Assembly (NCBI GenBank): GCA_900314715.1
Contig: OMWI01000006.1
Coordinates: forward strand, 1 to 64,000
Length of the DNA: 64,000 bases
Direction: 5' to 3'
From: an uncultured Prevotellaceae bacterium
GTDB lineage: Bacteria > Bacteroidota > Bacteroidia > Bacteroidales > Bacteroidaceae
Part shown: piece by piece, positions 1 through 64,000 of the stretch
How positions within the stretch are numbered: position 1 is the stretch's first letter
Layout of the letters: each line of letters starts with the position of its first letter
Notes under the pieces: model-generated
Told to the model about the DNA's origin: nothing
The model's database searches: none
Seen by the model: only the letters and a program-made list of their open reading frames with translations
Position numbers and translations under genes: made by a program

Positions 1-32
1 TCACGTGCTCTGGCCAACTGAGCTAAAGAGGC
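1..32 (-). tRNA. tRNA gene, 5' part only (runs off the left edge)
   Basis: Read on the minus strand this is a 7-nt acceptor strand GCCTCTT, then TA at positions 8-9, a D-arm with AGCTCAGTTGG, and an anticodon 5' stem CGTGA. The anticodon, variable loop and T-arm lie outside the window, so the amino acid cannot be read. The acceptor sequence is similar to tRNA-Thr of Bacteroidales, but that is a guess from memory. Confidence 0.85.
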
Positions 33-36
33 GGGT

Positions 37-133
37 GGGCAAGCTACTTACATCGCGCCGCTACAACCAACTACCTTTGCTACGTTCCCGTCCTGGAGGG
101 TTCGAAGGGAGCTGGCCGTGTAAGACTTACCCG
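37..133 (-). ncRNA. ffs: small SRP RNA (4.5S-type)
   Basis: On the minus strand the apical domain of signal recognition particle RNA is visible: a CAGG internal-loop strand, ACG, a GGAA tetraloop, CGT, then AGCAA. This matches the universal Ffh-binding helix 8. The ends pair over a long terminal helix (GGGTAAG with CTTGCCC, then CTTAC with GTAAG), giving an RNA of about 97 nt. It would form the RNA core of the SRP with Ffh for co-translational membrane targeting. Its 3' end lies only about 4 nt before the tRNA 5' end, so both probably share one transcript. A 72-codon frame on the opposite strand here is a chance ORF. Confidence 0.85.
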
Positions 134-145
134 TCTTTTGCGGCG

Positions 146-153
146 CAAAGGTA
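146..153 (-). promoter_or_regulatory. -7 box of the SRP RNA-tRNA transcript
   Basis: Minus-strand TACCTTTG fits the Bacteroidetes -7 consensus TAnnTTTG. A TTTG about 19 nt upstream could be the -33 element. It lies about 13 nt before the predicted SRP RNA 5' end, as expected. Confidence 0.6.
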
Positions 154-244
154 CGAAGAAAGGAGCAAAGAATCCCATTTGTGGGAGTTAAAAAACATTA
201 AATGGGGGTTTGAGGGGTTTTAGTTTGAGAGTTTTTGAGGTGAA

Positions 245-817
245 TTATCGATAATATTGTAAGGCTTTCGGAATAATGCTTTTCGGAATCAAGCGACTAA
301 CCGACTTTCCTTCCTTGATTCGTTGGCGTATTTGCGTACTACTCACTTGATACAATGGTGCATTCAGTAATTTCACGTTATCGGGAAGCGTAGAGGCATC
401 AATGTCAATTCCCTCACGAGGATAAATTACCAATGAATAATTGTCTAAGATGTCTTGACTATGATACCATCGCGGGAAAATTTGCCAATTGTCTCCCCCA
501 ATGATGAGAATAAACTGGCGGTCGGGGTATTGCGCCGACATAGCTTGCAAGGTAAGCCATGTATAAGATGGCTTGGGAAGATGAAACTCAAAGTCTTGCG
601 CAATCATCTGAGGTTCGTTTTCCAAAGCCAAACGTGTCATTTCAAGTCGCAATTCATCGGAAAGAAGGTCTGTCTGTGCTTTTTTCAACGGATTCAGCGG
701 TGATACGACGAACCATACTTCATCCATTAGCCCTGCATCTAACATCTGCCTTGCCAATGCGATGTGCCCATTGTGAATGGGGTTGAACGAGCCGCCATAT
801 ATGCCTGTGCGCTTCAT
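245..817 (-). CDS. nadD: nicotinate-nucleotide adenylyltransferase
   Basis: This 190-residue protein should transfer AMP from ATP to nicotinate mononucleotide, giving deamido-NAD in cytoplasmic NAD synthesis. The N-terminus carries the nucleotidyltransferase motif GGSFNPIHNGH (residues 8-18), and near the C-terminus is SSTQIRQRI, the family's SSTxIR motif. Length is normal for NadD. It is the last gene of a leftward run yicC-gmk-nadD, 100 nt after gmk, and precedes the SRP RNA on the same strand. NAD kinase is encoded separately at 22.2 kb. Confidence 0.95.
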   Translation of the reverse strand: MKRTGIYGGSFNPIHNGHIALARQMLDAGLMDEVWFVVSPLNPLKKAQTDLLSDELRLEMTRLALENEPQMIAQDFEFHLPKPSYTWLTLQAMSAQYPDRQFILIIGGDNWQIFPRWYHSQDILDNYSLVIYPREGIDIDASTLPDNVKLLNAPLYQVSSTQIRQRIKEGKSVSRLIPKSIIPKALQYYR

Positions 818-917
818 TTTTGTTTAGTGTTATAATGTTTAGTGTTTAGTGTTTAGAGTTGAGTGTTTTCAATCTTTAATTTTTAATTTTTAATTTTTAA
901 TTTTTAATCTTTAATCC
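818..917. repeat. low-complexity gmk-nadD spacer
   Basis: The spacer has iterated GTTTAGTGTTTAGTGTT-like units (about 826-865) followed by about five TTTTTAA pentamer-rich units (about 872-908). The GTTTAGTG units also occur in the centre of the 300-bp element near 58.5 kb, suggesting a shared repeat source. Confidence 0.6.
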
Positions 918-1511
918 TCAATCTCCCAAGAATTCTGAAACGATTTCCAATGCTTTGGCCTTGGCAATCTCCAAGTCGTCATTGATAAGAATCTTATCAA
1001 ACTTTTCCGCAAAGGTCAGTTCGTAAGAAGCTTTTGACAGACGTTTCTCTATATCTTCAAGAGAATCTGTTCCACGATTCATCAGTCGTCTTTTCAACTC
1101 ATCAATAGAAGGCGGTTGGATGAAAAGACTCAATGCTTCATCACCATAGTATTGCTTGATGCTACATCCACCTTTTACGTCCACGTCGAACACCACATTT
1201 TCGCCATTCATTCGTTGCGATTCCACTTGTTCCTTCAACGTGCCATAGAAACGGTCTTCATATACTTCCTCGTATTCCAAGAACTCACCACGTGCTATCT
1301 TCTCCTTGAATTCCTCTGGGGAAATGAAAAAGTATTCCACGCCATTTTGCTCCGTTCCTCGTGGAGCGCGACTTGTACAACTGATGGAGAAATATAAGTT
1401 CAATTCGGGATGTTCCTGCATCAACCAATTCACGATGGTACTTTTACCGCTTCCGCTTGGCGCGGAAACGATAATCATTTTCCCTTTCTTGATGGATTCT
1501 TCATTATTCAT
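918..1511 (-). CDS. gmk: guanylate kinase
   Basis: Phosphorylates GMP to GDP with ATP, in cytoplasmic purine nucleotide supply. The P-loop SAPSGSGKST is at residues 16-25, followed by the GMP-binding SCTSRAPRGTEQNGVEYFF region (about 44-62). At 197 residues it has normal family length. It follows yicC by 14 nt, so the two are probably co-transcribed, an arrangement common in many bacteria. Confidence 0.96.
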   Translation of the reverse strand: MNNEESIKKGKMIIVSAPSGSGKSTIVNWLMQEHPELNLYFSISCTSRAPRGTEQNGVEYFFISPEEFKEKIARGEFLEYEEVYEDRFYGTLKEQVESQRMNGENVVFDVDVKGGCSIKQYYGDEALSLFIQPPSIDELKRRLMNRGTDSLEDIEKRLSKASYELTFAEKFDKILINDDLEIAKAKALEIVSEFLGD

Positions 1512-1525
1512 ACTACATCCTTCAT

Positions 1526-2401
1526 TTAAAGTGCATTCAGTACTTGTTCCTTGATTTGCTCCAACTCGTCTTTCATCATGACGACGATGTTTTGCATTTC
1601 AGCCAGATTGCTCTTCGAACCCGTGGTGTTGATTTCACGACCCATTTCTTGGGCAATGAAGCTCAACTTCTTGCCTTGCGCACCCTCTACGTTCATTGTC
1701 TCGCGGAAATAGCGCAAGTGGTTTGCCAATCGTTGTTTTTCTTCGCTGATGTCGAGTTTCTCGATGTAGTAAATCAATTCTTGTTCCAATCTTCCCTTGT
1801 CGTATTCCACTTCAGGAAGACTCTTCAAACCTTCTACGATACGACCACGGATTTTCTCTACACGAGCTTTCTCGTATGGTTCGATGCTCTCTAACAACTT
1901 GGCAATGTTGTCTAATTTCTCTTCAAACTTATGATGTAAAGCCGCTCCCTCTTGCTTTCTGAATGCTAACAAATGGTCGATAGCCTCACGAATCGCTTGT
2001 TGAGCCATTTCCCATTCTTCTTCGCTCAACACTTCTGCTTCTGTCTTCGTCGTTACGTCAGGCATTCTCATCAATGTCTGAAACCAGTCTTGTGGCTCAG
2101 GAATACCCGTATTCTGGGCAATCTCCTTCAGTTGGCGATAGTAATTCTCGATGATGGCACTATTTACAGAAGCTGCGTCTGTTCCCTCGTCTTTCTCTAT
2201 CCAAATGCAAAAATCCACTTTACCCCTAACGAGTGCGTTGGAAATCACCTGTCTTATTTCCATCTCCTTTTCACGATAGAGAGGTGCGATGCGTGTAGAG
2301 AGGTCAAGCGTCTTGCTATTTAATGATTTAATCTCAACATTGATTTTCTTCTCATTGTAGGCTACGACCGATTTTCCATAGCCTGTCATTGACTGTATCA
2401 T
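1526..2401 (-). CDS. YicC-family endoribonuclease-like protein
   Basis: A 291-residue protein of the YicC/YloC family. The start is set at the methionine of MIQSMTGYGKS, the conserved family N-terminus; the longer frame reading to 2563 would run over the tsaB start and both promoters. The C-terminal DUF1732 region ends with NTTGSKSNLAEMQN and VMMKDELEQI, typical of the family. E. coli YicC is reported as an RNase affecting small-RNA turnover; this homologue's activity is inferred. First gene of the yicC-gmk-nadD run. Confidence 0.9.
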   Translation of the reverse strand: MIQSMTGYGKSVVAYNEKKINVEIKSLNSKTLDLSTRIAPLYREKEMEIRQVISNALVRGKVDFCIWIEKDEGTDAASVNSAIIENYYRQLKEIAQNTGIPEPQDWFQTLMRMPDVTTKTEAEVLSEEEWEMAQQAIREAIDHLLAFRKQEGAALHHKFEEKLDNIAKLLESIEPYEKARVEKIRGRIVEGLKSLPEVEYDKGRLEQELIYYIEKLDISEEKQRLANHLRYFRETMNVEGAQGKKLSFIAQEMGREINTTGSKSNLAEMQNIVVMMKDELEQIKEQVLNAL

Positions 2402-2425
2402 AACTGGTTTTGTGTAATTTTTCTG

Positions 2426-2433
2426 CAAAAGTA
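2426..2433 (-). promoter_or_regulatory. -7 box for yicC-gmk-nadD
   Basis: Minus-strand TACTTTTG (TAnnTTTG) 25 nt upstream of the chosen yicC start. It supports the short start at 2401, since the longer frame would begin upstream of the promoter. Confidence 0.65.
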
Positions 2434-2456
2434 CGAATTTTGCAGAAAAAAATGAG

Positions 2457-2464
2457 TATTTTTG
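2457..2464 (+). promoter_or_regulatory. -7 box for tsaB
   Basis: Plus-strand TATTTTTG fits TAnnTTTG, 26 nt before the tsaB ATG and only 24 nt from the oppositely oriented yicC box, making a compact divergent promoter region. Confidence 0.65.
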
Positions 2465-2489
2465 CACATTATTATTAAAATAATTGGAA

Positions 2490-3182
2490 ATGGCGTGTAT
2501 ATTACATATCGAAACAAGTACTGATGTGTGTTCCGTGGCCGTGAGCCAAGACGGTGCTTGCATCTTTCACGAGGAAGACCATAGCGGTCCAAACCATGCC
2601 GTGAAATCAGGTACGTTTATCGACGAAGCCCTCTCATTCATCGACTCCCATCTCATTCCACTCGATGCGGTAGCCATCAGTAGTGGTCCTGGTTCGTATA
2701 CGGGATTGCGCATTGGTGTTTCCACGGCCAAAGGCATTTGTTATGGCAGAGACGTGAAACTCATTTCCGTTCCTACGTTGCAATTGCTTTGTGTGCCAGT
2801 GTTGTTGCGCGAGAAGGTGCAAGAGGAAGATGCATTGCTTTGCCCCATGATTGACGCGCGGAGAATGGAAGTTTATGCACAAGTGTTCGACCGTGCCTTG
2901 CATGAGAAACGTGCCATTCAAGCAGACATTGTGGATAGTGATACCTACAAGGAATTCCTTGATGAGCACCCTGTTTACTTCTTCGGCAATGGAGCGGCCA
3001 AATGTATGGAAGCAATCAACCATCCCAACGCTCACCTTATTGAAGGCGTAGAGCCATTGGCAAAATGGATGTCGCCGTTGGCAGAGAAGAAATTCTTTGA
3101 TGAACAATTTGAGGACGTTGCCTATTTTGTACCTTTCTATCTCAAGGACTTTGTTGCCAAGATGCCGAAAAAACTCCTTTAA
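2490..3182 (+). CDS. tsaB: tRNA threonylcarbamoyladenosine biosynthesis protein TsaB
   Basis: A 230-residue ASKHA-fold protein that, with TsaD and TsaE, transfers threonylcarbamoyl to A37 of ANN-decoding tRNAs. The N-terminus ILHIETSTDVCSVAV and the motif SSGPGSYTGLRIG (about residues 69-81) are diagnostic. The ATG at 2490 is preferred over an in-frame TTG two codons upstream because the family starts this way and the -7 box lies just before. It diverges from yicC and is followed after 56 nt by the DUF4290 gene. Confidence 0.93.
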   Translation: MACILHIETSTDVCSVAVSQDGACIFHEEDHSGPNHAVKSGTFIDEALSFIDSHLIPLDAVAISSGPGSYTGLRIGVSTAKGICYGRDVKLISVPTLQLLCVPVLLREKVQEEDALLCPMIDARRMEVYAQVFDRALHEKRAIQADIVDSDTYKEFLDEHPVYFFGNGAAKCMEAINHPNAHLIEGVEPLAKWMSPLAEKKFFDEQFEDVAYFVPFYLKDFVAKMPKKLL

Positions 3183-3238
3183 TCCAATATATATGTCTTT
3201 TTAAAACGACAAATAATAGCATTAGTATATCAGAAACT

Positions 3239-3832
3239 ATGAATATTGAAGGTTTAGATTATAATACCCAACGTGAAAAGTTGATTATTCCCGAATATGG
3301 AAGGGAAATCCAAAACATGGTAGATTATGCCATGAGTATTCCCGATAGGAATGAACGTCAGCATTGTGCCGAATCCATCATTGCTATCATGAGTCACATG
3401 TTCCCCCAAAACAGGGAAAGCGAGAATCCCGAACAAAAATTGTGGGATCATTTGGCTCTGATGAGTAATTTCAAACTCGACATAGACTGGCCGTTTGATA
3501 TCAGTCAGGCGGAACGCTTGTTGACAAAACCAGAACCATTGAAGTATCCAATGCACGATATTCCAGTGCGCCATTATGGAAGTATGTTGTTTGAGTTGTT
3601 TGAAAAACTCAAGACGATGGAACCAGGGCCTGAGAGAGATGAATTGACAAGGTTGACGGCCAACCAAATGAAACGTAATTTAGCACAATGGAGCCATAGT
3701 TCAACTAACGAGGAAAGAGTGGCTTCAGACCTTGCCAAATATACTGACGGGAAGATACAATTAGATATTGACACGTTCAAGTTTGAGAAAACCCACAACA
3801 AGGAAAACGATCGTCCAAGGAAAAAGAGATAA
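3239..3832 (+). CDS. DUF4290 family protein
   Basis: A 197-residue cytoplasmic protein beginning MNIEGLDYNTQREKL, recognised as the Bacteroidetes-specific DUF4290 family. It has no signal peptide or membrane segment, and the last 15 residues are strongly basic (RPRKKR end). It ends 3 nt before the murA start, so translation is probably coupled. Conserved neighbourhood with murA suggests a link to envelope growth, but no function can be read from the sequence. Confidence 0.85.
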   Translation: MNIEGLDYNTQREKLIIPEYGREIQNMVDYAMSIPDRNERQHCAESIIAIMSHMFPQNRESENPEQKLWDHLALMSNFKLDIDWPFDISQAERLLTKPEPLKYPMHDIPVRHYGSMLFELFEKLKTMEPGPERDELTRLTANQMKRNLAQWSHSSTNEERVASDLAKYTDGKIQLDIDTFKFEKTHNKENDRPRKKR

Positions 3833-3835
3833 TGC

Positions 3836-5146
3836 ATGGAATCATTCATCATTGAAGGCGGTCATGCGCTTCAGGGAGAAATAACGCCACAAGGTGCCAA
3901 GAACGAGGCTTTGCAGGTGATTTGCGCTTCATTGCTTACGCAAGATGAAGTGCGTATCTGCAATATCCCCGACATTCTCGATGTCAACAACTTGATACAA
4001 TTGTTATGTGACATTGGCGTAAAGGTGACAAAACATTCACGAAACGAATATTCCTTCAAGGCCGAACAGCTTAACTTGGAATATTTGAAAAGTGATGAGT
4101 TCGTGAGGAAATGTGCTTCTTTGCGTGGAAGTGTATTGATGATAGGACCGTTGTTGGGTCGTTTCGGCAATGCCACTATTGCAGAACCTGGTGGTGATAA
4201 GATTGGTCGCCGACGTTTAGATACCCATTTCTTGGGTTTCAAAAACCTTGGAGCCAACTTTGTTTATGACGAAAAGCGCAACGTATATAACATTCAGGCC
4301 AAGAAACTCAAGGCTACATATATGTTGTTGGATGAGGCTTCGGTTACGGGAACGGCTAACGTCATCATGGCTGCCGTACTTGCGGAAGGTACAACTACTA
4401 TCTACAATGCCGCTTGCGAACCATACATCCAGCAATTGTGTCATTTGCTCAACGCCATGGGAGCCAATATCAGCGGTATCGCGTCGAACTTGATTACTAT
4501 CGTAGGAGTAAAGGAATTGCATGGAGCCACTCATCAGATATTGCCCGATATGATTGAGGTGGGTTCGTTTATCGGAATGGCTGCTATTGTGGGAAATGGC
4601 ATTCGCATCAAAAATGTTGCTTTGCGCCATTTGGGTATTATCCCGGATGTCTATAAGCGATTGGGCGTGAAGATAAAGGTTGAAGGCGATGACTTGGTGA
4701 TTCCACAACAGAAACATTACGTAATAGAATCATTTATAGACGGTACCATCATGACCTTTGCTGATGCTCCTTGGCCAGGATTGACACCTGATTTACTTTC
4801 CGTATTGTTGGTAGTTGCTACGCAAGCGAAAGGTAGTGTGCTTATTCATCAGAAAATGTTTGAGAGTCGCTTGTTCTTTGTAGACAAGCTCATCGATATG
4901 GGAGCGCAAATCATTCTATGTGACCCACACCGAGCCGTGGTTATCGGACATGATCGCAACTTACAATTGCGTGCTGGGCGAATGACAAGTCCTGATATTC
5001 GTGCCGGTATTGCCTTACTCATAGCTGCATTAAGCGCAAAAGGTACGAGTCGCATTGCCAATATCGCGCAAATTGACCGAGGTTATGAAGACATCGAGAA
5101 ACGTCTCAATGCTTTGGGTGCCCACATTACTCGTGTCGATGATTAA
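3836..5146 (+). CDS. murA: UDP-N-acetylglucosamine 1-carboxyvinyltransferase (MurA), Asp active-site variant
   Basis: Adds enolpyruvate from PEP to UDP-GlcNAc, the first committed step of peptidoglycan synthesis. At 436 residues it is slightly longer than E. coli MurA but has the same two-domain layout: KNEALQ near the N-terminus, RFGNATIAEPGG then the active-site loop, and DIRAGIALLIAAL near the C-terminus. Where E. coli has the catalytic Cys of GGCTIG, this protein reads GGDKIG, an Asp at residue 121 (codon 4196-4198). Asp at this place is known from naturally fosfomycin-insensitive MurA enzymes, so insensitivity is predicted. It lies between the DUF4290 gene and rimM. Confidence 0.96.
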   Translation: MESFIIEGGHALQGEITPQGAKNEALQVICASLLTQDEVRICNIPDILDVNNLIQLLCDIGVKVTKHSRNEYSFKAEQLNLEYLKSDEFVRKCASLRGSVLMIGPLLGRFGNATIAEPGGDKIGRRRLDTHFLGFKNLGANFVYDEKRNVYNIQAKKLKATYMLLDEASVTGTANVIMAAVLAEGTTTIYNAACEPYIQQLCHLLNAMGANISGIASNLITIVGVKELHGATHQILPDMIEVGSFIGMAAIVGNGIRIKNVALRHLGIIPDVYKRLGVKIKVEGDDLVIPQQKHYVIESFIDGTIMTFADAPWPGLTPDLLSVLLVVATQAKGSVLIHQKMFESRLFFVDKLIDMGAQIILCDPHRAVVIGHDRNLQLRAGRMTSPDIRAGIALLIAALSAKGTSRIANIAQIDRGYEDIEKRLNALGAHITRVDD

Positions 5147-5182
5147 CGGAATCATGCATGCATTTTTACTAATCATCCAATC

Positions 5183-5704
5183 ATGATTAAACAAGAAGAG
5201 GTTTTTAAAATCGGACGTATTGGAAAACCGCATGGAATCAATGGAGAAGTACATTTCCTCTTTGATGATGACGTGTTTGATAGAGTGGAATCTGAGTATC
5301 TGATATTGGATATTGACGGCATTCTCGTTCCTTTCTTCATGGAAGAATATCGTTTTCGTGGAGAAAGTAGTGCATTGGTGAAATTCTGTGATATAGATAC
5401 GCAAGAGAAAGCGCGTGAACTGACCAATTGTGACGTGTACTTCCCATATAGTCTTACGGATGAAGACCCAGAGAACATGAGGTGGACACAAATCATCGGT
5501 TTCAATTTAATGGATGCTAATAACCAACAACTCGTAGGTTCGATAACGGGTGTTGACGACAATACGATGAACATCTTGTTTGAGGTGGAGAGGTCAGACG
5601 GAAATCGTATTCTTGTACCTGCCAACGAAGAACTCATTCAAGAAGTCAATACCGACAATAGGTTTATCAGCGTTCAATTACCAGAAGGTTTATTGGATTT
5701 ATAA
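5183..5704 (+). CDS. rimM: ribosome maturation factor RimM
   Basis: A 173-residue 16S rRNA processing factor that acts in maturation of the 30S head, where it binds ribosomal protein S19. The N-terminal RimM barrel starts with FKIGRIGKPHGINGEVHF; the C-terminal PRC-barrel part contains MNILFEVERSDGNRILVPA and ends in EGLLDL, as is usual. In many bacteria rimM sits with trmD and rpsP; here it lies between murA and dxr, 11 nt before dxr. Confidence 0.94.
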   Translation: MIKQEEVFKIGRIGKPHGINGEVHFLFDDDVFDRVESEYLILDIDGILVPFFMEEYRFRGESSALVKFCDIDTQEKARELTNCDVYFPYSLTDEDPENMRWTQIIGFNLMDANNQQLVGSITGVDDNTMNILFEVERSDGNRILVPANEELIQEVNTDNRFISVQLPEGLLDL

Positions 5705-5715
5705 ATATAGACATC

Positions 5716-6864
5716 ATGAAAAAGCAAATCTGCATCCTTGGTAGCACGGGTTCCATCGGCACACAAGCCCTTGACGTGATACAACAACACCAAGATATTT
5801 TTGAAGTGTATTGCCTGACGGCAAACAATCGAGTGGAATTGTTGGCTGAACAAGCACGACAATTTCATCCAGCTGCCGTAGTTATTGCCAATAAGGATAA
5901 ATACGATACTCTGAAAGAACTATTGTCAGACCAACCAGACATCAAGATTTATGCAGGAAAGGACGCACTCGACCAAATCGTGGAAGCCGAACCTATCGAC
6001 ATGGTATTGACGGCAATGGTTGGATTTGCGGGATTATCGCCAACAATTCACGCAATCAAGGCGAGAAAGAAAATCTGTCTTGCCAATAAGGAAACGTTGG
6101 TGGTGGCTGGTGAATTGATTTGTCAGTTGGCACAAGAATATCGTGTTCCTATCTTGCCAGTAGATAGTGAGCACTCCGCCATTTTCCAAAGTATCGTAGG
6201 AGAAGGTGACAACGAGATTGAAAAAATCTTGCTTACTTGTAGTGGAGGACCCTTCCGTAAGTTTACGGAAGAGCAGATAGCAAAGGTAACGGCGGCAGAT
6301 GCGTTGAAACACCCAACGTGGGACATGGGAGCGAAAATCACGATAGACTCCGCAACGTTGATGAATAAGGGATTTGAGGTGATGGAAGCTAAGTGGCTCT
6401 TCGGCATTCCCGCTGACAAGATTCAAGTGCTTATTCATCCCCAGAGCATCATTCATAGTGCCGTACAATTTTGCGATGGTTCGGTGAAGGCACAATTGGG
6501 AGTTCCCGACATGCGCCTACCCATTCAATATGCCTTTACCTATCCTGACCGTATGCATCTGAATGGTGAGAGACTGAATTTGTTTACTCATCCATTGGAA
6601 TTCTTTGAACCCGACACAAAGAAGTTCCGTTGTCTGGCATTGGCATTTGAAGCCATCAAACAAGGAGGAAATATGCCTTGTATCGTGAATGCTGCCAATG
6701 AAATCGTCAACGAGGGATTCCGCAAAGATAGGTGTTCGTTCCCACAAATGGCAGACATCATCGAACAAACCATGCAGAAGGTACCTTTCGACAAGAATCC
6801 GTCGTATGACACATATATTAATACGGACGCGTGCGCGAGAAAGATAGCCGAAGAACTATTATAG
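5716..6864 (+). CDS. dxr: 1-deoxy-D-xylulose 5-phosphate reductoisomerase
   Basis: Converts DXP to 2-C-methyl-D-erythritol 4-phosphate with NADPH, the second step of the MEP isoprenoid pathway; IspD of the same pathway is encoded at 20.4-21.1 kb. The NADPH fold starts ILGSTGSIGTQALDV (residues 6-20). NKETLVVAGE and PVDSEHSAIFQ carry the metal and substrate residues. GSVKAQLGVPDMRLPIQYA is the usual C-terminal block. Normal length at 382 residues. A hairpin terminator follows at 6899. Confidence 0.96.
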   Translation: MKKQICILGSTGSIGTQALDVIQQHQDIFEVYCLTANNRVELLAEQARQFHPAAVVIANKDKYDTLKELLSDQPDIKIYAGKDALDQIVEAEPIDMVLTAMVGFAGLSPTIHAIKARKKICLANKETLVVAGELICQLAQEYRVPILPVDSEHSAIFQSIVGEGDNEIEKILLTCSGGPFRKFTEEQIAKVTAADALKHPTWDMGAKITIDSATLMNKGFEVMEAKWLFGIPADKIQVLIHPQSIIHSAVQFCDGSVKAQLGVPDMRLPIQYAFTYPDRMHLNGERLNLFTHPLEFFEPDTKKFRCLALAFEAIKQGGNMPCIVNAANEIVNEGFRKDRCSFPQMADIIEQTMQKVPFDKNPSYDTYINTDACARKIAEELL

Positions 6865-6898
6865 ACTTTGGTCAACAACAAGTTAACGTGTTTTAAAA

Positions 6899-6932
6899 TC
6901 AGAGGGCTATTGGCGTATAGTCCTCTTTTTTA
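6899..6932 (+). terminator. intrinsic terminator after dxr
   Basis: AGAGGGCTA, a loop, then TAGTCCTCT and a run of T. It separates dxr from rseP. Confidence 0.7.
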
Positions 6933-6997
6933 GTACCTTTTACTTGCATATCTCGAAAAAAATGCGGAACTTTGCCGACCGTAACAAATCTTAATGT

Positions 6998-8374
6998 ATG
7001 GAAATATTTCTGATCAGACTGCTCCAGTTCATGTTAGCAATCTCTTTGTTGGTTTTACTCCATGAAGGGGGGCACTTCTTTTTTTCAAAACTTTTTGGTG
7101 TACGTGTAGAGAAATTCTATTTGTTTTTCGACCCGTGGTTTCATTTGTTTGAATTCAAACCCAAGAAAAGTGAAACGACGTATGGTATAGGATGGCTACC
7201 GCTGGGTGGCTATTGTAAGATAGCGGGTATGATAGACGAAAGTATGGATACCGAGCAGATGAAGCAACCCGAACAGCCTTGGGAATTTAGATCAAAACCC
7301 GCATGGCAACGGTTGTTTATCATGATAGGTGGCGTACTTGTTAATTTCCTCTTGGCTTTGTTTATCTATTCAATGGTTCTTTATTATTGGGGCGATTCCT
7401 ATGTTGCCGTGAAGGACATGAAAATGGGTATGAAATTCAACAAGGAAGCCAAAGAATATGGATTCAAGGACCATGATATTCTCATTGGTACGGAGAATGG
7501 TGAGTTCAAGGATTTCTCTGCCGACTTGTTCCGTGAGATTTCCATTGCCAAACGAGTGGACATCATTCGCGATGGTAAACCAATGTCTATTTCCTTGCCA
7601 GGCGACATTAATTTGTTGGGAATGCTGAAGGCAACGCCTAATTTCGTGCGCCCATTCGTTCCTGCTGAGATAGATACCATTATGCCCAATACGCCTGCTT
7701 CGAAGATTAATATCAAAAAAGGCGACCAAATCTTGGCTGTCAATGGTGTTGCTATTGATTCTTGGAATGAATTTACGGATGAATTAGGACGCTTAGCCGA
7801 CATGATGACGATTGCCAGGTCACCAAAAGATAGTTTGCAATTGCGCACAGCATCTTTTGTCATTAGCCATAAGGCAACGAAAACTGTTGATACAACCACC
7901 GTGGTATTATCGCCCGATCTCAAATTGGGCGTTGGAATGTCTTCCATCTATTCATATTACGAGCCCACGACGATTACTTACGGATTCTTAGAGAGTTTTC
8001 CCGCAGGCATAAAATATGGTTGGAACGTTTTGGCTGGTTATGTGGGCGACTTGAAATACGTATTTACGAGCGATGGTGCAAAGTCTTTAGGTGGTTTCGG
8101 TGCCATCGGCAGTCTTTTCCCACCTGTTTGGGATTGGCACATGTTCTGGTTGATGACCGCCTTCTTGAGTATCATCCTTGCCTTTATGAATATTTTACCT
8201 ATTCCTGCACTCGACGGAGGACACGTGTTGTTCCTTCTCTATGAGATAGTTACAGGACGCAAACCCAGCGAAAAGTTCATGATTGGTGCAGAGTATGTAG
8301 GAATATCTATCCTTATTTTGCTGATGATTGTGGCAAATCTTAACGACATCTTGCGTTGGTTGGGATATATGTAA
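6998..8374 (+). CDS. rseP: RIP metalloprotease RseP (site-2 protease family)
   Basis: A 458-residue inner-membrane zinc protease that cuts transmembrane segments, classically of anti-sigma factors. The first helix carries the HEGGH zinc motif (about residues 22-26); a PDZ domain with DQILAVNGVAIDSW lies in the middle; the third ligand motif NILPIPALDGGH is near residue 405. The genome segment also encodes a membrane-tethered sigma factor 4 kb away, a conceivable though unproven type of substrate. dxr-rseP adjacency is widespread. Confidence 0.95.
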   Translation: MEIFLIRLLQFMLAISLLVLLHEGGHFFFSKLFGVRVEKFYLFFDPWFHLFEFKPKKSETTYGIGWLPLGGYCKIAGMIDESMDTEQMKQPEQPWEFRSKPAWQRLFIMIGGVLVNFLLALFIYSMVLYYWGDSYVAVKDMKMGMKFNKEAKEYGFKDHDILIGTENGEFKDFSADLFREISIAKRVDIIRDGKPMSISLPGDINLLGMLKATPNFVRPFVPAEIDTIMPNTPASKINIKKGDQILAVNGVAIDSWNEFTDELGRLADMMTIARSPKDSLQLRTASFVISHKATKTVDTTTVVLSPDLKLGVGMSSIYSYYEPTTITYGFLESFPAGIKYGWNVLAGYVGDLKYVFTSDGAKSLGGFGAIGSLFPPVWDWHMFWLMTAFLSIILAFMNILPIPALDGGHVLFLLYEIVTGRKPSEKFMIGAEYVGISILILLMIVANLNDILRWLGYM

Positions 8375-8405
8375 TTGAATCTTCCTCATCCATTTAACTT
8401 ATATT

Positions 8406-8440
8406 TGCCCTCTGTCAATGATGATAGGGGGCATTTCTTT
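8406..8440 (+). terminator. probable terminator after rseP
   Basis: TGCCCTCT and AGGGGGCA form a stem (one wobble), followed by TTTCTTTTG. Confidence 0.5.
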
Positions 8441-8649
8441 TGTATGATTCAAACGGGAAAACGCCCTGTTTTTAGAATCCACCTAAATTTTATAGTAAAA
8501 TAACGATTTGAAAGTATTTGATGTGTGTTATGTTTTAAATTGAAATAATTTATATGTCTGTTGCTTTTGAATTATTACTTTTAGCTTTCTAAAAAATAAA
8601 AAACACAATATTAAAACCTTATTTTTTTGTTGAAATAAAACAAAAATAC

Positions 8650-8657
8650 TAATTTTG
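8650..8657 (+). promoter_or_regulatory. orphan -7 box
   Basis: TAATTTTG with TTGTTG about 20 nt upstream fits a Bacteroidetes promoter, but no gene follows within 450 nt. It may drive a small RNA or be left over from a deleted gene. Confidence 0.4.
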
Positions 8658-8909
8658 CAAGCAGTTAGTAACAATGCAACCTACAAAACATTTCAATTAA
8701 TAGGATATCGACATCACAAACACAATACGATGAGTGGATTGGCAGGGGATTTATTTTTACTTCATTTATTCCCCAAACCATTCCACTTGTTTTTTATCCC
8801 TCAATCATATTTCCACTAAAACAAGACTATCATACGTAGTTTCATAATTCCTTATGCAAAGGTCTATAATAATCTGTTTATTGTGAATGGTTATTATATA
8901 CTTTGTATA

Positions 8910-8998
8910 ATGCGTGTATACACCGTGTATTTCATACATATACACCGTGTATTCAGCCCATATACACAGTGTATATGTGTCAAATACAAAACGCATAC
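8910..8998. repeat. iterated TATACACcGTGTATA palindromes
   Basis: Three or four near-palindromic units (TACACCGTGTAT, TACACAGTGTATA) spaced about 20 nt. The same family occurs at 42.36-42.46 kb. Confidence 0.7.
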
Positions 8999-9121
8999 AC
9001 TATATTATTACTTGATTTTGCGTCAATTTAGGTGGTTATTTCTCATAATCTGATGGAACTTGAGTAATAGAATTTATTGAAGATTTTTCGCTGATTTTTG
9101 TTGATTGAAGAAATGTTTTAT

Positions 9122-9129
9122 TATCTTTG
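9122..9129 (+). promoter_or_regulatory. -7 box for the broken propeller regulator
   Basis: TATCTTTG. It lies inside the longest open frame starting at 9098, which shows that the true start must be downstream (TTG 9152 or ATG 9194). Confidence 0.6.
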
Positions 9130-9151
9130 CAAAATAAACCATAACTCGAAT

Positions 9152-10936
9152 TTGACGAAAGAAACCACGCTTTTAAGAAATGCTTTCATACTGATGATGG
9201 CATTCGTATACTCGCTTGGCGGCAAGTCGCAAGGACAGTTTGTTGAGCGCTTCAACGTGTTGTATCTTGACTTGATGCATGGGCTTCCCAGTAATTTTGT
9301 CGATGACATCAAAGCGGATTCGGATGGCTTTGTGTGGATTGCCACGTATGGAGGAGGACTTGTCAGGTATGATGGGTATTCCATTCTTAACTTTGGCGTG
9401 GGTAGTAGTTCGAGGAGCAAGCTCAAAAGCAATTCTTGTAGGAACTTGTGTGAGGATTCCTTTCATCGTTTGTGGATTTCGTTTGACGAATATACCGAAG
9501 TGCTCGACTTGAAGATGCTACGTCCCGTGATTCCCCATGACAAGCGAAAAAGATTGGAGGGCATATTGAAAGAGCGTTCCCTGCATGTCTGTTGCGACGC
9601 GAAAGGCAAGATATGGATTGCCACCATGCAGAACATCTATTGCGTGAGTTTCCTTCCCGATGGCGACATTGATCAGATATTGCGTTATCCTTATCGCGTG
9701 AACACCCCCGACGTGTTTATCAACGACCTTGACAGAAACGGGAGCGTGTGGGTAGCCTTCGGCGGAACGTTGAGGCGATTGTCGGTGAACAACGAACAAA
9801 TCGTGAACTCCGCTATTTCATCCGCCTTGCCAACGTTGCCCGTCGCCTTTATCTCCGACGTGGTTAAGTATCGTGATAAGTATTGGATAGCCACCAACAA
9901 CGGTCTCTATGCCTACGACACTTACACGAATGAGCTAACGACGTACAGGCACGACTATTCGCCCCTGTCGTTGTCGCACGACCATGTTTCAAGTCTTGCC
10001 GTTACGCCCGACAATCAACTCATCATCGGTACGTTGGGAGGAATAGACGTGCCGAACATGGAAATGAATCGCTTTGAGCATATCGACGTGGGAAATGACA
10101 TGACGCTTTCAAACAACTTTGTGAACTGTTTGAGCTACATCTACGGACAGCTATGGGTGGGAACGGAAGGAGGAGGCGTGATACACTTCGTGCCCCGACA
10201 GTTGCAAATACAAAACTACGTTCATACGAACGAACCGACTTCATTGTCGCCATTTGCCGTGAATGCCATGTATATGCAAGACAACGGTACGTTGTGGGTG
10301 GGCACCGTGGAAGGAGGATTGAACAGGAAGATACAAGGCGAGACTGGATTCACACATTATACCACGCACAATACACGCCTATCTCACAATAGCGTGTCTG
10401 CCATTGCTGCCGACAACCGACAACGACTATGGGTAGGAACGTGGGCAGGAGGAATCAACGTGTGTTCGTTGTCGTCGCCATCCGATATCCAACCGCTACC
10501 GATAGACGCTTCCTATCAACCATTGCTCAACTTCATCGGCGCGTTGCAATATGATGCCATTAACGACGGAATATGGATAAGAAGCAATGACGGCATTTAT
10601 TTCTACGACATCAAGACGGGGAAGATAAGAGACCCCTTCGTTGGCAATCGTAATTTCAGAGGATGTATCGGGAGCATCATCCTACCCGAAGGCAAATTGT
10701 GGATGGGATGTTTGGAAGGAGCGGTAGTGGTGAATTTGAAGAAGCGAACTACGGAAGGATTTGCCTATAAGCATTTGAAGTATCAATTAGACGAGCCAAA
10801 GAGCGGAATCATCGATAAAATCGCCTGCTATTGCAACGAGAGGCAGACTGGGAGAGCAATCCTCGTCGTGCAACTATTGTCTTTGCTGGTTTCACGGCTG
10901 ACGGAAAGACTACCTACTGGGGTAAGAAATAAATGA
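9152..10936 (+). pseudogene. hybrid two-component system regulator, truncated after the propeller domain
   Basis: About 594 residues of a periplasmic sensor related to Bacteroidales hybrid two-component regulators that detect glycans. A hydrophobic N-terminal signal (NAFILMMAFVYSLGG) is followed by about eight Reg_prop blades, for example FVWIATYGGGLVRYDG, LWVGTEGGGVIHF, LWVGTVEGGLNR and LWVGTWAGGINV. Full-length members run on through a second propeller half, a Y_Y_Y domain, a membrane helix, kinase, receiver and AraC domains, about 1,300 residues in all. Here homology stops near 10,830 and about 30 unrelated residues follow. With no kinase or DNA-binding part it cannot signal alone. Start TTG 9152 is inferred from the promoter; ATG 9194 is possible. 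Confidence 0.75.
10836..10932 (+). pseudogene. 3' tail of an unidentified gene, fused to the regulator remnant
   Basis: In a frame different from the regulator, about 30 codons read like a genuine protein end: READWESNPRRATIVF then AGFTADGKTTYWGKK and a stop at 10930-10932. The frame is closed upstream by a TAA just before 10,825. The simplest reading is that a deletion joined the 5' part of the regulator to the 3' end of another gene. The family was not recognised. Confidence 0.45.
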
Positions 10937-10977
10937 TAAAAAAGATGGAAATCCTTGGTTTCGAATCATTTTTGATG

Positions 10978-10985
10978 TATATTTG
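10978..10985 (+). promoter_or_regulatory. -7 box for the secreted nuclease/phosphatase-fold gene
   Basis: TATATTTG, 31 nt before the ATG at 11017. Confidence 0.55.
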
Positions 10986-11016
10986 TGCCGACAATCACCA
11001 TTAAACCAAAAAGAAG

Positions 11017-11868
11017 ATGAAAAGATTATTGTTGGTAGCCATACTGATGGTATATGCCGTGGTAGTGAGTGCACAAGATTTGTATGTGGGCACATATAAT
11101 ATAAGGTATAAGAACAAGGATGATTCCATCAAAGGTAACGTGTGGACGAAGCGTTGCCAAGTGATGTGTGACCAAATCAACTTTGAGTCGCCCGATGTTC
11201 TCGGTATGCAAGAGGTGTTGGTAGGACAATTACATGATTTCCAACGACTTCTCGACAACTATTCCTATATTGGGGTGGGGCGCGATGATGGTAAGGAAGC
11301 AGGTGAGTATGCTGCCATTTTCTATAAGAATGACCGTGTGAAGCTATTGGATAGTGGCAATTTCTGGCTCAATGAAACACCCGATGTTCCTAAGTTGGGA
11401 TGGGATGCGGCTTGCATTCGCATTTGTACGTGGGGAAAGTTCAAGGACTTGCGCACAAAGAAAAAGTTTTATTTTTTCAATCTACACATGGATCATGTGG
11501 GTGTAGTGGCAAGGAGAGAAGCTGCCAAGTTGGTGGTGTCGCGCATCAAGGAGATGGCACAAGATGCTCCTGTAGTGCTGACGGGCGACTTCAACGTGGA
11601 TCAAACAGATGAAATCTATGGTATTTTCACCCATTCTGGCATCTTGAAAGATTCATACGAAAAAGCTCGCATTCGTTTTGCGGAGAATGGTACATTCAAT
11701 AGTTTTAAGGTGGAAACGAAGACAGATAGTAGGATTGACCACGTCTTCGTTTCTCCTTCATTCAAGGTTGAGGCATACGGCTTGCGCACGGATAGTTATT
11801 GGGCAAAAGGAAGACGTAATCTATCCGATCATTATCCCGTATTCGTTAAATTAAGAGGTGGAAAGTGA
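11017..11868 (+). CDS. secreted endonuclease/exonuclease/phosphatase family protein
   Basis: A 283-residue protein with a cleavable signal peptide (MKRLLLVAILMVYAVVVSAQ), so periplasmic or secreted. The DNase I-like fold motifs appear in order: TYNIR, DVLGMQEVL (metal-binding Glu), NLHMDHVG (catalytic His), LTGDFNVDQ, DHVFVS and the terminal SDHYPV. Members hydrolyse phosphodiesters in nucleic acids, phosphoinositides or other substrates; the exact substrate cannot be read here. Such secreted forms are common in Bacteroidales. Complete and of usual length. Confidence 0.88.
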   Translation: MKRLLLVAILMVYAVVVSAQDLYVGTYNIRYKNKDDSIKGNVWTKRCQVMCDQINFESPDVLGMQEVLVGQLHDFQRLLDNYSYIGVGRDDGKEAGEYAAIFYKNDRVKLLDSGNFWLNETPDVPKLGWDAACIRICTWGKFKDLRTKKKFYFFNLHMDHVGVVARREAAKLVVSRIKEMAQDAPVVLTGDFNVDQTDEIYGIFTHSGILKDSYEKARIRFAENGTFNSFKVETKTDSRIDHVFVSPSFKVEAYGLRTDSYWAKGRRNLSDHYPVFVKLRGGK

Positions 11869-11976
11869 GAGGTGAGTGGTGAGAGGTGAGTGGTGAGAGA
11901 TTACCTAAGGCTATAAATGGTCAATGGTCAATAACAAAAGCATATCTCTCACCTCTCACCCCTCACCTCTCTCCCC
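11868..11976. repeat. GTGAGAGGTGAG iterated inverted repeat
   Basis: GTGAGAGGTGAGTGGTGAG units on the left and TCTCACCTCTCACCCCTCAC units on the right form inverted arms around about 50 bp. A short related piece (CCTCTCACCTCTCACCTC) lies at 27,737-27,755 between the two MacB permease genes. Confidence 0.65.
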
Positions 11977-11994
11977 TAAAAAATGTTAACATCA

Positions 11995-12034
11995 TGCAGT
12001 CTTTTTCGATGTTTTAGGACTATAGAAATAGAGA
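11995..12034 (+). promoter_or_regulatory. 40-bp conserved element, copy 1 (candidate ECF promoter)
   Basis: TGCAGTCTTTT, an 11-nt spacer, GGACTATA, one base, then AAATAGAGA. The same blocks with identical spacing recur before the next gene. The 22-nt distance between the starts of the two blocks fits the -35/-10 geometry of an extracytoplasmic-function sigma promoter. The GGACTATA block ends only 11 nt before the first ATG, so the transcript would be almost leaderless, or translation starts at the ATG at 12048. Confidence 0.6.
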
Positions 12035-12035
12035 C

Positions 12036-13727
12036 ATGATGCTCACGATGAACTTAAGACTATTGATAGAACGTTGCAGACAAGGAGATGAGGAGGCTCT
12101 TGGCGAACTGTATGAGGCATATTCTCAGCAGATGAGGGGAATATGCCGACGATATTTCAGCGACGAACAAACAATAGACGATGTCCTTCATGATGCTTTC
12201 GTGATTATCTTTACTTCGTTAGATAGGTTGCGCGACATGCGACGTGCAGAACCGTGGATGAATGCTATTGTGCGAAACGTGGCTTCTAAATACAAAGACC
12301 ACTTGCGTGCTCATCCTACCATTTCCATTGAAGAAGCTAACGAGACGGAATTACCAATCGTCGAAGCGGAAGCTAACGATGGTGTTGGCATTCCACATGA
12401 TGACCTGATGCAATTGCTCAACATGTTGCCCGAAGGATATAGTAAGGTGTTGCGCCTTTCCATATTCGAGGGTTTGTCGCATAAGGAGATTGCCGCATTG
12501 ATGAACATTGAGCCACATTCATCTTCATCGCAATTGTCGCGAGCCAAAAGAATGTTGCGCAAGTTGGCTTTGCAATATTGGGCAATACTCCTGCTTCTGT
12601 TGGTTCCCATATTCTGGTTGGTGAACAAGAACAAAGAACATGGGGAAACAAGTCAACCTATCGTGAAAAGGCAACAAGATATAGTTCAAGAAGAAGAGAA
12701 AACTACTCCAACAAAGGTAAGGAAAACCACCTTACCGCACATTCCGATTGCCAAAAATGTCATTCGTCCGCTCATCATATCGACTACGGACACGATTACT
12801 CCCATAGACTCGCTTGCTCCTGTCGTGGCAAAAGAGGAGAAAGATACAACGGTGAATGTTCCAGACGAAAAACCTGTTCATCAACCAATCTATGACGTGG
12901 AAAACATATTAGCAGATAAATGGGAAAACAACAAGGAAGAACAACGAAAATGGTCGTTAGACTTGACTTATTCAGGTAATTACGATACGCAAAATAGGTA
13001 TAATCAATTGTATGCTTACCAATTGCCGCCGAGAAATCAACAAGATATGCCAGGGTCAGGTGCTCCCACTTATATCGAACCATCTTCCATCGACAATTGG
13101 AACGATTATTTGTTATACTTAGAGCGTCATCCTGATGCAGTCAATCAAAAAGTACGCGAAGTAATCAGCACCATTGCCCTCAACAATGCCAATCAGCCTG
13201 CCAATGAAAAGATTTTGCGTACGAGTCATCATTATATGCCTTTGACGTGGTCATTGTCATTGACTTACAAGTTGAATCATCATTGGGGCTTTGAGACGGG
13301 ATTGAAATATAGCAAGTTGACATCTGAATTCGAGAAGGGAGCGGATGGTAATACCATAAACGAACGACAGGTTATCCATTATCTCGGAATACCTTTGAAA
13401 GGTGTTTATCATTTGTATGACAACAACAGGTGGAGTATTTACGGTGCTGTGGGATTCACCATAGAGAAACCTGTCTATTCGCCTTTATATACTGATTATT
13501 ACGTGAGGGGTAGGTTAGAGTTGAACGACAAGACTACTATCCATGCTCCGTGGCAATTGTCAACGAGTTTCGGAGTGGGATTACAATATCATATCACACC
13601 GTATATCGGTTTCTTTGCAGAGCCAAGTATGCAATATTACATTCCGATGAAGACAAACATAGAGACCTATCATACGGAGCATCCGTTCTCGTTCACCTTA
13701 CCGTTAGGTATAAGATTTACGTGGTAG
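12036..13727 (+). CDS. ECF sigma factor fused to a transmembrane anchor and outer-membrane beta-barrel domain
   Basis: One 563-residue frame contains three parts. Residues about 20-90 are sigma region 2 (ELYEAYSQQMRGICRRYF, DDVLHDAFVIIF); about 123-176 are region 4 with the helix-turn-helix EGLSHKEIAALMNIEPHSS. A basic stretch KRMLRK then leads into a single membrane helix, YWAILLLLLVPIFWLV (181-196), oriented N-in. After a roughly 110-residue Pro/Thr-rich linker, residues about 310-563 have alternating beta-strands and end in a terminal aromatic (GIRFTW), as outer-membrane barrels do. Normally sigma factor and membrane-barrel partner are separate proteins. Inferred role: a tethered sigma that senses envelope state and is freed by proteolysis. 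It is paired with the lipoprotein gene downstream. Confidence 0.85.
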   Translation: MMLTMNLRLLIERCRQGDEEALGELYEAYSQQMRGICRRYFSDEQTIDDVLHDAFVIIFTSLDRLRDMRRAEPWMNAIVRNVASKYKDHLRAHPTISIEEANETELPIVEAEANDGVGIPHDDLMQLLNMLPEGYSKVLRLSIFEGLSHKEIAALMNIEPHSSSSQLSRAKRMLRKLALQYWAILLLLLVPIFWLVNKNKEHGETSQPIVKRQQDIVQEEEKTTPTKVRKTTLPHIPIAKNVIRPLIISTTDTITPIDSLAPVVAKEEKDTTVNVPDEKPVHQPIYDVENILADKWENNKEEQRKWSLDLTYSGNYDTQNRYNQLYAYQLPPRNQQDMPGSGAPTYIEPSSIDNWNDYLLYLERHPDAVNQKVREVISTIALNNANQPANEKILRTSHHYMPLTWSLSLTYKLNHHWGFETGLKYSKLTSEFEKGADGNTINERQVIHYLGIPLKGVYHLYDNNRWSIYGAVGFTIEKPVYSPLYTDYYVRGRLELNDKTTIHAPWQLSTSFGVGLQYHITPYIGFFAEPSMQYYIPMKTNIETYHTEHPFSFTLPLGIRFTW

Positions 13728-13730
13728 TCG

Positions 13731-13770
13731 TGCAGTCTTTTGGGAGTTTGACGGACTATATAAATAGAGA
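13731..13770 (+). promoter_or_regulatory. 40-bp conserved element, copy 2 (candidate ECF promoter)
   Basis: TGCAGTCTTTT, 11-nt spacer, GGACTATA, one base, AAATAGAGA: the same blocks and spacing as at 11,995. It begins 3 nt after the stop of the sigma-barrel gene and ends 11 nt before the lipoprotein ATG. Confidence 0.6.
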
Positions 13771-13781
13771 AGGTAATTAAA

Positions 13782-14333
13782 ATGCCGAAGAAAATGAAAC
13801 ATAACAAATCTTTCGCTTGGATGATGGCGATAGCCATAGCCAGCACAATGATGACTGCTTGTAGTCTTGACGGTTACGAACCAGAGAAACCCTTTACTAT
13901 TTGTCCTCCACCTAAAACGATGCTCTTTGCGTGTAGTTTTACGCAGCCAGAAATACATGCTGGTGTGGATGTGCTTTTCAATGAAGACGATATCGAATGG
14001 TTTAATGTGACAACGCGTGAAATCAAGTTCCGTGAAATGGAAGAACCGCTCTATAAGCGTTTGGAACCATTACACGAAATCTATTTTTATTTAGGTACCA
14101 ATGAACTGTTTGTGGTAAGTAGTTTCGTCACCGATTGGGATAGTAGGGTGTTCACAAACCTCGTCTTGCATTATGATGTGATTTCTGACCCCAATCAGGG
14201 CCACTATTATTTACAAGACAGTTATCCAGAGTTCATCAACACAGAAGAAGTGCAAGCAAACCGTGAGAAGAATGCCAAACAATGGGAAGTGTTTATCCGT
14301 TATTTGGATGAAAAGGGTAAATTGAGGAGGTAA
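13782..14333 (+). CDS. putative lipoprotein, partner of the sigma-barrel protein
   Basis: A 183-residue protein with a lipoprotein signal: basic start MPKKMKHNK, hydrophobic core, then MMTAC with Cys at residue 27 as the acylation site. A start at the second Met (13794) is equally plausible. The mature part is acidic with regularly spaced aromatic residues, suggesting a beta-rich fold; no family was recognised. It has its own copy of the 40-bp element and a terminator downstream, so it is probably expressed both with and independently of the sigma-barrel gene. An envelope ligand or co-sensor role is a guess from context. Confidence 0.75.
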   Translation: MPKKMKHNKSFAWMMAIAIASTMMTACSLDGYEPEKPFTICPPPKTMLFACSFTQPEIHAGVDVLFNEDDIEWFNVTTREIKFREMEEPLYKRLEPLHEIYFYLGTNELFVVSSFVTDWDSRVFTNLVLHYDVISDPNQGHYYLQDSYPEFINTEEVQANREKNAKQWEVFIRYLDEKGKLRR

Positions 14334-14355
14334 TCAAGCTCAAGAGAAATAACAT

Positions 14356-14394
14356 AGGCGTTTGTGATTTTCCAATCTACAAATGCCTTTTTCT
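14356..14394 (+). terminator. intrinsic terminator after the lipoprotein gene
   Basis: AGGCGTTTGTGATT and AATCTACAAATGCCT pair with a short loop and are followed by TTTTTCTTG. Confidence 0.75.
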
Positions 14395-14402
14395 TGTTTT
14401 TC

Positions 14403-14702
14403 GCCAAGACCTCCCGTCGTTTTCCTTAAATTCCTAATTATTAAGGAGTTGTGAAACGGAAAAGCTTGAAAGACCTCCCGTAAGACCTCCCGTAAGACCT
14501 CCCATAGACCTCATGTTTTTTTTAATTCACAATTCACAATTATCAATTCACAATTGAGAAAATTGAAGGTAATCTCTCAGCACTAAACATTACTCAGAGT
14601 GTGAGGTCTTAGGTGAGGTCTATGGGAGGTCTTACGGGAGGTCTTGAAAAATCTAACTCGTTGATAATAATGTATTTAGCTATAAATAGGGGAGGTCTTG
14701 GC
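14403..14702. repeat. 300-bp palindromic element, copy A
   Basis: Ends are GCCAAGACCTCCC and its inverse GGGGAGGTCTTGGC. Inside, iterated AAGACCTCCCGT units on the left face TACGGGAGGTCTT units on the right; 14482-14513 and 14614-14645 are perfectly complementary over 32 nt, enclosing a 100-nt centre. A second copy lies at 58,359-58,660, with matching flanks but an inverted centre. Homology continues past the right end (ATTAGGCTATTT, ACTAAACA near 14,755-14,780). It sits between convergent genes. Confidence 0.85.
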
Positions 14703-14892
14703 AAAAAGATTGATAATTGAAGATTGAAGATTGAAAAATAACAATTTACAATTAGGCTATTTACTCACTAAACACTCAACACAAAGCATAGGTTTAGACG
14801 ATGTAAACGATAGCTTTGTATGCTGTAAACCATACGTTTGTAACGCACAAATCAATAGTCTGTAGCATATAATCATCCTTTTATTGAGTGTA
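14703..14892. other. rest of the spacer between copy A and metG
   Basis: AT-rich with degenerate units such as GTAAACGAT, GTAAACCATACG and GTTTGTAACG (about 14,800-14,850). No coding sequence is seen. Confidence 0.5.
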
Positions 14893-14932
14893 TAAAAAAA
14901 GGATTATGAGTATCTAACAACCCATAATCCTT
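14893..14932 (-). terminator. intrinsic terminator of metG
   Basis: On the minus strand AAGGATTATG and CATAATCCTT form a stem followed by seven T. Confidence 0.8.
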
Positions 14933-14958
14933 CTCTATATATGATGCTTGTTATTTCT

Positions 14959-17022
14959 TTAGCAAACTTGGCTACCTGGCTTTACCTCTTTCAAAGTGGT
15001 CGTAACGCTCAATGAACCGTCAAAGTTTTCTGCTGAGAGAATCATGCCTTGACTCTCAATGCCCATGAGCATGCGCGGAGCAAGGTTGGCAATGAAAAGC
15101 ACGTCCTTGCCAATCAGTTCCTCTGGTTCATAGAATGCGGCAATACCACTCACGATAGTGCGGTCGGTACCAGAACCATCATCGAGGGTGAACTTGAGCA
15201 ATTTCTTTGCCTTCTTTACCTTCTCGCAATTCTTGATATGACCAACGCGAATGTCTAATTTCTCGAAGTCGCTGAAGTCGATGGTCTCTTTGATAGGTTG
15301 AGCCACGTATGCGGCAGCTTCATTGGCCTTCTTCGTGTCGGCGAGTTTCTGTAATTGTGCCTCGATAACACTATCTTCAATCTTCTCAAAAAGCAACTCT
15401 GGTTCTGCCAATTGATGTCCTGGCTTCAGCAAATCAGTTTGTCCGAGTTGATCCCATTCAAAGGATTCCATATTGATAAGACCACGAAGTTTCTTGGAAG
15501 AGAAAGGAAGGAACGGTTCGAAGGCAATAGCAAGGTTGGCAACCAATTGCAGAGAGATATACAGAATGGTCTCTACGCGCTTGGGATCGGTCTTCCAAAC
15601 CTTCCAAGGTTCACATTCGGTGATATATCGATTGCCAATACGTGCAAGGTTCATGGCGGCAAATTGCGCCTCACGGAACTTGTATTGTTCAAGCAATTGT
15701 TCTACTTCTTCCTTGACATTCTTAAACTCCTCGATAGCTTTACTATCAACTTCCATCAGTTCTCCACAAGCAGGCACAACGCCATTCCAATATTTCTTGG
15801 TGAGTTGAAGTGCACGGTTCACGAAGTTTCCATACACAGCCACCAACTCATTATTGTTGCGGTCTTGGAAATCGCGCCAAGTGAAATTGTTGTCTTTCGT
15901 CTCTGGTGCATTAGCCGTCAGCACGTAGCGAAGCACGTCTTGTTTGCCAGGCATTTCCTCCAAGTACTCATGAAGCCATACTGCCCAGTTGCGAGAGGTA
16001 GAAATCTTGTCGTTCTCTAAGTTTAAGAACTCGTTGGCGGGTACGTTTTCCGGCATAATATAGCCTCCATGTGCTTTCATCATCACGGGGAAGATGATGC
16101 AATGGAACACGATATTGTCTTTACCGATGAAGTGAACCAATTTCGTATCCTCGTCTTTCCACCATTTTTCCCAATTTCCCCAACGCTCGGGTTGATTGTC
16201 GCATAATTCCTTGGTATTTGAAATGTATCCGATAGGGGCATCAAACCAAACGTAAAGCACTTTTCCGTCAGCTCCTTCTACGGGTACTGGGATTCCCCAA
16301 TCAAGGTCGCGCGTCATCGCACGTGGTTGTAAATCCATGTCTAACCAACTTTTGCATTGGCCATATACATTGCTGCGCCATTCCTTGTGACCTTCCAAAA
16401 TCCATTCTTTCAACCAATCCTGATACTCATTCAAAGGAAGATACCAGTTTTTGGTCTCTTTCAATACGGGTTCAGAACCGCTGATGGTACTCTTGGGATT
16501 AATCAGTTCGGTAGGAGATAAGTCGCGACCGCATTTCTCACATTGATCACCGTATGCACCTTCGTTGTGGCAATGCGGACATTCACCTGTGATATAGCGG
16601 TCAGCAAGGAATTGATGCGCTTCTTCATCATAATATTGCTTAGTGGTTTCCTCCACCAATTTGCCATCATCGTATAACTTTCTGAAGAAATCACTTGCCA
16701 ATTTGTGGTGTATTTTCGACGTGGTACGGCTATAGATATCGAACGAAATTCCGAAGTCCTCGAATGATTTCTTAATCATTGCGTGGTAGCGGTCAACAAC
16801 ATCTTGCGGAGTAATGCCTTCCTTGCGAGCGCGAATGGTAATAGGTACGCCGTGCTCATCAGAACCACCGATGAAAATAACGTCTTGTTTCTTTAAACGA
16901 AGATAACGAACATAGATGTCGGCAGGTACATATACACCTGCCAAGTGACCGATGTGAACACCTCCGTTAGCGTATGGAAGGGCGGCGGTCACCGTCGTGC
17001 GCTTGTATTTTTTCTGTTCCAT
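14959..17022 (-). CDS. metG: methionyl-tRNA synthetase
   Basis: Charges tRNA-Met. The 687-residue form is the long dimeric type. ANGGVHIGH carries the HIGH motif (residues 16-24), CPHCHNEG and CEKCG are the zinc knuckle (about 145-163), and DKISTS is the KMSKS-equivalent. The C-terminal OB-fold tRNA-binding domain ([14 protein letters not shown] to the end) is present. The start MEQKKYKR is chosen because a -7 box lies just upstream at 17,047; a longer frame would include that promoter. Confidence 0.97.
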
Positions 17023-17046
17023 GAAACTATAATTATTATTTGACCG

Positions 17047-17054
17047 CAAAATTA
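17047..17054 (-). promoter_or_regulatory. -7 box for metG
   Basis: Minus-strand TAATTTTG, 24 nt upstream of the metG ATG. Confidence 0.65.
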
Positions 17055-17112
17055 CGAAAAAAATAAAGACATACCAAAGTTTTTTCACATAACTTGCAAG
17101 CGGTTTGTCACT

Positions 17113-17150
17113 AAAAAAAAGTTCCGCTCGTTACCAAAACGAGACGGAAC
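17113..17150 (-). terminator. terminator of the M23/LysM gene
   Basis: Minus-strand GTTCCGTCTCGTT and AACGAGCGGAAC form a hairpin, followed by eight T. Confidence 0.75.
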
Positions 17151-17184
17151 CCAGAAATAATGTATGATGAATAAATAGTGGTTT

Positions 17185-18126
17185 CTATGAATACCTCAGG
17201 ATTTGACCTGCACGTACGTGGAAACTCTTTCCTATGTGATTGAGTTCACAAAGTCTGTCAACCGAAACTCCACGCTTTCTGGCGATAGAGTAGAGTGTCT
17301 CTCCCTTCTCAACCTTGTGGAATTGTTTGTTGGTCTCGTATCTTGCATTGTTATTGCTTGCAGTTGTACCTCTAACTTGCTCAGGAGTATAGCTGCCGTT
17401 GCCTTCCTTGCCACGCAAACGTGTAGCCTCTCTCGACTCAGCCATGAATTTCGACTTATTGAATATATAGTAGTCGCCTACAACGTCTTGTGCCTTGAAG
17501 TCGAACATCAATGCTGGGTTCAATGCAACACCACACAAGCGTGTCTCGAAGTGTAAGTGTGAACCAGTACTTCTACCTGTGCTTCCACCTAAACCTATCA
17601 CATCGCCAGCGCGAACTTCTTGGTTTTCGCGGCAAAGATGCTTGGAGAGGTGACCATAGATAGTTTCCAGTCCATTATCGTGACGAATGACAACGTAATT
17701 ACCATATCCTGCTGCCTCGTATCTTACGATTCTCACCTTACCGTTGAATGCTGCACGGATAGTATCACCAATGTAAACTTTGATGTCCAATCCCTTGTGT
17801 TGTCTACCCCAACGTGCGCCGTAGTTACTGGTAATCACTCGGCTGGTGGTAGGCATACAGAAATCGCGCAAGTCAATCTTATAGCGGTCGGGAAGTTCAA
17901 TGGCACGATGTGCGTATCTATTGTCCCAATCTGCGTAAAGGTCGCTTGCGGGGAGTCCTGAATATTCGCGATCAAGTAATTCTTGGAATGTGAGCGTATC
18001 AACGACTTTCATCTTTCTATCCACAGGAGCTTGACGGGCAAGCAAATCCTGAGCATCTGCTGTTTGGGCAGATAATGTGATGAAAGCAAAAATAGTAAAA
18101 CTTTTAATTATCTTTTTAAAATTCAT
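17185..18126 (-). CDS. M23 metallopeptidase with C-terminal LysM domain
   Basis: A 313-residue exported protein with a signal peptide ending near SAQTADAQ. The M23 (LytM) domain has the zinc ligands in HKGLDIKV and HLHFETRL (about residues 115-210), so it should cut peptidoglycan cross-bridges. A LysM domain, FHKVEKGETLYSIARKRG to the end, would bind glycan strands. The start at 18,126 is chosen for the signal peptide and because the promoter at 18,226 lies inside or next to the longer frame. Likely role: wall remodelling during growth or division. Confidence 0.9.
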   Translation of the reverse strand: MNFKKIIKSFTIFAFITLSAQTADAQDLLARQAPVDRKMKVVDTLTFQELLDREYSGLPASDLYADWDNRYAHRAIELPDRYKIDLRDFCMPTTSRVITSNYGARWGRQHKGLDIKVYIGDTIRAAFNGKVRIVRYEAAGYGNYVVIRHDNGLETIYGHLSKHLCRENQEVRAGDVIGLGGSTGRSTGSHLHFETRLCGVALNPALMFDFKAQDVVGDYYIFNKSKFMAESREATRLRGKEGNGSYTPEQVRGTTASNNNARYETNKQFHKVEKGETLYSIARKRGVSVDRLCELNHIGKSFHVRAGQILRYS

Positions 18127-18225
18127 ATTCAATTGTATTTTTACCATGGGAAAAACATGGTGTATAATAAAGTCAAAAAACAGTTGAAAGAACGTAATCT
18201 TCAACGATTTTATCAAAAGTCTTTG

Positions 18226-18233
18226 CAAAGATA
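18226..18233 (-). promoter_or_regulatory. -7 box for the M23/LysM gene
   Basis: Minus-strand TATCTTTG, giving a leader of about 90 nt. Confidence 0.6.
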
Positions 18234-18349
18234 ACGCTTTTTATTGAAAAAAATGATGTTCTTAACAGTTTTTATTGTGGTTTTAACATACTTATTGAAG
18301 TTGAAACGTACACTTTTTTCATGTTAAAACCCTCGAAAAGTGCTTTATA

Positions 18350-20449
18350 TTAACAGATTGCCGACCAATTGATGTTGGTTTTTCGCAATTCTTTCAGTCT
18401 TCTCCACAACATTTCATATTCCGTCTTTTGACAGAGGGGATCGTTGTTGATAATCTTTTGGGCTTCGTCGCGTGCCATCTGTACTATTTGTCCATCGCGG
18501 GCGATGTCTGCAATTTTCAAGTCGAAAGCAATACCACTTTGTTGTGTACCTTCCAAGTCGCCTGGTCCTCTTAGTTTCAAGTCGGCTTCGGCAATTTCAA
18601 AACCGTCATTCGTATCACACATGATGTCAATACGTTTCCTTGTTTCTTGCGAAAGTTGATAGTTGGTTACGAGAATGCAATAACTTTGGTCTGCACCTCG
18701 GCCAACTCGTCCTCGTAATTGGTGCAATTGTGAAAGCCCGAAGCGTTGCGCATCGAGTATTACCATCACGGAAGCATTAGGAACATTCACTCCAACCTCT
18801 ATCACCGTAGTAGCTACCAATATTTGCGTTTCCCCTTTCACGAAACGTTGCATCTCTTCTTCCTTGTCCTTGGGTTTCATTTTCCCATGTACCTTGCTCA
18901 TGGAGAATTCGGGAAACACGTTGCGAAGAGCCTCAAAACCTTCTTCCAAATTCTTCAAGTCGCTTTTTTCACTCTCCTTGATTAGTGGAAAAACGATGTA
19001 AACCTGTCGTCCTTGATGAATTTGTTGACGAATTCCCTGATACAAACTCACCATTTGGTTGTCGAATTTATGAATGGTTTGAATAGGTTTACGACCTGGG
19101 GGAAGTTCGTCTATCACGCTTACATCCAAGTCTCCGTAGATTGTCATGGCCAAAGTACGTGGAATGGGAGTGGCAGTCATAACGAGAATATGCGGAGGAT
19201 TATCGCTTTTGTTCCACAACTTTGCTCTTTGCGCAACACCAAAACGATGTTGTTCGTCGATAACCGCAAATCCCAATCGTGCAAATTGTACGGGGTCTTC
19301 AATCAAGGCATGTGTTCCCACCACGATATGTACACTTCCGTCAATCAATCCATCAAGCACCTCCTTGCGTTTTTTGCCTTTCACGATTCCCGTAAGCAAT
19401 TCCACGCGAATATCCATACCCTTCAGGAAATCCAGGATAGTTTGCAAGTGTTGCTCAGCCAATATTTCCGTAGGCGCCATGATAAGTGCTTGGAAACCAT
19501 TGTCAATCGCGATGAGCATAGACATCAATGCCACGAGTGTTTTTCCTGAACCCACGTCGCCCTGAAGAAGTCTATTCATTTGCCTTCCACTTTTCATGTC
19601 TGCCCTAATCTCTTTCATGACGCGTTTCTGCGCACCCGTTAGCGAGAAAGGAAGATTGTGAGAATAGAACCAATTAAACTTTTCGCCAACACGAGAGAAT
19701 ATATACCCACGGTATTTACGACGATGGTCGCTCGCGTACCTTAATATATTGAGTTGCACATAAAACAATTCCTCGAATTTCAAACGAAGTCTTGCACGTT
19801 GCATCTCCTCCTTGTTGTGCGGATAGTGAATGTTTCGCATGGCTTCGTCACGTGAGATAAGATGGAGTGGGGCAGTAATAAAAGTTGGTAACGTTTCTGT
19901 CATCGGCGACGGAATCTTCTGCAAAAGCGTCTTGGTGATTTTCTCCACGTTTTGTGAAGTCAATCCCATCTTCTTCATCTTTTCCGTCGTGATGTAATAA
20001 GGTTGCATTCCCATTTGGGAGAGTTGTAAGTCTGCCGCCTTGTCAATATCGGGATGTGCAAATTGGAACCTACCGCCATAGATTGTAGGCTTTCCGAACA
20101 CGATATATTCCTCGTTTACCTTGTATGTGTTGTAAACATATTTCGTACCATTAAACCATACGATGTCTACAATACCGCTACCGTCGGTGAAATGCGCAAT
20201 GATTCTTTTCTTGCGAGCACCCATGGCAAATTCCTCGAAACTCAAGATGTGACCTTTAATTTGCACAAAGGGCATGTCTCCAGACAATTCACTAATGGAA
20301 TACACCCTACTACGGTCTACGTATTTATATGGATAGTATTCCAGTAAGTCGCCCCATGTGTGGAGGTTAAGTTCCTTATTCAGCAATTCCTTGCGTTTAG
20401 GCCCAACCCCTGATAGGTACATGATATCTTGGTCGAGGATACTGTTCAT
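18350..20449 (-). CDS. recG: ATP-dependent DNA helicase RecG
   Basis: A 699-residue SF2 helicase that remodels stalled forks and branched DNA. The N-terminal wedge/OB domain opens with LSGVGPKRKELLNKEL; Walker A is LLQGDVGSGKT (about residues 292-302), followed by TEILAEQH and the DEQHRFG box; TATPIPRTLAMT and the C-terminal helicase domain with QLRGRVGRG follow. Complete. Its start overlaps the end of ispD by 4 nt, so the two are translationally coupled, ispD first. Confidence 0.97.
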   Translation of the reverse strand: MNSILDQDIMYLSGVGPKRKELLNKELNLHTWGDLLEYYPYKYVDRSRVYSISELSGDMPFVQIKGHILSFEEFAMGARKKRIIAHFTDGSGIVDIVWFNGTKYVYNTYKVNEEYIVFGKPTIYGGRFQFAHPDIDKAADLQLSQMGMQPYYITTEKMKKMGLTSQNVEKITKTLLQKIPSPMTETLPTFITAPLHLISRDEAMRNIHYPHNKEEMQRARLRLKFEELFYVQLNILRYASDHRRKYRGYIFSRVGEKFNWFYSHNLPFSLTGAQKRVMKEIRADMKSGRQMNRLLQGDVGSGKTLVALMSMLIAIDNGFQALIMAPTEILAEQHLQTILDFLKGMDIRVELLTGIVKGKKRKEVLDGLIDGSVHIVVGTHALIEDPVQFARLGFAVIDEQHRFGVAQRAKLWNKSDNPPHILVMTATPIPRTLAMTIYGDLDVSVIDELPPGRKPIQTIHKFDNQMVSLYQGIRQQIHQGRQVYIVFPLIKESEKSDLKNLEEGFEALRNVFPEFSMSKVHGKMKPKDKEEEMQRFVKGETQILVATTVIEVGVNVPNASVMVILDAQRFGLSQLHQLRGRVGRGADQSYCILVTNYQLSQETRKRIDIMCDTNDGFEIAEADLKLRGPGDLEGTQQSGIAFDLKIADIARDGQIVQMARDEAQKIINNDPLCQKTEYEMLWRRLKELRKTNINWSAIC

Positions 20450-21123
20450 TTGGATGATTTAATCAAACCTTCGGCAACAATCAGGTCGAATGGAGTGGTA
20501 ATCTTGATGTTCTCCCGATTGCCCTCTACCATCTGTACTTGACACCCCAATGCTTCCACAACAGATGCGTCATCTGTAAAGTTTTCTTGATAAGGACGAT
20601 TGAAAGCTTGCTTCAGCAATGCTATGTCGAATGTTTGTGGTGTTTGAACAATTCTATAATCGCTTCGAAGCACGTTTTTCCCACTTCCATGTGCGTCAAC
20701 GTAGCGCAAGGTATCGGTAACGGGCAACACGGGAATACATGCATATTCCTCTCGCGCCATTTCATAGCATCGCTCGATTACGTCAACGGAAACGAAAGGA
20801 CGCACTCCATCATGGATTCCCACAACTCCCTCTTCATCATCAGGAATGGCGTTCAATCCATTCTTAGAAGATGCAAAGCGCGAATCACCTCCATCAACCA
20901 CTTGATGAACCACATCGAAATGATATTGTTCACATAGTTGTTTCCAATAATCTTGTTGGTCGTGTGGCAAGACGAGGATGATATTCAGCTTTTCGGAGTA
21001 TTCGCGGAATCTCTTGAGTGTTCGCATCAGTACGGGTTCACCACCGATTTCCATGAATTGCTTTGGAATGTCGCCACCCATGCGCAAACCCTTACCGCCA
21101 GCAACGATAATGATATAATCCAT
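20446..21123 (-). CDS. ispD: 2-C-methyl-D-erythritol 4-phosphate cytidylyltransferase
   Basis: Forms CDP-methylerythritol from MEP and CTP, third step of the MEP isoprenoid pathway after Dxr. The 225-residue protein opens with the nucleotidyltransferase motif VAGGKGLRMGGDIPKQF (residues 7-23) and has HDGVRPFV (about 104-111) and TPQTFD, both diagnostic for IspD. Overlaps recG by 4 nt. Confidence 0.96.
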   Translation of the reverse strand: MDYIIIVAGGKGLRMGGDIPKQFMEIGGEPVLMRTLKRFREYSEKLNIILVLPHDQQDYWKQLCEQYHFDVVHQVVDGGDSRFASSKNGLNAIPDDEEGVVGIHDGVRPFVSVDVIERCYEMAREEYACIPVLPVTDTLRYVDAHGSGKNVLRSDYRIVQTPQTFDIALLKQAFNRPYQENFTDDASVVEALGCQVQMVEGNRENIKITTPFDLIVAEGLIKSSK

Positions 21124-21268
21124 ATTTTGAAGTAGGAAGGAGGAATTAGGAAGGTGGAAGTGTGCTACGCAGTAATGAAGTAGGAAGTGTTGAGGTGATG
21201 AAAACTATGATGCTTCTAAATCTCAATACTACACTTTGCACACATTTTCTTCCTTTCCTCCTTCATTT
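21124..21268. repeat. AGGAAGGTGGAAG inverted-repeat element
   Basis: AGTAGGAAGGAGG and GGAATTAGGAAGGTGGAAG on the left face CTTCCTTTCCTCCTTC on the right around about 80 bp. A stretch of 21 nt starting at 21,142 is identical to coding DNA at 35,015, and a related piece lies at 61,829. Confidence 0.65.
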
Positions 21269-21835
21269 TTATCCGTTCATTAAGTGATTGAAACGCATTC
21301 CCTCTCGTAATTGTTCCACAATCTCCTCGCCTTTCAATTGTCTAAGCAATTCATAACCGAATGGGAAAGCGGCGGCAGGACCTTCACCTGTAGTGATGTT
21401 TCCGTCTACATTGAATAAGTCTGCGGTATATTCGGCTCCCTCAAGGTATTGTTCGAAACCAGGATAACATGTGGCGCGCTTGCCTTTCAACAATCCCAAA
21501 CCTCCGAGTACCATCGGAGCGGCACAAATGGCAGCAATGCGCTTGCCAGCGGCATTTTGTCTGAGGAGTGCATCTTTCACCCCTTCGTGTTCATTGAGAT
21601 TGGAAGCGCCAGGCATTCCACCTGGAAGCATCAACAAATCGGCATCTTCGAAATCGCCAGCAAATTCAAAGGGCACATCCGCCAACACGGTTACGCCATG
21701 AGCACTTATCACTTCGTTAGTGCCCATGATACCAACTGTTACCACTTCTACGCCACCTCTGCGCATGATGTCTATGGGAGCCAACGCCTCAATATCCTCA
21801 AATCCGTCGGCTAAAAATACGTACGCTTTTGCCAT
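21269..21835 (-). CDS. DJ-1/PfpI family protein (YajL-like)
   Basis: A 188-residue glutamine-amidotransferase-like protein. It has the N-terminal LADGFEDIEALAP, and the nucleophile elbow AAICAAPMVLG with Cys near residue 104, as in DJ-1/YajL. Members are linked to oxidative-stress protection, chaperone or deglycase activity, the last disputed. Length is typical. It stands alone and diverges from nadK. Confidence 0.9.
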   Translation of the reverse strand: MAKAYVFLADGFEDIEALAPIDIMRRGGVEVVTVGIMGTNEVISAHGVTVLADVPFEFAGDFEDADLLMLPGGMPGASNLNEHEGVKDALLRQNAAGKRIAAICAAPMVLGGLGLLKGKRATCYPGFEQYLEGAEYTADLFNVDGNITTGEGPAAAFPFGYELLRQLKGEEIVEQLREGMRFNHLMNG

Positions 21836-21891
21836 AATGAATCGTTTTCTTTGTATTTTGCAGTTAAGAAAATAGAATAATGTTATGAGTG

Positions 21892-21899
21892 CAAAGTTA
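21892..21899 (-). promoter_or_regulatory. -7 box for the DJ-1 gene
   Basis: Minus-strand TAACTTTG, 57 nt upstream of the start. Confidence 0.6.
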
Positions 21900-21949
21900 A
21901 TGTTTTATTTCGTATTTGCCAAGAAAAGAGCCGATAACTTTCAATACAT

Positions 21950-22040
21950 CGTTTGCGAATGATAAACATATTGTTTATCGCTCGTAAATGATAGGTTTAG
22001 CACCGCTAAATATATCGTTTATGAAACATATATGCTGAAA
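21950..22040. other. divergent intergenic region, degenerate repeats
   Basis: Units like GATAAACATATTG, GTAAATGATAG and ATATCGTTTATG recur between the DJ-1 and nadK promoters. No coding sequence seen. Confidence 0.4.
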
Positions 22041-22140
22041 AAGAGTGAATATTTGTTTTTTGTCTTAAGAATTTCAGATGAAATTCGTACCTTTGTAACG
22101 TGTAATGAAGGAATTTAGTGCGCAAAACAATATTTTTGAT

Positions 22141-22148
22141 TAACTTTG
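22141..22148 (+). promoter_or_regulatory. -7 box for nadK
   Basis: TAACTTTG 19 nt before the nadK ATG. A second match, TACCTTTG, lies at 22,088-22,095 and may be an alternative promoter. Confidence 0.6.
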
Positions 22149-22167
22149 CAAGGAAAATAAGAAGACT

Positions 22168-23055
22168 ATGACACAACGCAAACTTCGATTTGCCCTCTTC
22201 GGCAACGAATATCAAGCCAAGAAGTCTACCGCCATACAAAAGATACTATCGTATCTCTCTGAGAGAAAAGCAGAGGTGTTTGTGGAAAGGGCGTTTTACG
22301 ACTTCGTAACGCAAGAACAACACTTGCCTATTGAAGCAACGGGCGTGTTCGATGAGTTGGATTTCGACGTGAACTTCGTGATTTCCATGGGAGGAGACGG
22401 TACGTTCTTGAAGGCAGCCAGTAGGGTAGGCGCAAAAGAGATTCCTATCTTGGGAGTCAACATGGGACGTTTAGGTTTCCTTGCCGACGTGCTTCCGAGT
22501 GAAATAGAAAATGCCTTGCAAACGGTTTTTGACGGTACGTATTTGGTAGAGGAACATACCGTTATCCAAATAGACGTAGATGGCGGCACTATCTTGGGTA
22601 GTCCGTACGCGCTAAACGACATTGCCGTGTTGAAACGCGACAATGCATCGATGATAAGCATTAGGGCTTCCATCAATGGAGAATACTTAGTGACTTACCA
22701 AGCAGATGGTTTGATTGTTTCCACGCCAACGGGTAGTACGGCTTACAACCTCTCCAACGGAGGCCCAATCATCGTGCCAGATGCTGGAATCCTATGCTTG
22801 ACACCAGTTGCACCGCATAGTTTGAACGTTCGTCCGATAGCTATCAGCGATACGAGTAGCGTACAACTCACGGTGGAAAGTAGGTCGCACAATTTCTTGG
22901 TAGCCATTGACGGTCGTTCAGAGAAGTTGTTGGAAGGAACGAAGATTACGATTAGCAAGGCTCCTTATCAAATAAAAATCATCAAACGGCAATCCCAGCG
23001 CTATTTCTCTACGTTGCGTGAGAAAATGATGTGGGGAATTGACCAAAGACAATGA
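22168..23055 (+). CDS. nadK: NAD kinase
   Basis: Phosphorylates NAD to NADP. The 295-residue protein has the catalytic GGDGT motif in ISMGGDGTFLKAA (about residues 75-82), NMGRLGFLAD, and the conserved PTGSTAYNLSNGGPI (about 190-204). Complete and of usual length. An ABC exporter gene follows after 33 nt. Confidence 0.96.
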   Translation: MTQRKLRFALFGNEYQAKKSTAIQKILSYLSERKAEVFVERAFYDFVTQEQHLPIEATGVFDELDFDVNFVISMGGDGTFLKAASRVGAKEIPILGVNMGRLGFLADVLPSEIENALQTVFDGTYLVEEHTVIQIDVDGGTILGSPYALNDIAVLKRDNASMISIRASINGEYLVTYQADGLIVSTPTGSTAYNLSNGGPIIVPDAGILCLTPVAPHSLNVRPIAISDTSSVQLTVESRSHNFLVAIDGRSEKLLEGTKITISKAPYQIKIIKRQSQRYFSTLREKMMWGIDQRQ

Positions 23056-23088
23056 TGTGTTTAGCAAGAATTAGAACAATAATCTCTT

Positions 23089-24777
23089 ATGGGAAAGTTA
23101 AAGGATTTACTGAAGATACCGAAATATAAATACACGGCTCGCATCATCATGAAGTGGCTTTGGGGCGCTTGGAAAGGCAATCAATTGCAAGCGATTCTCA
23201 ATGCCTTGATTGGTTTGGGTATGGTAGCGGTAAGCCTGATTCAAGTATGGGCGATGCAAAGGGCAATCGACGTGGCGGCTGGTGCGCGAGAAGGAAATAT
23301 TTTCGTAGCTACAGGTGTCATCGCATTCTTTATTTTGTGTGAGTTCGCGTTGAGTATCTCAAGTGTTTGGGTGAAGAATATTCTTGGCGTAAAGGCACAA
23401 AACAAGATGCAACAACGAATGCTTGACCGCATCTTGCGTTCTGAATGGCACGGAAAAGAGAAGCGACACTCTGGCGATATTATCAATAGGTTGGAGTCGG
23501 ATGTTAACACGGTGGTGAATTTCCTTACCGAAACAATGCCAAATACATTGTCTGTACTTGCTATGTTTTTCGGAGCGTTCTTCTATCTGTTCTCTATGGA
23601 CAAGTTTTTGTCAATCGCCATCGTCATCATGTTGCCACTTTTCTTGGGCTTCAGTAGGATTTACATTGGTCAAATGCGTCGTCTGACTCGTTTGGTTCGC
23701 GACTCTGATAGTAAGGTACAAAGTGTCTTGCAAGAGACGGTACAAAATAGGATGTTGATAAAGACATTGGAAAGCGACGACGCGATGGTAGATAAATTGG
23801 AAGATACGCAAAGCGAATTGAGGCAAAACGTTATCAAGCGCACTCGTTTTAGGCTTTACACCAATTTCGTCATCAATTTCGGTTTTGCATTCGGATATTT
23901 GTTTGCTTTCCTTTGGGCAGCTTTGAGAATGCTCGACCATACGTTGACATTCGGTGGAATGACCGCTTTCTTGCAATTGGTGAATAGGATACAAGGGCCA
24001 GCAAGGAATCTTACGGCTTTGATTCCGTCTTTTGTGGGCGTATTTACCGCGGCTGAACGTCTGATGGAATTGGAAGAGAATCCTTTGGAAGAACAAGGTG
24101 AACCCATCGAGATAGATGCTCCATGTGGCATTAAGTTGACAGATGTCAGTTATGCTTATGACGATGCTGACGAGTATGTCATCAACCACTTAAATTATGA
24201 TTTCTATCCAGGAAGTTGTACGGCTATCTTGGGCGAGACGGGAGCTGGCAAGACAACACTTATCCGATTGATATTGGCTCTCTTACATCCCACGAGGGGA
24301 AAGGTGGAGATTTACAATGCCAATAAGAAAAATGAACTATCTCCTCGTTTGCGTTGCAATTTTGTTTACGTGCCTCAAGGAAATACGTTGTTGAGTGGTA
24401 CGATTCGCGATAATCTTAGGTTGGGAAACTTGAATGCTACCGACGAAGATATGTATGATGCTTTGCATGAAGCGTGTGCTGATTTCGTGAAAGACTTACC
24501 CGACGGTCTCGAAACACAATGTTCGGAGTCGGGTGGTGGATTGAGTGAAGGACAAGCCCAACGTATCACCATCGCCCGTGCTTTGTTGCGAAATCGCAAT
24601 ATCATGTTGTTCGATGAGGCAACGAGTGCCCTTGATCCTGAAACGGAGAAACAATTGTTGAAGAATATCCTTGCCAACCATGATAAGACGGTTATTTTCA
24701 TCACGCATCGTCCTGCCGTAGTGGATTATTGCGACCAGACGTTGAAGATAGAAAGGGTGAGGGTAAAACTATCATAA
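23089..24777 (+). CDS. ABC transporter, fused permease and ATPase (exporter type)
   Basis: A 562-residue half-transporter. Residues about 1-320 form the six-helix type IV exporter membrane domain (for example LNALIGLGMVAVSLIQVW, VIAFFILCEFALSI). The ATPase domain has Walker A LGETGAGKTT, signature LSEGQAQR and Walker B NIMLFDEATSALD. It probably works as a homodimer in the inner membrane, flipping a lipid, peptide or drug; the substrate cannot be read. It is followed after 9 nt by the thioredoxin-TonB gene, so the two may be co-expressed. Confidence 0.93.
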   Translation: MGKLKDLLKIPKYKYTARIIMKWLWGAWKGNQLQAILNALIGLGMVAVSLIQVWAMQRAIDVAAGAREGNIFVATGVIAFFILCEFALSISSVWVKNILGVKAQNKMQQRMLDRILRSEWHGKEKRHSGDIINRLESDVNTVVNFLTETMPNTLSVLAMFFGAFFYLFSMDKFLSIAIVIMLPLFLGFSRIYIGQMRRLTRLVRDSDSKVQSVLQETVQNRMLIKTLESDDAMVDKLEDTQSELRQNVIKRTRFRLYTNFVINFGFAFGYLFAFLWAALRMLDHTLTFGGMTAFLQLVNRIQGPARNLTALIPSFVGVFTAAERLMELEENPLEEQGEPIEIDAPCGIKLTDVSYAYDDADEYVINHLNYDFYPGSCTAILGETGAGKTTLIRLILALLHPTRGKVEIYNANKKNELSPRLRCNFVYVPQGNTLLSGTIRDNLRLGNLNATDEDMYDALHEACADFVKDLPDGLETQCSESGGGLSEGQAQRITIARALLRNRNIMLFDEATSALDPETEKQLLKNILANHDKTVIFITHRPAVVDYCDQTLKIERVRVKLS

Positions 24778-24786
24778 TCTATTCGT

Positions 24787-25701
24787 ATGAAAAAAGTATT
24801 GTTATTAATTGTATGGCTGACGTCGGCAATCGGTGTATATGCTGAAGACCTCGATTCGCTCTATACGCAAGAGATGTTGAGATATGGTGCTGAAGCTCCC
24901 GATTTCATGATTGATAGTTTGTCAAACACCTCTCTCAAGAGTATGAGAGGCAGGTATGTCGTGTTGCATTTTTGGGCTTCATGGTGTCCGGATTGTCGTA
25001 AGGATATTCCCGAAATCAACAAGTTGCACGAAGAATTTGCCTCCGACAGCGTTATCTTTATTCACATTTCCTTCGATACGGAAAAGGAAAAGTGGTTGAA
25101 GTATATTGGCGAAAGCGGAATGGATGGTTTGCAACTATGCGAGTTTGTCAAGATGAAGGAGTCGAAGACCGCCCAAGCATACGGTATCAAGTGGATTCCA
25201 TCCATGTACGTATTGAATACCGAAGGCAAGGTTATCTTACGAACCGTGATGATAGAGAAGTTGAGGAAGCAATTGTCTCATCTCGATTTATCCAAGGTGT
25301 TAATCTCTCGTTCAAAGAGAGCGAGTTCACCCACCTTCCCTGGTGGCGACAATGCCTTAAAGGCTTTCTTGGCGTCTAATGTGGAATATCCGCGCAAAGC
25401 CTCTAATTACGGGTTGGAAGGCCAGACCATCTTCCGTTTTGTCATCAATACAGATGGTTCCATCTCGCAAGTGAAGGTGGTCAGCAATACGATAACCGTC
25501 GAAGATAAGTTGCCCTTCCAGAAGTTGGCGGGCGACGAGAAACGTAAGTTGCGTGAAGAGGTATTGAGATTGTTTGCCGAAGAAGGCATGAGGGTTATCA
25601 AGAAGATGCCGAAATGGAAACCTGGCGTTCGATATGGAATGCCCGTAAAGGCAGAATACGAAATGCCGCTCAATTTCAAGATACATTATAATAATTATTA
25701 A
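24787..25701 (+). CDS. exported thioredoxin-like protein fused to a TonB C-terminal domain
   Basis: A 304-residue protein with a signal peptide (ends near VYAED). Residues about 35-160 are a TlpA/AhpC-type thioredoxin fold with the redox centre WASWCPDCRKD. Residues about 185-304 match a TonB C-terminal domain: PGGDNALKAFLASNVEYP, EGQTIFRFVINTDGSI and KMPKWKPG. TonB domains bind outer-membrane receptors, but here no energising membrane helix or proline-rich linker is present, so redox service to an envelope partner is more likely than energy transfer. It lies between an ABC exporter and the MacB-type cluster. Confidence 0.88.
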   Translation: MKKVLLLIVWLTSAIGVYAEDLDSLYTQEMLRYGAEAPDFMIDSLSNTSLKSMRGRYVVLHFWASWCPDCRKDIPEINKLHEEFASDSVIFIHISFDTEKEKWLKYIGESGMDGLQLCEFVKMKESKTAQAYGIKWIPSMYVLNTEGKVILRTVMIEKLRKQLSHLDLSKVLISRSKRASSPTFPGGDNALKAFLASNVEYPRKASNYGLEGQTIFRFVINTDGSISQVKVVSNTITVEDKLPFQKLAGDEKRKLREEVLRLFAEEGMRVIKKMPKWKPGVRYGMPVKAEYEMPLNFKIHYNNY

Positions 25702-25743
25702 GGTGGTTCGCAACGAATTCGTGCTTAACTACGTCATAATAAT

Positions 25744-26463
25744 ATGATACGATTAACGGACATCAACAAGACATATTTCGGAGCCCAACCATTGCATGTG
25801 TTGAAAGGTATCAACTTGCACATTCAAGAAGGTGAGTTTGTTTCCATCATGGGAGCATCGGGCTCGGGAAAGTCCACCTTATTAAATATATTAGGAATAC
25901 TCGACAATTACGACACGGGCGAATATATGCTTGCAGGTACGTTGATTAAGGACCTTTCCGAGAAGCGTGCGGCTCAATATCGTAATAGGATGATTGGTTT
26001 TATCTTCCAGTCTTTCAATCTGATTGGCTTCAAGACGGCGGTTGAAAACGTCGAATTGCCTTTGTTTTATCAAGGGATAAGCCGACGCAAACGTCATCAG
26101 ATGGCGATGGAATATCTTGATCGCTTGGGACTTGCTGATTGGGCTGGCCACTATCCTAATGAGTTGTCGGGAGGACAGAAGCAACGCGTAGCCATAGCAA
26201 GGGCCTTGATTACCCAACCGAAGATTATCTTGGCCGACGAACCTACTGGTGCGCTTGACTCAAAGACGAGTATTGAGGTGATGCAGTTGCTCAAGCAATT
26301 ACACCAAGAGGAACATAAGACCATCCTCGTCGTCACTCACGAGAGTGGAGTGGCTAATGAAACCAATAAAATCATCCACATCAAGGATGGTCTTATCGGT
26401 AATATCGAAGAAAACTTGAATCATCAGGCAAGTCCTTTCGGCACGAGTGGCTTGATGAAATAA
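25744..26463 (+). CDS. ABC transporter ATP-binding protein (MacB/LolD type)
   Basis: A 239-residue ATPase with Walker A MGASGSGKST (residues 36-45), signature LSGGQKQRVAIARAL, Walker B IILADEPTGALD and H-loop VTHES. It closely follows the LolD/MacB-ATPase pattern and should power the two permeases encoded immediately after (13-nt gap, then a 36-nt gap). Together with the adaptor at 29.1 kb it forms a mechanotransmission-type efflux or envelope transport system. Confidence 0.95.
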   Translation: MIRLTDINKTYFGAQPLHVLKGINLHIQEGEFVSIMGASGSGKSTLLNILGILDNYDTGEYMLAGTLIKDLSEKRAAQYRNRMIGFIFQSFNLIGFKTAVENVELPLFYQGISRRKRHQMAMEYLDRLGLADWAGHYPNELSGGQKQRVAIARALITQPKIILADEPTGALDSKTSIEVMQLLKQLHQEEHKTILVVTHESGVANETNKIIHIKDGLIGNIEENLNHQASPFGTSGLMK

Positions 26464-26476
26464 TATCCATAGAAGC

Positions 26477-27736
26477 ATGTACGATATCCTGTCTGAAATA
26501 TGGTCTACGGCAAAGCGCAACAAATTGCGTACGGCTCTTACGGGGTTTGCCGTTGCATGGGGAATATTCATGTTGATATTCCTCTTGGGGGCAGGTAACG
26601 GGTTGATAAATGCTACCACGGCCAACAGCAATCGTTTTCTTGACAACTCCATGATGGTAGGTGGCGGCGTTACGTCTAAGCCTTACGACGGATTGAAAGA
26701 GGGAAGGAGAATCAGGTTGAATGACGAGGACATCTCCATGACCGACCGCAGGTTTCAGGAAAACATCGATGAGGTGGGTGCGGAAATCACCCAATCGGGC
26801 GTGGTGATTACCTATGGAGAGAATTACGTGTCGAGCAGCTTGGAAGGTGTGTATCCCAACGAAGCCAAGATTAACAAGATAGAGATGCTATATGGTAGGT
26901 TTGTCAATGAAGTTGACAACTCCCAGATGCGCAAGTCGTTGGTTCTTAGCGAAAACCAAGCCAAGGAACTCTATCGTGGTGATATTTCGATGATGATTGG
27001 GCAAAATGCCAAGGTGGGAAACATCGCATTTAGGATTGTGGGCATTTACAAGAGTGACCAAAGTGCGATGAATGCCGAGGCTTATACGGCTTTCAACACC
27101 GTGCGTACGATGTATAACCGAGGCGACAAGGCTGACAATATCATCTTCACGTTTCATGGCTTGAATAGCATGGACGAGAACGAGGATTTCGAAAAGAGAT
27201 ACCAGTCGAGCTTGAACGTCAATCATCGTGCCGCGCCTGATGACGAGAATGCCACGTGGGTGTGGAATCGCTTTACGCAAAACCTACAGATGAACGTGGC
27301 CATGAATATCATCAGGATTGCGTTGTGGGTGATTGGCATTTTCACGTTGTTGAGTGGCATCGTGGGAGTGAGCAATATCATGCTGATAACCGTGAAGGAG
27401 CGCACGCGCGAATTCGGCATTCGTAAGGCGATTGGTGCCACGCCAGCGTCTATCTTGCGCCTTATCATCGTTGAGAGTATTCTCATCACCACGTTCTTTG
27501 GTTATTTGGGAATGTTGCTCGGTATGGCGGCAAACGAATACATGGACGCTACGCTGGGGCATGATAAGATTGACAATGGTTTGTTCCAACTGACGATGTT
27601 CGTCAACCCAACCGTCGGACTCGATGTTTGCATCGAAGCCACGTTGGTGATGATCATAGCTGGAACGCTTGCTGGATTGATTCCCGCGCGTAAGGCGGCG
27701 CACATTCGTCCGATAGAGGCGTTGCGGGCAGAGTGA
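26477..27736 (+). CDS. MacB-type ABC permease, first of two
   Basis: A 419-residue permease. One N-terminal helix (GFAVAWGIFMLIFLLGAG), a large periplasmic MacB_PCD domain (about residues 45-280), and three C-terminal FtsX-type helices (IALWVIGIFTLLSGIVG, VKERTREFGIRKAIGA, LAGLIPARKAA). The ATPase is a separate protein. Codon use from here to the adaptor gene is richer in G and C at third positions than in the housekeeping genes nearby, as judged by eye. It likely pairs with the next permease as a heterodimer. Confidence 0.93.
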   Translation: MYDILSEIWSTAKRNKLRTALTGFAVAWGIFMLIFLLGAGNGLINATTANSNRFLDNSMMVGGGVTSKPYDGLKEGRRIRLNDEDISMTDRRFQENIDEVGAEITQSGVVITYGENYVSSSLEGVYPNEAKINKIEMLYGRFVNEVDNSQMRKSLVLSENQAKELYRGDISMMIGQNAKVGNIAFRIVGIYKSDQSAMNAEAYTAFNTVRTMYNRGDKADNIIFTFHGLNSMDENEDFEKRYQSSLNVNHRAAPDDENATWVWNRFTQNLQMNVAMNIIRIALWVIGIFTLLSGIVGVSNIMLITVKERTREFGIRKAIGATPASILRLIIVESILITTFFGYLGMLLGMAANEYMDATLGHDKIDNGLFQLTMFVNPTVGLDVCIEATLVMIIAGTLAGLIPARKAAHIRPIEALRAE

Positions 27737-27772
27737 CCTCTCACCTCTCACCTCTAAAATAAATAGAATGAA

Positions 27773-29017
27773 ATGAGAATAGATGTAGATTCATACAAGG
27801 AGATTCTTGACACGCTGACACGAAACAAGGCGCGTTCTCTGTTGACGGGCTTCGGCGTGTTCTGGGGCGTTTTCATGTTGGTTTCCCTCATCGGGGGAGG
27901 TCAAGGACTCAAGGAAATGCTCACAAACAACTTTGAGGGCTTTGCATCTAATTCTGCCATTATCTTTGCTCAACCCACCACCAAACCTTATCATGGATTC
28001 CGAAAGGGTAGAGGATGGAGTATGTCATACCGCGACGTGGAAAGGTTGAGGCAACAAGTGCCTGAGTTGGATGTGGTGTCGCCCAACTTGTCGCATTGGG
28101 GAGCCACGGCTGCTTTCAACGACAAGACGAGCAGTTGTAACGTGAAGGGATTGATGCCTGAAAATGAAAAGGTGGAAGCGCCGCAGATTTATTATGGTAG
28201 GTTCTTGAACGAAATGGACTTGGCTCAGCGACGCAAGGTGTGTGTGTTGGGCAAGAAGGTTTACAAGACTCTTTTCCCTGGCGGCGGAAATCCGTGTGGA
28301 CAGATGATTCGCATCGATTCGATGTATTATAACGTGGTGGGTGTGGATTATGCTTCGGGCAACATCAGCATCAACGGTAGGGCAGAGGAGTCTGTCGTCA
28401 TTCCCATCACGTTGATGCAACAGGCATATAGCCTGGGCGATAGTGTTCACTTGATTAGTGCCACGGCTAAGCCAGGTGTGGTGATGAGCAAGATAGCGCC
28501 TCGCATTCGCGAGGTGGTTGCCCGTGCGCACCATATAGACCCTACCGACGAAAAGGCCGTTACGGTGTTCAATACCGAAATCATGTTTGGATTGGTAGAC
28601 AGCTTGTTCTCGGGAGTCAACTTGCTGATATGGCTCGTGGGAATCGGCACGTTGTTGGCTGGTGCCATCGGCGTTTCAAACATCATGATGGTCACGGTGA
28701 AGGAGCGAACCACCGAGATAGGCATCCGTCGGGCGATAGGTGCCACACCGCAAAGCATTCTCGGACAAATCATGAGCGAGAGTATCGTGCTTACTTCCGT
28801 GGCTGGGATGAGCGGAATTCTCTTTGCCGTGATGATATTGGAAATGCTCGAAATGGCCAACACCACCGATGGCATCGTGGAGGCTCATTACCAAGTGGGC
28901 TTCTGGACCGCTATTGGCGCGGTGGTATTGTTGAGCATCTTGGGCGTATTGGCTGGGTTGGCTCCCGCCGCTCGCGCCATGAGCATCAAGCCCGTAGACG
29001 CCATGCGGGATGAATAG
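27773..29017 (+). CDS. MacB-type ABC permease, second of two
   Basis: A 414-residue paralogue of the preceding permease with the same layout: N-terminal helix (LTGFGVFWGVFMLVSLIGG), periplasmic domain, and C-terminal FtsX block (LLIWLVGIGTLLAGAIGVS, VKERTTEIGIRRAIGA, LAGLAPAARAM). The 36-nt gap from its neighbour contains CCTCTCACCTCTCACCTC, a repeat fragment. A heterodimeric permease is inferred from the tandem pair sharing one ATPase. Confidence 0.93.
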   Translation: MRIDVDSYKEILDTLTRNKARSLLTGFGVFWGVFMLVSLIGGGQGLKEMLTNNFEGFASNSAIIFAQPTTKPYHGFRKGRGWSMSYRDVERLRQQVPELDVVSPNLSHWGATAAFNDKTSSCNVKGLMPENEKVEAPQIYYGRFLNEMDLAQRRKVCVLGKKVYKTLFPGGGNPCGQMIRIDSMYYNVVGVDYASGNISINGRAEESVVIPITLMQQAYSLGDSVHLISATAKPGVVMSKIAPRIREVVARAHHIDPTDEKAVTVFNTEIMFGLVDSLFSGVNLLIWLVGIGTLLAGAIGVSNIMMVTVKERTTEIGIRRAIGATPQSILGQIMSESIVLTSVAGMSGILFAVMILEMLEMANTTDGIVEAHYQVGFWTAIGAVVLLSILGVLAGLAPAARAMSIKPVDAMRDE

Positions 29018-29082
29018 ATAATCAAATGCCGTTCACATTATATATATAATATAGGTGTGGAGGGTTTATAAATAGGAAAGAT

Positions 29083-30213
29083 ATGAAAAAGAATTTCAAA
29101 TTGTTCGTCGCCCTGCTGATTGCGATGGTGTTTATCGGAACGTTCGTGTTCCTCTGGAAGAAATCACAACCGCAACCCGTTGCTTACGAGGAGTTCACAC
29201 CGAAAACGATGGACATCAGCAAGACTACCGTTATCACGGGAAAGATAGAGCCGCGCAACGAGGTGAACGTGAAACCGCAAATCTCGGGTATCATCACGCA
29301 TCTGTACAAGGAAGCGGGCGACCGCGTGCAGGCTGGCGAGGTTATCGCCAAGGTGAAGGTGATTCCCGACATGCAACAACTGAGTTCTGCCGAGGCGCGC
29401 GTGCGTCTGGCCAACATGAACGTGGGAAAGGCGAAGGTTGACTACGACCGCGAAAAGACGTTGTTTGATAAGGGTCTTGTCTCTGCCGACGAGTACGACA
29501 AGATTGCCCATACCTATCATCAGGCGCAAGAGGAGTTGACGGCGGCCAACGATCATCTGCAAGTGGTGCGCGACGGTGTTTCCAAGAGCAACGCCAATGC
29601 CAGTTCTACGCTCATCCGTTCCACCATTACGGGCTTGATATTGGATGTGCCCGTCAAGGTGGGCAACTCAGTCATCCTCAGCAACACGTTCAACGACGGT
29701 ACCACCATCGCGAGCGTTGCCGACATGAACGACCTCATCTTCCGTGGCAATATCGACGAGACGGAGGTGGGACAATTAGTGACGGGAATGCCCATGGAAA
29801 TCACCATTGGCGCTTTGCAGAACCTGAAGTTTGATGCTTCCCTGGAATATATATCGCCCAAGGCGGTAGAGGCGGGAGGCGCCAATCAGTTCGAAATCAA
29901 GGCAGCCGTAAACGTAGGCGGTTCACATTACGTGCGTAGCGGATATAGTGCCAACGCCCAGATAGAATTGGCATCAGCCAAGAATGTGCTCACCATTCCC
30001 GAGAGTGCCATCGAGTTCAGCGGTAACGACACCTACGTGTATGTCATCAAGGGCACGGAAGACAACAAGACCTACGAGCGCAAGAAGGTGCAGACGGGAT
30101 TGAGCGACGGATTGAACATCGAAATCAAGGGAGGCATTGGAGCGAAAGACCTGATTAGAGGTCCGAAAATCGTGAAAGACGACGACGACGAGGATAGCCG
30201 TCACAGCATCTAA
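29083..30213 (+). CDS. periplasmic adaptor subunit (MacA/HlyD family)
   Basis: A 376-residue membrane-fusion protein. One N-terminal anchor (LFVALLIAMVFIGTFVFLW), lipoyl half-motifs KPQISGIITHLYKEAGDRVQAG (split around a hairpin), a coiled-coil hairpin (about residues 105-170), and beta-barrel parts to the end. It would link the MacB permeases to an outer-membrane TolC-like channel, which is not encoded nearby. The C-terminus DDDDEDSRHSI is unusually acidic. The end overlaps the convergent pyridoxal kinase gene by 4 nt. Confidence 0.92.
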   Translation: MKKNFKLFVALLIAMVFIGTFVFLWKKSQPQPVAYEEFTPKTMDISKTTVITGKIEPRNEVNVKPQISGIITHLYKEAGDRVQAGEVIAKVKVIPDMQQLSSAEARVRLANMNVGKAKVDYDREKTLFDKGLVSADEYDKIAHTYHQAQEELTAANDHLQVVRDGVSKSNANASSTLIRSTITGLILDVPVKVGNSVILSNTFNDGTTIASVADMNDLIFRGNIDETEVGQLVTGMPMEITIGALQNLKFDASLEYISPKAVEAGGANQFEIKAAVNVGGSHYVRSGYSANAQIELASAKNVLTIPESAIEFSGNDTYVYVIKGTEDNKTYERKKVQTGLSDGLNIEIKGGIGAKDLIRGPKIVKDDDDEDSRHSI

Positions 30214-31040
30214 ATCACGTGCAAGAAGCGTTCGATGGGAATGCCTCTGTTCTTGTCCTTGTTGTCCTTGTTCAAGTCGATAAGCTTATACACCGCATCC
30301 ATCGCCCTGCGCGTACTCTTCTTCAGCGACACGTCGTTCAGTAAGTTACCGATTAACACGGCAGAAAAGATATCGCCCGTTCCTGGAAAGTGAACGGGTA
30401 TTTCTGTATAAGGCAAGATGAAATACTCACCGTTGTGGTGGTTGAAGCCGATAACAGACGGTTGACCCTCGATGGGAATGCTCGTTATCAGCACCGACTT
30501 GGCGCCAATCTCCCTCAACTTGTCTACCAACACGCAGGCCTCCTCGTGCGTCACGCCAATCTTGTTGTACTTGAATCCCGTCAAGTAACAAGCCTCCGTG
30601 TGGTTCGGGTAAATCAAGTCGGCCACCGAAATCATCTCCTTCATGCTCGCTATCGTGGCAGGCGTAACGCCATTGTACAACTTCCCCTCGTCGCCCATGA
30701 TGGGGTCAACGAACGTGATGGTACCGTTGTGGGCCTGTTCGCGACAATAGTCGGCCACCACCTTCGCCTGTCGCTCCGAGGCGATGAATCCCGTGGCGAT
30801 GGCACCAAACGAGAAACCGAGTTCCTTCCATACGGGAAACACGCCGATGATGTAGTCGGTGGTGTCGAGCAGGTTAAACTTCCCGTAATCCAACGTATTC
30901 GATACGAGCGCCGTGGGCAGGTTGTAAGTGGGAATGCCCATGTACGACAACACGGGAAGCATGGCAGCCGTGGCCACCTTGCCATATCCAGCCATATCGT
31001 TTATCAACAAAATCTGACGGTTGTGTACGTAATTCCCCAT
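30210..31040 (-). CDS. pdxY: pyridoxamine/pyridoxal kinase
   Basis: A 276-residue PfkB-like kinase that phosphorylates pyridoxal and related B6 vitamers in salvage. It begins NRQILLINDMAGYGK, has VDPIMGDEGKLY (about residues 106-117), and the anion-hole GTGDIFSAVLIGNLL near 222-236. The start at 31,040 is preferred over 31,085 because a GGGGAG Shine-Dalgarno-like stretch lies 8 nt upstream and the family starts there. GC-rich like the adjacent adaptor gene. Confidence 0.9.
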   Translation of the reverse strand: MGNYVHNRQILLINDMAGYGKVATAAMLPVLSYMGIPTYNLPTALVSNTLDYGKFNLLDTTDYIIGVFPVWKELGFSFGAIATGFIASERQAKVVADYCREQAHNGTITFVDPIMGDEGKLYNGVTPATIASMKEMISVADLIYPNHTEACYLTGFKYNKIGVTHEEACVLVDKLREIGAKSVLITSIPIEGQPSVIGFNHHNGEYFILPYTEIPVHFPGTGDIFSAVLIGNLLNDVSLKKSTRRAMDAVYKLIDLNKDNKDKNRGIPIERFLHVI

Positions 31041-31127
31041 GTTCTCACTCCCCTTATTGTCCTTTTTGTCTATTGGGTGTCTCATTCTTCTTTTTTGCTT
31101 TCTTGATGTGCTTTCTTATTTCATCTG

Positions 31128-31135
31128 CAAAGTTA
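31128..31135 (-). promoter_or_regulatory. -7 box for pdxY
   Basis: Minus-strand TAACTTTG, giving a leader of about 80 nt to the chosen start. Confidence 0.55.
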
Positions 31136-31249
31136 CAAAAAGTTATTAATTTGCCATATATAGACTAATATTTTTTACAAATGTACCCAATTAGTTGACA
31201 TGATAACCATTTGGATATTTTGATATTGCTAATTTCGAAAGAAAAACTA

Positions 31250-31257
31250 TAATTTTG
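31250..31257 (+). promoter_or_regulatory. -7 box for the small HTH gene
   Basis: TAATTTTG, 62 nt before the ATG at 31,319. Confidence 0.55.
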
Positions 31258-31318
31258 CAATATAATTTCACGTAAATAATTTACAAGTTAAATTATTACC
31301 GCATAAAATAACAATAAA

Positions 31319-31552
31319 ATGTTAGAAATTGGTTTACTAATTAGACAAAAACTAAAAGAGAGGAAGAGAACCATCGTTTGGCTCGCCGATAAACTGTCGT
31401 GTTCTCGCACCAACGTATATAAAATCTTCGACAAGCGTTCTATTGATACGGATTACCTAATCAGAATCTCCGACATCTTAGACTATGACTTTTTCGCATT
31501 GTATAGTGAGGAACTGAAAAAACGGAAACGCGGAATAACTGATAAAACATAA
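31319..31552 (+). CDS. small helix-turn-helix protein
   Basis: A 77-residue basic protein. A XRE-like five-helix fold is suggested by LIRQKLKERKRTIVWLADKL, SCSRTNVYKIFDKRSI (recognition helix) and DYLIRISDILDYDFFALYSEE. The tail KKRKRGITDK is highly charged. It probably binds DNA as a dimer. No partner gene is adjacent; its target could be its own promoter or the unknown genes 700 nt downstream. This pattern of short stand-alone HTH proteins is common near integrated elements in Bacteroidales. Confidence 0.75.
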   Translation: MLEIGLLIRQKLKERKRTIVWLADKLSCSRTNVYKIFDKRSIDTDYLIRISDILDYDFFALYSEELKKRKRGITDKT

Positions 31553-31737
31553 AAAACTACTGCTTGTTATCATTATTCATTCAATGCCATTAACCAACCT
31601 AAAATCAACGATGATTTTCTGAAAAATCATCAATATCCACCATGGTTTATTGCATCTCACGCGAACCAACGCAAGGCCATGGTGCATGTAATAGGCTCTT
31701 CATCATGGCATGATATTCCCTATTTCCCCCCAACGCC

Positions 31738-31796
31738 ATTGGCATCAGCATCTTATAAGACTCATCAGAACCTTATGAGACACTGATGCCATTTTT
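31738..31796 (+). terminator. hairpin with T-run after the HTH gene
   Basis: TGGCATCAG (31740) pairs with CTGATGCCA (31783), followed by TTTTT; inner CTTATAAG/CTTATGAG lengthen the stem. It may terminate the HTH transcript with a 190-nt 3' region. Confidence 0.55.
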
Positions 31797-31829
31797 AATG
31801 GGGAGAGGGGAGCGGGGGCGCGAATGAAT

Positions 31830-31914
31830 GGCCGTAAGTGGCTGTAAAGCATATATTTGCGATTGGTAAACCATATATTTGCAACTGGTAAACCATATAT
31901 TTACAGCATCCAAA
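31830..31914. repeat. 22-bp tandem units
   Basis: TATATTTGCGATTGGTAAACC, about 22 nt, is repeated with small changes (TATATTTGCAACTGGTAAAC, then TATATTTACAGC), flanked by GCTGTAAA and TTTACAGC as inverted ends. Confidence 0.6.
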
Positions 31915-31951
31915 ACACAGTGTTTGCATCTTGTAAAAGATGGCTTGTAGA

Positions 31952-31997
31952 GTCAAAATGCCACATTGCCACATTGCCACATTGCCACATTAAGGTG
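31952..31997 (+). repeat. (GCCACATT)n array, copy 1
   Basis: About four GCCACATT units ending in AAGGTG. The last 23 nt (31975-31997) are identical to 36808-36830 at the end of the VirE/DUF3987-like gene. Confidence 0.85.
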
Positions 31998-32030
31998 TTT
32001 CCGATATGCATCAGCCCCTATATATATGAG

Positions 32031-32068
32031 TTATTATTATATTATATTATAATATAATATAATAATAA
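32031..32068. repeat. 38-bp perfect A/T palindrome
   Basis: The sequence reads identically on both strands over 38 nt and contains only A and T (TTATTATTATATTATATTA plus its inverse). It sits roughly midway between the oppositely oriented arrays at 31,952 and 32,145, so the whole region could extrude as a cruciform. Confidence 0.9.
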
Positions 32069-32144
32069 AATTTAATAATTACAATTTATTGCCTATTACC
32101 TATCATTATCTTTCATATTAAAACCGCGCATATTCGAAGTAGCT

Positions 32145-32181
32145 TAATGTGGCAAAGTGGCAAAGTGGCAAAGTGGCAAAA
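32145..32181 (-). repeat. (GTGGCAAA)n array, inverted copy
   Basis: Four GTGGCAAA units after TTAAT. Read on the minus strand it is TTTGCCAC repeated, then CACATTAAG, the same pattern and end as the arrays at 31,952 and 36,786 but inverted. Confidence 0.8.
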
Positions 32182-32218
32182 TTCCATTGACATGTTTCCA
32201 TATTATGAAAAATAGTCG

Positions 32219-32226
32219 TATCTTTG
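32219..32226 (+). promoter_or_regulatory. -7 box for the unknown gene pair
   Basis: TATCTTTG, 43 nt before the ATG at 32,269. Confidence 0.6.
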
Positions 32227-32268
32227 CAAAACGAAAGAGATACCAACGAAAAGGCTTAATGATTGCTT

Positions 32269-33216
32269 ATGACAGCAGAACAGAAAAATACTTTTTTGAA
32301 GCAGGTGTTTCCAAACCTCCTTCTCGATAAAATCAACGCCATGAGCGATGATGAGCGACAATCCCTTTTATTTGAACAGGCTGAAAGACTGCTTGCCATG
32401 CCCTACAATGGCGACGTTGCACGATTTTATGCCTATACGGTTTTAAAGGATATGGAAGACGGTGAAGTAACCGTTTCGCCTGCCTTTGCCAGCGACGATA
32501 GTCAGTGTGGATGCTGGTTGGTAAGACTTGCCAAACTCTTGGCTGGGCTCCTCAATTCAAACGTGAACCTTGCGCTGGAAGCCTGTGGCTTGCCATTGTT
32601 CACCACGGATGCCGCGCAGACGTTTCCCACCGATGACAAGCATGTTTTCCCCGATGGACCAACGAAGTTCCACGACGACCTCTTGCGCCTGTTTATGCGC
32701 CAGAATCACAAGCCATACGTCTATCTGCCGCTTTATATGGTGAAAGTAATTTGCAAAAGGGCACTCGAATGGGCTATGTGCCACAATCCAGTCATACAAG
32801 ACTATTTCGCCCAACAATTACACAAGTCGTCTTTTAAAGATGATACGGAACGTGATAAGTATAGAGAGGAATGTTGGGAGGCGATGCTCAACATACATAA
32901 TCATCTGGTTTGCGGCAGGGAAAATGGACTTGACGAAGACGGTCAGTTTATCATTGATGCCCTATGGGGCTTTGTGCCTTATCCCTACGAGGATAACTAT
33001 GTGACATGCGCAAAAGAGATTAAAAACGCGGCACAGTCATTATTGCACGAAAGGGACTATCAAGAGAACATGAAAGAATATGTAAAAACCGTATTGGAAA
33101 AAAGTTCTGAAATAGCAGGTGAGCACGATGTGGATTTCGACATCCATGAGTGGAACATATCTTATAGTTATCTGGCATATTGGATAGAATATTATTATGG
33201 CAATCATGTCAAATGA
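32269..33216 (+). CDS. protein of unknown function, first of an overlapping pair
   Basis: A 315-residue soluble protein, not recognised. No signal peptide or membrane helix. It is mostly alpha-helical by composition, with notable clusters CGCWLVRLAKLLAGLL, VYLPLYMVKVICKRALEW and a Tyr-rich C-terminus (SYSYLAYWIEYYYG). The ATG at 32,269 is preferred over an in-frame TTG at 32,263. Its last 20 nt overlap the next gene in another frame, so the two are translationally coupled and probably act together. They precede the VirE/DUF3987-like gene, suggesting they belong to the same integrated element. Confidence 0.75.
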   Translation: MTAEQKNTFLKQVFPNLLLDKINAMSDDERQSLLFEQAERLLAMPYNGDVARFYAYTVLKDMEDGEVTVSPAFASDDSQCGCWLVRLAKLLAGLLNSNVNLALEACGLPLFTTDAAQTFPTDDKHVFPDGPTKFHDDLLRLFMRQNHKPYVYLPLYMVKVICKRALEWAMCHNPVIQDYFAQQLHKSSFKDDTERDKYREECWEAMLNIHNHLVCGRENGLDEDGQFIIDALWGFVPYPYEDNYVTCAKEIKNAAQSLLHERDYQENMKEYVKTVLEKSSEIAGEHDVDFDIHEWNISYSYLAYWIEYYYGNHVK

Positions 33217-34108
33217 CATCATGTATAGCAATCGTGGAGAAAACGAGTGGCGGTCGCCAAGTGCCATTGCCCTTCAAAACCGATTTCACAACAAAGCCGA
33301 TGATCTTTTTTCCTTGGGGAAAATGCAAAAGCGGCTTTGCACATGGATGAAGGAAAAAACCGACTTCTCTGCCTCTGACGTTAATAATATTTCGCGATTC
33401 CTTTTAAGTAGCGAATATGAATTTGCACGAATGCTCCTGCGTTCACGTGCGGAGTCTTTGGGAGAAATAAAGAAAGACGTGGACGACCTCTATCCAAATG
33501 ACAATCCCTTGCAGTTGCTCTATGAAAAACGGGAGAACCTTATAGATGAATTGCTGAAAATCAACTTTGTTTCAAAGTGGGGGAATGCCATTGCCGAAGA
33601 CGACTCCTGGCAAATATTCGCCAGACACATGCCGTGGCACGATGATTATTCTCGGGAAAGCATTAGGCGTTTTTTCCGACTGATAGGAAAAATAGGCATC
33701 ATAACCGACGTGCTTTGCCAAAAGGCTTCTGATTACGGGATAAACGTCGATTATTCACAATTTGACGAATTTGTGCATGAGCAAGAAGTAGCGAGACTGA
33801 CAGACGAACGGTTGGCAAATGCCATCGAGGCATGTGCTGAACATATAAACAGTCATGCAGACTGGGCTGTGGTATATCTTGTGCTTCGCCAATATTATGG
33901 CTGGAACGACGGCATGGAAGAGTTTCAAAGAAGAATCAATGCGCTGAAGTTTACGAAGAAGCTGGTGGAATGCAAGGATGTGGGTAAGAGCATTAACAGC
34001 AAAAAGGGCGGATGGATGAACGACCGTATTGAGAAATGGCCATCCAACAAACAAAAGAAATTTGCCGAAGTATTCATAAAAGCCATTAATTCAGAATTAT
34101 CCAAATAG
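33197..34108 (+). CDS. protein of unknown function, second of an overlapping pair
   Basis: A 303-residue charged, alpha-helical, cytoplasmic protein, not recognised. The N-terminal part is basic and polar; the C-terminal part ends in a basic, Ser/Lys-rich region (SINSKKGGWMNDRIEKW, NKQKKFAEVFIKAI). It may start at 33,197 or at the Met codon 33,206; both overlap or abut the preceding gene. A clear terminator follows. The weak similarity of its C-terminal end to replication or plasmid accessory proteins is not enough to assign a function. Confidence 0.75.
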   Translation: MAIMSNDIMYSNRGENEWRSPSAIALQNRFHNKADDLFSLGKMQKRLCTWMKEKTDFSASDVNNISRFLLSSEYEFARMLLRSRAESLGEIKKDVDDLYPNDNPLQLLYEKRENLIDELLKINFVSKWGNAIAEDDSWQIFARHMPWHDDYSRESIRRFFRLIGKIGIITDVLCQKASDYGINVDYSQFDEFVHEQEVARLTDERLANAIEACAEHINSHADWAVVYLVLRQYYGWNDGMEEFQRRINALKFTKKLVECKDVGKSINSKKGGWMNDRIEKWPSNKQKKFAEVFIKAINSELSK

Positions 34109-34111
34109 ATT

Positions 34112-34140
34112 TCCGTTCGGGTTTCCGAACGGATTTTTTT
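34112..34140 (+). terminator. intrinsic terminator after the unknown pair
   Basis: TCCGTTCGG, loop GTTT, CCGAACGGA, then seven T. It shows the pair forms its own transcription unit, separate from the gene at 34.5 kb. Confidence 0.85.
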
Positions 34141-34456
34141 CGACAAAAAAGTTTCCGAACTTTCCGAATAAATTTCCGATGCATTTCCATTGTTGGGAGT
34201 GCATCGTTTCTTATTGTACTTTTGCGATGTCTTCCGAGATATGCAGCCAAAATGAGAGCTGGCTATCCTTAGAGAAGCGGAAGAATTAGAATCATTGTTT
34301 AATCTGAGACGAATGCCGAGTGAGGAGAATCTCGCGAGTGAAAAGGTACCAATTCAGCACTTCGCTTCATCTCGCAAAAGTTTCATTAAATATGAATAAA
34401 AATTTTAAGAAAAACTTGCTTTTGTCTTACCTGAAAACAAGAAAGGAGGAAACCGT
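34141..34456 (+). promoter_or_regulatory. leader region of the VirE/DUF3987-like gene
   Basis: A -7 box TACTTTTG lies at 34,217-34,224, giving a leader of about 225 nt. The leader has no long frame but contains stop-interrupted stretches and AGAATCTCGCGAG-type inverted bits. Just before the gene is a canonical AGGAGG (34,444-34,449), 7 nt from the ATG. Such strong Shine-Dalgarno sites are unusual in this window and suggest an acquired gene. Confidence 0.5.
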
Positions 34457-36826
34457 ATGGGAGTAAGCAAATATTTCACGACGATTGGCAGGGGACATGG
34501 TGCGCCCTGCCAACCAGCCACACGCGAGGAATGGGAAAGTCTGCGCAAGGAGCCTTGGCTGGCGCAGATGTGCGAACGTATCAGAAAAGGCGACGAGCAA
34601 CTGAAACACCGCTTGCCGGTATGGACACCTCATTGCGCGGAGTTTAAGGATAACCACAGGGCGATAGCGGACGCGCTGAAACCGCTTAACCGCTTGATGC
34701 TTGACTTTGACGAGAAAGGGCACACGGACGAGATTATGAGAAGCCTCACCCCCAGCCCCTCTCCGAATGGAGAGGGGAGTGGAATGACAGCAGGGGCGTT
34801 GGTGATATTGCTCGTTGAGGAAAGCGTTCGTCGCGGTACGCATGTGTTGGTGGAACTTCCAGATGGGATGACTGCCGAACAAGCACAGGAAATGATGGCT
34901 ACCATTACGGGATTTACGCCCGACAAGGCCGTGAAAGATGTTTCGAGGTGTATCTATATGGTTCCGCAGGATCATACGAAGTATGTTAGCGAAAAACTTT
35001 TCACGTTTGAAGGTGGAATTAGGAAGGTGGAAGTGGTCGCCAAAGGCGAGGATGAAGTTTTGAAGGACGATGTACTTCTTACTTCAAACCTTGATAACTG
35101 CGCAAAGCGCACCACTTCATCCGTCAACCTTCCTACTTCCTCCGTCTTTAAGGGCCTTCCTTATTCATCCATTATTTCCGAGTGGTTCCGTCGTAATGGA
35201 GGCGAGCCGTCGGAAGGTGAGCGTAATGTGAAGTTGCATAAGTTGGCGGTGAATCTTCGTGCCATTTGCGACAACAGGAAAGAGGTATTGATGGCGATTA
35301 TGCCAAGGTTTGGCTTGTCGGAAACGGAATTGAAATCAATCATTGATTCTGCTTGCAAGGAGAATCCGAAAGGAATATCCAAGATGATGACCTCTATCAT
35401 TGACGATTTAACATCTACTATTTGCCGTTCTGGGGATGAAGAGGTGGATGGTGATTCAAGTAATAGTCAGTCATCATTATTCAATGTTCGATTGAAAAAA
35501 CTACCTATTGGTCTTCGTGAATCATTGATAGGAGTACCCAAAAACATGCAGATGCCCGTGCTTTGTGCGGTGCTGCCGATAGCTGCGGCGTATGCCGACC
35601 AAGTGGAAGTGGAATATTGCGACGGGCAACGGCAGCGATTGGGATTGATGTCGATTATCCGTGGAGAGCAGGCTTCTGGTAAGAGTGTATGCAAGAATGC
35701 GGTGGACGTGTGGAAACGTCAGTTTGAAGAGGAAGATACCTTGGCGCGTCAACGTGAAGAACAATGGAAGGAACGCAAAAAGGCGCGCAAGGCAAACGAG
35801 AAAGCTCCCGATGACCCAAAGGTGCTGATTAGGATGGTGCCTGTTACGGTGAGTTGTTCTACGCTATTGAAGCGATTTAAGAATGCTTGTGGCCATACGC
35901 TTTATTCGTTTGGCGAGGAACTTGATACATTGAGAAAGACGAACGGTGCCGGTTCGTGGAGTTCGAAATACGACATCTATCGCCTTTCGTTCGACCAAGG
36001 TGAATGGGGACAAGATTACAATAGTGACCAGGCAGAGAGTGGCGTGGTGAAGGTTGCCTACAATTGGACGATGCTCGGTACGAATGGCGCAATGCGGAAA
36101 TGTTTCAAGCAAGACAATATTGAGAACGGACTTTCCTCACGAATACTTGTTGCAGAAATGCCCGATGCTTCTTTTGCGAAGATGCCGAAATATGGCCATC
36201 GTACTGCTTATGATGAGGCGCAGATTCAGGAGGCGGTGACCCGTCTGCGTTCGTATTCAGGATTGGTGGATGTTCCTCGTTTGAGAAAAGCCATTGAGAA
36301 ATGGGCAGAAGAAAAGCGCGTGGAAGCAGCCAAGGATATTGACCACGTAAAGGACACCTATCGCAAACGTGCTGCCGTGATTGGCTTCCGATGTGGCGTG
36401 ATTCATCATCTGTTATGCCCATCCCAAACCCTTCTCCAAGGGGAGGGAGAAGACTCAGTACAAGGCAAATTGTCTTCTCTCGGTTGGATGGATAAGAAGG
36501 AGGCAAAATCTTCTATTGACTTTGCGCTCATGATGGCAGAATACACGCTTCAGCAACAGATTGCAGCTTTTGGCGAGGCACTCCAGAAAGAGTATGTCAA
36601 TGCACAAGACGAATGCCAACGATATGGCGTGAATCATAGCATCTTCGACCAACTTGCCCCAACATTCACCATGGACGACCTGCGGACGTTGAAAAAGGGA
36701 TTGTGTGGAGAATCTGCCTTGCGTAACATCATCACACGTTGGCATCGTGACGGTTGGATTGAGAAGAAAGACAATAGGCACTGGTGTAAAATGCCACAAC
36801 GCCACTTTGCCACATTGCCACATTAA
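34457..36826 (+). CDS. VirE N-terminal/DUF3987-like protein of a mobile element, with in-frame repeat insertions
   Basis: A 789-residue protein similar in layout to Bacteroidales VirE/DUF3987 proteins carried by integrated elements. Residues about 1-200 resemble the VirE_N/BT4734 domain (RLMLDFDEKGH, VLVELPDGM). A PriCT-like helical part follows (KLHKLAVNLRAICDNRKEV). Residues about 345-600 resemble the helicase-like DUF3987 part with P-loop RGEQASGKSVC. Family role: replication or primase-helicase functions. Four stretches look like intergenic repeats translated in frame: SLTPSPSPNGEGSG (near residue 96), about residues 187-232, LLQGEGEDS (near 658) and the terminal RHFATLPH. No integrase is in the window. 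Confidence 0.75.
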   Translation: MGVSKYFTTIGRGHGAPCQPATREEWESLRKEPWLAQMCERIRKGDEQLKHRLPVWTPHCAEFKDNHRAIADALKPLNRLMLDFDEKGHTDEIMRSLTPSPSPNGEGSGMTAGALVILLVEESVRRGTHVLVELPDGMTAEQAQEMMATITGFTPDKAVKDVSRCIYMVPQDHTKYVSEKLFTFEGGIRKVEVVAKGEDEVLKDDVLLTSNLDNCAKRTTSSVNLPTSSVFKGLPYSSIISEWFRRNGGEPSEGERNVKLHKLAVNLRAICDNRKEVLMAIMPRFGLSETELKSIIDSACKENPKGISKMMTSIIDDLTSTICRSGDEEVDGDSSNSQSSLFNVRLKKLPIGLRESLIGVPKNMQMPVLCAVLPIAAAYADQVEVEYCDGQRQRLGLMSIIRGEQASGKSVCKNAVDVWKRQFEEEDTLARQREEQWKERKKARKANEKAPDDPKVLIRMVPVTVSCSTLLKRFKNACGHTLYSFGEELDTLRKTNGAGSWSSKYDIYRLSFDQGEWGQDYNSDQAESGVVKVAYNWTMLGTNGAMRKCFKQDNIENGLSSRILVAEMPDASFAKMPKYGHRTAYDEAQIQEAVTRLRSYSGLVDVPRLRKAIEKWAEEKRVEAAKDIDHVKDTYRKRAAVIGFRCGVIHHLLCPSQTLLQGEGEDSVQGKLSSLGWMDKKEAKSSIDFALMMAEYTLQQQIAAFGEALQKEYVNAQDECQRYGVNHSIFDQLAPTFTMDDLRTLKKGLCGESALRNIITRWHRDGWIEKKDNRHWCKMPQRHFATLPH
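34743..34785 (+). repeat. palindromic repeat inside coding sequence
   Basis: CCCCTCTCC GAAT GGAGAGGGG forms a perfect 9-bp hairpin within the frame, encoding TPSPSPNGEGS. A weaker relative (CTTCTCCAAGGGGAGGGAGAAG) lies at 36,430-36,452 in the same gene. Confidence 0.8.
35015..35150. repeat. AGGAAGGTGGAAG element inside coding sequence
   Basis: The left arm shares 21 identical nt with the intergenic element at 21,142-21,162; the right arm AACCTTCCTACTTCCTCC is inverted relative to it. The whole is read in frame. Confidence 0.7.
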
Positions 36827-36830
36827 GGTG
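36786..36830 (+). repeat. (GCCACATT)n array, copy 2, at the gene's 3' end
   Basis: Encodes the last residues KMPQRHFATLPH and includes the stop codon. Its last 23 nt match 31,975-31,997 exactly. Confidence 0.85.
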
Positions 36831-36885
36831 GTTTACAATTCCCCTAATGGCATTGATGTGGTGAAAAACAAGATTAGATGATGTC

Positions 36886-36930
36886 AGCCAGCCATGCGGA
36901 AACATTTGGTTTTTGCGTGGCTGGCTACTA
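36886..36930. terminator. hairpin between the mobile-element gene and the glycosidase gene
   Basis: AGCCAGCCATGC and GCGTGGCTGGCT form a 12-bp stem (one G-U) with a roughly 20-nt loop. There is no T-run, so a terminator role is uncertain. Confidence 0.45.
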
Positions 36931-36978
36931 TTTATCGTTAATCTTCCAAAAATAATCGTTACTTCCATGAATTTTTGC

Positions 36979-36986
36979 TATCTTTG
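36979..36986 (+). promoter_or_regulatory. -7 box for the secreted glycosidase
   Basis: TATCTTTG, 31 nt before the ATG at 37,017; it lies inside the longer frame beginning 36,975 and thus rules that start out. Confidence 0.65.
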
Positions 36987-37016
36987 CGCAAAGATAACCA
37001 TAAAAAGAAAAAGGCA

Positions 37017-39203
37017 ATGAGAAAGTTGACATTGGCACTGGTGTTGATGTTGGGCATAGGACAGGCTGTGGCTCAACCGATTGATCGTAAGGAAGTGGTA
37101 ACGCGAAACAACCCGCACGTAACGTCTATGGACAAGATGGCATCTTTGTCGGTGGGAAACGGACACTTTGCCTTTACGGTGGACGGTACGGGCTTGCAGA
37201 CGTTTCCCGAGGAATATAGCACGGGTGTGCCGTTGGGTACGATGAGCGACTGGGGATGGCACTCGTTTGGCAACTCGGAGAGGTATCAAGTGAAGGAGGT
37301 GCTGGTGGAGCGCGACTTCGGTAGGGGACGGAAGGAACCGTATGCTGGTCAGTTTAAGGAACCAGGTAGGCAGAAGGATGCGGAGAGTTATTTCCGTGCC
37401 AACCCTCATCGCCTGCACTTGGGAACCATCGGCCTTGACTTGGAGGATATGTCGGAGGTGAAGGATGTTGACCAGACGTTGGACCTATGGAAAGGAAAGA
37501 TAGACAGCAAGTTTACGTATAAGGGACAGAAATATCATGTGGAGACGGTGGTAGACCCAACGGGCAGCGTGGTGTCTTCGCGTATCAACTCTGACGGTGA
37601 GATTGCGGTGAAGATTCGTTTCCCATACCCCACGGGAAAGCATACCGACGACGGTTGTGATTGGAACCCCCAAAACGATAGGCTTCACAGCACCGAAGTG
37701 GTTAAGGGCAGGGGTGTGCTGGAAGTGGTGCATACTTTCCCGTTAAGCTTTTCTTATGTAACGAGTTATTGGATGTATCTTAGTTGGATAGGCGACGCGA
37801 AGGTGCGTATCCCTACTGGCCAAAAACATACGATTATCCTGAAGTCGAAGACGGGAACGCTTGATTTCACTTGTCAGTTTGAGCGGAACGCCCGTCCGAA
37901 CATTATGATTGAGCCGTTTGCCGAACATGCCATTCGTGCTGGACAGGTATGGAACAATTTCTGGAAAGAGGGCGGTATCGTGGATTTCTCGCACGTGAAG
38001 GATAGTAGGGCGAAGGAATTGGAGCGTCGCGTAATCCTCAGCAATTACCTCATGATGGTGAACGACGCGGGAAACACGCCTCCTCAAGAGACGGGACTGA
38101 CCTATAACTCATGGTTCGGAAAGTTCCACCTTGAGATGGAGTGGTGGCACCAAGCCCAGTTTGCCTTGTGGGGACGACCCACGTTTGTTGCCAAGACGCT
38201 GTCGTGGTATTATACCGTGATGGAGAAAGCCAAGGAGATTGCCCAACGACAAGGATTCGGGGGCGTGAGATGGATGAAGATGACCGACCCGACGGGTAGG
38301 GAGGCACCATCGAACGTGGGTTCGTATCTGATATGGCAACAGCCGCATCCTATCTATCTGGCGGAACTGGTGTACAGGACGCAAGTGGGAAGGTATGTGG
38401 CCACCAAGAACGAAAATAGCATGTTGTCGCCTGAAGAAGTAAAGGAGAGGCGAGAAATGGGCAATAAAATCTTGAAGGCTTATGACTTGCTGGTGGAGCA
38501 GACTGCACAATTCATGTACTCGTTTGCCACGGTAGACGATATAAAGAAGCGGTTTGTGTTGAAGGGTTGCATCCCCGCACAAGAGACGTTGAAAGCCGAC
38601 TCCACCGTGAATCCGCCCTTTGAGTTGTCGTATTGGCTTTGGGGCTTGGAGACCGCACAGAAATGGCGTGAGCGTATGGGCAAACCACGCGACGAACAAT
38701 GGGATTTGGTGATTAAGAACCTTTCGCCATTGGCTTACAATGAGGACTCTCTTTACTTGGCTGCCGAGTCGGCTCCGCAAACCTATAAGGACATTCGATT
38801 CTATAGCGACCATCCTGCCGTGCTCGGTGCGGTAGGCATCTTGCCACAAAACAAGTTGGTGAATGACGACATCATGCGCAAGACGTTGGACTGGGTGTGG
38901 AATAACTGGAATTGGGACAAGACGTGGGGATGGGACTTCCCGATGGTGGCTATGTGTGCCGCCAGGTTGGGCGAACCGCAACGTGCCGTTGATGCCCTGC
39001 TCATGGACAAGCGCACCAATACATATTTAGTGAATGGCCACAACTATCAAGACGACCGTTTGCGCTGCTATCTGCCAGGCAACGGAGGATTGCTGACGGC
39101 TATCGCGATGATGTGTGCAGGTTGGGATGGTTCGACGGGAAAGAACCCTGGATTCCCAGCCGATTGGGATGTGCGTTGGGAAGGCTTGCTTCCGTTGCCA
39201 TAA
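37017..39203 (+). CDS. secreted six-hairpin glycosidase-like protein
   Basis: A 728-residue exported protein with signal peptide MRKLTLALVLMLGIGQAVAQ. An N-terminal beta-sandwich region contains SVGNGHFAFTVDGTGLQTFPEEY, as in GH65-type enzymes. A helical (alpha/alpha)6 barrel starts about residue 320 (WNNFWKEGGIVDF) and has NSWFGKFHLEMEWWHQAQFALWGR, where the Glu of LEMEWWH is the likely catalytic acid, then ANQ-like C-terminal blocks. The exact family and substrate are not fixed; phosphorylase or hydrolase activity on a plant or host glycan is plausible. It stands alone with its own promoter. GC-rich compared with its neighbours. Confidence 0.65.
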   Translation: MRKLTLALVLMLGIGQAVAQPIDRKEVVTRNNPHVTSMDKMASLSVGNGHFAFTVDGTGLQTFPEEYSTGVPLGTMSDWGWHSFGNSERYQVKEVLVERDFGRGRKEPYAGQFKEPGRQKDAESYFRANPHRLHLGTIGLDLEDMSEVKDVDQTLDLWKGKIDSKFTYKGQKYHVETVVDPTGSVVSSRINSDGEIAVKIRFPYPTGKHTDDGCDWNPQNDRLHSTEVVKGRGVLEVVHTFPLSFSYVTSYWMYLSWIGDAKVRIPTGQKHTIILKSKTGTLDFTCQFERNARPNIMIEPFAEHAIRAGQVWNNFWKEGGIVDFSHVKDSRAKELERRVILSNYLMMVNDAGNTPPQETGLTYNSWFGKFHLEMEWWHQAQFALWGRPTFVAKTLSWYYTVMEKAKEIAQRQGFGGVRWMKMTDPTGREAPSNVGSYLIWQQPHPIYLAELVYRTQVGRYVATKNENSMLSPEEVKERREMGNKILKAYDLLVEQTAQFMYSFATVDDIKKRFVLKGCIPAQETLKADSTVNPPFELSYWLWGLETAQKWRERMGKPRDEQWDLVIKNLSPLAYNEDSLYLAAESAPQTYKDIRFYSDHPAVLGAVGILPQNKLVNDDIMRKTLDWVWNNWNWDKTWGWDFPMVAMCAARLGEPQRAVDALLMDKRTNTYLVNGHNYQDDRLRCYLPGNGGLLTAIAMMCAGWDGSTGKNPGFPADWDVRWEGLLPLP

Positions 39204-39219
39204 TAACGAAGGCGATTGC

Positions 39220-39987
39220 CTATAGATGATGAAATAGGCGGAAATAGATGTCGTCTTTGTTGACGAACTTTCTGATGAGACCTTGGGCATTGAGTTCTTC
39301 GGCGGTGCCAGTGGTCAAGCCATTTTGCTTGTCTAACAACCAAATGGTGTCGGCCATCTGAAGCGCCAACTCAAGGTCGTGGGTGCTGAGGAAGATGGTC
39401 TTATCCAATTCGTGCGCCAATCTCTTGAGCAATTGCATCACGTCGACCTTGCTGGGATAGTCGAGGAAAGCCGTCGGTTCGTCGAGGATGATAATCGGCG
39501 TTTCTTGTGCCAATGCCTTCGCTATCATGACCTTTTGTTTCTCCCCGTCGCTCAAAGAGTGGATAGGGGAGTCTTTCAAAGCCACGATTCCCACCATTTG
39601 CAAGGCCTCTTCCACGACCTCTTGATCATGTCTTGACAACGTGCCCCAGAATCCCGTGTAAGGCGAACGACCTAAGCCAATCAACTCGTTGACGGTGATG
39701 TTTAGCACGTCGGGCTTGTCGGTCAACACCACGCTGACCAGCTTAGACATTTGTTTGATGGAAAGCGAAGTGATGTCGTTGCCATTCAACAATATTTGGC
39801 CGCCAATCACGGGTTGGAAGGCGGTAATGGTGCGCAAGAGGGTGGATTTTCCTACGCCGTTTGCACCTATCAAGCAAGTGAGTTGTCCGCTGAAGATGGT
39901 GGCATTGAGCGTTTCCATCACCATCTTCGTCGTTCCCTTCTTGATGCGGTAGCCGATGGATAAGTCTTTGAGTTGAATGGTTTCCAT
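39220..39987 (-). CDS. ABC transporter ATP-binding protein (FecE/BtuD type)
   Basis: A 255-residue ATPase: Walker A LIGANGVGKST (about residues 35-45), signature LSDGEKQKVMIAKAL, Walker B IIILDEPTAFLD, H-loop STHD. It is most like the ATPases of iron-siderophore, heme or cobalamin importers. The matching FecCD-type permease and binding protein are not adjacent. Start METIQLKDLS at 39,987 is chosen because a -7 box overlaps the first codons of the longer frame. Confidence 0.9.
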   Translation of the reverse strand: METIQLKDLSIGYRIKKGTTKMVMETLNATIFSGQLTCLIGANGVGKSTLLRTITAFQPVIGGQILLNGNDITSLSIKQMSKLVSVVLTDKPDVLNITVNELIGLGRSPYTGFWGTLSRHDQEVVEEALQMVGIVALKDSPIHSLSDGEKQKVMIAKALAQETPIIILDEPTAFLDYPSKVDVMQLLKRLAHELDKTIFLSTHDLELALQMADTIWLLDKQNGLTTGTAEELNAQGLIRKFVNKDDIYFRLFHHL

Positions 39988-39992
39988 GACGA

Positions 39993-40000
39993 CAAAGGTA
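39993..40000 (-). promoter_or_regulatory. -7 box for the lone ABC ATPase
   Basis: Minus-strand TACCTTTG ends 6 nt before the ATG, so the transcript would begin at or next to the start codon (leaderless). Confidence 0.45.
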
Positions 40001-40053
40001 ATCATTTTGTGGAGTTTATCCCAATAGTGTTTGTAAGTTTATGAGTTTTTAAG

Positions 40054-40061
40054 TAAATTTG
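40054..40061 (+). promoter_or_regulatory. -7 box for the SF1 helicase gene
   Basis: TAAATTTG, 10 nt before the ATG at 40,072; divergent from the ABC ATPase promoter. Confidence 0.55.
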
Positions 40062-40071
40062 CACTTGAATT

Positions 40072-41955
40072 ATGAATCAATCATCACCCATTCTCCAACT
40101 CCAACGTCAACGGATGTTGCTGGAGATAGAATACTATTTTGAGAAAGAAGCCTTTCGCAAGCAAACCGAGACAATGGGTTTGCAACGAAAGGTGAAGCGC
40201 GGTGATGCTTGGTTTCCCGTGAAGGTGGGGAAAAGTTATTATAATTCCCTGAATCAGTTGGCGGTGGAAGTATATCGTACAACCGACCAAGATATTGAGC
40301 ACAACTTTGAGTTTGGTCGCCCCGTGTGTTTCTTCAAAATCAAGGAAGACGGGAAGACGATTCAATATTATTCGTTTACCGCCACGGTGTCGTACGTGGA
40401 TGGCGATAGGATGGTGGTTACCGTTCCAGACAATACCCACGTGATAGACTTGCAAGACGCCAAGCAACTGGGAGTGCAATTGTTTTTCGACGAGACTTCG
40501 TATCGCACGATGTTTGAGGCACTCGACCGTGTGATGAAAGCCAAAAACAATCGTTTGGCTCATCTTCGCGACTTGTTTTATTCCTCGCAAAAGGTGGAGC
40601 GATTTACCTTTGAGCCGATGCGATTTCCGTGGTTGAATCCTTCGCAAGAGAAAGCCGTTAACGACGTATTGCGTTCTAAGGATGTGATGGTGGTTCATGG
40701 TCCTCCAGGAACGGGAAAGACCACTACGCTCGTAGAGGCTATCTACGAAACATTGCATCGTGAAAGTCAAGTGTTGGTTTGTGCGCAAAGCAACATGGCG
40801 GTGGATTGGATTAGCGAGAAACTGGTAGATAGAGGCGTGAATGTGTTGCGCATTGGCAATCCCACGCGCGTCAACGACAAGATGCTCTCGTTTACTTACG
40901 AACGACGGTTTGAATCGCATCCCGATTATCCGCAATTGTGGGCAATAAGAAAGGCGATACGCGACTTGAGGGGAATGAAAAAGCGGGGTAGTGAAAGTTA
41001 TCACCAGAAGATGGAACGGTTGAAAAGTCGTGCGATGGAATTGGAAATCCGCATCAACGCGGAGTTGTTTGGTGAGGCTCGCGTAATCGCTTCCACATTG
41101 GTAGGTTCTGCTAATCGCTTGTTGGAAGGACAGAAATTCGCCACCTTATTTATAGACGAGGCGGCACAAGCATTAGAAGCCGCTTGTTGGATTCCCATTC
41201 GCAGGTGTTCGCGCGTCATCTTTGCAGGCGACCATTGTCAGTTGCCACCCACCATCAAGAGTCTTCCCGCGTTGAAAGGTGGATTGGGAAAGACGTTGAT
41301 GGAACGAATCGTGGAGAACAAGCCCGAAGTGGTGACGTTGCTCAACGTGCAATATCGCATGAACGAGGAAATCATGCGTTTCTCCTCTGATTGGTTCTAT
41401 GATGGAAAAGTGGAGAGTGCTCCGCAAATCAAGTATCGTGGAATCTTGGATTTCGATACGCCGATGGTGTGGGTAGATACCTCAGAATTGGGCGAAAGAG
41501 AACAATTTGTTGGTGAGAGTTTTGGAAGAATCAACAAGGCAGAAGCCGAACTCACGCTCAAGACCTTGCAAGATTATTTCACCAAGATTGGTAAGTCGCG
41601 TATCTTGGAAGAACAAATAGACGTGGGCGTGATTTCTCCTTATCGAGCACAAGTGCAATATCTCCGTTCATTGGTGAAGAAACGAGACTTCTTCAAACCT
41701 TATCGACGTTTGATAACCATCAACACGGTAGATGGCTTCCAAGGACAAGAGCGAGATGTAATCCTCATTTCCCTCGTCCGTTCTAACGACGAAGGACAAA
41801 TAGGATTCCTCCGCGATTTGCGAAGAATGAATGTCGCCATTACTCGCGCTCGCATGAAGCTCATCATCCTTGGCGATAAAACCACGATGGTAAAACATCC
41901 CTTCTACAAGAAATTGTATGAGTATGTGGAAGGATTGAAATACGAAAACGATTAA
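40072..41955 (+). CDS. SF1B helicase, UPF1/IGHMBP2-like
   Basis: A 627-residue AAA/Upf1-type helicase. An N-terminal OB-like region (about 1-190) is followed by Walker A VVHGPPGTGKTTTLVE (about residues 206-221), motif Ia QSNMAVD, Walker B LFIDEAAQALEA, motif III GDHCQLPPTI, motif IV-V VQYRMNEEIM, VDGFQGQERDVI and motif VI VAITRARMK. Members unwind RNA or DNA; the cellular role of bacterial forms is unclear. Such genes are widespread in Bacteroidales and usually stand outside defence islands, so it is treated as housekeeping. The next gene follows after 11 nt. Confidence 0.92.
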   Translation: MNQSSPILQLQRQRMLLEIEYYFEKEAFRKQTETMGLQRKVKRGDAWFPVKVGKSYYNSLNQLAVEVYRTTDQDIEHNFEFGRPVCFFKIKEDGKTIQYYSFTATVSYVDGDRMVVTVPDNTHVIDLQDAKQLGVQLFFDETSYRTMFEALDRVMKAKNNRLAHLRDLFYSSQKVERFTFEPMRFPWLNPSQEKAVNDVLRSKDVMVVHGPPGTGKTTTLVEAIYETLHRESQVLVCAQSNMAVDWISEKLVDRGVNVLRIGNPTRVNDKMLSFTYERRFESHPDYPQLWAIRKAIRDLRGMKKRGSESYHQKMERLKSRAMELEIRINAELFGEARVIASTLVGSANRLLEGQKFATLFIDEAAQALEAACWIPIRRCSRVIFAGDHCQLPPTIKSLPALKGGLGKTLMERIVENKPEVVTLLNVQYRMNEEIMRFSSDWFYDGKVESAPQIKYRGILDFDTPMVWVDTSELGEREQFVGESFGRINKAEAELTLKTLQDYFTKIGKSRILEEQIDVGVISPYRAQVQYLRSLVKKRDFFKPYRRLITINTVDGFQGQERDVILISLVRSNDEGQIGFLRDLRRMNVAITRARMKLIILGDKTTMVKHPFYKKLYEYVEGLKYEND

Positions 41956-41966
41956 AAACATTTTAT

Positions 41967-42359
41967 ATGTTACAACGAGATTATTTCATTCGGATTATTG
42001 AGGAATTTACGGCGGCTTTGGCGCGTTTCTTAGAGAAAAAAGAGGGCGAACAACGACAGAGATACTTGGAAGACCTCTATCGCCAATACGTGGGCGACTA
42101 TACCTTGTTGAGGAATTTCACGGTAGATGAGGCGTTTCAATATGCACTTGACCAATGGAAACCCGAAGAGCGAGTTGACCGATTGGAGATGTTGGCTGAG
42201 TTGTATTTCGTGGAAGGCAAGGGAAAACAGAATCCCCTTCGTGATATGTTATTGCAAAAGGCTTATTCTCTTTTCGATTATGTGGACGGGAATAGTCAAT
42301 CGTTCTCCCTTTCTCGCCAACAGAAAATGGCGGAAATCAATCGTTTGTTGAATAAATAG
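41967..42359 (+). CDS. small hypothetical protein linked to the helicase
   Basis: A 130-residue soluble alpha-helical protein, not recognised by family. It opens MLQRDYFIRIIEEFTAALARFLEKK and has a charged middle (KPEERVDRLEMLAELYFVEG) that could form a TPR-like helical pair. Its 11-nt distance from the helicase gene and shared terminator suggest one operon and possibly a partner role. Confidence 0.75.
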   Translation: MLQRDYFIRIIEEFTAALARFLEKKEGEQRQRYLEDLYRQYVGDYTLLRNFTVDEAFQYALDQWKPEERVDRLEMLAELYFVEGKGKQNPLRDMLLQKAYSLFDYVDGNSQSFSLSRQQKMAEINRLLNK

Positions 42360-42361
42360 CT

Positions 42362-42465
42362 ATTGTATAGAGCGTGTATATGACGTGTATACAACGTGTA
42401 TATGATAGAAATACACCGTGTATATGCATGAAATACAAAGTGTATACACCATATATACAACAAGA
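42362..42465. repeat. iterated GTGTATAC palindromes
   Basis: Units such as GCGTGTATATGAC, GTGTATACAACGTGTATATG and TACACCGTGTATATGC recur about every 20 nt; same family as 8,910-8,998. Confidence 0.7.
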
Positions 42466-42470
42466 ATAAA

Positions 42471-42500
42471 CCCCATGTGCAAACGACACATGGGGTTTTT
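42471..42500 (+). terminator. intrinsic terminator of the helicase operon
   Basis: CCCCATGTG, loop, CACATGGGG, then TTTTT. Confidence 0.8.
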
Positions 42501-42553
42501 ACGAAATGTATATATATTTTTGAGAGAGAGAATAAGTTCTTTTCAGATGAAGA

Positions 42554-43156
42554 TTATGATTCCGTTAGTTCTTCTATTTGGTCGATAATCTCCTGATAAT
42601 TGCGTTGCGTCTTATAGTGAATGCTCAATCCAATTATCAATCCGATAGCACCTCCGAAGCCTCCACCAATGAGAAAGGGCATCATTTCGTCAGAGCCACC
42701 TTTTTTAAATACCTCCCAAGCGAACCACCCTAACCAAAGAATACTCATGGGAATACCAAAGAAAAGCCAGTCGCTATCGAACTTCTTGGCACGAGCAGCC
42801 TTTTTCCTTACGTCAACCAAATTGTTTCGCAAAAATCCAGGGTCTCGTAAATCCTTGCTGTTGTAAAAGGTAGCACCCAAGCAGATGAGCATGAGGATGC
42901 TGGTTCCAATCCAAAAAGCAACTGAGAATCCCGATAGTTGTACGAAAGCCCAATATCCGTAGGGAATCATAAAGAGGCTAATAGCCATGATGATGAAATA
43001 TCGGCGGTTGATGCTTGATACGGTCTTTTTCATGGAGTTGCGGATAACGCGTTCGTTCACTATTTCTTGGTGCTCCAGCTTCTTCTTCAAGATATTCAAT
43101 TGTTGACGCATATCGTCAAACTGGGTATTGTCGAATGTTGTTCCAAAGTCGTTCAT
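42554..43156 (-). CDS. membrane protein, candidate anti-sigma partner
   Basis: A 200-residue protein with a coiled-coil-prone cytoplasmic N-terminus (DDMRQQLNILKKKLEHQEIV, about residues 14-33), then about four membrane helices (YFIIMAISLFMIPYGYWAF, FWIGTSILMLICLGATFY, WLFFGIPMSILWLGWFAWEV, MPFLIGGGFGGAIGLIIGL) and a polar tail. It is encoded 11 nt after the sigma factor at 43.2 kb, the position where anti-sigma factors are usually found. No zinc-finger or FecR-type anti-sigma domain is visible, so the role is inferred from position only. Confidence 0.7.
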   Translation of the reverse strand: MNDFGTTFDNTQFDDMRQQLNILKKKLEHQEIVNERVIRNSMKKTVSSINRRYFIIMAISLFMIPYGYWAFVQLSGFSVAFWIGTSILMLICLGATFYNSKDLRDPGFLRNNLVDVRKKAARAKKFDSDWLFFGIPMSILWLGWFAWEVFKKGGSDEMMPFLIGGGFGGAIGLIIGLSIHYKTQRNYQEIIDQIEELTES

Positions 43157-43167
43157 AATGAGTGATT

Positions 43168-43647
43168 TTAAATGTTAGACATGTTCTTTAATTGTTCTTT
43201 TATTCTATACAGACGAACGCTGACGTTCTTGGCGGTGATTCCCACGATTTGTCCAATCTCTTCGTATGAGAGTTCTTCAAGCCATAGGAGTACTATCGCA
43301 CGGTCGAAGGGTTGCAATTTGGAAATCCTCTTGTGTAGCATATCTACTTGTCGGGTATCCTCGTCGCGGTCTTCAAAGAGGTTGATGTCCATGGATAGGC
43401 GAACGGTGGGAGTGCGTTTCTTCTTTCTTTCGAGCGAGATACAAGTGTTAAGGGCAATGCGGTAAATCCACGTCTTAATGTCGCTCCGTTGCTCGAATCC
43501 CTCAAAGCCTTTCCAAAGGTTGACCAGCGTTTCTTGAAACAGGTCGTTCACCTCGTCTTCATCTTTCGAGAACATGTAGCACACGGTGTAGATGGTGCTT
43601 TTATGTTCTGCTACGGTTTGCGCAAACTTTGTTTCTAATGTCGTCAT
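43168..43647 (-). CDS. ECF-type RNA polymerase sigma factor
   Basis: A 159-residue sigma-70 family protein with region 2 (TVCYMFSKDEDEVNDLFQETLVNLW, split here by helices; about residues 22-46) and region 4 with the helix-turn-helix LSYEEIGQIVGITAKNVSVRL (about 124-144). The start MTTLETKFAQ is preferred over 43,689, because the longer frame reaches into the promoter. First gene of a two-gene run with the membrane protein. Confidence 0.9.
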   Translation of the reverse strand: MTTLETKFAQTVAEHKSTIYTVCYMFSKDEDEVNDLFQETLVNLWKGFEGFEQRSDIKTWIYRIALNTCISLERKKKRTPTVRLSMDINLFEDRDEDTRQVDMLHKRISKLQPFDRAIVLLWLEELSYEEIGQIVGITAKNVSVRLYRIKEQLKNMSNI

Positions 43648-43686
43648 TGTTGTCTGTTGAATTAAAGAATTTACCCATTTGACGCA

Positions 43687-43694
43687 CAAAGTTA
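43687..43694 (-). promoter_or_regulatory. -7 box for the sigma factor gene
   Basis: Minus-strand TAACTTTG, 40 nt upstream of the chosen start. Confidence 0.6.
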
Positions 43695-43766
43695 TGAAAA
43701 ACTACAAGAAAAATATAAAAAATTGTCATATACAATAAAATATTTTGAATTATACCAATGAATTTG

Positions 43767-43774
43767 TATCTTTG
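43767..43774 (+). promoter_or_regulatory. -7 box for the PepSY-like gene
   Basis: TATCTTTG, 31 nt before the ATG. Confidence 0.65.
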
Positions 43775-43805
43775 CAAGGATTAATAACTTAAAACCCAAA
43801 AGATT

Positions 43806-44237
43806 ATGAAAACAACGAAGTATTTTATGATGGTACTTGTATGCCTGTTGATGCAATCTGCAACTTGTTTAGCAGACGGTCGTCCCATCCCAGTAGAGCA
43901 ACTTCCAAAGGCGGCAAAAGATTTTGTTGCTAAGTATTTCCCTGGACAAAACATCATCTATGCCGAGAAAGAATACGGTAAGTATGAGGCTCGTTTCAAC
44001 AACGGAATGGAAATTGAATTCGACAAAAAAGGTAATTGGGACAAGGTGGATTGTAAGACTACCGCCGTTCCAGCCGCTCTCATTCCTGAAGCTATTGCCC
44101 AATATGTACAAGCTAACTTCGCTGGTGCTGTCATCACGAAGATTGACAAGGAGCGTTATGGTTATGAGATTGAACTCTCGAATGACATTGACTTGAAATT
44201 CAACAAACAGGGAGCCTTAATAGGCTTGGACGACTAA
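43806..44237 (+). CDS. exported PepSY-like (DUF2874) protein
   Basis: A 143-residue secreted or periplasmic protein. Signal peptide to about LADG (residue 25). The mature part holds two PepSY-like repeats: ELPKAAKDFVAKYFPG-type then GKYEARFNNGMEIEFDKKGNW, and LIPEAIAQYVQANFAGAV then GYEIELSNDIDLKFNKQGAL. The family resembles beta-lactamase-inhibitor-like proteins of Bacteroidetes, whose function is unknown. It diverges from the sigma factor gene and may be part of its regulon. Confidence 0.85.
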   Translation: MKTTKYFMMVLVCLLMQSATCLADGRPIPVEQLPKAAKDFVAKYFPGQNIIYAEKEYGKYEARFNNGMEIEFDKKGNWDKVDCKTTAVPAALIPEAIAQYVQANFAGAVITKIDKERYGYEIELSNDIDLKFNKQGALIGLDD

Positions 44238-44295
44238 TAAACCTTTATTTTTCGTGTTTTCCATTTACTTTTCATTCAATTTAGATTTTATTTCG

Positions 44296-44303
44296 TATCT
44301 TTG
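44296..44303 (+). promoter_or_regulatory. -7 box for hpt-adk
   Basis: TATCTTTG, 24 nt before the chosen hpt ATG; it excludes the longer upstream frame start. Confidence 0.65.
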
Positions 44304-44327
44304 CACAAACTAACGAGAAAATCTATC

Positions 44328-44864
44328 ATGAATATTGTTAAAATCAAGGACAAAACATTTAAGACTTTTATTCCCGAAGAGAAAATCTTGGAGAGCATCA
44401 AGGTAATTGCCGACCGTATCAATGAGGACATGAAAGATAAGAATCCGTTGTTTATGGCTGTGCTGAACGGTTCTTTTATCTTTGCGGCCGACTTGATGCG
44501 AATGATTACGATTCCCTGTCAGATTTCGTTCGTGAAATTGGCTTCATACCAAGGCACCACGTCTACGGGTAAGATAACGGAGGTGTTTGGTGTTAACGAA
44601 GACTTATCGGGTCGCACCATCGTCATCGTGGAAGACATCGTAGATACGGGATTGACAATGAAGCGTATGATAGAATCATTAGGGACAAGGAATCCTGAGT
44701 CGGTGCATATTTGTACTCTGTTGTTGAAACCAGATAAACTACAAGTAGACTTAGATATCGAATACGCCGCTATGGAAATCCCCAATGATTTTATCGTGGG
44801 ATATGGTCTTGACTATGACCAAGAAGGTCGCGGACTTCGTGATATCTATACTATAGTGGAATAA
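44328..44864 (+). CDS. hpt: hypoxanthine phosphoribosyltransferase
   Basis: Salvages hypoxanthine or guanine to IMP or GMP using PRPP. The 178-residue protein carries the PRPP-binding motif IVIVEDIVDTGLTM (about residues 93-106), the FMAVLNGSFIFAADL loop, and the purine-contact region near IPNDFIVGYGLDYDQ. The start at 44,328 follows the promoter box. adk comes 15 nt later. Confidence 0.95.
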   Translation: MNIVKIKDKTFKTFIPEEKILESIKVIADRINEDMKDKNPLFMAVLNGSFIFAADLMRMITIPCQISFVKLASYQGTTSTGKITEVFGVNEDLSGRTIVIVEDIVDTGLTMKRMIESLGTRNPESVHICTLLLKPDKLQVDLDIEYAAMEIPNDFIVGYGLDYDQEGRGLRDIYTIVE

Positions 44865-44879
44865 ATTAAATAAAGAAAG

Positions 44880-45452
44880 ATGAAGAATATTGTGATTTTC
44901 GGCGCACCTGGTTCAGGTAAGGGTACGCAAAGTGACAAGATGATTGAGAAGTATGGCTTAGGACATATTTCTACGGGCGACGTATTGCGCAATGAAATCA
45001 AGAACGGAACGGAATTAGGAAAGACGGCCAAGAGTTTTATAGACCAAGGGCAGTTGATTCCAGACGAGTTGATGGTGGACATCTTGGCAAGCGTATATGA
45101 TGGCTTTGGCAAGGAGCACAACGGCGTGATATTTGACGGATTCCCCCGTACCATCCCACAAGCAGAGGCTTTGAAGAAGATGCTTGCTGACCGTGGACAT
45201 AAGGTGGCCGCCATGATAGAGCTTGATGTTCCCGAAGAGGAGTTGATGAAACGCCTTATCCTTCGCGGACAAATGAGTGGACGCTCGGATGACAACGAGG
45301 AAACCATCAAGAAACGTCTTGACGTTTACCATAACCAAACTTCCCCATTGATTGAATGGTACAAGAATGAGGGTATTCACTACCATATCAACGGACTGGG
45401 CGAACTCGACCGTATCTTTGGGGATATTTGCAAGGTAATTGATAATCTTTAG
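44880..45452 (+). CDS. adk: adenylate kinase
   Basis: Interconverts AMP plus ATP with two ADP. The 190-residue short form has P-loop IFGAPGSGKGTQ (residues 5-16), STGDVLRNEI, the AMP-site FDGFPRTIPQA, and a short LID with no zinc cysteines (RLILRGQMSGRSDDN). Follows hpt in what is probably one operon. Confidence 0.97.
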   Translation: MKNIVIFGAPGSGKGTQSDKMIEKYGLGHISTGDVLRNEIKNGTELGKTAKSFIDQGQLIPDELMVDILASVYDGFGKEHNGVIFDGFPRTIPQAEALKKMLADRGHKVAAMIELDVPEEELMKRLILRGQMSGRSDDNEETIKKRLDVYHNQTSPLIEWYKNEGIHYHINGLGELDRIFGDICKVIDNL

Positions 45453-45583
45453 GAGTTCGAGGAGTTCAGGAGTTTCAGGAGTTCAGACATTACCATTGGC
45501 TATCTGTGGCAAGACTATTGTCTGAACTCCTGAACTCCTTGAACTCCTTGAACTCCTTGAAATTCCTGAACTCCTTATAACAC
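45453..45583. repeat. (GGAGTTCA) inverted-repeat element
   Basis: GAGGAGTTCAGGAG units on the left face CTGAACTCCTTGAACTCC units on the right around about 45 bp. Same architecture as the other short-motif families. It separates adk from obgE. Confidence 0.8.
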
Positions 45584-46744
45584 ATGGCAGAAAGCAATTT
45601 CGTAGATTACGTGAAGATCTTGTGCCGCTCTGGTAAGGGTGGGCGAGGCAGCATGCACCTGAAGCATGTGAAATATAATTATAATGGTGGACCTGATGGC
45701 GGCGATGGAGGTGATGGCGGAAGCATTATCTTGCGTGGCAATCACAACTATTGGACGTTGTTGCACTTGAAGTATCAACGACATTTGTTTGCCGAACATG
45801 GTGGAAATGGCGGTAAGGACAAGTGTCATGGTACGAATGGCAAGAACTTATATATAGATGTGCCGCCAGGAACGGTTGCCTATAATGCTGAAACAGGTAA
45901 GTTCGTATGCGACGTAAGCTACGACGGGCAAGAGGTGGTGTTATTGAAAGGTGGCAGAGGGGGATTGGGAAACTTCCAGTTTCGTACGGCCACCAATCAA
46001 GCACCGCGTTTTGCACAACCAGGAGAACCCATGCAGGAAATGTCGGTCATCCTTGAATTGAAATTGTTGGCTGACGTTGGATTGGTAGGCTTTCCCAATG
46101 CGGGAAAGTCTACGTTGGTTTCTTCCTTGTCGAATGCTCGTCCGAAGATAGCTAATTATCCCTTTACCACGTTGGAACCTTCATTGGGTATCGTGGGTTA
46201 TCGCGACAATAAGTCGTTCGTAATGGCAGACATTCCTGGTATCATCGAAGGGGCGAGTGAAGGCAAGGGATTAGGTTTGAGATTCTTGCGACATATCGAG
46301 CGCAACTCTTTATTGTTGTTCATGGTTCCTGGTGAGACTGACGACATCAAACACGAGTATGAGGTGTTGCTGAATGAATTGGAGAAATTCAATCCAGAGA
46401 TGTTGGGTAAGCATCGGGTGTTGGCCGTGACTAAATGCGACTTGCTCGATGATGAGTTGATTGAGATGCTGAAGGAAAACCTGCCCGATGATTTACCTGT
46501 GGTGTTTATTTCCTCGGTAACGGGAAAGGGACTTGAAGAACTCAAGGATGTGCTTTGGCGAGAGTTGAATAGTGAAAGCAACAAATTACAAGTGATAACG
46601 TCAACGGATACGTTGATTCACCGCGACAAGGATATGAAGAGCTTTGCGTTTGAAATGGCTGACGAGGGTGAAGACGACGACTTGGAGTTTGTAGACGAAA
46701 TGGATGTAGAAGACATAGACGATTTTGATGATGACTTATCATGA
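45584..46744 (+). CDS. obgE: GTPase ObgE/CgtA
   Basis: A 386-residue ribosome-associated GTPase. The glycine-rich Obg domain fills about residues 1-158 ([32 protein letters not shown]). G-domain motifs: GFPNAGKST (G1), [10 protein letters not shown] (G3), TKCD (G4), [12 protein letters not shown] (G5). An acidic Asp/Glu tail is typical. It overlaps pgeF by 20 nt. Confidence 0.97.
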
Positions 46745-47519
46745 CTTGCCCGATGGTGTCGTTGCTTTTAGCACCACTCGACATGGAGGTGTGAGTCAAG
46801 GTAACTATTCGGAGTTTAATATCAACCCATATTGTGGAGATGAGCCAGATGCCGTGAAAAGGAATCTGGCTCTGTTGGCAAACATATTGTTTGTGCCTGC
46901 TAAACATATCGTTTTGCCTCATCAAACACATGGTATAGAGGTCAGAAAGATAACGGATGATTTCTTTAGCTTGGACGAAACGAACAAGAAGACGTTTTTG
47001 GAGGGTGTAGACGCACTCATGACCGATATGCGAAATGTATGCATTGGTGTTTCCACGGCAGATTGCATTCCCATATTATTGTACGATTGCGTACATCATG
47101 TGGTGGCTGCCGTCCATGCTGGATGGAGAGGAACGGTGAGTGGAATCGTGCGAGAAACCATTAGCAAGATGCAATCTACGTATGGCACACAAGGCAAAGA
47201 TATATGGGCTATCATAGGGCCAGGCATATCTTTGGAACATTTCGAAGTTGGCGATGAGGTGTATGAACAATTCGAGAAAGCGGGTTTTCGCATGTTAAAC
47301 ATCGCAAAACGCTATCCTTGTTCTACCAATGACCATTCGTGGAAGTGGCATATAGACTTGTGGGCGTGTAACCGAATGCAAATGGAAGAAATGGGTGTGT
47401 TGCCAGAACAAATCCAAGTAACTGGCATTTGTACGTACACGCAATATAAAGATTATTTCTCCGCAAGAAGACTGGGTATTAACTCGGGAAGAATCTTCAC
47501 GGGAATAATGATGAAATGA
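46725..47519 (+). CDS. pgeF: YfiH/PgeF-family multicopper polyphenol oxidase-like protein
   Basis: A 264-residue protein of the DUF152/YfiH family. Diagnostic motifs: [35 protein letters not shown] (zinc His) and the C-terminal [14 protein letters not shown]. Recent work ties the family to purine-nucleoside phosphorylase-like or peptidoglycan-editing activities; here function is by homology. It may start at any of three consecutive ATGs. Coupled to obgE by overlap. Confidence 0.9.
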
Positions 47520-47532
47520 ATGGGATAAAGGC

Positions 47533-48630
47533 ATGAAAGCATTACGATATATATTGGTTGGTTGTGGAATGATGGTATTGACAACATCGTTCCGTCCTGT
47601 CAAGCAACAGTTCTCCGCCATGGAGCAACAATCGATTCGCGTGGAAACGCCTGGCTTGTTTGAAAAGTCGAATGAGTTTCGCGTGGATTTCGGAGCCATT
47701 GGTGCCAATGAATATTCGTTTCCTTTGCCCGTGGGAAAGGCAGAATTGAAAAACAATCAATCTGAATTGGAAATCGTTTCCTCAAAAGGAGATGCGGTAA
47801 AGGCAATGTTTGCCGGTACGGTTCGCTTGTCTAAGAAAATCTCAGGTTATGGAAACGTAATCGTGGTGCGTCATGAAAACGGGATAGAGACGGTATATGC
47901 GCACAATGCGCAAAACATGGTAAAGGTGAACGATGAAGTACGTGCAGGACAGACCATCGCGATATTGGGTGGTGATGGAGTGCGGGATTACTGCAATTTC
48001 ATGATGATGGTAAATGGTGCCTTTATCAATCCTGCTACTATTATAGAAATGAAAAGTCATCGCTTGCGAAAGCAGGTAGTGAAGTTCAGGAAAAGGGGAG
48101 CATTGGTAGCTGTCTCCGTAGAGAAGGAGGCGAAAGACGATGGAGTAGATATGGACAAGGTGGTTGTGATCAACTTGTCGGAATTGGAATCAACGAAATG
48201 GGCCTATCCTTTGCCTGGCAGTCATGTGATAAGTCCGTTTGGCGGACGTAGAGGTCATTCGGGCGTAGATATCAAGACGGTTCCCAATGACAAGATATTG
48301 GCTGCCTTCGACGGAGAGGTAACTCGCTCTGAAATGTATTATGGTTATGGCAATTGCATTCGCATCAAACATGCGAATGGATTGGAAACGCTCTATTCGC
48401 ACCAATCGAGAAACTTGGTGAAAGTGGGACAAAGGGTGAAAGCTGGTGATGTGATTGGATTGACGGGGCGCACGGGTAGGGCAACTACCGAGCATTTGCA
48501 CTTCGAGATATTCTATGCGGGTAAGCGGTATGACCCTGCGTTTCTCTTCGACCACACCAATCACAAGTTGCAAGATGTTACCATCACCCTGGCTAATGGT
48601 AGGATGACATCGAAGAGGAATAAACGATGA
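47533..48630 (+). CDS. M23 peptidase with a degenerate first LytM-like domain
   Basis: A 365-residue exported protein; the N-terminus MKALRYILVGCGMMVLTTSF looks like a signal or signal-anchor. Two LytM-like domains: residues about 85-180 (AMFAGTVRLSKKISGYGNVIVVR onwards, with NFMMMVNGAFINPA in place of HLHFE) have no zinc ligands; residues about 230-345 have HSGVDIKT and HLHFEIFY, so are probably active. The pattern resembles EnvC-type regulators or two-domain endopeptidases. It follows pgeF after 13 nt, and a bidirectional terminator follows. Confidence 0.88.
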   Translation: MKALRYILVGCGMMVLTTSFRPVKQQFSAMEQQSIRVETPGLFEKSNEFRVDFGAIGANEYSFPLPVGKAELKNNQSELEIVSSKGDAVKAMFAGTVRLSKKISGYGNVIVVRHENGIETVYAHNAQNMVKVNDEVRAGQTIAILGGDGVRDYCNFMMMVNGAFINPATIIEMKSHRLRKQVVKFRKRGALVAVSVEKEAKDDGVDMDKVVVINLSELESTKWAYPLPGSHVISPFGGRRGHSGVDIKTVPNDKILAAFDGEVTRSEMYYGYGNCIRIKHANGLETLYSHQSRNLVKVGQRVKAGDVIGLTGRTGRATTEHLHFEIFYAGKRYDPAFLFDHTNHKLQDVTITLANGRMTSKRNKR

Positions 48631-48644
48631 ATATATACGACAAC

Positions 48645-48678
48645 AAAAAATGTCCCACATACCATGGGACATTTTTTT
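48645..48678. terminator. bidirectional terminator
   Basis: AAAAAATGTCCCA and TGGGACATTTTTTT form a hairpin with T-runs on both strands, between the M23 gene and the small basic gene. Confidence 0.85.
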
Positions 48679-48688
48679 GTTGAGTATA

Positions 48689-48889
48689 CTAACCTTTCCC
48701 TTTATGCCTGTTGGCACGTTGGGTACGATACTTCGCTTTTTGTTTGGCGGAACCACTTCCGTGTGCACCTGTAATATAGGCTTTCTTCTTGGCTTTGGTC
48801 TTGACCTTTCCTTCATTTCCGTTGCCTTGAGGGGCTTTTCGGAAGACGATTCCACCACCTGCAATGATGTCGTCTATGTAATCGTCCAT
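48689..48889 (-). CDS. small basic protein of unknown function
   Basis: A 66-residue protein: an acidic start (MDDYIDDIIAGGG), then a strongly basic part rich in Lys, Gly and Ala with AKYRTQRANRHKGKG at the end. It could bind RNA or ribosomes. It begins 12 nt after the AICAR formyltransferase gene and ends just before a terminator, so it is probably a real last gene of the pyr-pur operon. No family recognised. Confidence 0.6.
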   Translation of the reverse strand: MDDYIDDIIAGGGIVFRKAPQGNGNEGKVKTKAKKKAYITGAHGSGSAKQKAKYRTQRANRHKGKG

Positions 48890-48901
48890 AATGAAAAAAA
48901 T

Positions 48902-50083
48902 TTAGTGGTGGAACAAGCGAATGCCGATAAATGCCATTGCGATATTATATTTATCGCAAGTCTCAATGACGTTGTCGTCTCTAACAGAACCACCTGCTTG
49001 TGCGATGTATTCTACACCACTCTTGTGTGCACGCTCGATATTGTCGCCGAATGGGAAGAATGCGTCACTACCCAATGAAACTTTTGTGTTTTGGGCAATC
49101 CAAGCCTTCTTTTCTTCCATCGTCAGCACTTCGGGTTTCTCTTTGAAGAAGAGTTGCCAAGTGCCTTCACGCAACACGTCATCATGGTCTTCGCTGATGT
49201 AAACGTCAATGGTATTATCGCGGTCAGCGCGTCGAATGCCGTCAATGAAAGGCAGATTCATCACTTTGGGATGTTGACGAAGCCACCAGATGTCAGCCTT
49301 GTTGCCAGCCAAGCGAGTACAATGAATACGACTTTGTTGTCCTGCGCCAATACCGATGGCTTGTCCGTCTTTCACATAACAAACACTATTCGATTGCGTA
49401 TATTTCAGGGTGATGAGCGAAATGATCAAGTCGCGCTTTGCTTCTTCTGTAAAATGCTTATTTTGTGTGGGGATATTCTCAAACAAGGCAGGATCGCCGA
49501 GTTGAACCTCATTACGTCCCTGTTCGAAAGTTACACCAAACACTTCCTTGTGCTCGATGGGAGCAGGTTCGTAGTTGGGGTCAATCTTAATGACATTGTA
49601 TGTACCCTTGCGTTTTGCTTTCAAGATTTCGATAGCTTCGTCGGTAAAATCTGGAGCGATTACGCCATCTGAGACTTCGCGCTTGATGAGATTTGCTGTA
49701 ATGGCATCACAAGTATCACTCAGCGCAACGAAATCACCATACGAACTCATACGGTCAGCACCGCGAGCACGGGCGTAAGCGCAAGCAATAGGAGAGAGTT
49801 CTTCTTGGATGTCGTCAACGAAGTAGATTTTCTTCAAGGTGTCACTCAATGGCAAACCAACGGCTGCTCCAGCTGGGGAAACATGCTTAAAACTGGCAGC
49901 AGCGGGTAATCCCGTAGCGGCTTTGAGTTCTTTCACCAATTGCCAAGAGTTGAGTGCATCCAAGAAATTGATATATCCAGGACGACCATTCAAAACTTCC
50001 AATGGGAGTTCGCCTTCTTTCATGAAAATACGTGAAGGCTTTTGATTCGGATTACATCCGTACTTTAAGGCAAGTTCTTTCAT
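48902..50083 (-). CDS. phosphoribosylaminoimidazolecarboxamide (AICAR) formyltransferase, single-domain
   Basis: A 393-residue AICAR transformylase-type enzyme without the N-terminal IMP cyclohydrolase domain of classical PurH. The start MKELALKYGCNPNQKPSR is chosen by family pattern. It has the catalytic KH in AASFKHVSPAGAAVG (about residues 60-73), YARARGADRMSSYGD, IGAGQQSRIHCTRLAG and the C-terminal HKSGVEYIAQAGGSVRDD. Many Bacteroidales carry this short form as well as full PurH. It should form formyl-AICAR in purine synthesis. It follows pyrD after 29 nt. Confidence 0.92.
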   Translation of the reverse strand: MKELALKYGCNPNQKPSRIFMKEGELPLEVLNGRPGYINFLDALNSWQLVKELKAATGLPAAASFKHVSPAGAAVGLPLSDTLKKIYFVDDIQEELSPIACAYARARGADRMSSYGDFVALSDTCDAITANLIKREVSDGVIAPDFTDEAIEILKAKRKGTYNVIKIDPNYEPAPIEHKEVFGVTFEQGRNEVQLGDPALFENIPTQNKHFTEEAKRDLIISLITLKYTQSNSVCYVKDGQAIGIGAGQQSRIHCTRLAGNKADIWWLRQHPKVMNLPFIDGIRRADRDNTIDVYISEDHDDVLREGTWQLFFKEKPEVLTMEEKKAWIAQNTKVSLGSDAFFPFGDNIERAHKSGVEYIAQAGGSVRDDNVIETCDKYNIAMAFIGIRLFHH

Positions 50084-50112
50084 TCTATATATATTATTAA
50101 TGTATATCAATG

Positions 50113-51018
50113 CTAAATACAACCGATTATCTCGTGAACCGATTTACAACCGTGGGCATCAAGCCAATCATTGATGCCGTCTCTTACCTTGATGGTAACA
50201 GTTGGGTCGATGAAGTTGGCGGTGCCGATTTCGATAGCGGAAGCACCTACCATGAGGAATTCGATGGCGTCTTTCGCCGTACAAATACCACCTAATCCAA
50301 TAACAGGTATTTTTACGGAATGGGCAACTTGCCATACCATACGCAAGGCAATGGGCTTGATGGCAGGGCCACTAAGTCCTCCAGTTCCGATGCTAAGTAG
50401 CGATTTTCGTTTTTCGATGTCAATCGCCATTCCCATTAATGTATTAATAAGCGAGACAGCATCTGCACCTTCTGTTTCGCAAGCATTCGCAATTTCGGCA
50501 ACATTCGTTACGTTAGGAGACAACTTAACGATAAGTGTTTTGTTGTATTTTGCTCTTACGGCTTTAACCACACTGGCTGCACCCTCTGGAGTAACTCCGA
50601 AAGCCATGCCTCCTTGCTTCACGTTGGGGCAAGAGATATTGAGTTCGATGGCGGGAATGCGTGGAAGTGCATCGATGTGTGAGGCGCATTCTGCATAATC
50701 ATCGGGTGAACTACCACTCACATTCACGATCATATTGGTGTCGATATCCTTGATTTGTGGATAGATATGCTTGCAAAAGTAATCAACTCCCTTGTTTTGG
50801 AGTCCTACGCAATTCAACATTCCAGATGCCGTCTCTGCCATACGAGGATAATCGTTTCCCTCTCTTGCATGTAGGGTAGTACCCTTGACGATGATGCCTC
50901 CAAGTTCGTTTAACGGTACGAAATCGGCAAACTCAAGTCCGTAACCAAATGTCCCTGATGCAGTCATGACAGGGTTTTTCAACTTGAGATTCTTGATATT
51001 TACATTCAGACTTGCCAT
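50113..51018 (-). CDS. pyrD: dihydroorotate dehydrogenase, type 1B catalytic subunit
   Basis: Oxidises dihydroorotate to orotate in pyrimidine synthesis, passing electrons via PyrK to NAD. The 301-residue protein has [14 protein letters not shown] (residues 14-27), the catalytic Cys in [13 protein letters not shown] (about 128-140), KLSPNVT and the phosphate-binding [16 protein letters not shown] Cys base instead of Ser marks class 1B. It overlaps the end of pyrK by 13 nt. Confidence 0.97.
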
Positions 51019-51782
51019 AACAATTGATTGATATTAAAGACGGGGCCTTCCTTGCAGACGCAAAGATTTCCCTCAATGGTTTTCTCTACACAACACAAAC
51101 AAGCGCCGAGTCCACAAGCCATGTTATTTTCCAAAGATACTTCACATTCTATATGGGCTTTGCTGGCATAACGAGCAACGGCCATCATCATTGGTTTCGG
51201 ACCGCAAGTATATATCTTATCAAACTGTTTTTTTGTGAGAATGGAATGGTTTGTTAAAAATCCTTTCTCTCCTTCGCTACCATCTTCAGTGGTGATGAGC
51301 ACATTTCCATACTTCTTGAAGTAATCCAGTTCAACCAAGTCGTTTTTCTTGCGTGCGCCTAATAACATGGTAGGCGTACCACCCATTTCCTTGATTTCTT
51401 TAGCTAAGTAAAGTAAAGGTGCAACACCAACTCCGCCACCAATCAATAGGCATTCTTCCGTAGGAGAAGGTATGGTGAAACCATTACCTAATGGAAATAC
51501 GCAATTGAGTGTTTCATTAGGATGCAACTTGGCAAGTCGTCGCGTACCATCGCCAATGGTTGCTACCAATAACCACAACTCGTTAGTGACATAATCAACG
51601 AAGTTGATGGAAATCGGACGACGAAGGAATGTAGTGGGGGAATTGTCAACGCGTACTTCCACGAATTGACCAGGTAACATTTTGGGAAGTGGATGCTTAT
51701 CGTCAGTTAATCGTATGAGCACATATCGTTCGTTGATATGCTCAATAGAACGGACGACTAAGTCTAAACAAAACATTTTCAT
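51006..51782 (-). CDS. pyrK: dihydroorotate dehydrogenase electron-transfer subunit
   Basis: A 258-residue FAD/[2Fe-2S] flavoprotein that links PyrD to NAD. The FAD motif FLRRPISIN (about residues 53-61), NAD-binding [16 protein letters not shown], and the cluster-binding cysteines CGLGACLCC with a fourth Cys in NLCVCKEG near the C-terminus are all visible. First gene of pyrK-pyrD-AICARFT-small basic protein. Confidence 0.96.
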
Positions 51783-51805
51783 TGCAGTAAGATGTAATTA
51801 TGCTG

Positions 51806-51813
51806 CAAAGATA
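51806..51813 (-). promoter_or_regulatory. -7 box for the pyrK operon
   Basis: Minus-strand TATCTTTG, 24 nt upstream of the pyrK ATG. Confidence 0.65.
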
Positions 51814-51861
51814 ATGTTTTATCTGTACTTTTTCCTATAAAAGTGTTGATTTTTTACTGAC

Positions 51862-52326
51862 TTATAGTTTTTTAGGAACAAATGTTTCCCATGTTTGATC
51901 ATCGTAAAAGATGCGTATTTCAGTGATTTGTCGTTGGGGTTTGTCAACATATTTGACAACGGTTTCGGCTTTTATAATTGGTGTATTATGAACACCCTGT
52001 TGAATTTGAGGTTCTGGAATCTCGTTTTGTGGGATAGAAGGAGCATCAAAATCAAGAAATTGTTGGGAAGATTGCTTTGTCTCCGTATCTTGGTGGGTTG
52101 GGGTAGAGGCTTGAGAATCAAGATACATAGGCTCTTTACCAAACATAAGCCAATCGGTTGATAGATTTGGTATCTTGTTTTTGATAGCTTCAACCATATT
52201 GAGAGAAGGGCGAGTACGACCATTGAAGATACTACTCAATGAAGCTGGTGAAACTTGTAAGAACTGAGCAAACGTTTGTTGAGTCATGTGTTGACTCTCC
52301 ATAATCATTTTAATTCGATCTTTCAT
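51862..52326 (-). CDS. XRE-family transcriptional regulator
   Basis: A 154-residue protein with an N-terminal XRE helix-turn-helix: MTQQTFAQFLQVSPASLSSI then FNGRTRPSLNMVEAI (about residues 14-48), with WLMFGKEPMY after it. A low-complexity Gln/Pro/Thr-rich linker follows, then a short beta-like end (TEIRIFYDDQTWETFVPKKL). Similar Bacteroidales regulators are common; the targets cannot be read. It precedes a long AT-rich gap. Confidence 0.85.
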   Translation of the reverse strand: MKDRIKMIMESQHMTQQTFAQFLQVSPASLSSIFNGRTRPSLNMVEAIKNKIPNLSTDWLMFGKEPMYLDSQASTPTHQDTETKQSSQQFLDFDAPSIPQNEIPEPQIQQGVHNTPIIKAETVVKYVDKPQRQITEIRIFYDDQTWETFVPKKL

Positions 52327-52377
52327 GTTACTTTTCTATAAATAGTGCCCAAAATAGGAGTTTTAACTAAGATTTTA

Positions 52378-52385
52378 CAAAGGTA
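52378..52385 (-). promoter_or_regulatory. -7 box for the XRE gene
   Basis: Minus-strand TACCTTTG, 52 nt upstream of the ATG. Confidence 0.55.
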
Positions 52386-53100
52386 AATCAAAATTTTCAA
52401 TTGTGCAACATTTATCGAAATAATTTTTAATTTATGAATTTAAATGTTGAAATTAAAATATTTAAATTTATAATTTTAAAACATAAAACAATAATGAAAA
52501 TTTTTAAATATAAATACTCTTTCGAGAAACGTTACAATTTACAGACTTTAATGAACTTATATAAATTATTGGTTATAAACTACTTAAATATTATTTAATG
52601 GTTCTAAATCAAGCAATATGCATATTTCATGAAGATAAATATGCCATTTTCTTAAAACTTAATTATTTGAATTTTTATTTAATGTGTTGATATTCAATGG
52701 ATAATGATTAAATAAATGTCGTTGAATATTTATGCATTCACATTTAGGGTTTTAAATATTTGGATTTACAAAGCAAAATCTACACGATGTTATATAGTGA
52801 GTGTAATTTATGTTTATAAATGTAATTTTTGAATTTACGATTTAAAAATATAGTGTTTTACATCATAATTTACAATCATAAAGTACGTTTTATCAACAAA
52901 CGTAAATTACTCAGCCTTAAATTCATAAAAAAACGCCATTTTTTTTAAATTCTTTACCGTTGTACGAGTTAGATCAAAAAATGTGTGTTTTTTGAGCCTT
53001 AAAAAAGGCTTAACTCATTGGAAAACCATGTGTTAAGCCTAAAAATATCGTTTTTGAAAAATTTAATTCTAGAAAAAAAATAGCCTATTTTGTCAACTTT
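52386..53100. other. long AT-rich non-coding gap
   Basis: About 0.7 kb made mostly of A and T with repeated TTAAATATT and TTTAAAT words and stops in all frames. AGGCTTAAC (about 53,006) is inverted as GTTAAGCCT (about 53,031), forming a hairpin in front of the holA 3' end. No gene, tRNA or DnaA-box cluster was seen. Confidence 0.6.
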
Positions 53101-54147
53101 TCAGTGCAAAATGAAGAAAATTAACTCCTTCATTAGGTCTCCAGCACCCGTATTTGGGTTATCTAACCCCTTAGTTTTAGCGTCAATCTCTCTAATTTTA
53201 GAAATAATTTGGAGAGTTTTCGTTCCAGTATAGTTTTTCATCCCTATCATATAGTCTTGTGCAGCCCAACTACCCCGCAATTCCATGTATTGTGCAAGTG
53301 CATAATCATTCCTTTTATCTGGTGCATAATATGCGACCATCAAATTTTGGAAGAAACTAAATATATTTGGGAGAAAAGCGTAAATGGAACCTGATTTCGG
53401 ATTGCTGTCAAAATATTTGATGATTTGATTAGCCTTATATACGTCACGATTGATAATTGCGTTGCGCAATTCGAATGTATTAAACTCCTTGCTCACTCCT
53501 ATCTCACGCTCTACGATATCTGCCGTAATCCTTCTCTTTCCCTCAGGAAGTGATATTAATACCTTGTCAAGCTCCGAAGCAAGGCGACTCAAGTCAGAAC
53601 CGATATGGTCGGCTATCATTTGACACGACTTATTGTCGATAGTGGCTTTCTGTTCCTTGAGATAATTCTCTATAAATGCAGGAAGTTCTGATTCGCGCTT
53701 CTTCTTGCTTTCATATATGATGCCTCCAATAGCCTCAATCTTTGCGAAAAGACTGTTCACGGCCTTTTTCTTGCGGTCTAAGGCACCATTCTTGTAGCAA
53801 AGTACGAGAATCGTGGACTTCATCACCTGCTTCTCTGCATATTTCTCTATGGCCGACCAATCACGCAGGTTCTGGGCTTCTTTCACTACTACCACCTGAT
53901 ATTCAGCCATCATGGGGTATCTACGCGCCATATCCACGATTTGCGAGCTATTGACATCCGCTCCATAAATGATGGTTTGATTGAAATCGCGTTCTTCCTC
54001 GGGAAGAACATGATCTGAGATGTAATCGGCAATTAAGTCGATATAATACGATTCCTCGCCCATCAGAATATATATAGGAGCGAAATTGCGTGACTTTAAG
54101 TTGCGCATGATTACATCAAAGGTCGGACTTGTTTTCTTTTCTGCCAT
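53101..54147 (-). CDS. holA: DNA polymerase III subunit delta
   Basis: The 348-residue clamp-loader delta subunit opens the sliding clamp ring. It begins FDVIMRNLKSRNFAPIYILMGEESYYIDLI (split here for length), has LRDWSAIEKYAEKQVMKST in the AAA-like domain, and GSDLSRLASELDKVLISLPEG (about residues 187-207), typical of HolA. Complete and of normal length. It diverges from the HSDR_N gene. Confidence 0.94.
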   Translation of the reverse strand: MAEKKTSPTFDVIMRNLKSRNFAPIYILMGEESYYIDLIADYISDHVLPEEERDFNQTIIYGADVNSSQIVDMARRYPMMAEYQVVVVKEAQNLRDWSAIEKYAEKQVMKSTILVLCYKNGALDRKKKAVNSLFAKIEAIGGIIYESKKKRESELPAFIENYLKEQKATIDNKSCQMIADHIGSDLSRLASELDKVLISLPEGKRRITADIVEREIGVSKEFNTFELRNAIINRDVYKANQIIKYFDSNPKSGSIYAFLPNIFSFFQNLMVAYYAPDKRNDYALAQYMELRGSWAAQDYMIGMKNYTGTKTLQIISKIREIDAKTKGLDNPNTGAGDLMKELIFFILH

Positions 54148-54155
54148 TTTTTTAT

Positions 54156-54181
54156 TATCTTTGCATCATGTTGCAAAGATA
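54156..54181. promoter_or_regulatory. overlapping divergent promoters in one palindrome
   Basis: TATCTTTGCA at 54,156 and its inverse TGCAAAGATA at 54,172-54,181 place a -7 box on each strand within 26 nt. The predicted start sites of the two transcripts cross inside the palindrome. Left transcript: holA; right transcript: HSDR_N protein. Confidence 0.65.
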
Positions 54182-54186
54182 GTAAA

Positions 54187-54642
54187 ATGATTCCACTCAA
54201 CCTACCAAGTTACCCAATAAAATTAGCGGGTACTCGACAGAAACCTTCCATATTCGACATTTTGCGTCGGAAATACGTTGCCTTGACACCAGAAGAGTGG
54301 GTAAGGCAACACTTCGTACATTTCCTCATCGAGCACAAGGGCTATCCTTCCAGCCTCTTGGCTAATGAGGTTTCATTAAAGATAGGTGACAAGAGTCTGC
54401 GAGCCGATACGGTTCTTTACGATAGGAATTTGCAACCACGCATGATTATCGAGTATAAGGCTCCCTCTATTCCCCTCACGACTCATGTTCTCAACCAGGT
54501 GGGTAATTACAATCGATTGCTACATGTGGATTATGTTATCATAAGTAACGGTTTGCAGCACTATTGTTGCAAGATGGATTATGCCAGCCAAAGATTTGTC
54601 TTGTTAGAGGACATTCCCCCGTATCAAGAAATGAAGGATTGA
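54187..54642 (+). CDS. small type I restriction HsdR N-terminal-domain protein
   Basis: A 151-residue stand-alone HSDR_N_2 nuclease-fold protein. The PD-(D/E)XK-like core is visible as SLRADTVLYDRNLQPRMIIEYKAP (Asp, Glu-x-Lys; about residues 75-98). There is no helicase domain and no hsdM or hsdS nearby, so it is not a type I restriction enzyme. The pairing with holA is conserved in Bacteroidetes, hinting at a DNA-maintenance role; that is inference. Confidence 0.88.
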   Translation: MIPLNLPSYPIKLAGTRQKPSIFDILRRKYVALTPEEWVRQHFVHFLIEHKGYPSSLLANEVSLKIGDKSLRADTVLYDRNLQPRMIIEYKAPSIPLTTHVLNQVGNYNRLLHVDYVIISNGLQHYCCKMDYASQRFVLLEDIPPYQEMKD

Positions 54643-54646
54643 AGAT

Positions 54647-55030
54647 TCAATAATCATACAAGTGGAACATCCTTTCCATCATCTGCCATTTCTCGTTGGA
54701 TGTGGCATTAGGGTTGCAATCCTGGAATATCGCCATGTATTCTTCCCATTCCTGTTGACGGGGCAAAGTTGCGAGTCGTGCCATCGCTGAGTCCCAATCA
54801 AAGTCTAATGGCGTTTCTACAATCATCACGAGGCGTGTTCCGAGGATATAAATCTCCATTTCCAATATCCCCACTTCGCGAATCCCGTTTAGTATTTCCT
54901 TCCATGCATTTTCTTCGCTATGTCTTTTTCGGTATTCCTTGATTAGTTCTGGATTATCCTTTAAATCCATAGTTTGACAGTAACGTTTAACGGGACCGTC
55001 ATATTCCTTCACTCGAAATCCTTCTGTCAT
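54647..55030 (-). CDS. L-rhamnose mutarotase family protein
   Basis: A 127-residue sugar mutarotase. From the chosen start (MTEGFRVKEYDG) it runs through KRYCQTMDLKDNPELIKEYR, the conserved HSEENAWKEILNGIREVGI and ends in WQMMERMFHLYDY. Family members interconvert alpha and beta anomers of 6-deoxyhexoses such as L-rhamnose or L-fucose in the cytoplasm. No rhamnose or fucose pathway genes lie adjacent. An alternative start is ATG 55,069. Confidence 0.85.
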   Translation of the reverse strand: MTEGFRVKEYDGPVKRYCQTMDLKDNPELIKEYRKRHSEENAWKEILNGIREVGILEMEIYILGTRLVMIVETPLDFDWDSAMARLATLPRQQEWEEYMAIFQDCNPNATSNEKWQMMERMFHLYDY

Positions 55031-55071
55031 ACGATTATTATTAAGTGTAACGATGATTAAACGACTCATTC

Positions 55072-55110
55072 GAATCTCAGCAACCAAGTTTCCTTGAGTT
55101 GCCGAGATTC
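55072..55110. other. hairpin in the mutarotase leader
   Basis: GAATCTCaGCAAC and GTTGCcGAGATTC (one mismatch) form a long stem; on the plus strand a run of T follows, so it can also act as a terminator for rightward transcription. Confidence 0.6.
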
Positions 55111-55125
55111 TTTTTTTATCTGGGA

Positions 55126-55133
55126 CAAAGATA
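55126..55133 (-). promoter_or_regulatory. -7 box for the mutarotase gene
   Basis: Minus-strand TATCTTTG; the transcript would carry the 40-nt hairpin in its leader. Confidence 0.6.
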
Positions 55134-55183
55134 AAAACAATTGGCTAATTTCGCAAGATTTCGCTTGCGAAATTAGAGATAAC

Positions 55184-55945
55184 TTATAAGTTTATGAACA
55201 TTTTCATCAAGCGATTGCGGAAGAGATAGCCCACTTTCACGTAATCTATTTGCTGGAATGGTGGATAGAACGTACAAATGTTATTGACTACCTGGAATAA
55301 GTATTCAATGTTTATAATGTATTTCTGATTCACCTGTACGAAGTGTGGATCCAATGCCAACAATGTCTTACCCGTTACGTTACGCTTTAGGCTTACGGGC
55401 TTGTTCCTGTTGGCAATGATGATTTCCCAAGTCCTGTTTTTCTTGTCATACTGGAACAAGCCAATGTCTTTCAACTTCACCATTTGGAAATCCGTGGCAT
55501 TGATAAACATGAGCAGGTTGTTTTCAGTCTTCAATATCTTTCCGTCAGATTTCGGTTCCGTTGGCGCGGATACTGTCTGCAATCTGCGCATAATCTTGTC
55601 AAGTTCCTCTGGCTTGATGGGTTTCAGCAAGAAGTCAAATGCGTGGTTGCGAAACGACTCAAGCATGTAGTCAACGTATGATGTATAAACGACAATTTGG
55701 CATTTCTCCAACGTAGCTGCATCCAAACTCTCCATGAACTGCAATCCCGTCATGTCTGGCAATTCAATGTCCAAGAACAAGAGGTCTGGCTTTAGTTCCT
55801 TGACAGCTTTTAGGCCGTCTTCTCCGTTGTTACAAGTGCGAATAACTGAAATGTGGGGGAAGCGCTTAAGATGTTCACAAAGGTTTTGAACGTCTTCCGC
55901 GCTATCCTCCACCACAACTGTTTTAATGTGGTCTTGTTTAGTCAT
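55184..55945 (-). CDS. LytTR-family response regulator
   Basis: A 253-residue regulator with a CheY-like receiver (VVVEDSAEDVQNL; phospho-acceptor Asp in DLLFLDIELPD; Lys in FLLKPIKPEEL) and a C-terminal LytTR DNA-binding domain (about residues 145-253) with LKDIGLFQYDKKNRTW and FVQVNQKYIINIEYL. It should be phosphorylated by the LytS-type kinase encoded just upstream (183 nt gap). Confidence 0.95.
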   Translation of the reverse strand: MTKQDHIKTVVVEDSAEDVQNLCEHLKRFPHISVIRTCNNGEDGLKAVKELKPDLLFLDIELPDMTGLQFMESLDAATLEKCQIVVYTSYVDYMLESFRNHAFDFLLKPIKPEELDKIMRRLQTVSAPTEPKSDGKILKTENNLLMFINATDFQMVKLKDIGLFQYDKKNRTWEIIIANRNKPVSLKRNVTGKTLLALDPHFVQVNQKYIINIEYLFQVVNNICTFYPPFQQIDYVKVGYLFRNRLMKMFINL

Positions 55946-56128
55946 AAGATGATAATTCACGGTATAAAGATTTGCTATCTTAATTATTGTTATATAAAGT
56001 CATGGCAAATTTACAATTATTCTTTGAATTTCGCAAATGGCAAAATGGCGCAAAAGGAACAAAAGACATGATTTCGTGTTTAACCTTTAAAAAATCATGT
56101 TTATCTTGATGAATTTTTTTGATGTACC

Positions 56129-58132
56129 TTATTGTCCCAACGTCTTGGGAACGGATAAGATGGCTCTGCATCCGTTCAATTCACCATGATTGTCTGTTAA
56201 GTTTTCTATGTTAAACTTGATTTTATGTCGATGACGTTCATTGTGCAAGGCGATAGTACGACGAATGACGCTCAGTCCCGTACCTGTTCCGTTAGAACTG
56301 CGTCTGATGTCAAAGCCACGTCCGTTATCACTTACCACGATAATCGTTTCCTCTGGCATTGCAGTTACTTCCACCTTCAGTTCTTTTGCCCTATCCAGCC
56401 CGCGCAGTCCATGCTTGATGGAATTCTCTGCCAATATCTGGATAAACGTAGAGGGTACGAGCCTGCTTTTTAATATGTCTTCTTGTGGCTTTGATAGCGT
56501 GAAAGTGAAATCGTCTCCTATAGTCGGTTTTGCCACTTCCACGTATCTCTTCACGAAGTCCAGTTCTTCTCCCAATGTCACGAACATGTGTTTGGTAATC
56601 TCCAGTTGCGAGTGCATCAAATCAATTATGCCGTTGATGGCTTTGTCGGTATCCTGACCGTCGTGCGATATGGCGTGACTGAGCACGTTGAAGATGAAGT
56701 GTGGGGCAATGCTACTACGGGTATTGGCAATCTTAAGGTTTACGATCTCCAGTTGTTTGTCAACGTTCCTTTTGCGTAGGAACAATATCCATGCCAACAA
56801 GGCCAAGGCTGCCAGCAAAACACCGCCGATGATTATGGTAAAGATGAGTTTGTTTCTTTCTATGACGGCATTCTTCTCTTCCATGCGCAATTGGTTATGT
56901 AGCGTAAGCGTGTCCATGGTAAGTCTCGTCATGATATCGGATGCGCGCATGTGTTCCCTACTCCTGTCAAGCGAGTCTTTTCTGTTCGTATATCTTTGAT
57001 AATAGTAATTTGCCTTAGCCATATCGTTTTTCTTGGCAAAATAGTCATAGAAGTAGTGGTCTCTGATGTCTATCATGTTTTCGTCGGTAGTCAATCCCTT
57101 TGGTTCATTGGCAATAATCGTACTGATTTTCGCCATGTCGCCTTCTTGTAACAAATTTCCTATGCGAATGGTGTTGGCATAATAGATGGCGTCCCCGATG
57201 TTGTTGGCGCGGAAGAAACTATCTGCTGGAGCCAAGAGAGTGAGCGATTCTTCCGTTCTCCCTAAGTTAAGCAACACGTCTGCCATGTTCAACCTGCATA
57301 GATAGTCTTCAAATCCACCTTGACAGTCAAATTCATTGATGAGACTATCCATTTTCTGGAACACCCTAAGTGCCTTGGCATAGTCTTTCTTGAAATATTG
57401 CAAGTTGCCGTAATTGTTCAAGAACGCCAATTTCATATTGGGTTGCATATACTCAAAGCCCTTTCTTGACTTGGCATAATACTCTTCGGATAAGTCATAT
57501 TCTTCCAACATCTGATAAACGCGACCCAATCCCATGTAAACTGTATTGTCTTTCTCCTCGCCCAGTTTTAGAGAATCATTTAATACCAAAGCCCTACGAT
57601 ACCAAGCGGCAGCCTCTGGCAATCGTATTTCTTGAGTATACAAATCGCCGATATTGGCACAGATGGAAGGCGCATTCTTTTGCACGTCGCTCTTCATAAA
57701 CAGGTGATAAGCCTTGAGATTGTCTTCCTGCACCTGATTATAATTCTGGTGGTATAGGTAGTTATAGTTTGCTCGTAGGTTATACGCACTTGCGGCAATT
57801 CCGTTTACTCTTCGAGTTGGTTGTTGCCTTTTGATAAACTGCATGATTTTATTGGCATAATACAGGGTGGAGTCTGGAGCGGTTAATATATACAATCTTC
57901 CTAATTCACAGTATAAGTCATAATAAAAGAGGCTGTCCGTAGTCTTTGCGAGAACGGAGTCAATGGTGGCCGTGGTGGATGGCGATTGCTTATCCACCAT
58001 TTCGCAAATCATGTCTAACTGTTTTTTCTGTTCAGCCGTACGGCTGTCTTTTTCCTCATTCCCACCATTGCATGAGAGTGTCATGATACCTACGATTGTA
58101 AGCAATAGGGTTAATAGTGTGTTTGTTTTCAT
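56129..58132 (-). CDS. LytS-type sensor histidine kinase with TPR sensor domain
   Basis: A 667-residue kinase. The N-terminus is a lipoprotein-like signal (MKTNTLLTLLLTIVGIMTLSC, Cys at residue 21). Residues about 35-400 are TPR-type helical repeats in the periplasm (for example YNLRANYNYLYHQNY). One membrane helix (about 429-452) follows, then the His_kinase domain with the phosphorylated His in IAPHFIFNVLS (residue 478), N-box ENSIKHG and G-box SDNGRGFD. The lipobox Cys before a transmembrane protein is odd and may simply be a signal peptide. It partners with the LytTR regulator. Confidence 0.94.
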   Translation of the reverse strand: MKTNTLLTLLLTIVGIMTLSCNGGNEEKDSRTAEQKKQLDMICEMVDKQSPSTTATIDSVLAKTTDSLFYYDLYCELGRLYILTAPDSTLYYANKIMQFIKRQQPTRRVNGIAASAYNLRANYNYLYHQNYNQVQEDNLKAYHLFMKSDVQKNAPSICANIGDLYTQEIRLPEAAAWYRRALVLNDSLKLGEEKDNTVYMGLGRVYQMLEEYDLSEEYYAKSRKGFEYMQPNMKLAFLNNYGNLQYFKKDYAKALRVFQKMDSLINEFDCQGGFEDYLCRLNMADVLLNLGRTEESLTLLAPADSFFRANNIGDAIYYANTIRIGNLLQEGDMAKISTIIANEPKGLTTDENMIDIRDHYFYDYFAKKNDMAKANYYYQRYTNRKDSLDRSREHMRASDIMTRLTMDTLTLHNQLRMEEKNAVIERNKLIFTIIIGGVLLAALALLAWILFLRKRNVDKQLEIVNLKIANTRSSIAPHFIFNVLSHAISHDGQDTDKAINGIIDLMHSQLEITKHMFVTLGEELDFVKRYVEVAKPTIGDDFTFTLSKPQEDILKSRLVPSTFIQILAENSIKHGLRGLDRAKELKVEVTAMPEETIIVVSDNGRGFDIRRSSNGTGTGLSVIRRTIALHNERHRHKIKFNIENLTDNHGELNGCRAILSVPKTLGQ

Positions 58133-58151
58133 TATTAAGTTATGCTTTCTG

Positions 58152-58159
58152 CAAAAATA
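58152..58159 (-). promoter_or_regulatory. -7 box for the kinase-regulator pair
   Basis: Minus-strand TATTTTTG, 20 nt upstream of the ATG. Confidence 0.55.
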
Positions 58160-58235
58160 ACAATTATTCTTGAATTATGAAAGGAGTTGACGTTTTTTTT
58201 CCTAAAGAAACCATAGGTCACTATAAAAGATACCG

Positions 58236-58305
58236 ATAGTGATGGTAAACATGGTATTTAGTAATGATAAACATGGTATTTAGTGGTGATAAAGATAGTG
58301 TTTAT
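58236..58305. repeat. tandem 27-bp units upstream of the kinase
   Basis: GATGGTAAACATGGTATTTAG is repeated as GATAAACATGGTATTTAG and a decayed GATAAAGATAGTGTTTA. Confidence 0.6.
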
Positions 58306-58358
58306 TGTTCAGTGTGGGTGAGCCTAATTCTTCATTTTTGGGGAATTCTTCATTTTTA

Positions 58359-58660
58359 GCCAAGACCTCCCGTTGATTTTCATAAACTTCTAAGTATTAA
58401 TGAGTTGTGAAACGGAAATGCTTGAAAGACCTCATGTAAGACCTCCCGTAAGACCTCCCATAGACCTCACCTAACACCTCACACTCTGGGTAATGTTTAG
58501 TGTTTAATGTTTAATGTTGAGTGTTGAGAGATTACCTTCAATTTTCAATTTGAAATACATGAGGTCTTACGGGAGGTCTTACGGGAGGTCTTAGGTGAGG
58601 TCTTGAAAAAGTTAAATCGCTGATAAAGAACTAATTAACCTAAAAAACGGGAGGTCTTGC
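58359..58660. repeat. 300-bp palindromic element, copy B
   Basis: Same outer flanks and orientation as copy A at 14,403 (GCCAAGACCTCCCGT, then GAGTTGTGAAACGGAAA, and at the right end GGTCTTGAAAAA and ACGGGAGGTCTTGC). The inner part between the iterated arms reads as the reverse complement of copy A: CACACTCTGGGTAATGTTTAG and GAGAGATTACCTTCAATTTT here correspond to AAAATTGAAGGTAATCTCTC and CTAAACATTACTCAGAGTG there. It adds a GTTTAATGTTTAATG expansion. Confidence 0.85.
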
Positions 58661-58726
58661 GAGAATCCGCAAAATTCATACAATTAGGCTATTTTCTCGC
58701 TTCTTCACTAAACAATCAACACGCAA

Positions 58727-58795
58727 TTTCCCGTTGAGAACTAATGCACAATGCTACTGCTGTGAAATGTGTGCATAGCGATTCTCAACGGGAAA
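58727..58795. repeat. nested inverted repeat downstream of the patatin gene
   Basis: TTTCCCGTTGAGAA and TTCTCAACGGGAAA (14 bp, perfect) enclose ATGCACA and TGTGTGCAT. No T-run, so a terminator role is unclear. Confidence 0.6.
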
Positions 58796-58820
58796 CAAGA
58801 GAAGGTGAAATGTGTGTTTG

Positions 58821-61028
58821 TTAGAACTCGAATCCCAGATTGATGTACCAGTATACCTTGCGGGCTCTCGTGTTATATCCAATCGAACCACCAACGGGAC
58901 CGAACATCGTGTTGAGATAATAGGATGCTTGGCAACCGATCAAAGTCTTACCGTCGAAAATACGAGTTAGTTTGTCGGCTTGTTGGCCGCCTACTATGGT
59001 TAACAATACATAGCTGTTGGTGCCGATATGCTGTTGAGCTTGCAACTGAGCGGCAAGGAATTGGTTGTCAACATATTCTAAGTATCCCATTCCTGCAAAT
59101 GGCATCTGCTGTTCCACGTAATGATGAAACCACGGACCGCCAATGGCATTGCCAAAAACATAGGGTACGTTGGGCCCAAAGAGCAATCGGCCGTATGTCA
59201 TTGGTTGTATGGTGAGACGACTATTCAGTGGGATAGACGTTCTCCAATAGGCATTCACGTCACTCATACCTACCTTGCCATAGAGTTTGGCAAAGTTGTC
59301 TGTTACGTAGGCATATTCGGCTTCAAAGCGACTTCCTCGTGATGGGAAATACCAATTGTTTTCGCTATTGTATTTCACGGTGGCGCGATAGCTGAAGTAG
59401 TGGTCGTTTTCAAGTTCGAAATCTTTAGTGTTTGACGATACCAATTTATCGTGATAGCGAAGATAATCCCATCGTATGCCCATTGCCAGGTTGAAGTGCT
59501 TGATGCTAAAGTTAATTGGCGTAAACATCGCTTGGTGTTGATAATATAATAGGCTATAGTCGCGATTGCCTTTAACGTAGATGTCCAAGTCGTTTCGACG
59601 GAACGTATAGGAGAGTTTGGGACGAGTAAAATAATGTGAGTGTGCGGTTATCTCGCCACGCACCATCATACGTTTACCCAATCGTAATGTCAAGTCGGCA
59701 TTTATTGGAATTGATTGTGCCAATGGGATATCTGCATTCAATTGTATGGCGGCATGTTCCTCCTTATCGTAGCGGAGGCCGATACCCAATTGGTTGGTCT
59801 TACGATTGCCCGCTTCAAGAACGATACGTACGCCGTCACCATCTGGTATAGAGTGACACTCGGCAGTTTGGTAGAACAAGTCTATACGCATGGATGTTGT
59901 CAATAGCTGCTCACGTTCTGTACTGATGCTATCACCTTCTCTTAGGCGAAACTTCTCGCGCAAGAATCTCTCATCGATTGGGGTCATGTTACGAAACTCG
60001 TATGCCGTCACCTTTCTTTTCTCTTGCATCACCTCTGGATGTAATGGCGACAATAGGCGAGGTTTGAACGAGTCGTCAATGCCGATGCGCTTTTTCAATG
60101 CGATAAGTTCATCCCAATGTTTCATGGCTTCCTCCTCTCCTCTTCGTATCAACGTGTCAATGGCATTGGCAGAGAAACTGGCTGCACCATATCCTGTCGT
60201 GTTTACGCGGATGGGAACGTCGGTGATGGTGAGGTTTTCGTCATACTTATTCTTACAGTTCACGTCGATAATCTGACTCAATATGCTCATCGTGCGTACC
60301 ATGTCATTGGCCATCTTGGGGTCTCCTTGTACGGTAACACCGATAATAATATCGGCACCCATCTCTCTGGCGATGTCAGCAGGATAGTTGTTGCGCAAAC
60401 CACCATCTACCAAAACCATGTCGCCAACTCTCACGGGAGAGAATGCCGCAGGGATAGCCATGGAAGCACGCATGGCTTGTGGCAAACAACCACTATGGAA
60501 GTCTACCTCAGAGTTGTCGATGATATTTGTCGCCACGCAAGCGAACGGAATGGGTAAGTCCTTTGAGAAATCCAGTGAGTCGGTATATCCCGCACATAGT
60601 TTTTGGAATAGCTCTGCCAAGTTCTTTCCTTTGATAATACCACCATCGTTTTGGTTGCGTTTACCGATGGTCATTCCCAAAGAGTAGAAATAGGTGTTCT
60701 GCTTGCGGCGGTCGTCAAGACTTTGCAAAGAGAGATTCTCCTTGTCGGTAATCACATAACTCCAGTCTTGCACACGCACCACGGAATCGAGTACATGTGA
60801 ATTGTAACCGATGGAATAGAGACCGCCAATGATGCTTCCCATGGATGTTCCCGTAACGATGTCGATGGGAATGCCAGCTTTCTCTATCACTTTCAGAGCG
60901 CCAATATGCGCCATACCCTTTGCGCCACCGCCACTCAGTACGACGGCAACTTTTTTCCTTTCTTGGCTAAATCCGCTCAAGGCTATAGTTAGTGCCAAGA
61001 GTACCAAAGTTATTTTTTTCATGTTCAT
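58821..61028 (-). CDS. patatin-like phospholipase with outer-membrane barrel domain
   Basis: A 735-residue exported protein with a signal peptide ending near SGFSQ. The patatin domain (about residues 25-235) has the oxyanion GGGAKG, the nucleophile GTSMGS and the DGG of the Ser-Asp dyad. A POTRA-like linker (about 320-400, FRNMTPIDERFLREKF) and a C-terminal surface-antigen/Omp85 barrel follow, ending in WYINLGFEF with a terminal Phe. This matches the PlpD/RssA-barrel type (type Vd secretion-like) proteins. It probably hydrolyses membrane lipids at the outer surface. Confidence 0.92.
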   Translation of the reverse strand: MNMKKITLVLLALTIALSGFSQERKKVAVVLSGGGAKGMAHIGALKVIEKAGIPIDIVTGTSMGSIIGGLYSIGYNSHVLDSVVRVQDWSYVITDKENLSLQSLDDRRKQNTYFYSLGMTIGKRNQNDGGIIKGKNLAELFQKLCAGYTDSLDFSKDLPIPFACVATNIIDNSEVDFHSGCLPQAMRASMAIPAAFSPVRVGDMVLVDGGLRNNYPADIAREMGADIIIGVTVQGDPKMANDMVRTMSILSQIIDVNCKNKYDENLTITDVPIRVNTTGYGAASFSANAIDTLIRRGEEEAMKHWDELIALKKRIGIDDSFKPRLLSPLHPEVMQEKRKVTAYEFRNMTPIDERFLREKFRLREGDSISTEREQLLTTSMRIDLFYQTAECHSIPDGDGVRIVLEAGNRKTNQLGIGLRYDKEEHAAIQLNADIPLAQSIPINADLTLRLGKRMMVRGEITAHSHYFTRPKLSYTFRRNDLDIYVKGNRDYSLLYYQHQAMFTPINFSIKHFNLAMGIRWDYLRYHDKLVSSNTKDFELENDHYFSYRATVKYNSENNWYFPSRGSRFEAEYAYVTDNFAKLYGKVGMSDVNAYWRTSIPLNSRLTIQPMTYGRLLFGPNVPYVFGNAIGGPWFHHYVEQQMPFAGMGYLEYVDNQFLAAQLQAQQHIGTNSYVLLTIVGGQQADKLTRIFDGKTLIGCQASYYLNTMFGPVGGSIGYNTRARKVYWYINLGFEF

Positions 61029-61079
61029 GTACTATTAAATGATCATTTGGAACTTGCGAATATTTTATAATAATGTGAA

Positions 61080-61087
61080 CAAAGATA
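61080..61087 (-). promoter_or_regulatory. -7 box for the patatin gene
   Basis: Minus-strand TATCTTTG, 52 nt upstream of the start. Confidence 0.6.
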
Positions 61088-61181
61088 AGAAAAACAGATG
61101 AAAAAAAAGTTTTGTTTCGAAATTTTTAGTCATTTTCCCCTTATTTATTATTGACAATGACAGATAGGGGACAGATTCAAG

Positions 61182-61222
61182 GAAAAAAAAGACGTGCAAC
61201 TGGCTGCCTCAGTTGCACGTCT
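61182..61222 (-). terminator. intrinsic terminator of the 28-codon gene
   Basis: Minus-strand AGACGTGCAACTG and CAGTTGCACGTCT (13 bp, perfect) are followed by eight T. Confidence 0.85.
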
Positions 61223-61263
61223 CGTATATATATCGAATTCGACTTTCCTTATTTATCGCGGCA

Positions 61264-61350
61264 TTATTTGCGCAAACCGCTTTGTATGAATAGACTTGTT
61301 GCGGCAGTAAGGGCTGCCACCCAAGTGAGTATTATTGTTGTTGTTTGCAT
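61264..61350 (-). CDS. 28-residue hydrophobic peptide
   Basis: Minus-strand frame ATG to TAA, 28 codons: MQTTTIILTWVAALT then AATSLFIQSGLRK. It is a single membrane-helix peptide with a basic C-terminus. GGAAAGG-type purines lie upstream of the ATG, and a strong terminator follows 41 nt after the stop. It resembles the short membrane peptides annotated in Bacteroidales (some called smalltalk proteins), but identity is unproved. A leader of about 240 nt lies between its promoter and the ATG. Confidence 0.5.
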   Translation of the reverse strand: MQTTTIILTWVAALTAATSLFIQSGLRK

Positions 61351-61607
61351 AACTTTACCCTTTCCTTTCCGACATAAAGGTTCGCGCCTCACGGCGGTCA
61401 CCTATACATCTATTAATATGAAACATTTAGTTATCCTTAAACTCTCAATCTTTTTAGCCTTCACTAAGACCTTCTTTTTCTTTTGTTATCCTTAATTGCA
61501 ATCTTTACCTTTGAGTAATCCCTACTCTCAATCTTTTTCCTTCTCTAAAGCTTTATACCAAAACTATTGTCTAACTATGCTTTCTGTTTTTTGACGATGC
61601 AAAGGTA
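61351..61607 (-). ncRNA. long leader or small RNA upstream of the 28-codon gene
   Basis: A -7 box TACCTTTG (minus, 61,600-61,607) starts a transcript with repeated AAAGATTGAGAGT and AAGGATAACTAAA words, then GGTGACCGCCGTGAGGCGCG with self-complementarity just before the small frame. It may be a structured RNA in its own right. Confidence 0.4.
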
Positions 61608-61639
61608 AGATGTTTTTGGTTTATATGGAATATTTCAAA

Positions 61640-61864
61640 GCGTTTTTCCACCAAAAATACCATCCTTCTTGACCTACGTCAATAGTGTTGTGTGCGAACA
61701 CAATTGCATGTTTGATGTAGGAAGGATGATGTTTGAAGTATTTCGCCTATGGCGAGTATGAAAGTGTTGATGGTAGAAATTTTACCTTAAATCCTTCTTT
61801 CCTTCTTATCTCGCTGTAAAGCGAAATACGTCCTCCTTCCACCTTCCAACATCCTCCTTCAAAT
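61640..61864. other. spacer downstream of the GH2 gene
   Basis: Contains an imperfect inverted repeat (CATCCTTC..CCTACGTCAA against TTGATGTAGGAAGGATG, 61,662-61,729, with GTGTTGTGTGCGAACACAA inside) and a fragment of the AGGAAGGTGGAAG family at about 61,829-61,860. Confidence 0.5.
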
Positions 61865-64000
61865 TCATTCTTCATTAAAAACAAGTACGGCATCTTGCAA
61901 CAATGGCGATGATACTCTGATGGTGATTTTGCCAGATTGGTCGGTGGATTGAACATAGGCAAGTAGCCGTCCTTGATAAGCTCTTTGATGGAAATCACGC
62001 AAGTTGGATGTGTCTTGAATGTTACTGTTTTCCAACGCCAACAATCTTCCTGCTCCTGTCACCATACATGTGATGTCGTTGTCGCCAAGTTTTACCACGT
62101 TGCCTTCTTCATCTACGATTTCGATAGTGAGATGAGCCACTTCACCATTGCCTTTTAGCACTTTCTTATCTGATAGTATGCGTAAAGCGTATGGGCGACC
62201 GCTCGTTTTGATTTCGTAAGATACATGGCTCTTGGTTCCTTCTGCCTTTAGCGTACCTGCTTGATAAGGAATGTCCCAATAGAATACGCCAGTAGCAGAA
62301 TCTAATTTTGCGGTTTCAGAAATAGGATTGCCATTGAGCGTGAGCGTCACCGCAGGTTCGTTTGTATAACAAACCACTCTTACTTGTTGTCCTTCGCGAT
62401 AATTCCATACATCGGGAGCATCCGTAGAAACCCAATAGCCCCTTCTTCCACCATTACGTCTGCCCATCATGGGATAAGTACCGATGTAACAAACAGGTTT
62501 GTCGCTCCATAATGAAGCCCGATACCAACCACGAGGTTTGATGAAACCACCGTAGTCAATCAAACCTGCCGAAGAACCACGAGCTGGCCATGCGCCACTC
62601 TCTCCCAAGTAATCTGCACCTGTCCAAAGGAATTGTCCGAAGATAAACGGATTGTCAGTAACGGCTTTCCAAGCAGGTAAGTCATGACGGTTCTCAGAAC
62701 CGTATATCACTCGTTTGGGATAACGTTGGTGGTCGGTTTGATAACGATCTTCCGTGTAATTATATCCCACTACATCCAAGGCGGTAGGATAATCCGTTTC
62801 ATTGCTCATTACCACACCCGCCAATGCACCAGTTACAGGTCGTGATAAGTCAACACTACGAACTGCAGCTGCCAACTTTTGTGCAATTACTCCCAAACCT
62901 TGTGCATGAGGTTGGTTGGGTTTATATCCACCATACATGGGTTGACTGATAGAAGAACCATCAAGTATTGGGTGAGAATATGGATCATTGGGATAATCCA
63001 CCTCATTGCCAATGCTCCACAAGAAAATAGATGGGTGATTTCGGTCGCGACGCACCATATCCATCACGTCTCGTTCCATCCATTCCTTGAAGAAATCGAA
63101 CGAACCATCATAACCTGGTTCACCTCTGTTCCATCCTTTTATCCACTTGCGTTTCGGAAATTCCCACTCATCGAAAGCCTCGTCTTTTACCAACAATCCC
63201 ATCTCATCACAAAGGTCATAGAGTGCGGGAGCTTGCGGATTATGACTCATCCTGATGGCATTCACGCCAATCTTCTTGAGGTTTTCCAACCTTCGTTTCC
63301 ATACATCGCGCGGAACTACGGCTCCCAAAGCACCAGCATCATGATGCAAACATACTCCTTTCACTTTCATCCATTGACCATTCAAGGCAAATCCCTTATT
63401 GGGGTCGAATTGCAAGGTTCGCAATCCTGCTCGCATCTCACTACGATCAATCTCCGTTCCGTTATGGATAAGTTTTGTCAAGATGGTATATAGATATGGG
63501 TCATCAAGATTCCATCTATGTGGTTGTGATAGTTTCAACTTTATGGTTTTCTTTTCGGCAACTCCGATTTTACAAGAAGATTGAGCCACTTGTTTACCGT
63601 TGGCATCAAGAATGGAGATTTCAGTAGAAAACAATCCATCATCTGTACTATCCAAATGATTTTCTGTTTGTACGTCAACTTCTATCTCTGCTTGTTTTGC
63701 ATTGATTTTCAAAAGACGATAGGCAGAGCCCCATTGAGCCAGATGTGTTTTTGATGCGGAAATCATCCACACGTCACGATATATGCCACTTCCCGTGTAC
63801 CAACGAGAATCGGCATATTTACTATGATCTACTTTCACCGCCAACACGTTTTCCCCATTTATATTTAAATAAGGTGTCATGTCGTACATGAAAGAAACAT
63901 AACCATTGGGGCGTTTTCCTAACAAATGCCCATTCAGGTAAATCTCAGAACGATTATAGACACCTTCAAAATAGATATAGTGCATGGCATCGGTATCATT
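61865..64000 (-). CDS. glycoside hydrolase family 2 protein (beta-galactosidase type), N-terminus outside the window
   Basis: At least 711 residues; the frame is open to the right edge. A jelly-roll carbohydrate-binding part (YFEGVYNRSEIYLNGHLLG) is followed by the Ig-like domain and the TIM barrel with MRAGLRTLQFDPNKGFALNG, GVCLHHDAGALG and the acid/base Glu in SIFLWSIGNEVDYPND. The nucleophile is likely the Glu of IYGSENRHD. A DUF4982/Ig-like part ends the protein. Such enzymes act on beta-galactosides or related plant or host glycans, in the periplasm. Complete assessment needs the upstream sequence. Confidence 0.93.
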   Translation of the reverse strand, partial: NDTDAMHYIYFEGVYNRSEIYLNGHLLGKRPNGYVSFMYDMTPYLNINGENVLAVKVDHSKYADSRWYTGSGIYRDVWMISASKTHLAQWGSAYRLLKINAKQAEIEVDVQTENHLDSTDDGLFSTEISILDANGKQVAQSSCKIGVAEKKTIKLKLSQPHRWNLDDPYLYTILTKLIHNGTEIDRSEMRAGLRTLQFDPNKGFALNGQWMKVKGVCLHHDAGALGAVVPRDVWKRRLENLKKIGVNAIRMSHNPQAPALYDLCDEMGLLVKDEAFDEWEFPKRKWIKGWNRGEPGYDGSFDFFKEWMERDVMDMVRRDRNHPSIFLWSIGNEVDYPNDPYSHPILDGSSISQPMYGGYKPNQPHAQGLGVIAQKLAAAVRSVDLSRPVTGALAGVVMSNETDYPTALDVVGYNYTEDRYQTDHQRYPKRVIYGSENRHDLPAWKAVTDNPFIFGQFLWTGADYLGESGAWPARGSSAGLIDYGGFIKPRGWYRASLWSDKPVCYIGTYPMMGRRNGGRRGYWVSTDAPDVWNYREGQQVRVVCYTNEPAVTLTLNGNPISETAKLDSATGVFYWDIPYQAGTLKAEGTKSHVSYEIKTSGRPYALRILSDKKVLKGNGEVAHLTIEIVDEEGNVVKLGDNDITCMVTGAGRLLALENSNIQDTSNLRDFHQRAYQGRLLAYVQSTDQSGKITIRVSSPLLQDAVLVFNEE

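Follow-up and report, generated by a model that had tools for sequence, protein, structure and literature searches.

At positions 12036 to 13727 of the forward strand, the 64,000-nucleotide stretch of DNA analysed here (the window) encodes a 563-residue, Dma3-like protein in which an ECF sigma factor, a transmembrane helix and an outer-membrane β-barrel are joined. All 563 codons form one intact frame, and the first-pass annotation, which had read the three parts as a single polypeptide, had indeed described a true fusion. It is a genuine trans-envelope sigma factor in one piece, is well conserved, and represents a kind that has been noted once before in Bacteroides. Taken as a whole, the data are probably best explained by a sigma factor that is tethered to the membrane, is released by proteolysis and drives its own gene together with a tiny envelope regulon.

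Domain architecture and known relatives

The N-terminal part of the protein (residues 1–176, window positions 12036–12563, + strand) is an ECF sigma domain with regions 2 and 4. It is followed on the same strand by a transmembrane helix (residues ~177–198, 12564–12629), a presumably periplasmic linker of about 100 residues (199–301, 12630–12938) with low pLDDT in the structure model and a dN/dS of 0.30, and an OmpA-like β-barrel with a terminal tryptophan (303–563, 12942–13724). With its barrel in the outer membrane and its helix in the inner membrane, the protein would be located in both. Structure prediction, which the first-pass annotation had proposed as a check, yielded the three-part fold with moderate confidence at the joint: the helix spanning residues 163–200 is unbroken, and pLDDT ranges by blocks from 53 to 83 over residues 161–200. 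In the model, the last helix of sigma region 4, which we take to be the helix that reads the −35 element, runs straight into the membrane helix with few residues between them. The spacing from Leu174 to Pro191 is 18 residues in 67 of the 90 aligned fused proteins, 17 in 21, and 16 and 19 in one each. Pro191, a possible aid to intramembrane cutting, is kept in 85 of the 90 and is missing at the loci labelled L163, L165, L168 and L169.

The barrel contains a conserved helical insert (residues 326–393, window positions 13011–13214) between strands 2 and 3 of the model. Its residues W355, D357 and Y358 are invariant in a set of 57 rows, and the whole insert is absent from the fused proteins of L041, L042 and L043. 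It may act as a plug or take part in sensing.

According to the portion of the published description available, Dma proteins consist of an anti-sigma domain, a transmembrane helix, a disordered tether and a barrel, and ECF21 sigma genes lie adjacent to theirs (PMC13088901). The two-gene Das/Dma form described there shares with the fused protein an ECF sigma factor, for which the fusion has both region 2 and region 4, a single transmembrane helix, a long disordered tether and a C-terminal barrel. It differs in being encoded by two separate neighbouring genes rather than one frame and in having an N-terminal anti-sigma domain, which was detected in none of 90 fused proteins (best E value 2). The joining of the recognition helix to the membrane helix, as modelled, would be a further difference from Dma1 and Dma2 as that account presents them. 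Dma3 of Bacteroides thetaiotaomicron (locus bt_2778–2779), of which very little is known according to the same text, carries an N-terminal sigma domain of its own (PMC13088901). This sigma-first form of a Dma-like membrane-spanning protein is the architecture found here. The fused protein is likely to belong to the Dma3 family, and because that architecture is already in print, its kind is not new.

Two other groups of sigma factors with membrane-bearing extensions offer a comparison. IutY of Pseudomonas putida (ECF243) is a sigma–transmembrane–periplasmic hybrid that is cut by Prc and then by RseP and, like the fused protein, combines a cytosolic sigma domain, a single transmembrane helix and a periplasmic part in one polypeptide (PMC5411451, as far as the text available goes). 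The direct joining of sigma domain and transmembrane helix in one chain is found in the fused protein as well. IutY differs, in the same account, by its periplasmic cell-surface-signalling anti-sigma domain, its separate receptor IutA and the lack of a barrel in its chain; in the fused protein, a FecR-like cell-surface-signalling domain gave no Pfam match at E ≤ 1, and an OmpA-like barrel is present instead. In Actinobacteria, sigma factors of groups ECF48, ECF52 and ECF53 (e.g. SCO4117) are fused to transmembrane-bearing regulatory extensions and are expected to be released by proteolysis. They differ in having a zinc-finger anti-sigma domain and one or two transmembrane helices, and an outer-membrane barrel is not mentioned in the available part of the review (PMC8999054). 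In the literature searched, much of it available in part, we came across no account of how large the family is, of an absent anti-sigma domain with its helix-to-helix joint, or of the promoter element and small regulon described below; nor did we meet a signal, switch or target for Dma3-like proteins.

Conservation and origin of the fusion

The named genomes were scanned with an alignment of 15 fused proteins, and the best 80 of 310 related stretches were kept. Sigma domain and barrel lie in a single open frame in 79 of these best 80; the sole exception, L158, is broken between the two domains. A search for homologues with the same three-part architecture had been suggested at the outset. The titles of the 80 loci name Prevotella, Alloprevotella, Prevotellaceae, Bacteroidaceae or Bacteroidales, many of them from ruminants. 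In a sample of 299 genomes of the window's family, 80 genomes from 16 of 27 genera had a match at E ≤ 1e-35, some of them partial or broken, with single stops at three places among the 80. The architecture singled out in the first-pass annotation is thus a real fusion but not a rare one, nor, given what is published of Dma3 and IutY, an unheard-of one. Three fused genes occur in one genome (G018).

A phylum-wide sample of 296 genomes contained four with a match at E ≤ 1e-28: the window's own, two more from its family and one from a different family. At the DNA level, the match from the other family (G563) is a split pair, and the two from the same family are a split pair (G088) and a broken frame (G061). 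No fused gene was found outside the window's family at this threshold, which weaker ones could escape. These counts suggest that the family of fused proteins is a large one; it is conserved among gut relatives of Prevotella and includes the protein encoded in the window.

Median pairwise dN/dS, computed with a custom script over 749 non-independent pairs picked for moderate divergence, is lowest in the sigma domain (0.124), stands at 0.14 in both helix and barrel, and reaches 0.298 in the linker. Sigma domain, helix and barrel are under purifying selection. An assembly chimera, a frameshift artefact or a decaying gene is almost certainly not the source of the fusion: broken frames do occur at a few homologous loci, but the frame is intact in nearly all of the best 80 of 310, median dN/dS lies between 0.12 and 0.14 in the three main parts, and the single-contig genomes G016 and G024 also carry the fused gene. 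The interruptions, which lie near the transmembrane helix or in the linker at L046 (4614–5279), L158 (1689–3383), L163 (3422–4914) and L164 (3519–5209), may each reflect faulty assembly, decay or a secondary split.

In many of the same or related genomes the two halves are found as separate genes, one for an ECF sigma factor of 179–219 residues and one for a barrel protein of 346–488 residues. The latter has an N-terminal segment of the W...P..LW..I type and, beyond one transmembrane helix and a linker, a barrel of the same kind. These split pairs, called Das/Dma by their architecture, are the nearest relatives of the fusion, both halves of which are akin to them in sequence. We examined 25 sigma genes and 26 barrel genes of this form, and the two genes overlap by 4 bases in 17 of 25 pairs. 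In a sigma-domain tree of 64 rows, all 32 fused rows form one clade (support 100/100) with split rows around it; four long outgroup rows had been dropped from this tree beforehand, two of its fused rows come from broken frames, and its bootstrap values were not fully settled. Quick trees gave the same separation, with an SH-aLRT value of 99 both for the fused clade among 60 sigma rows (26 of them fused) and for 26 fused against 26 split barrels. In the simplest history, the genes of a two-gene ancestor fused once, and the fused gene then spread and was duplicated. The separate-gene state, which the first-pass annotation had called the normal one in this phylum, does exist and looks ancestral. 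Two-gene homologues, which it had regarded as evidence against a fusion, are real too, but they do not count against it because they belong to a lineage of their own that has an additional anti-sigma domain.

The loss of this domain and the promoter-like element were points on which the first-pass annotation was silent. The 26 split barrel proteins have 40–67 residues ahead of their most hydrophobic stretch, and a profile built from the first 55 residues of these proteins found all 26 training proteins and three of five held-out Dma proteins at 1e-3. The same profile, which misses the other two held-out proteins, matched none of the 90 fused proteins. The genes adjoining the fused genes likewise gave no match at 1e-3, the best E value being 0.039. 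The fusion appears to have dispensed with the cytoplasmic anti-sigma domain, as these sequence comparisons suggest. We found no other Dma-type protein in the window's genome at E ≤ 1e-3 apart from one marginal match (E 7.3e-4, G000:C13:33699–33977), which covers the transmembrane and linker region in a frame of 195 residues.

Promoter-like elements and the predicted regulon

A bipartite promoter-like element, TGCAGTCTTTT-N11-GGACTATAGAAATAGAGA, precedes the fused gene on the + strand (11995–12034), and a second one, TGCAGTCTTTT-N11-GGACTATATAAATAGAGA (13731–13770, +), precedes the next gene, starting four bases past the stop codon of the fused gene. An A-tract at 11978–11983 (+), seen in the sequence upstream of the first element, is a possible UP element, and by eye an A-rich stretch lies at a similar distance upstream in many fused-gene rows. 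The consensus upstream of fused genes, also drawn by eye, comprises the A-rich stretch, about 13 bases, RTGCAGTCTTTT, mostly 11 bases, and GGACTATATARATAGAGA. For one pattern, the spacer is 11 bases in 103 matches, 10 in 13 and 12 in one. Of 91 fused genes, 85 are preceded by the 10-base core of the first box with no more than one mismatch, 79 of them by an exact copy, and the core was not found before the other six; in 84 of the 85 cases it sits 86–92 bases before one anchor codon. The first ATG of the window's fused gene would leave a very short leader after the first element.

In the 4.05-Mb genome, the pattern TGCAGTCTTTT-N(9–15)-GNACT is found at two places only, 11995 and 13731, and nowhere in the reversed control. 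TGCAGTCTTTT alone has six copies (two in the reversed control); beyond the two elements, one lies before a radical-SAM gene and three inside coding frames. A looser bipartite pattern matches 65 of 92 sites upstream and 71 of 94 sites downstream of fused genes; over 1.07 Mb it also gave 25 extra same-strand matches and 3 on the other strand, and the reversed control gave 4. In a recount, 13 of 26 further matches fell at +630 to +710, about the start of the radical-SAM gene. The second box varies by clade, being mostly GGACTATA, with a CTC type in L044, L045, L053 and L054 and TATCATA in L165 and L169 (by eye), and the types agree wherever both sites could be scored (55 GGAC/GGAC, one TATCATA/TATCATA). 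This agreement fits recognition by a co-varying sigma factor, with very few rows outside the main clade. By its position and conservation, the element is probably read by the fused sigma factor, and its placement before both the fused gene and the adjacent lipoprotein gene looks new.

Two further observations concern the surroundings of such elements. Just upstream of the A-tract, at 11868–11977, GA-rich repeats (gagaggtgagtggtgagag...) are followed by a CT-rich stretch (tctctcacctctcacccctcacctctctc) that by eye is roughly complementary to them, possibly an inverted repeat next to the promoter. At L058, a similar but distinct element (TGCAAGTTTTT...GGATTTAGTAGATAGAGA) lies upstream of a split sigma gene (4699–5277, −), a hint that some promoters of split pairs are laid out in the same way.

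The gene behind the second element (13782–14333, +) encodes a lipoprotein of 183 residues with a lipobox cysteine at position 27, a conserved companion of the fused gene and a member of a family of 53. The cysteine is found in all 53 and the lipobox pattern in 49. The window's member has no Pfam match at E ≤ 0.1, and a fold search gave no clear match. Clustering of the neighbours of 95 fused genes, which are related and unweighted rows, placed this lipoprotein at 53 loci (directly downstream in 50), a radical-SAM/SPASM protein at 52, a Gfo/Idh/MocA-type oxidoreductase at 44 and a class I methyltransferase at 6. The lipoprotein, radical-SAM/SPASM and oxidoreductase genes, with the methyltransferase gene at some loci, recur as a conserved module downstream of fused genes (L080–L159 and others). 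The first-box core lies within 110 bases before 45 of the 53 lipoprotein genes, 39 of the 52 radical-SAM genes and 4 of the 6 methyltransferase genes, counted in related, unweighted rows against a background of 3.8% per 125 nt. It precedes none of the 44 Gfo/Idh genes, which are usually deeper inside the operon.

In the window's genome, the radical-SAM/SPASM gene is on another contig, with a first box TGCAGTCTTTT 47 nt before its start. It is 83% identical to the gene that follows the fused gene in L080, so box and gene have been kept together away from the fused gene. Its site fails the strict bipartite pattern because the second box is ATACTTAAGAGATAGAGA, a weaker match. The Gfo/Idh homologue (68% identity) is on a third contig, on which no exact first box was found. 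These matches suggest a very small and precisely predicted promoter set for the fused sigma factor.

Proposed release of the tethered sigma factor

We see in the protein a Dma3-like, single-chain relative of the Das/Dma system and propose that it arose from a fused two-gene sigma/anti-sigma operon minus the cytoplasmic anti-sigma domain. Its barrel would sit in the outer membrane, its linker would cross the periplasm, and its single helix would pin the sigma factor to the inner membrane. Tethering may be what inhibits the protein: because the DNA-reading helix of sigma region 4 continues directly into the membrane helix in the model, the attached sigma factor would be kept off the −35 element and possibly also off core RNA polymerase. 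Proteolytic release, which the first-pass annotation had suggested, is the most likely switch in our analysis. If a signal or defect arose at the outer membrane, or if the barrel or linker were lost, the linker would become exposed to a periplasmic protease; RseP would then cut within the membrane helix and free the sigma domain. We infer these cutting steps from the available accounts of IutY (PMC5411451) and of ECF proteolysis (PMC8999054), together with the RseP gene in the window. This gene, encoding a site-2 protease and candidate for the release cut (6998–8374, +; TIGR00054, 199 bits against a cut-off of 147.55), lies 3.7 kb upstream of the fused gene. Between the two, at 9098–10936, is a frame of 612 residues that by eye resembles the propeller sensor part of a hybrid two-component system, with no visible kinase part. 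Once free, the sigma factor would transcribe from TGCAGTCTTTT-N11-GGACTATA promoters, with its own gene, the neighbouring lipoprotein gene and the radical-SAM gene on the other contig as predicted targets. Self-activation would amount to positive feedback that also renews the tethered form.

Membrane-bound transcription factors such as CadC and ToxR offer a model for a sigma factor that works uncut, a shift in the position or oligomeric state of the barrel and linker letting it reach RNA polymerase and promoters from the membrane. In its favour, the whole chain is intact at all but one of the best 80 of 310 loci. We nevertheless consider this course unlikely, since reading of the −35 element looks hard while the recognition helix is joined, as modelled, to the membrane helix at a nearly fixed spacing, and since IutY, the nearest studied sigma–transmembrane hybrid, requires Prc and RseP in the published text available (PMC5411451).

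Inhibition might instead come from masking, with part of the region between sigma regions 2 and 4 (residues 94–118), or a protein in trans, binding the sigma factor and tethering being secondary. This is quite improbable, as only a few residues separate sigma region 4 from the helix, the anti-sigma profile (with its two misses among five held-out Dma proteins) fails to reach threshold in either the fused proteins or their neighbours, and the genome has no second Dma-type protein beyond the marginal match. If the helix were a signal peptide, or were always removed, one gene would yield a free sigma factor and a free barrel under little regulation, an economical way to co-express two products; we regard this as very unlikely, given that conservation of the joint and of its spacing is close to that of the domains, that constant release would tend to run away with the fused gene among its own predicted targets, and that inspection by eye revealed no signal-peptidase motif behind the helix.

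Proteolytic release of a tethered sigma factor, the reading that we prefer, can be carried further. The protein may signal from outer membrane to promoter in a single chain without any anti-sigma factor, with anchoring of the sigma-4 helix as the only inhibition and a released sigma factor that serves two to four promoters (its own, that of the orphan lipoprotein, and that of a radical-SAM/Gfo-Idh or methyltransferase module), in a scheme conserved across rumen Prevotella relatives. We give this fuller version a little less than an even chance.

How members of the Bacteroidota sense conditions at the outer membrane and relay them to genes is poorly understood. A family that looks large, appears to lack an anti-sigma domain and has a small and precisely predicted promoter set makes the proposed mechanism directly testable. 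Sensing by a single gene with a compact promoter might also be put to use as a genetic tool in gut Bacteroidales.
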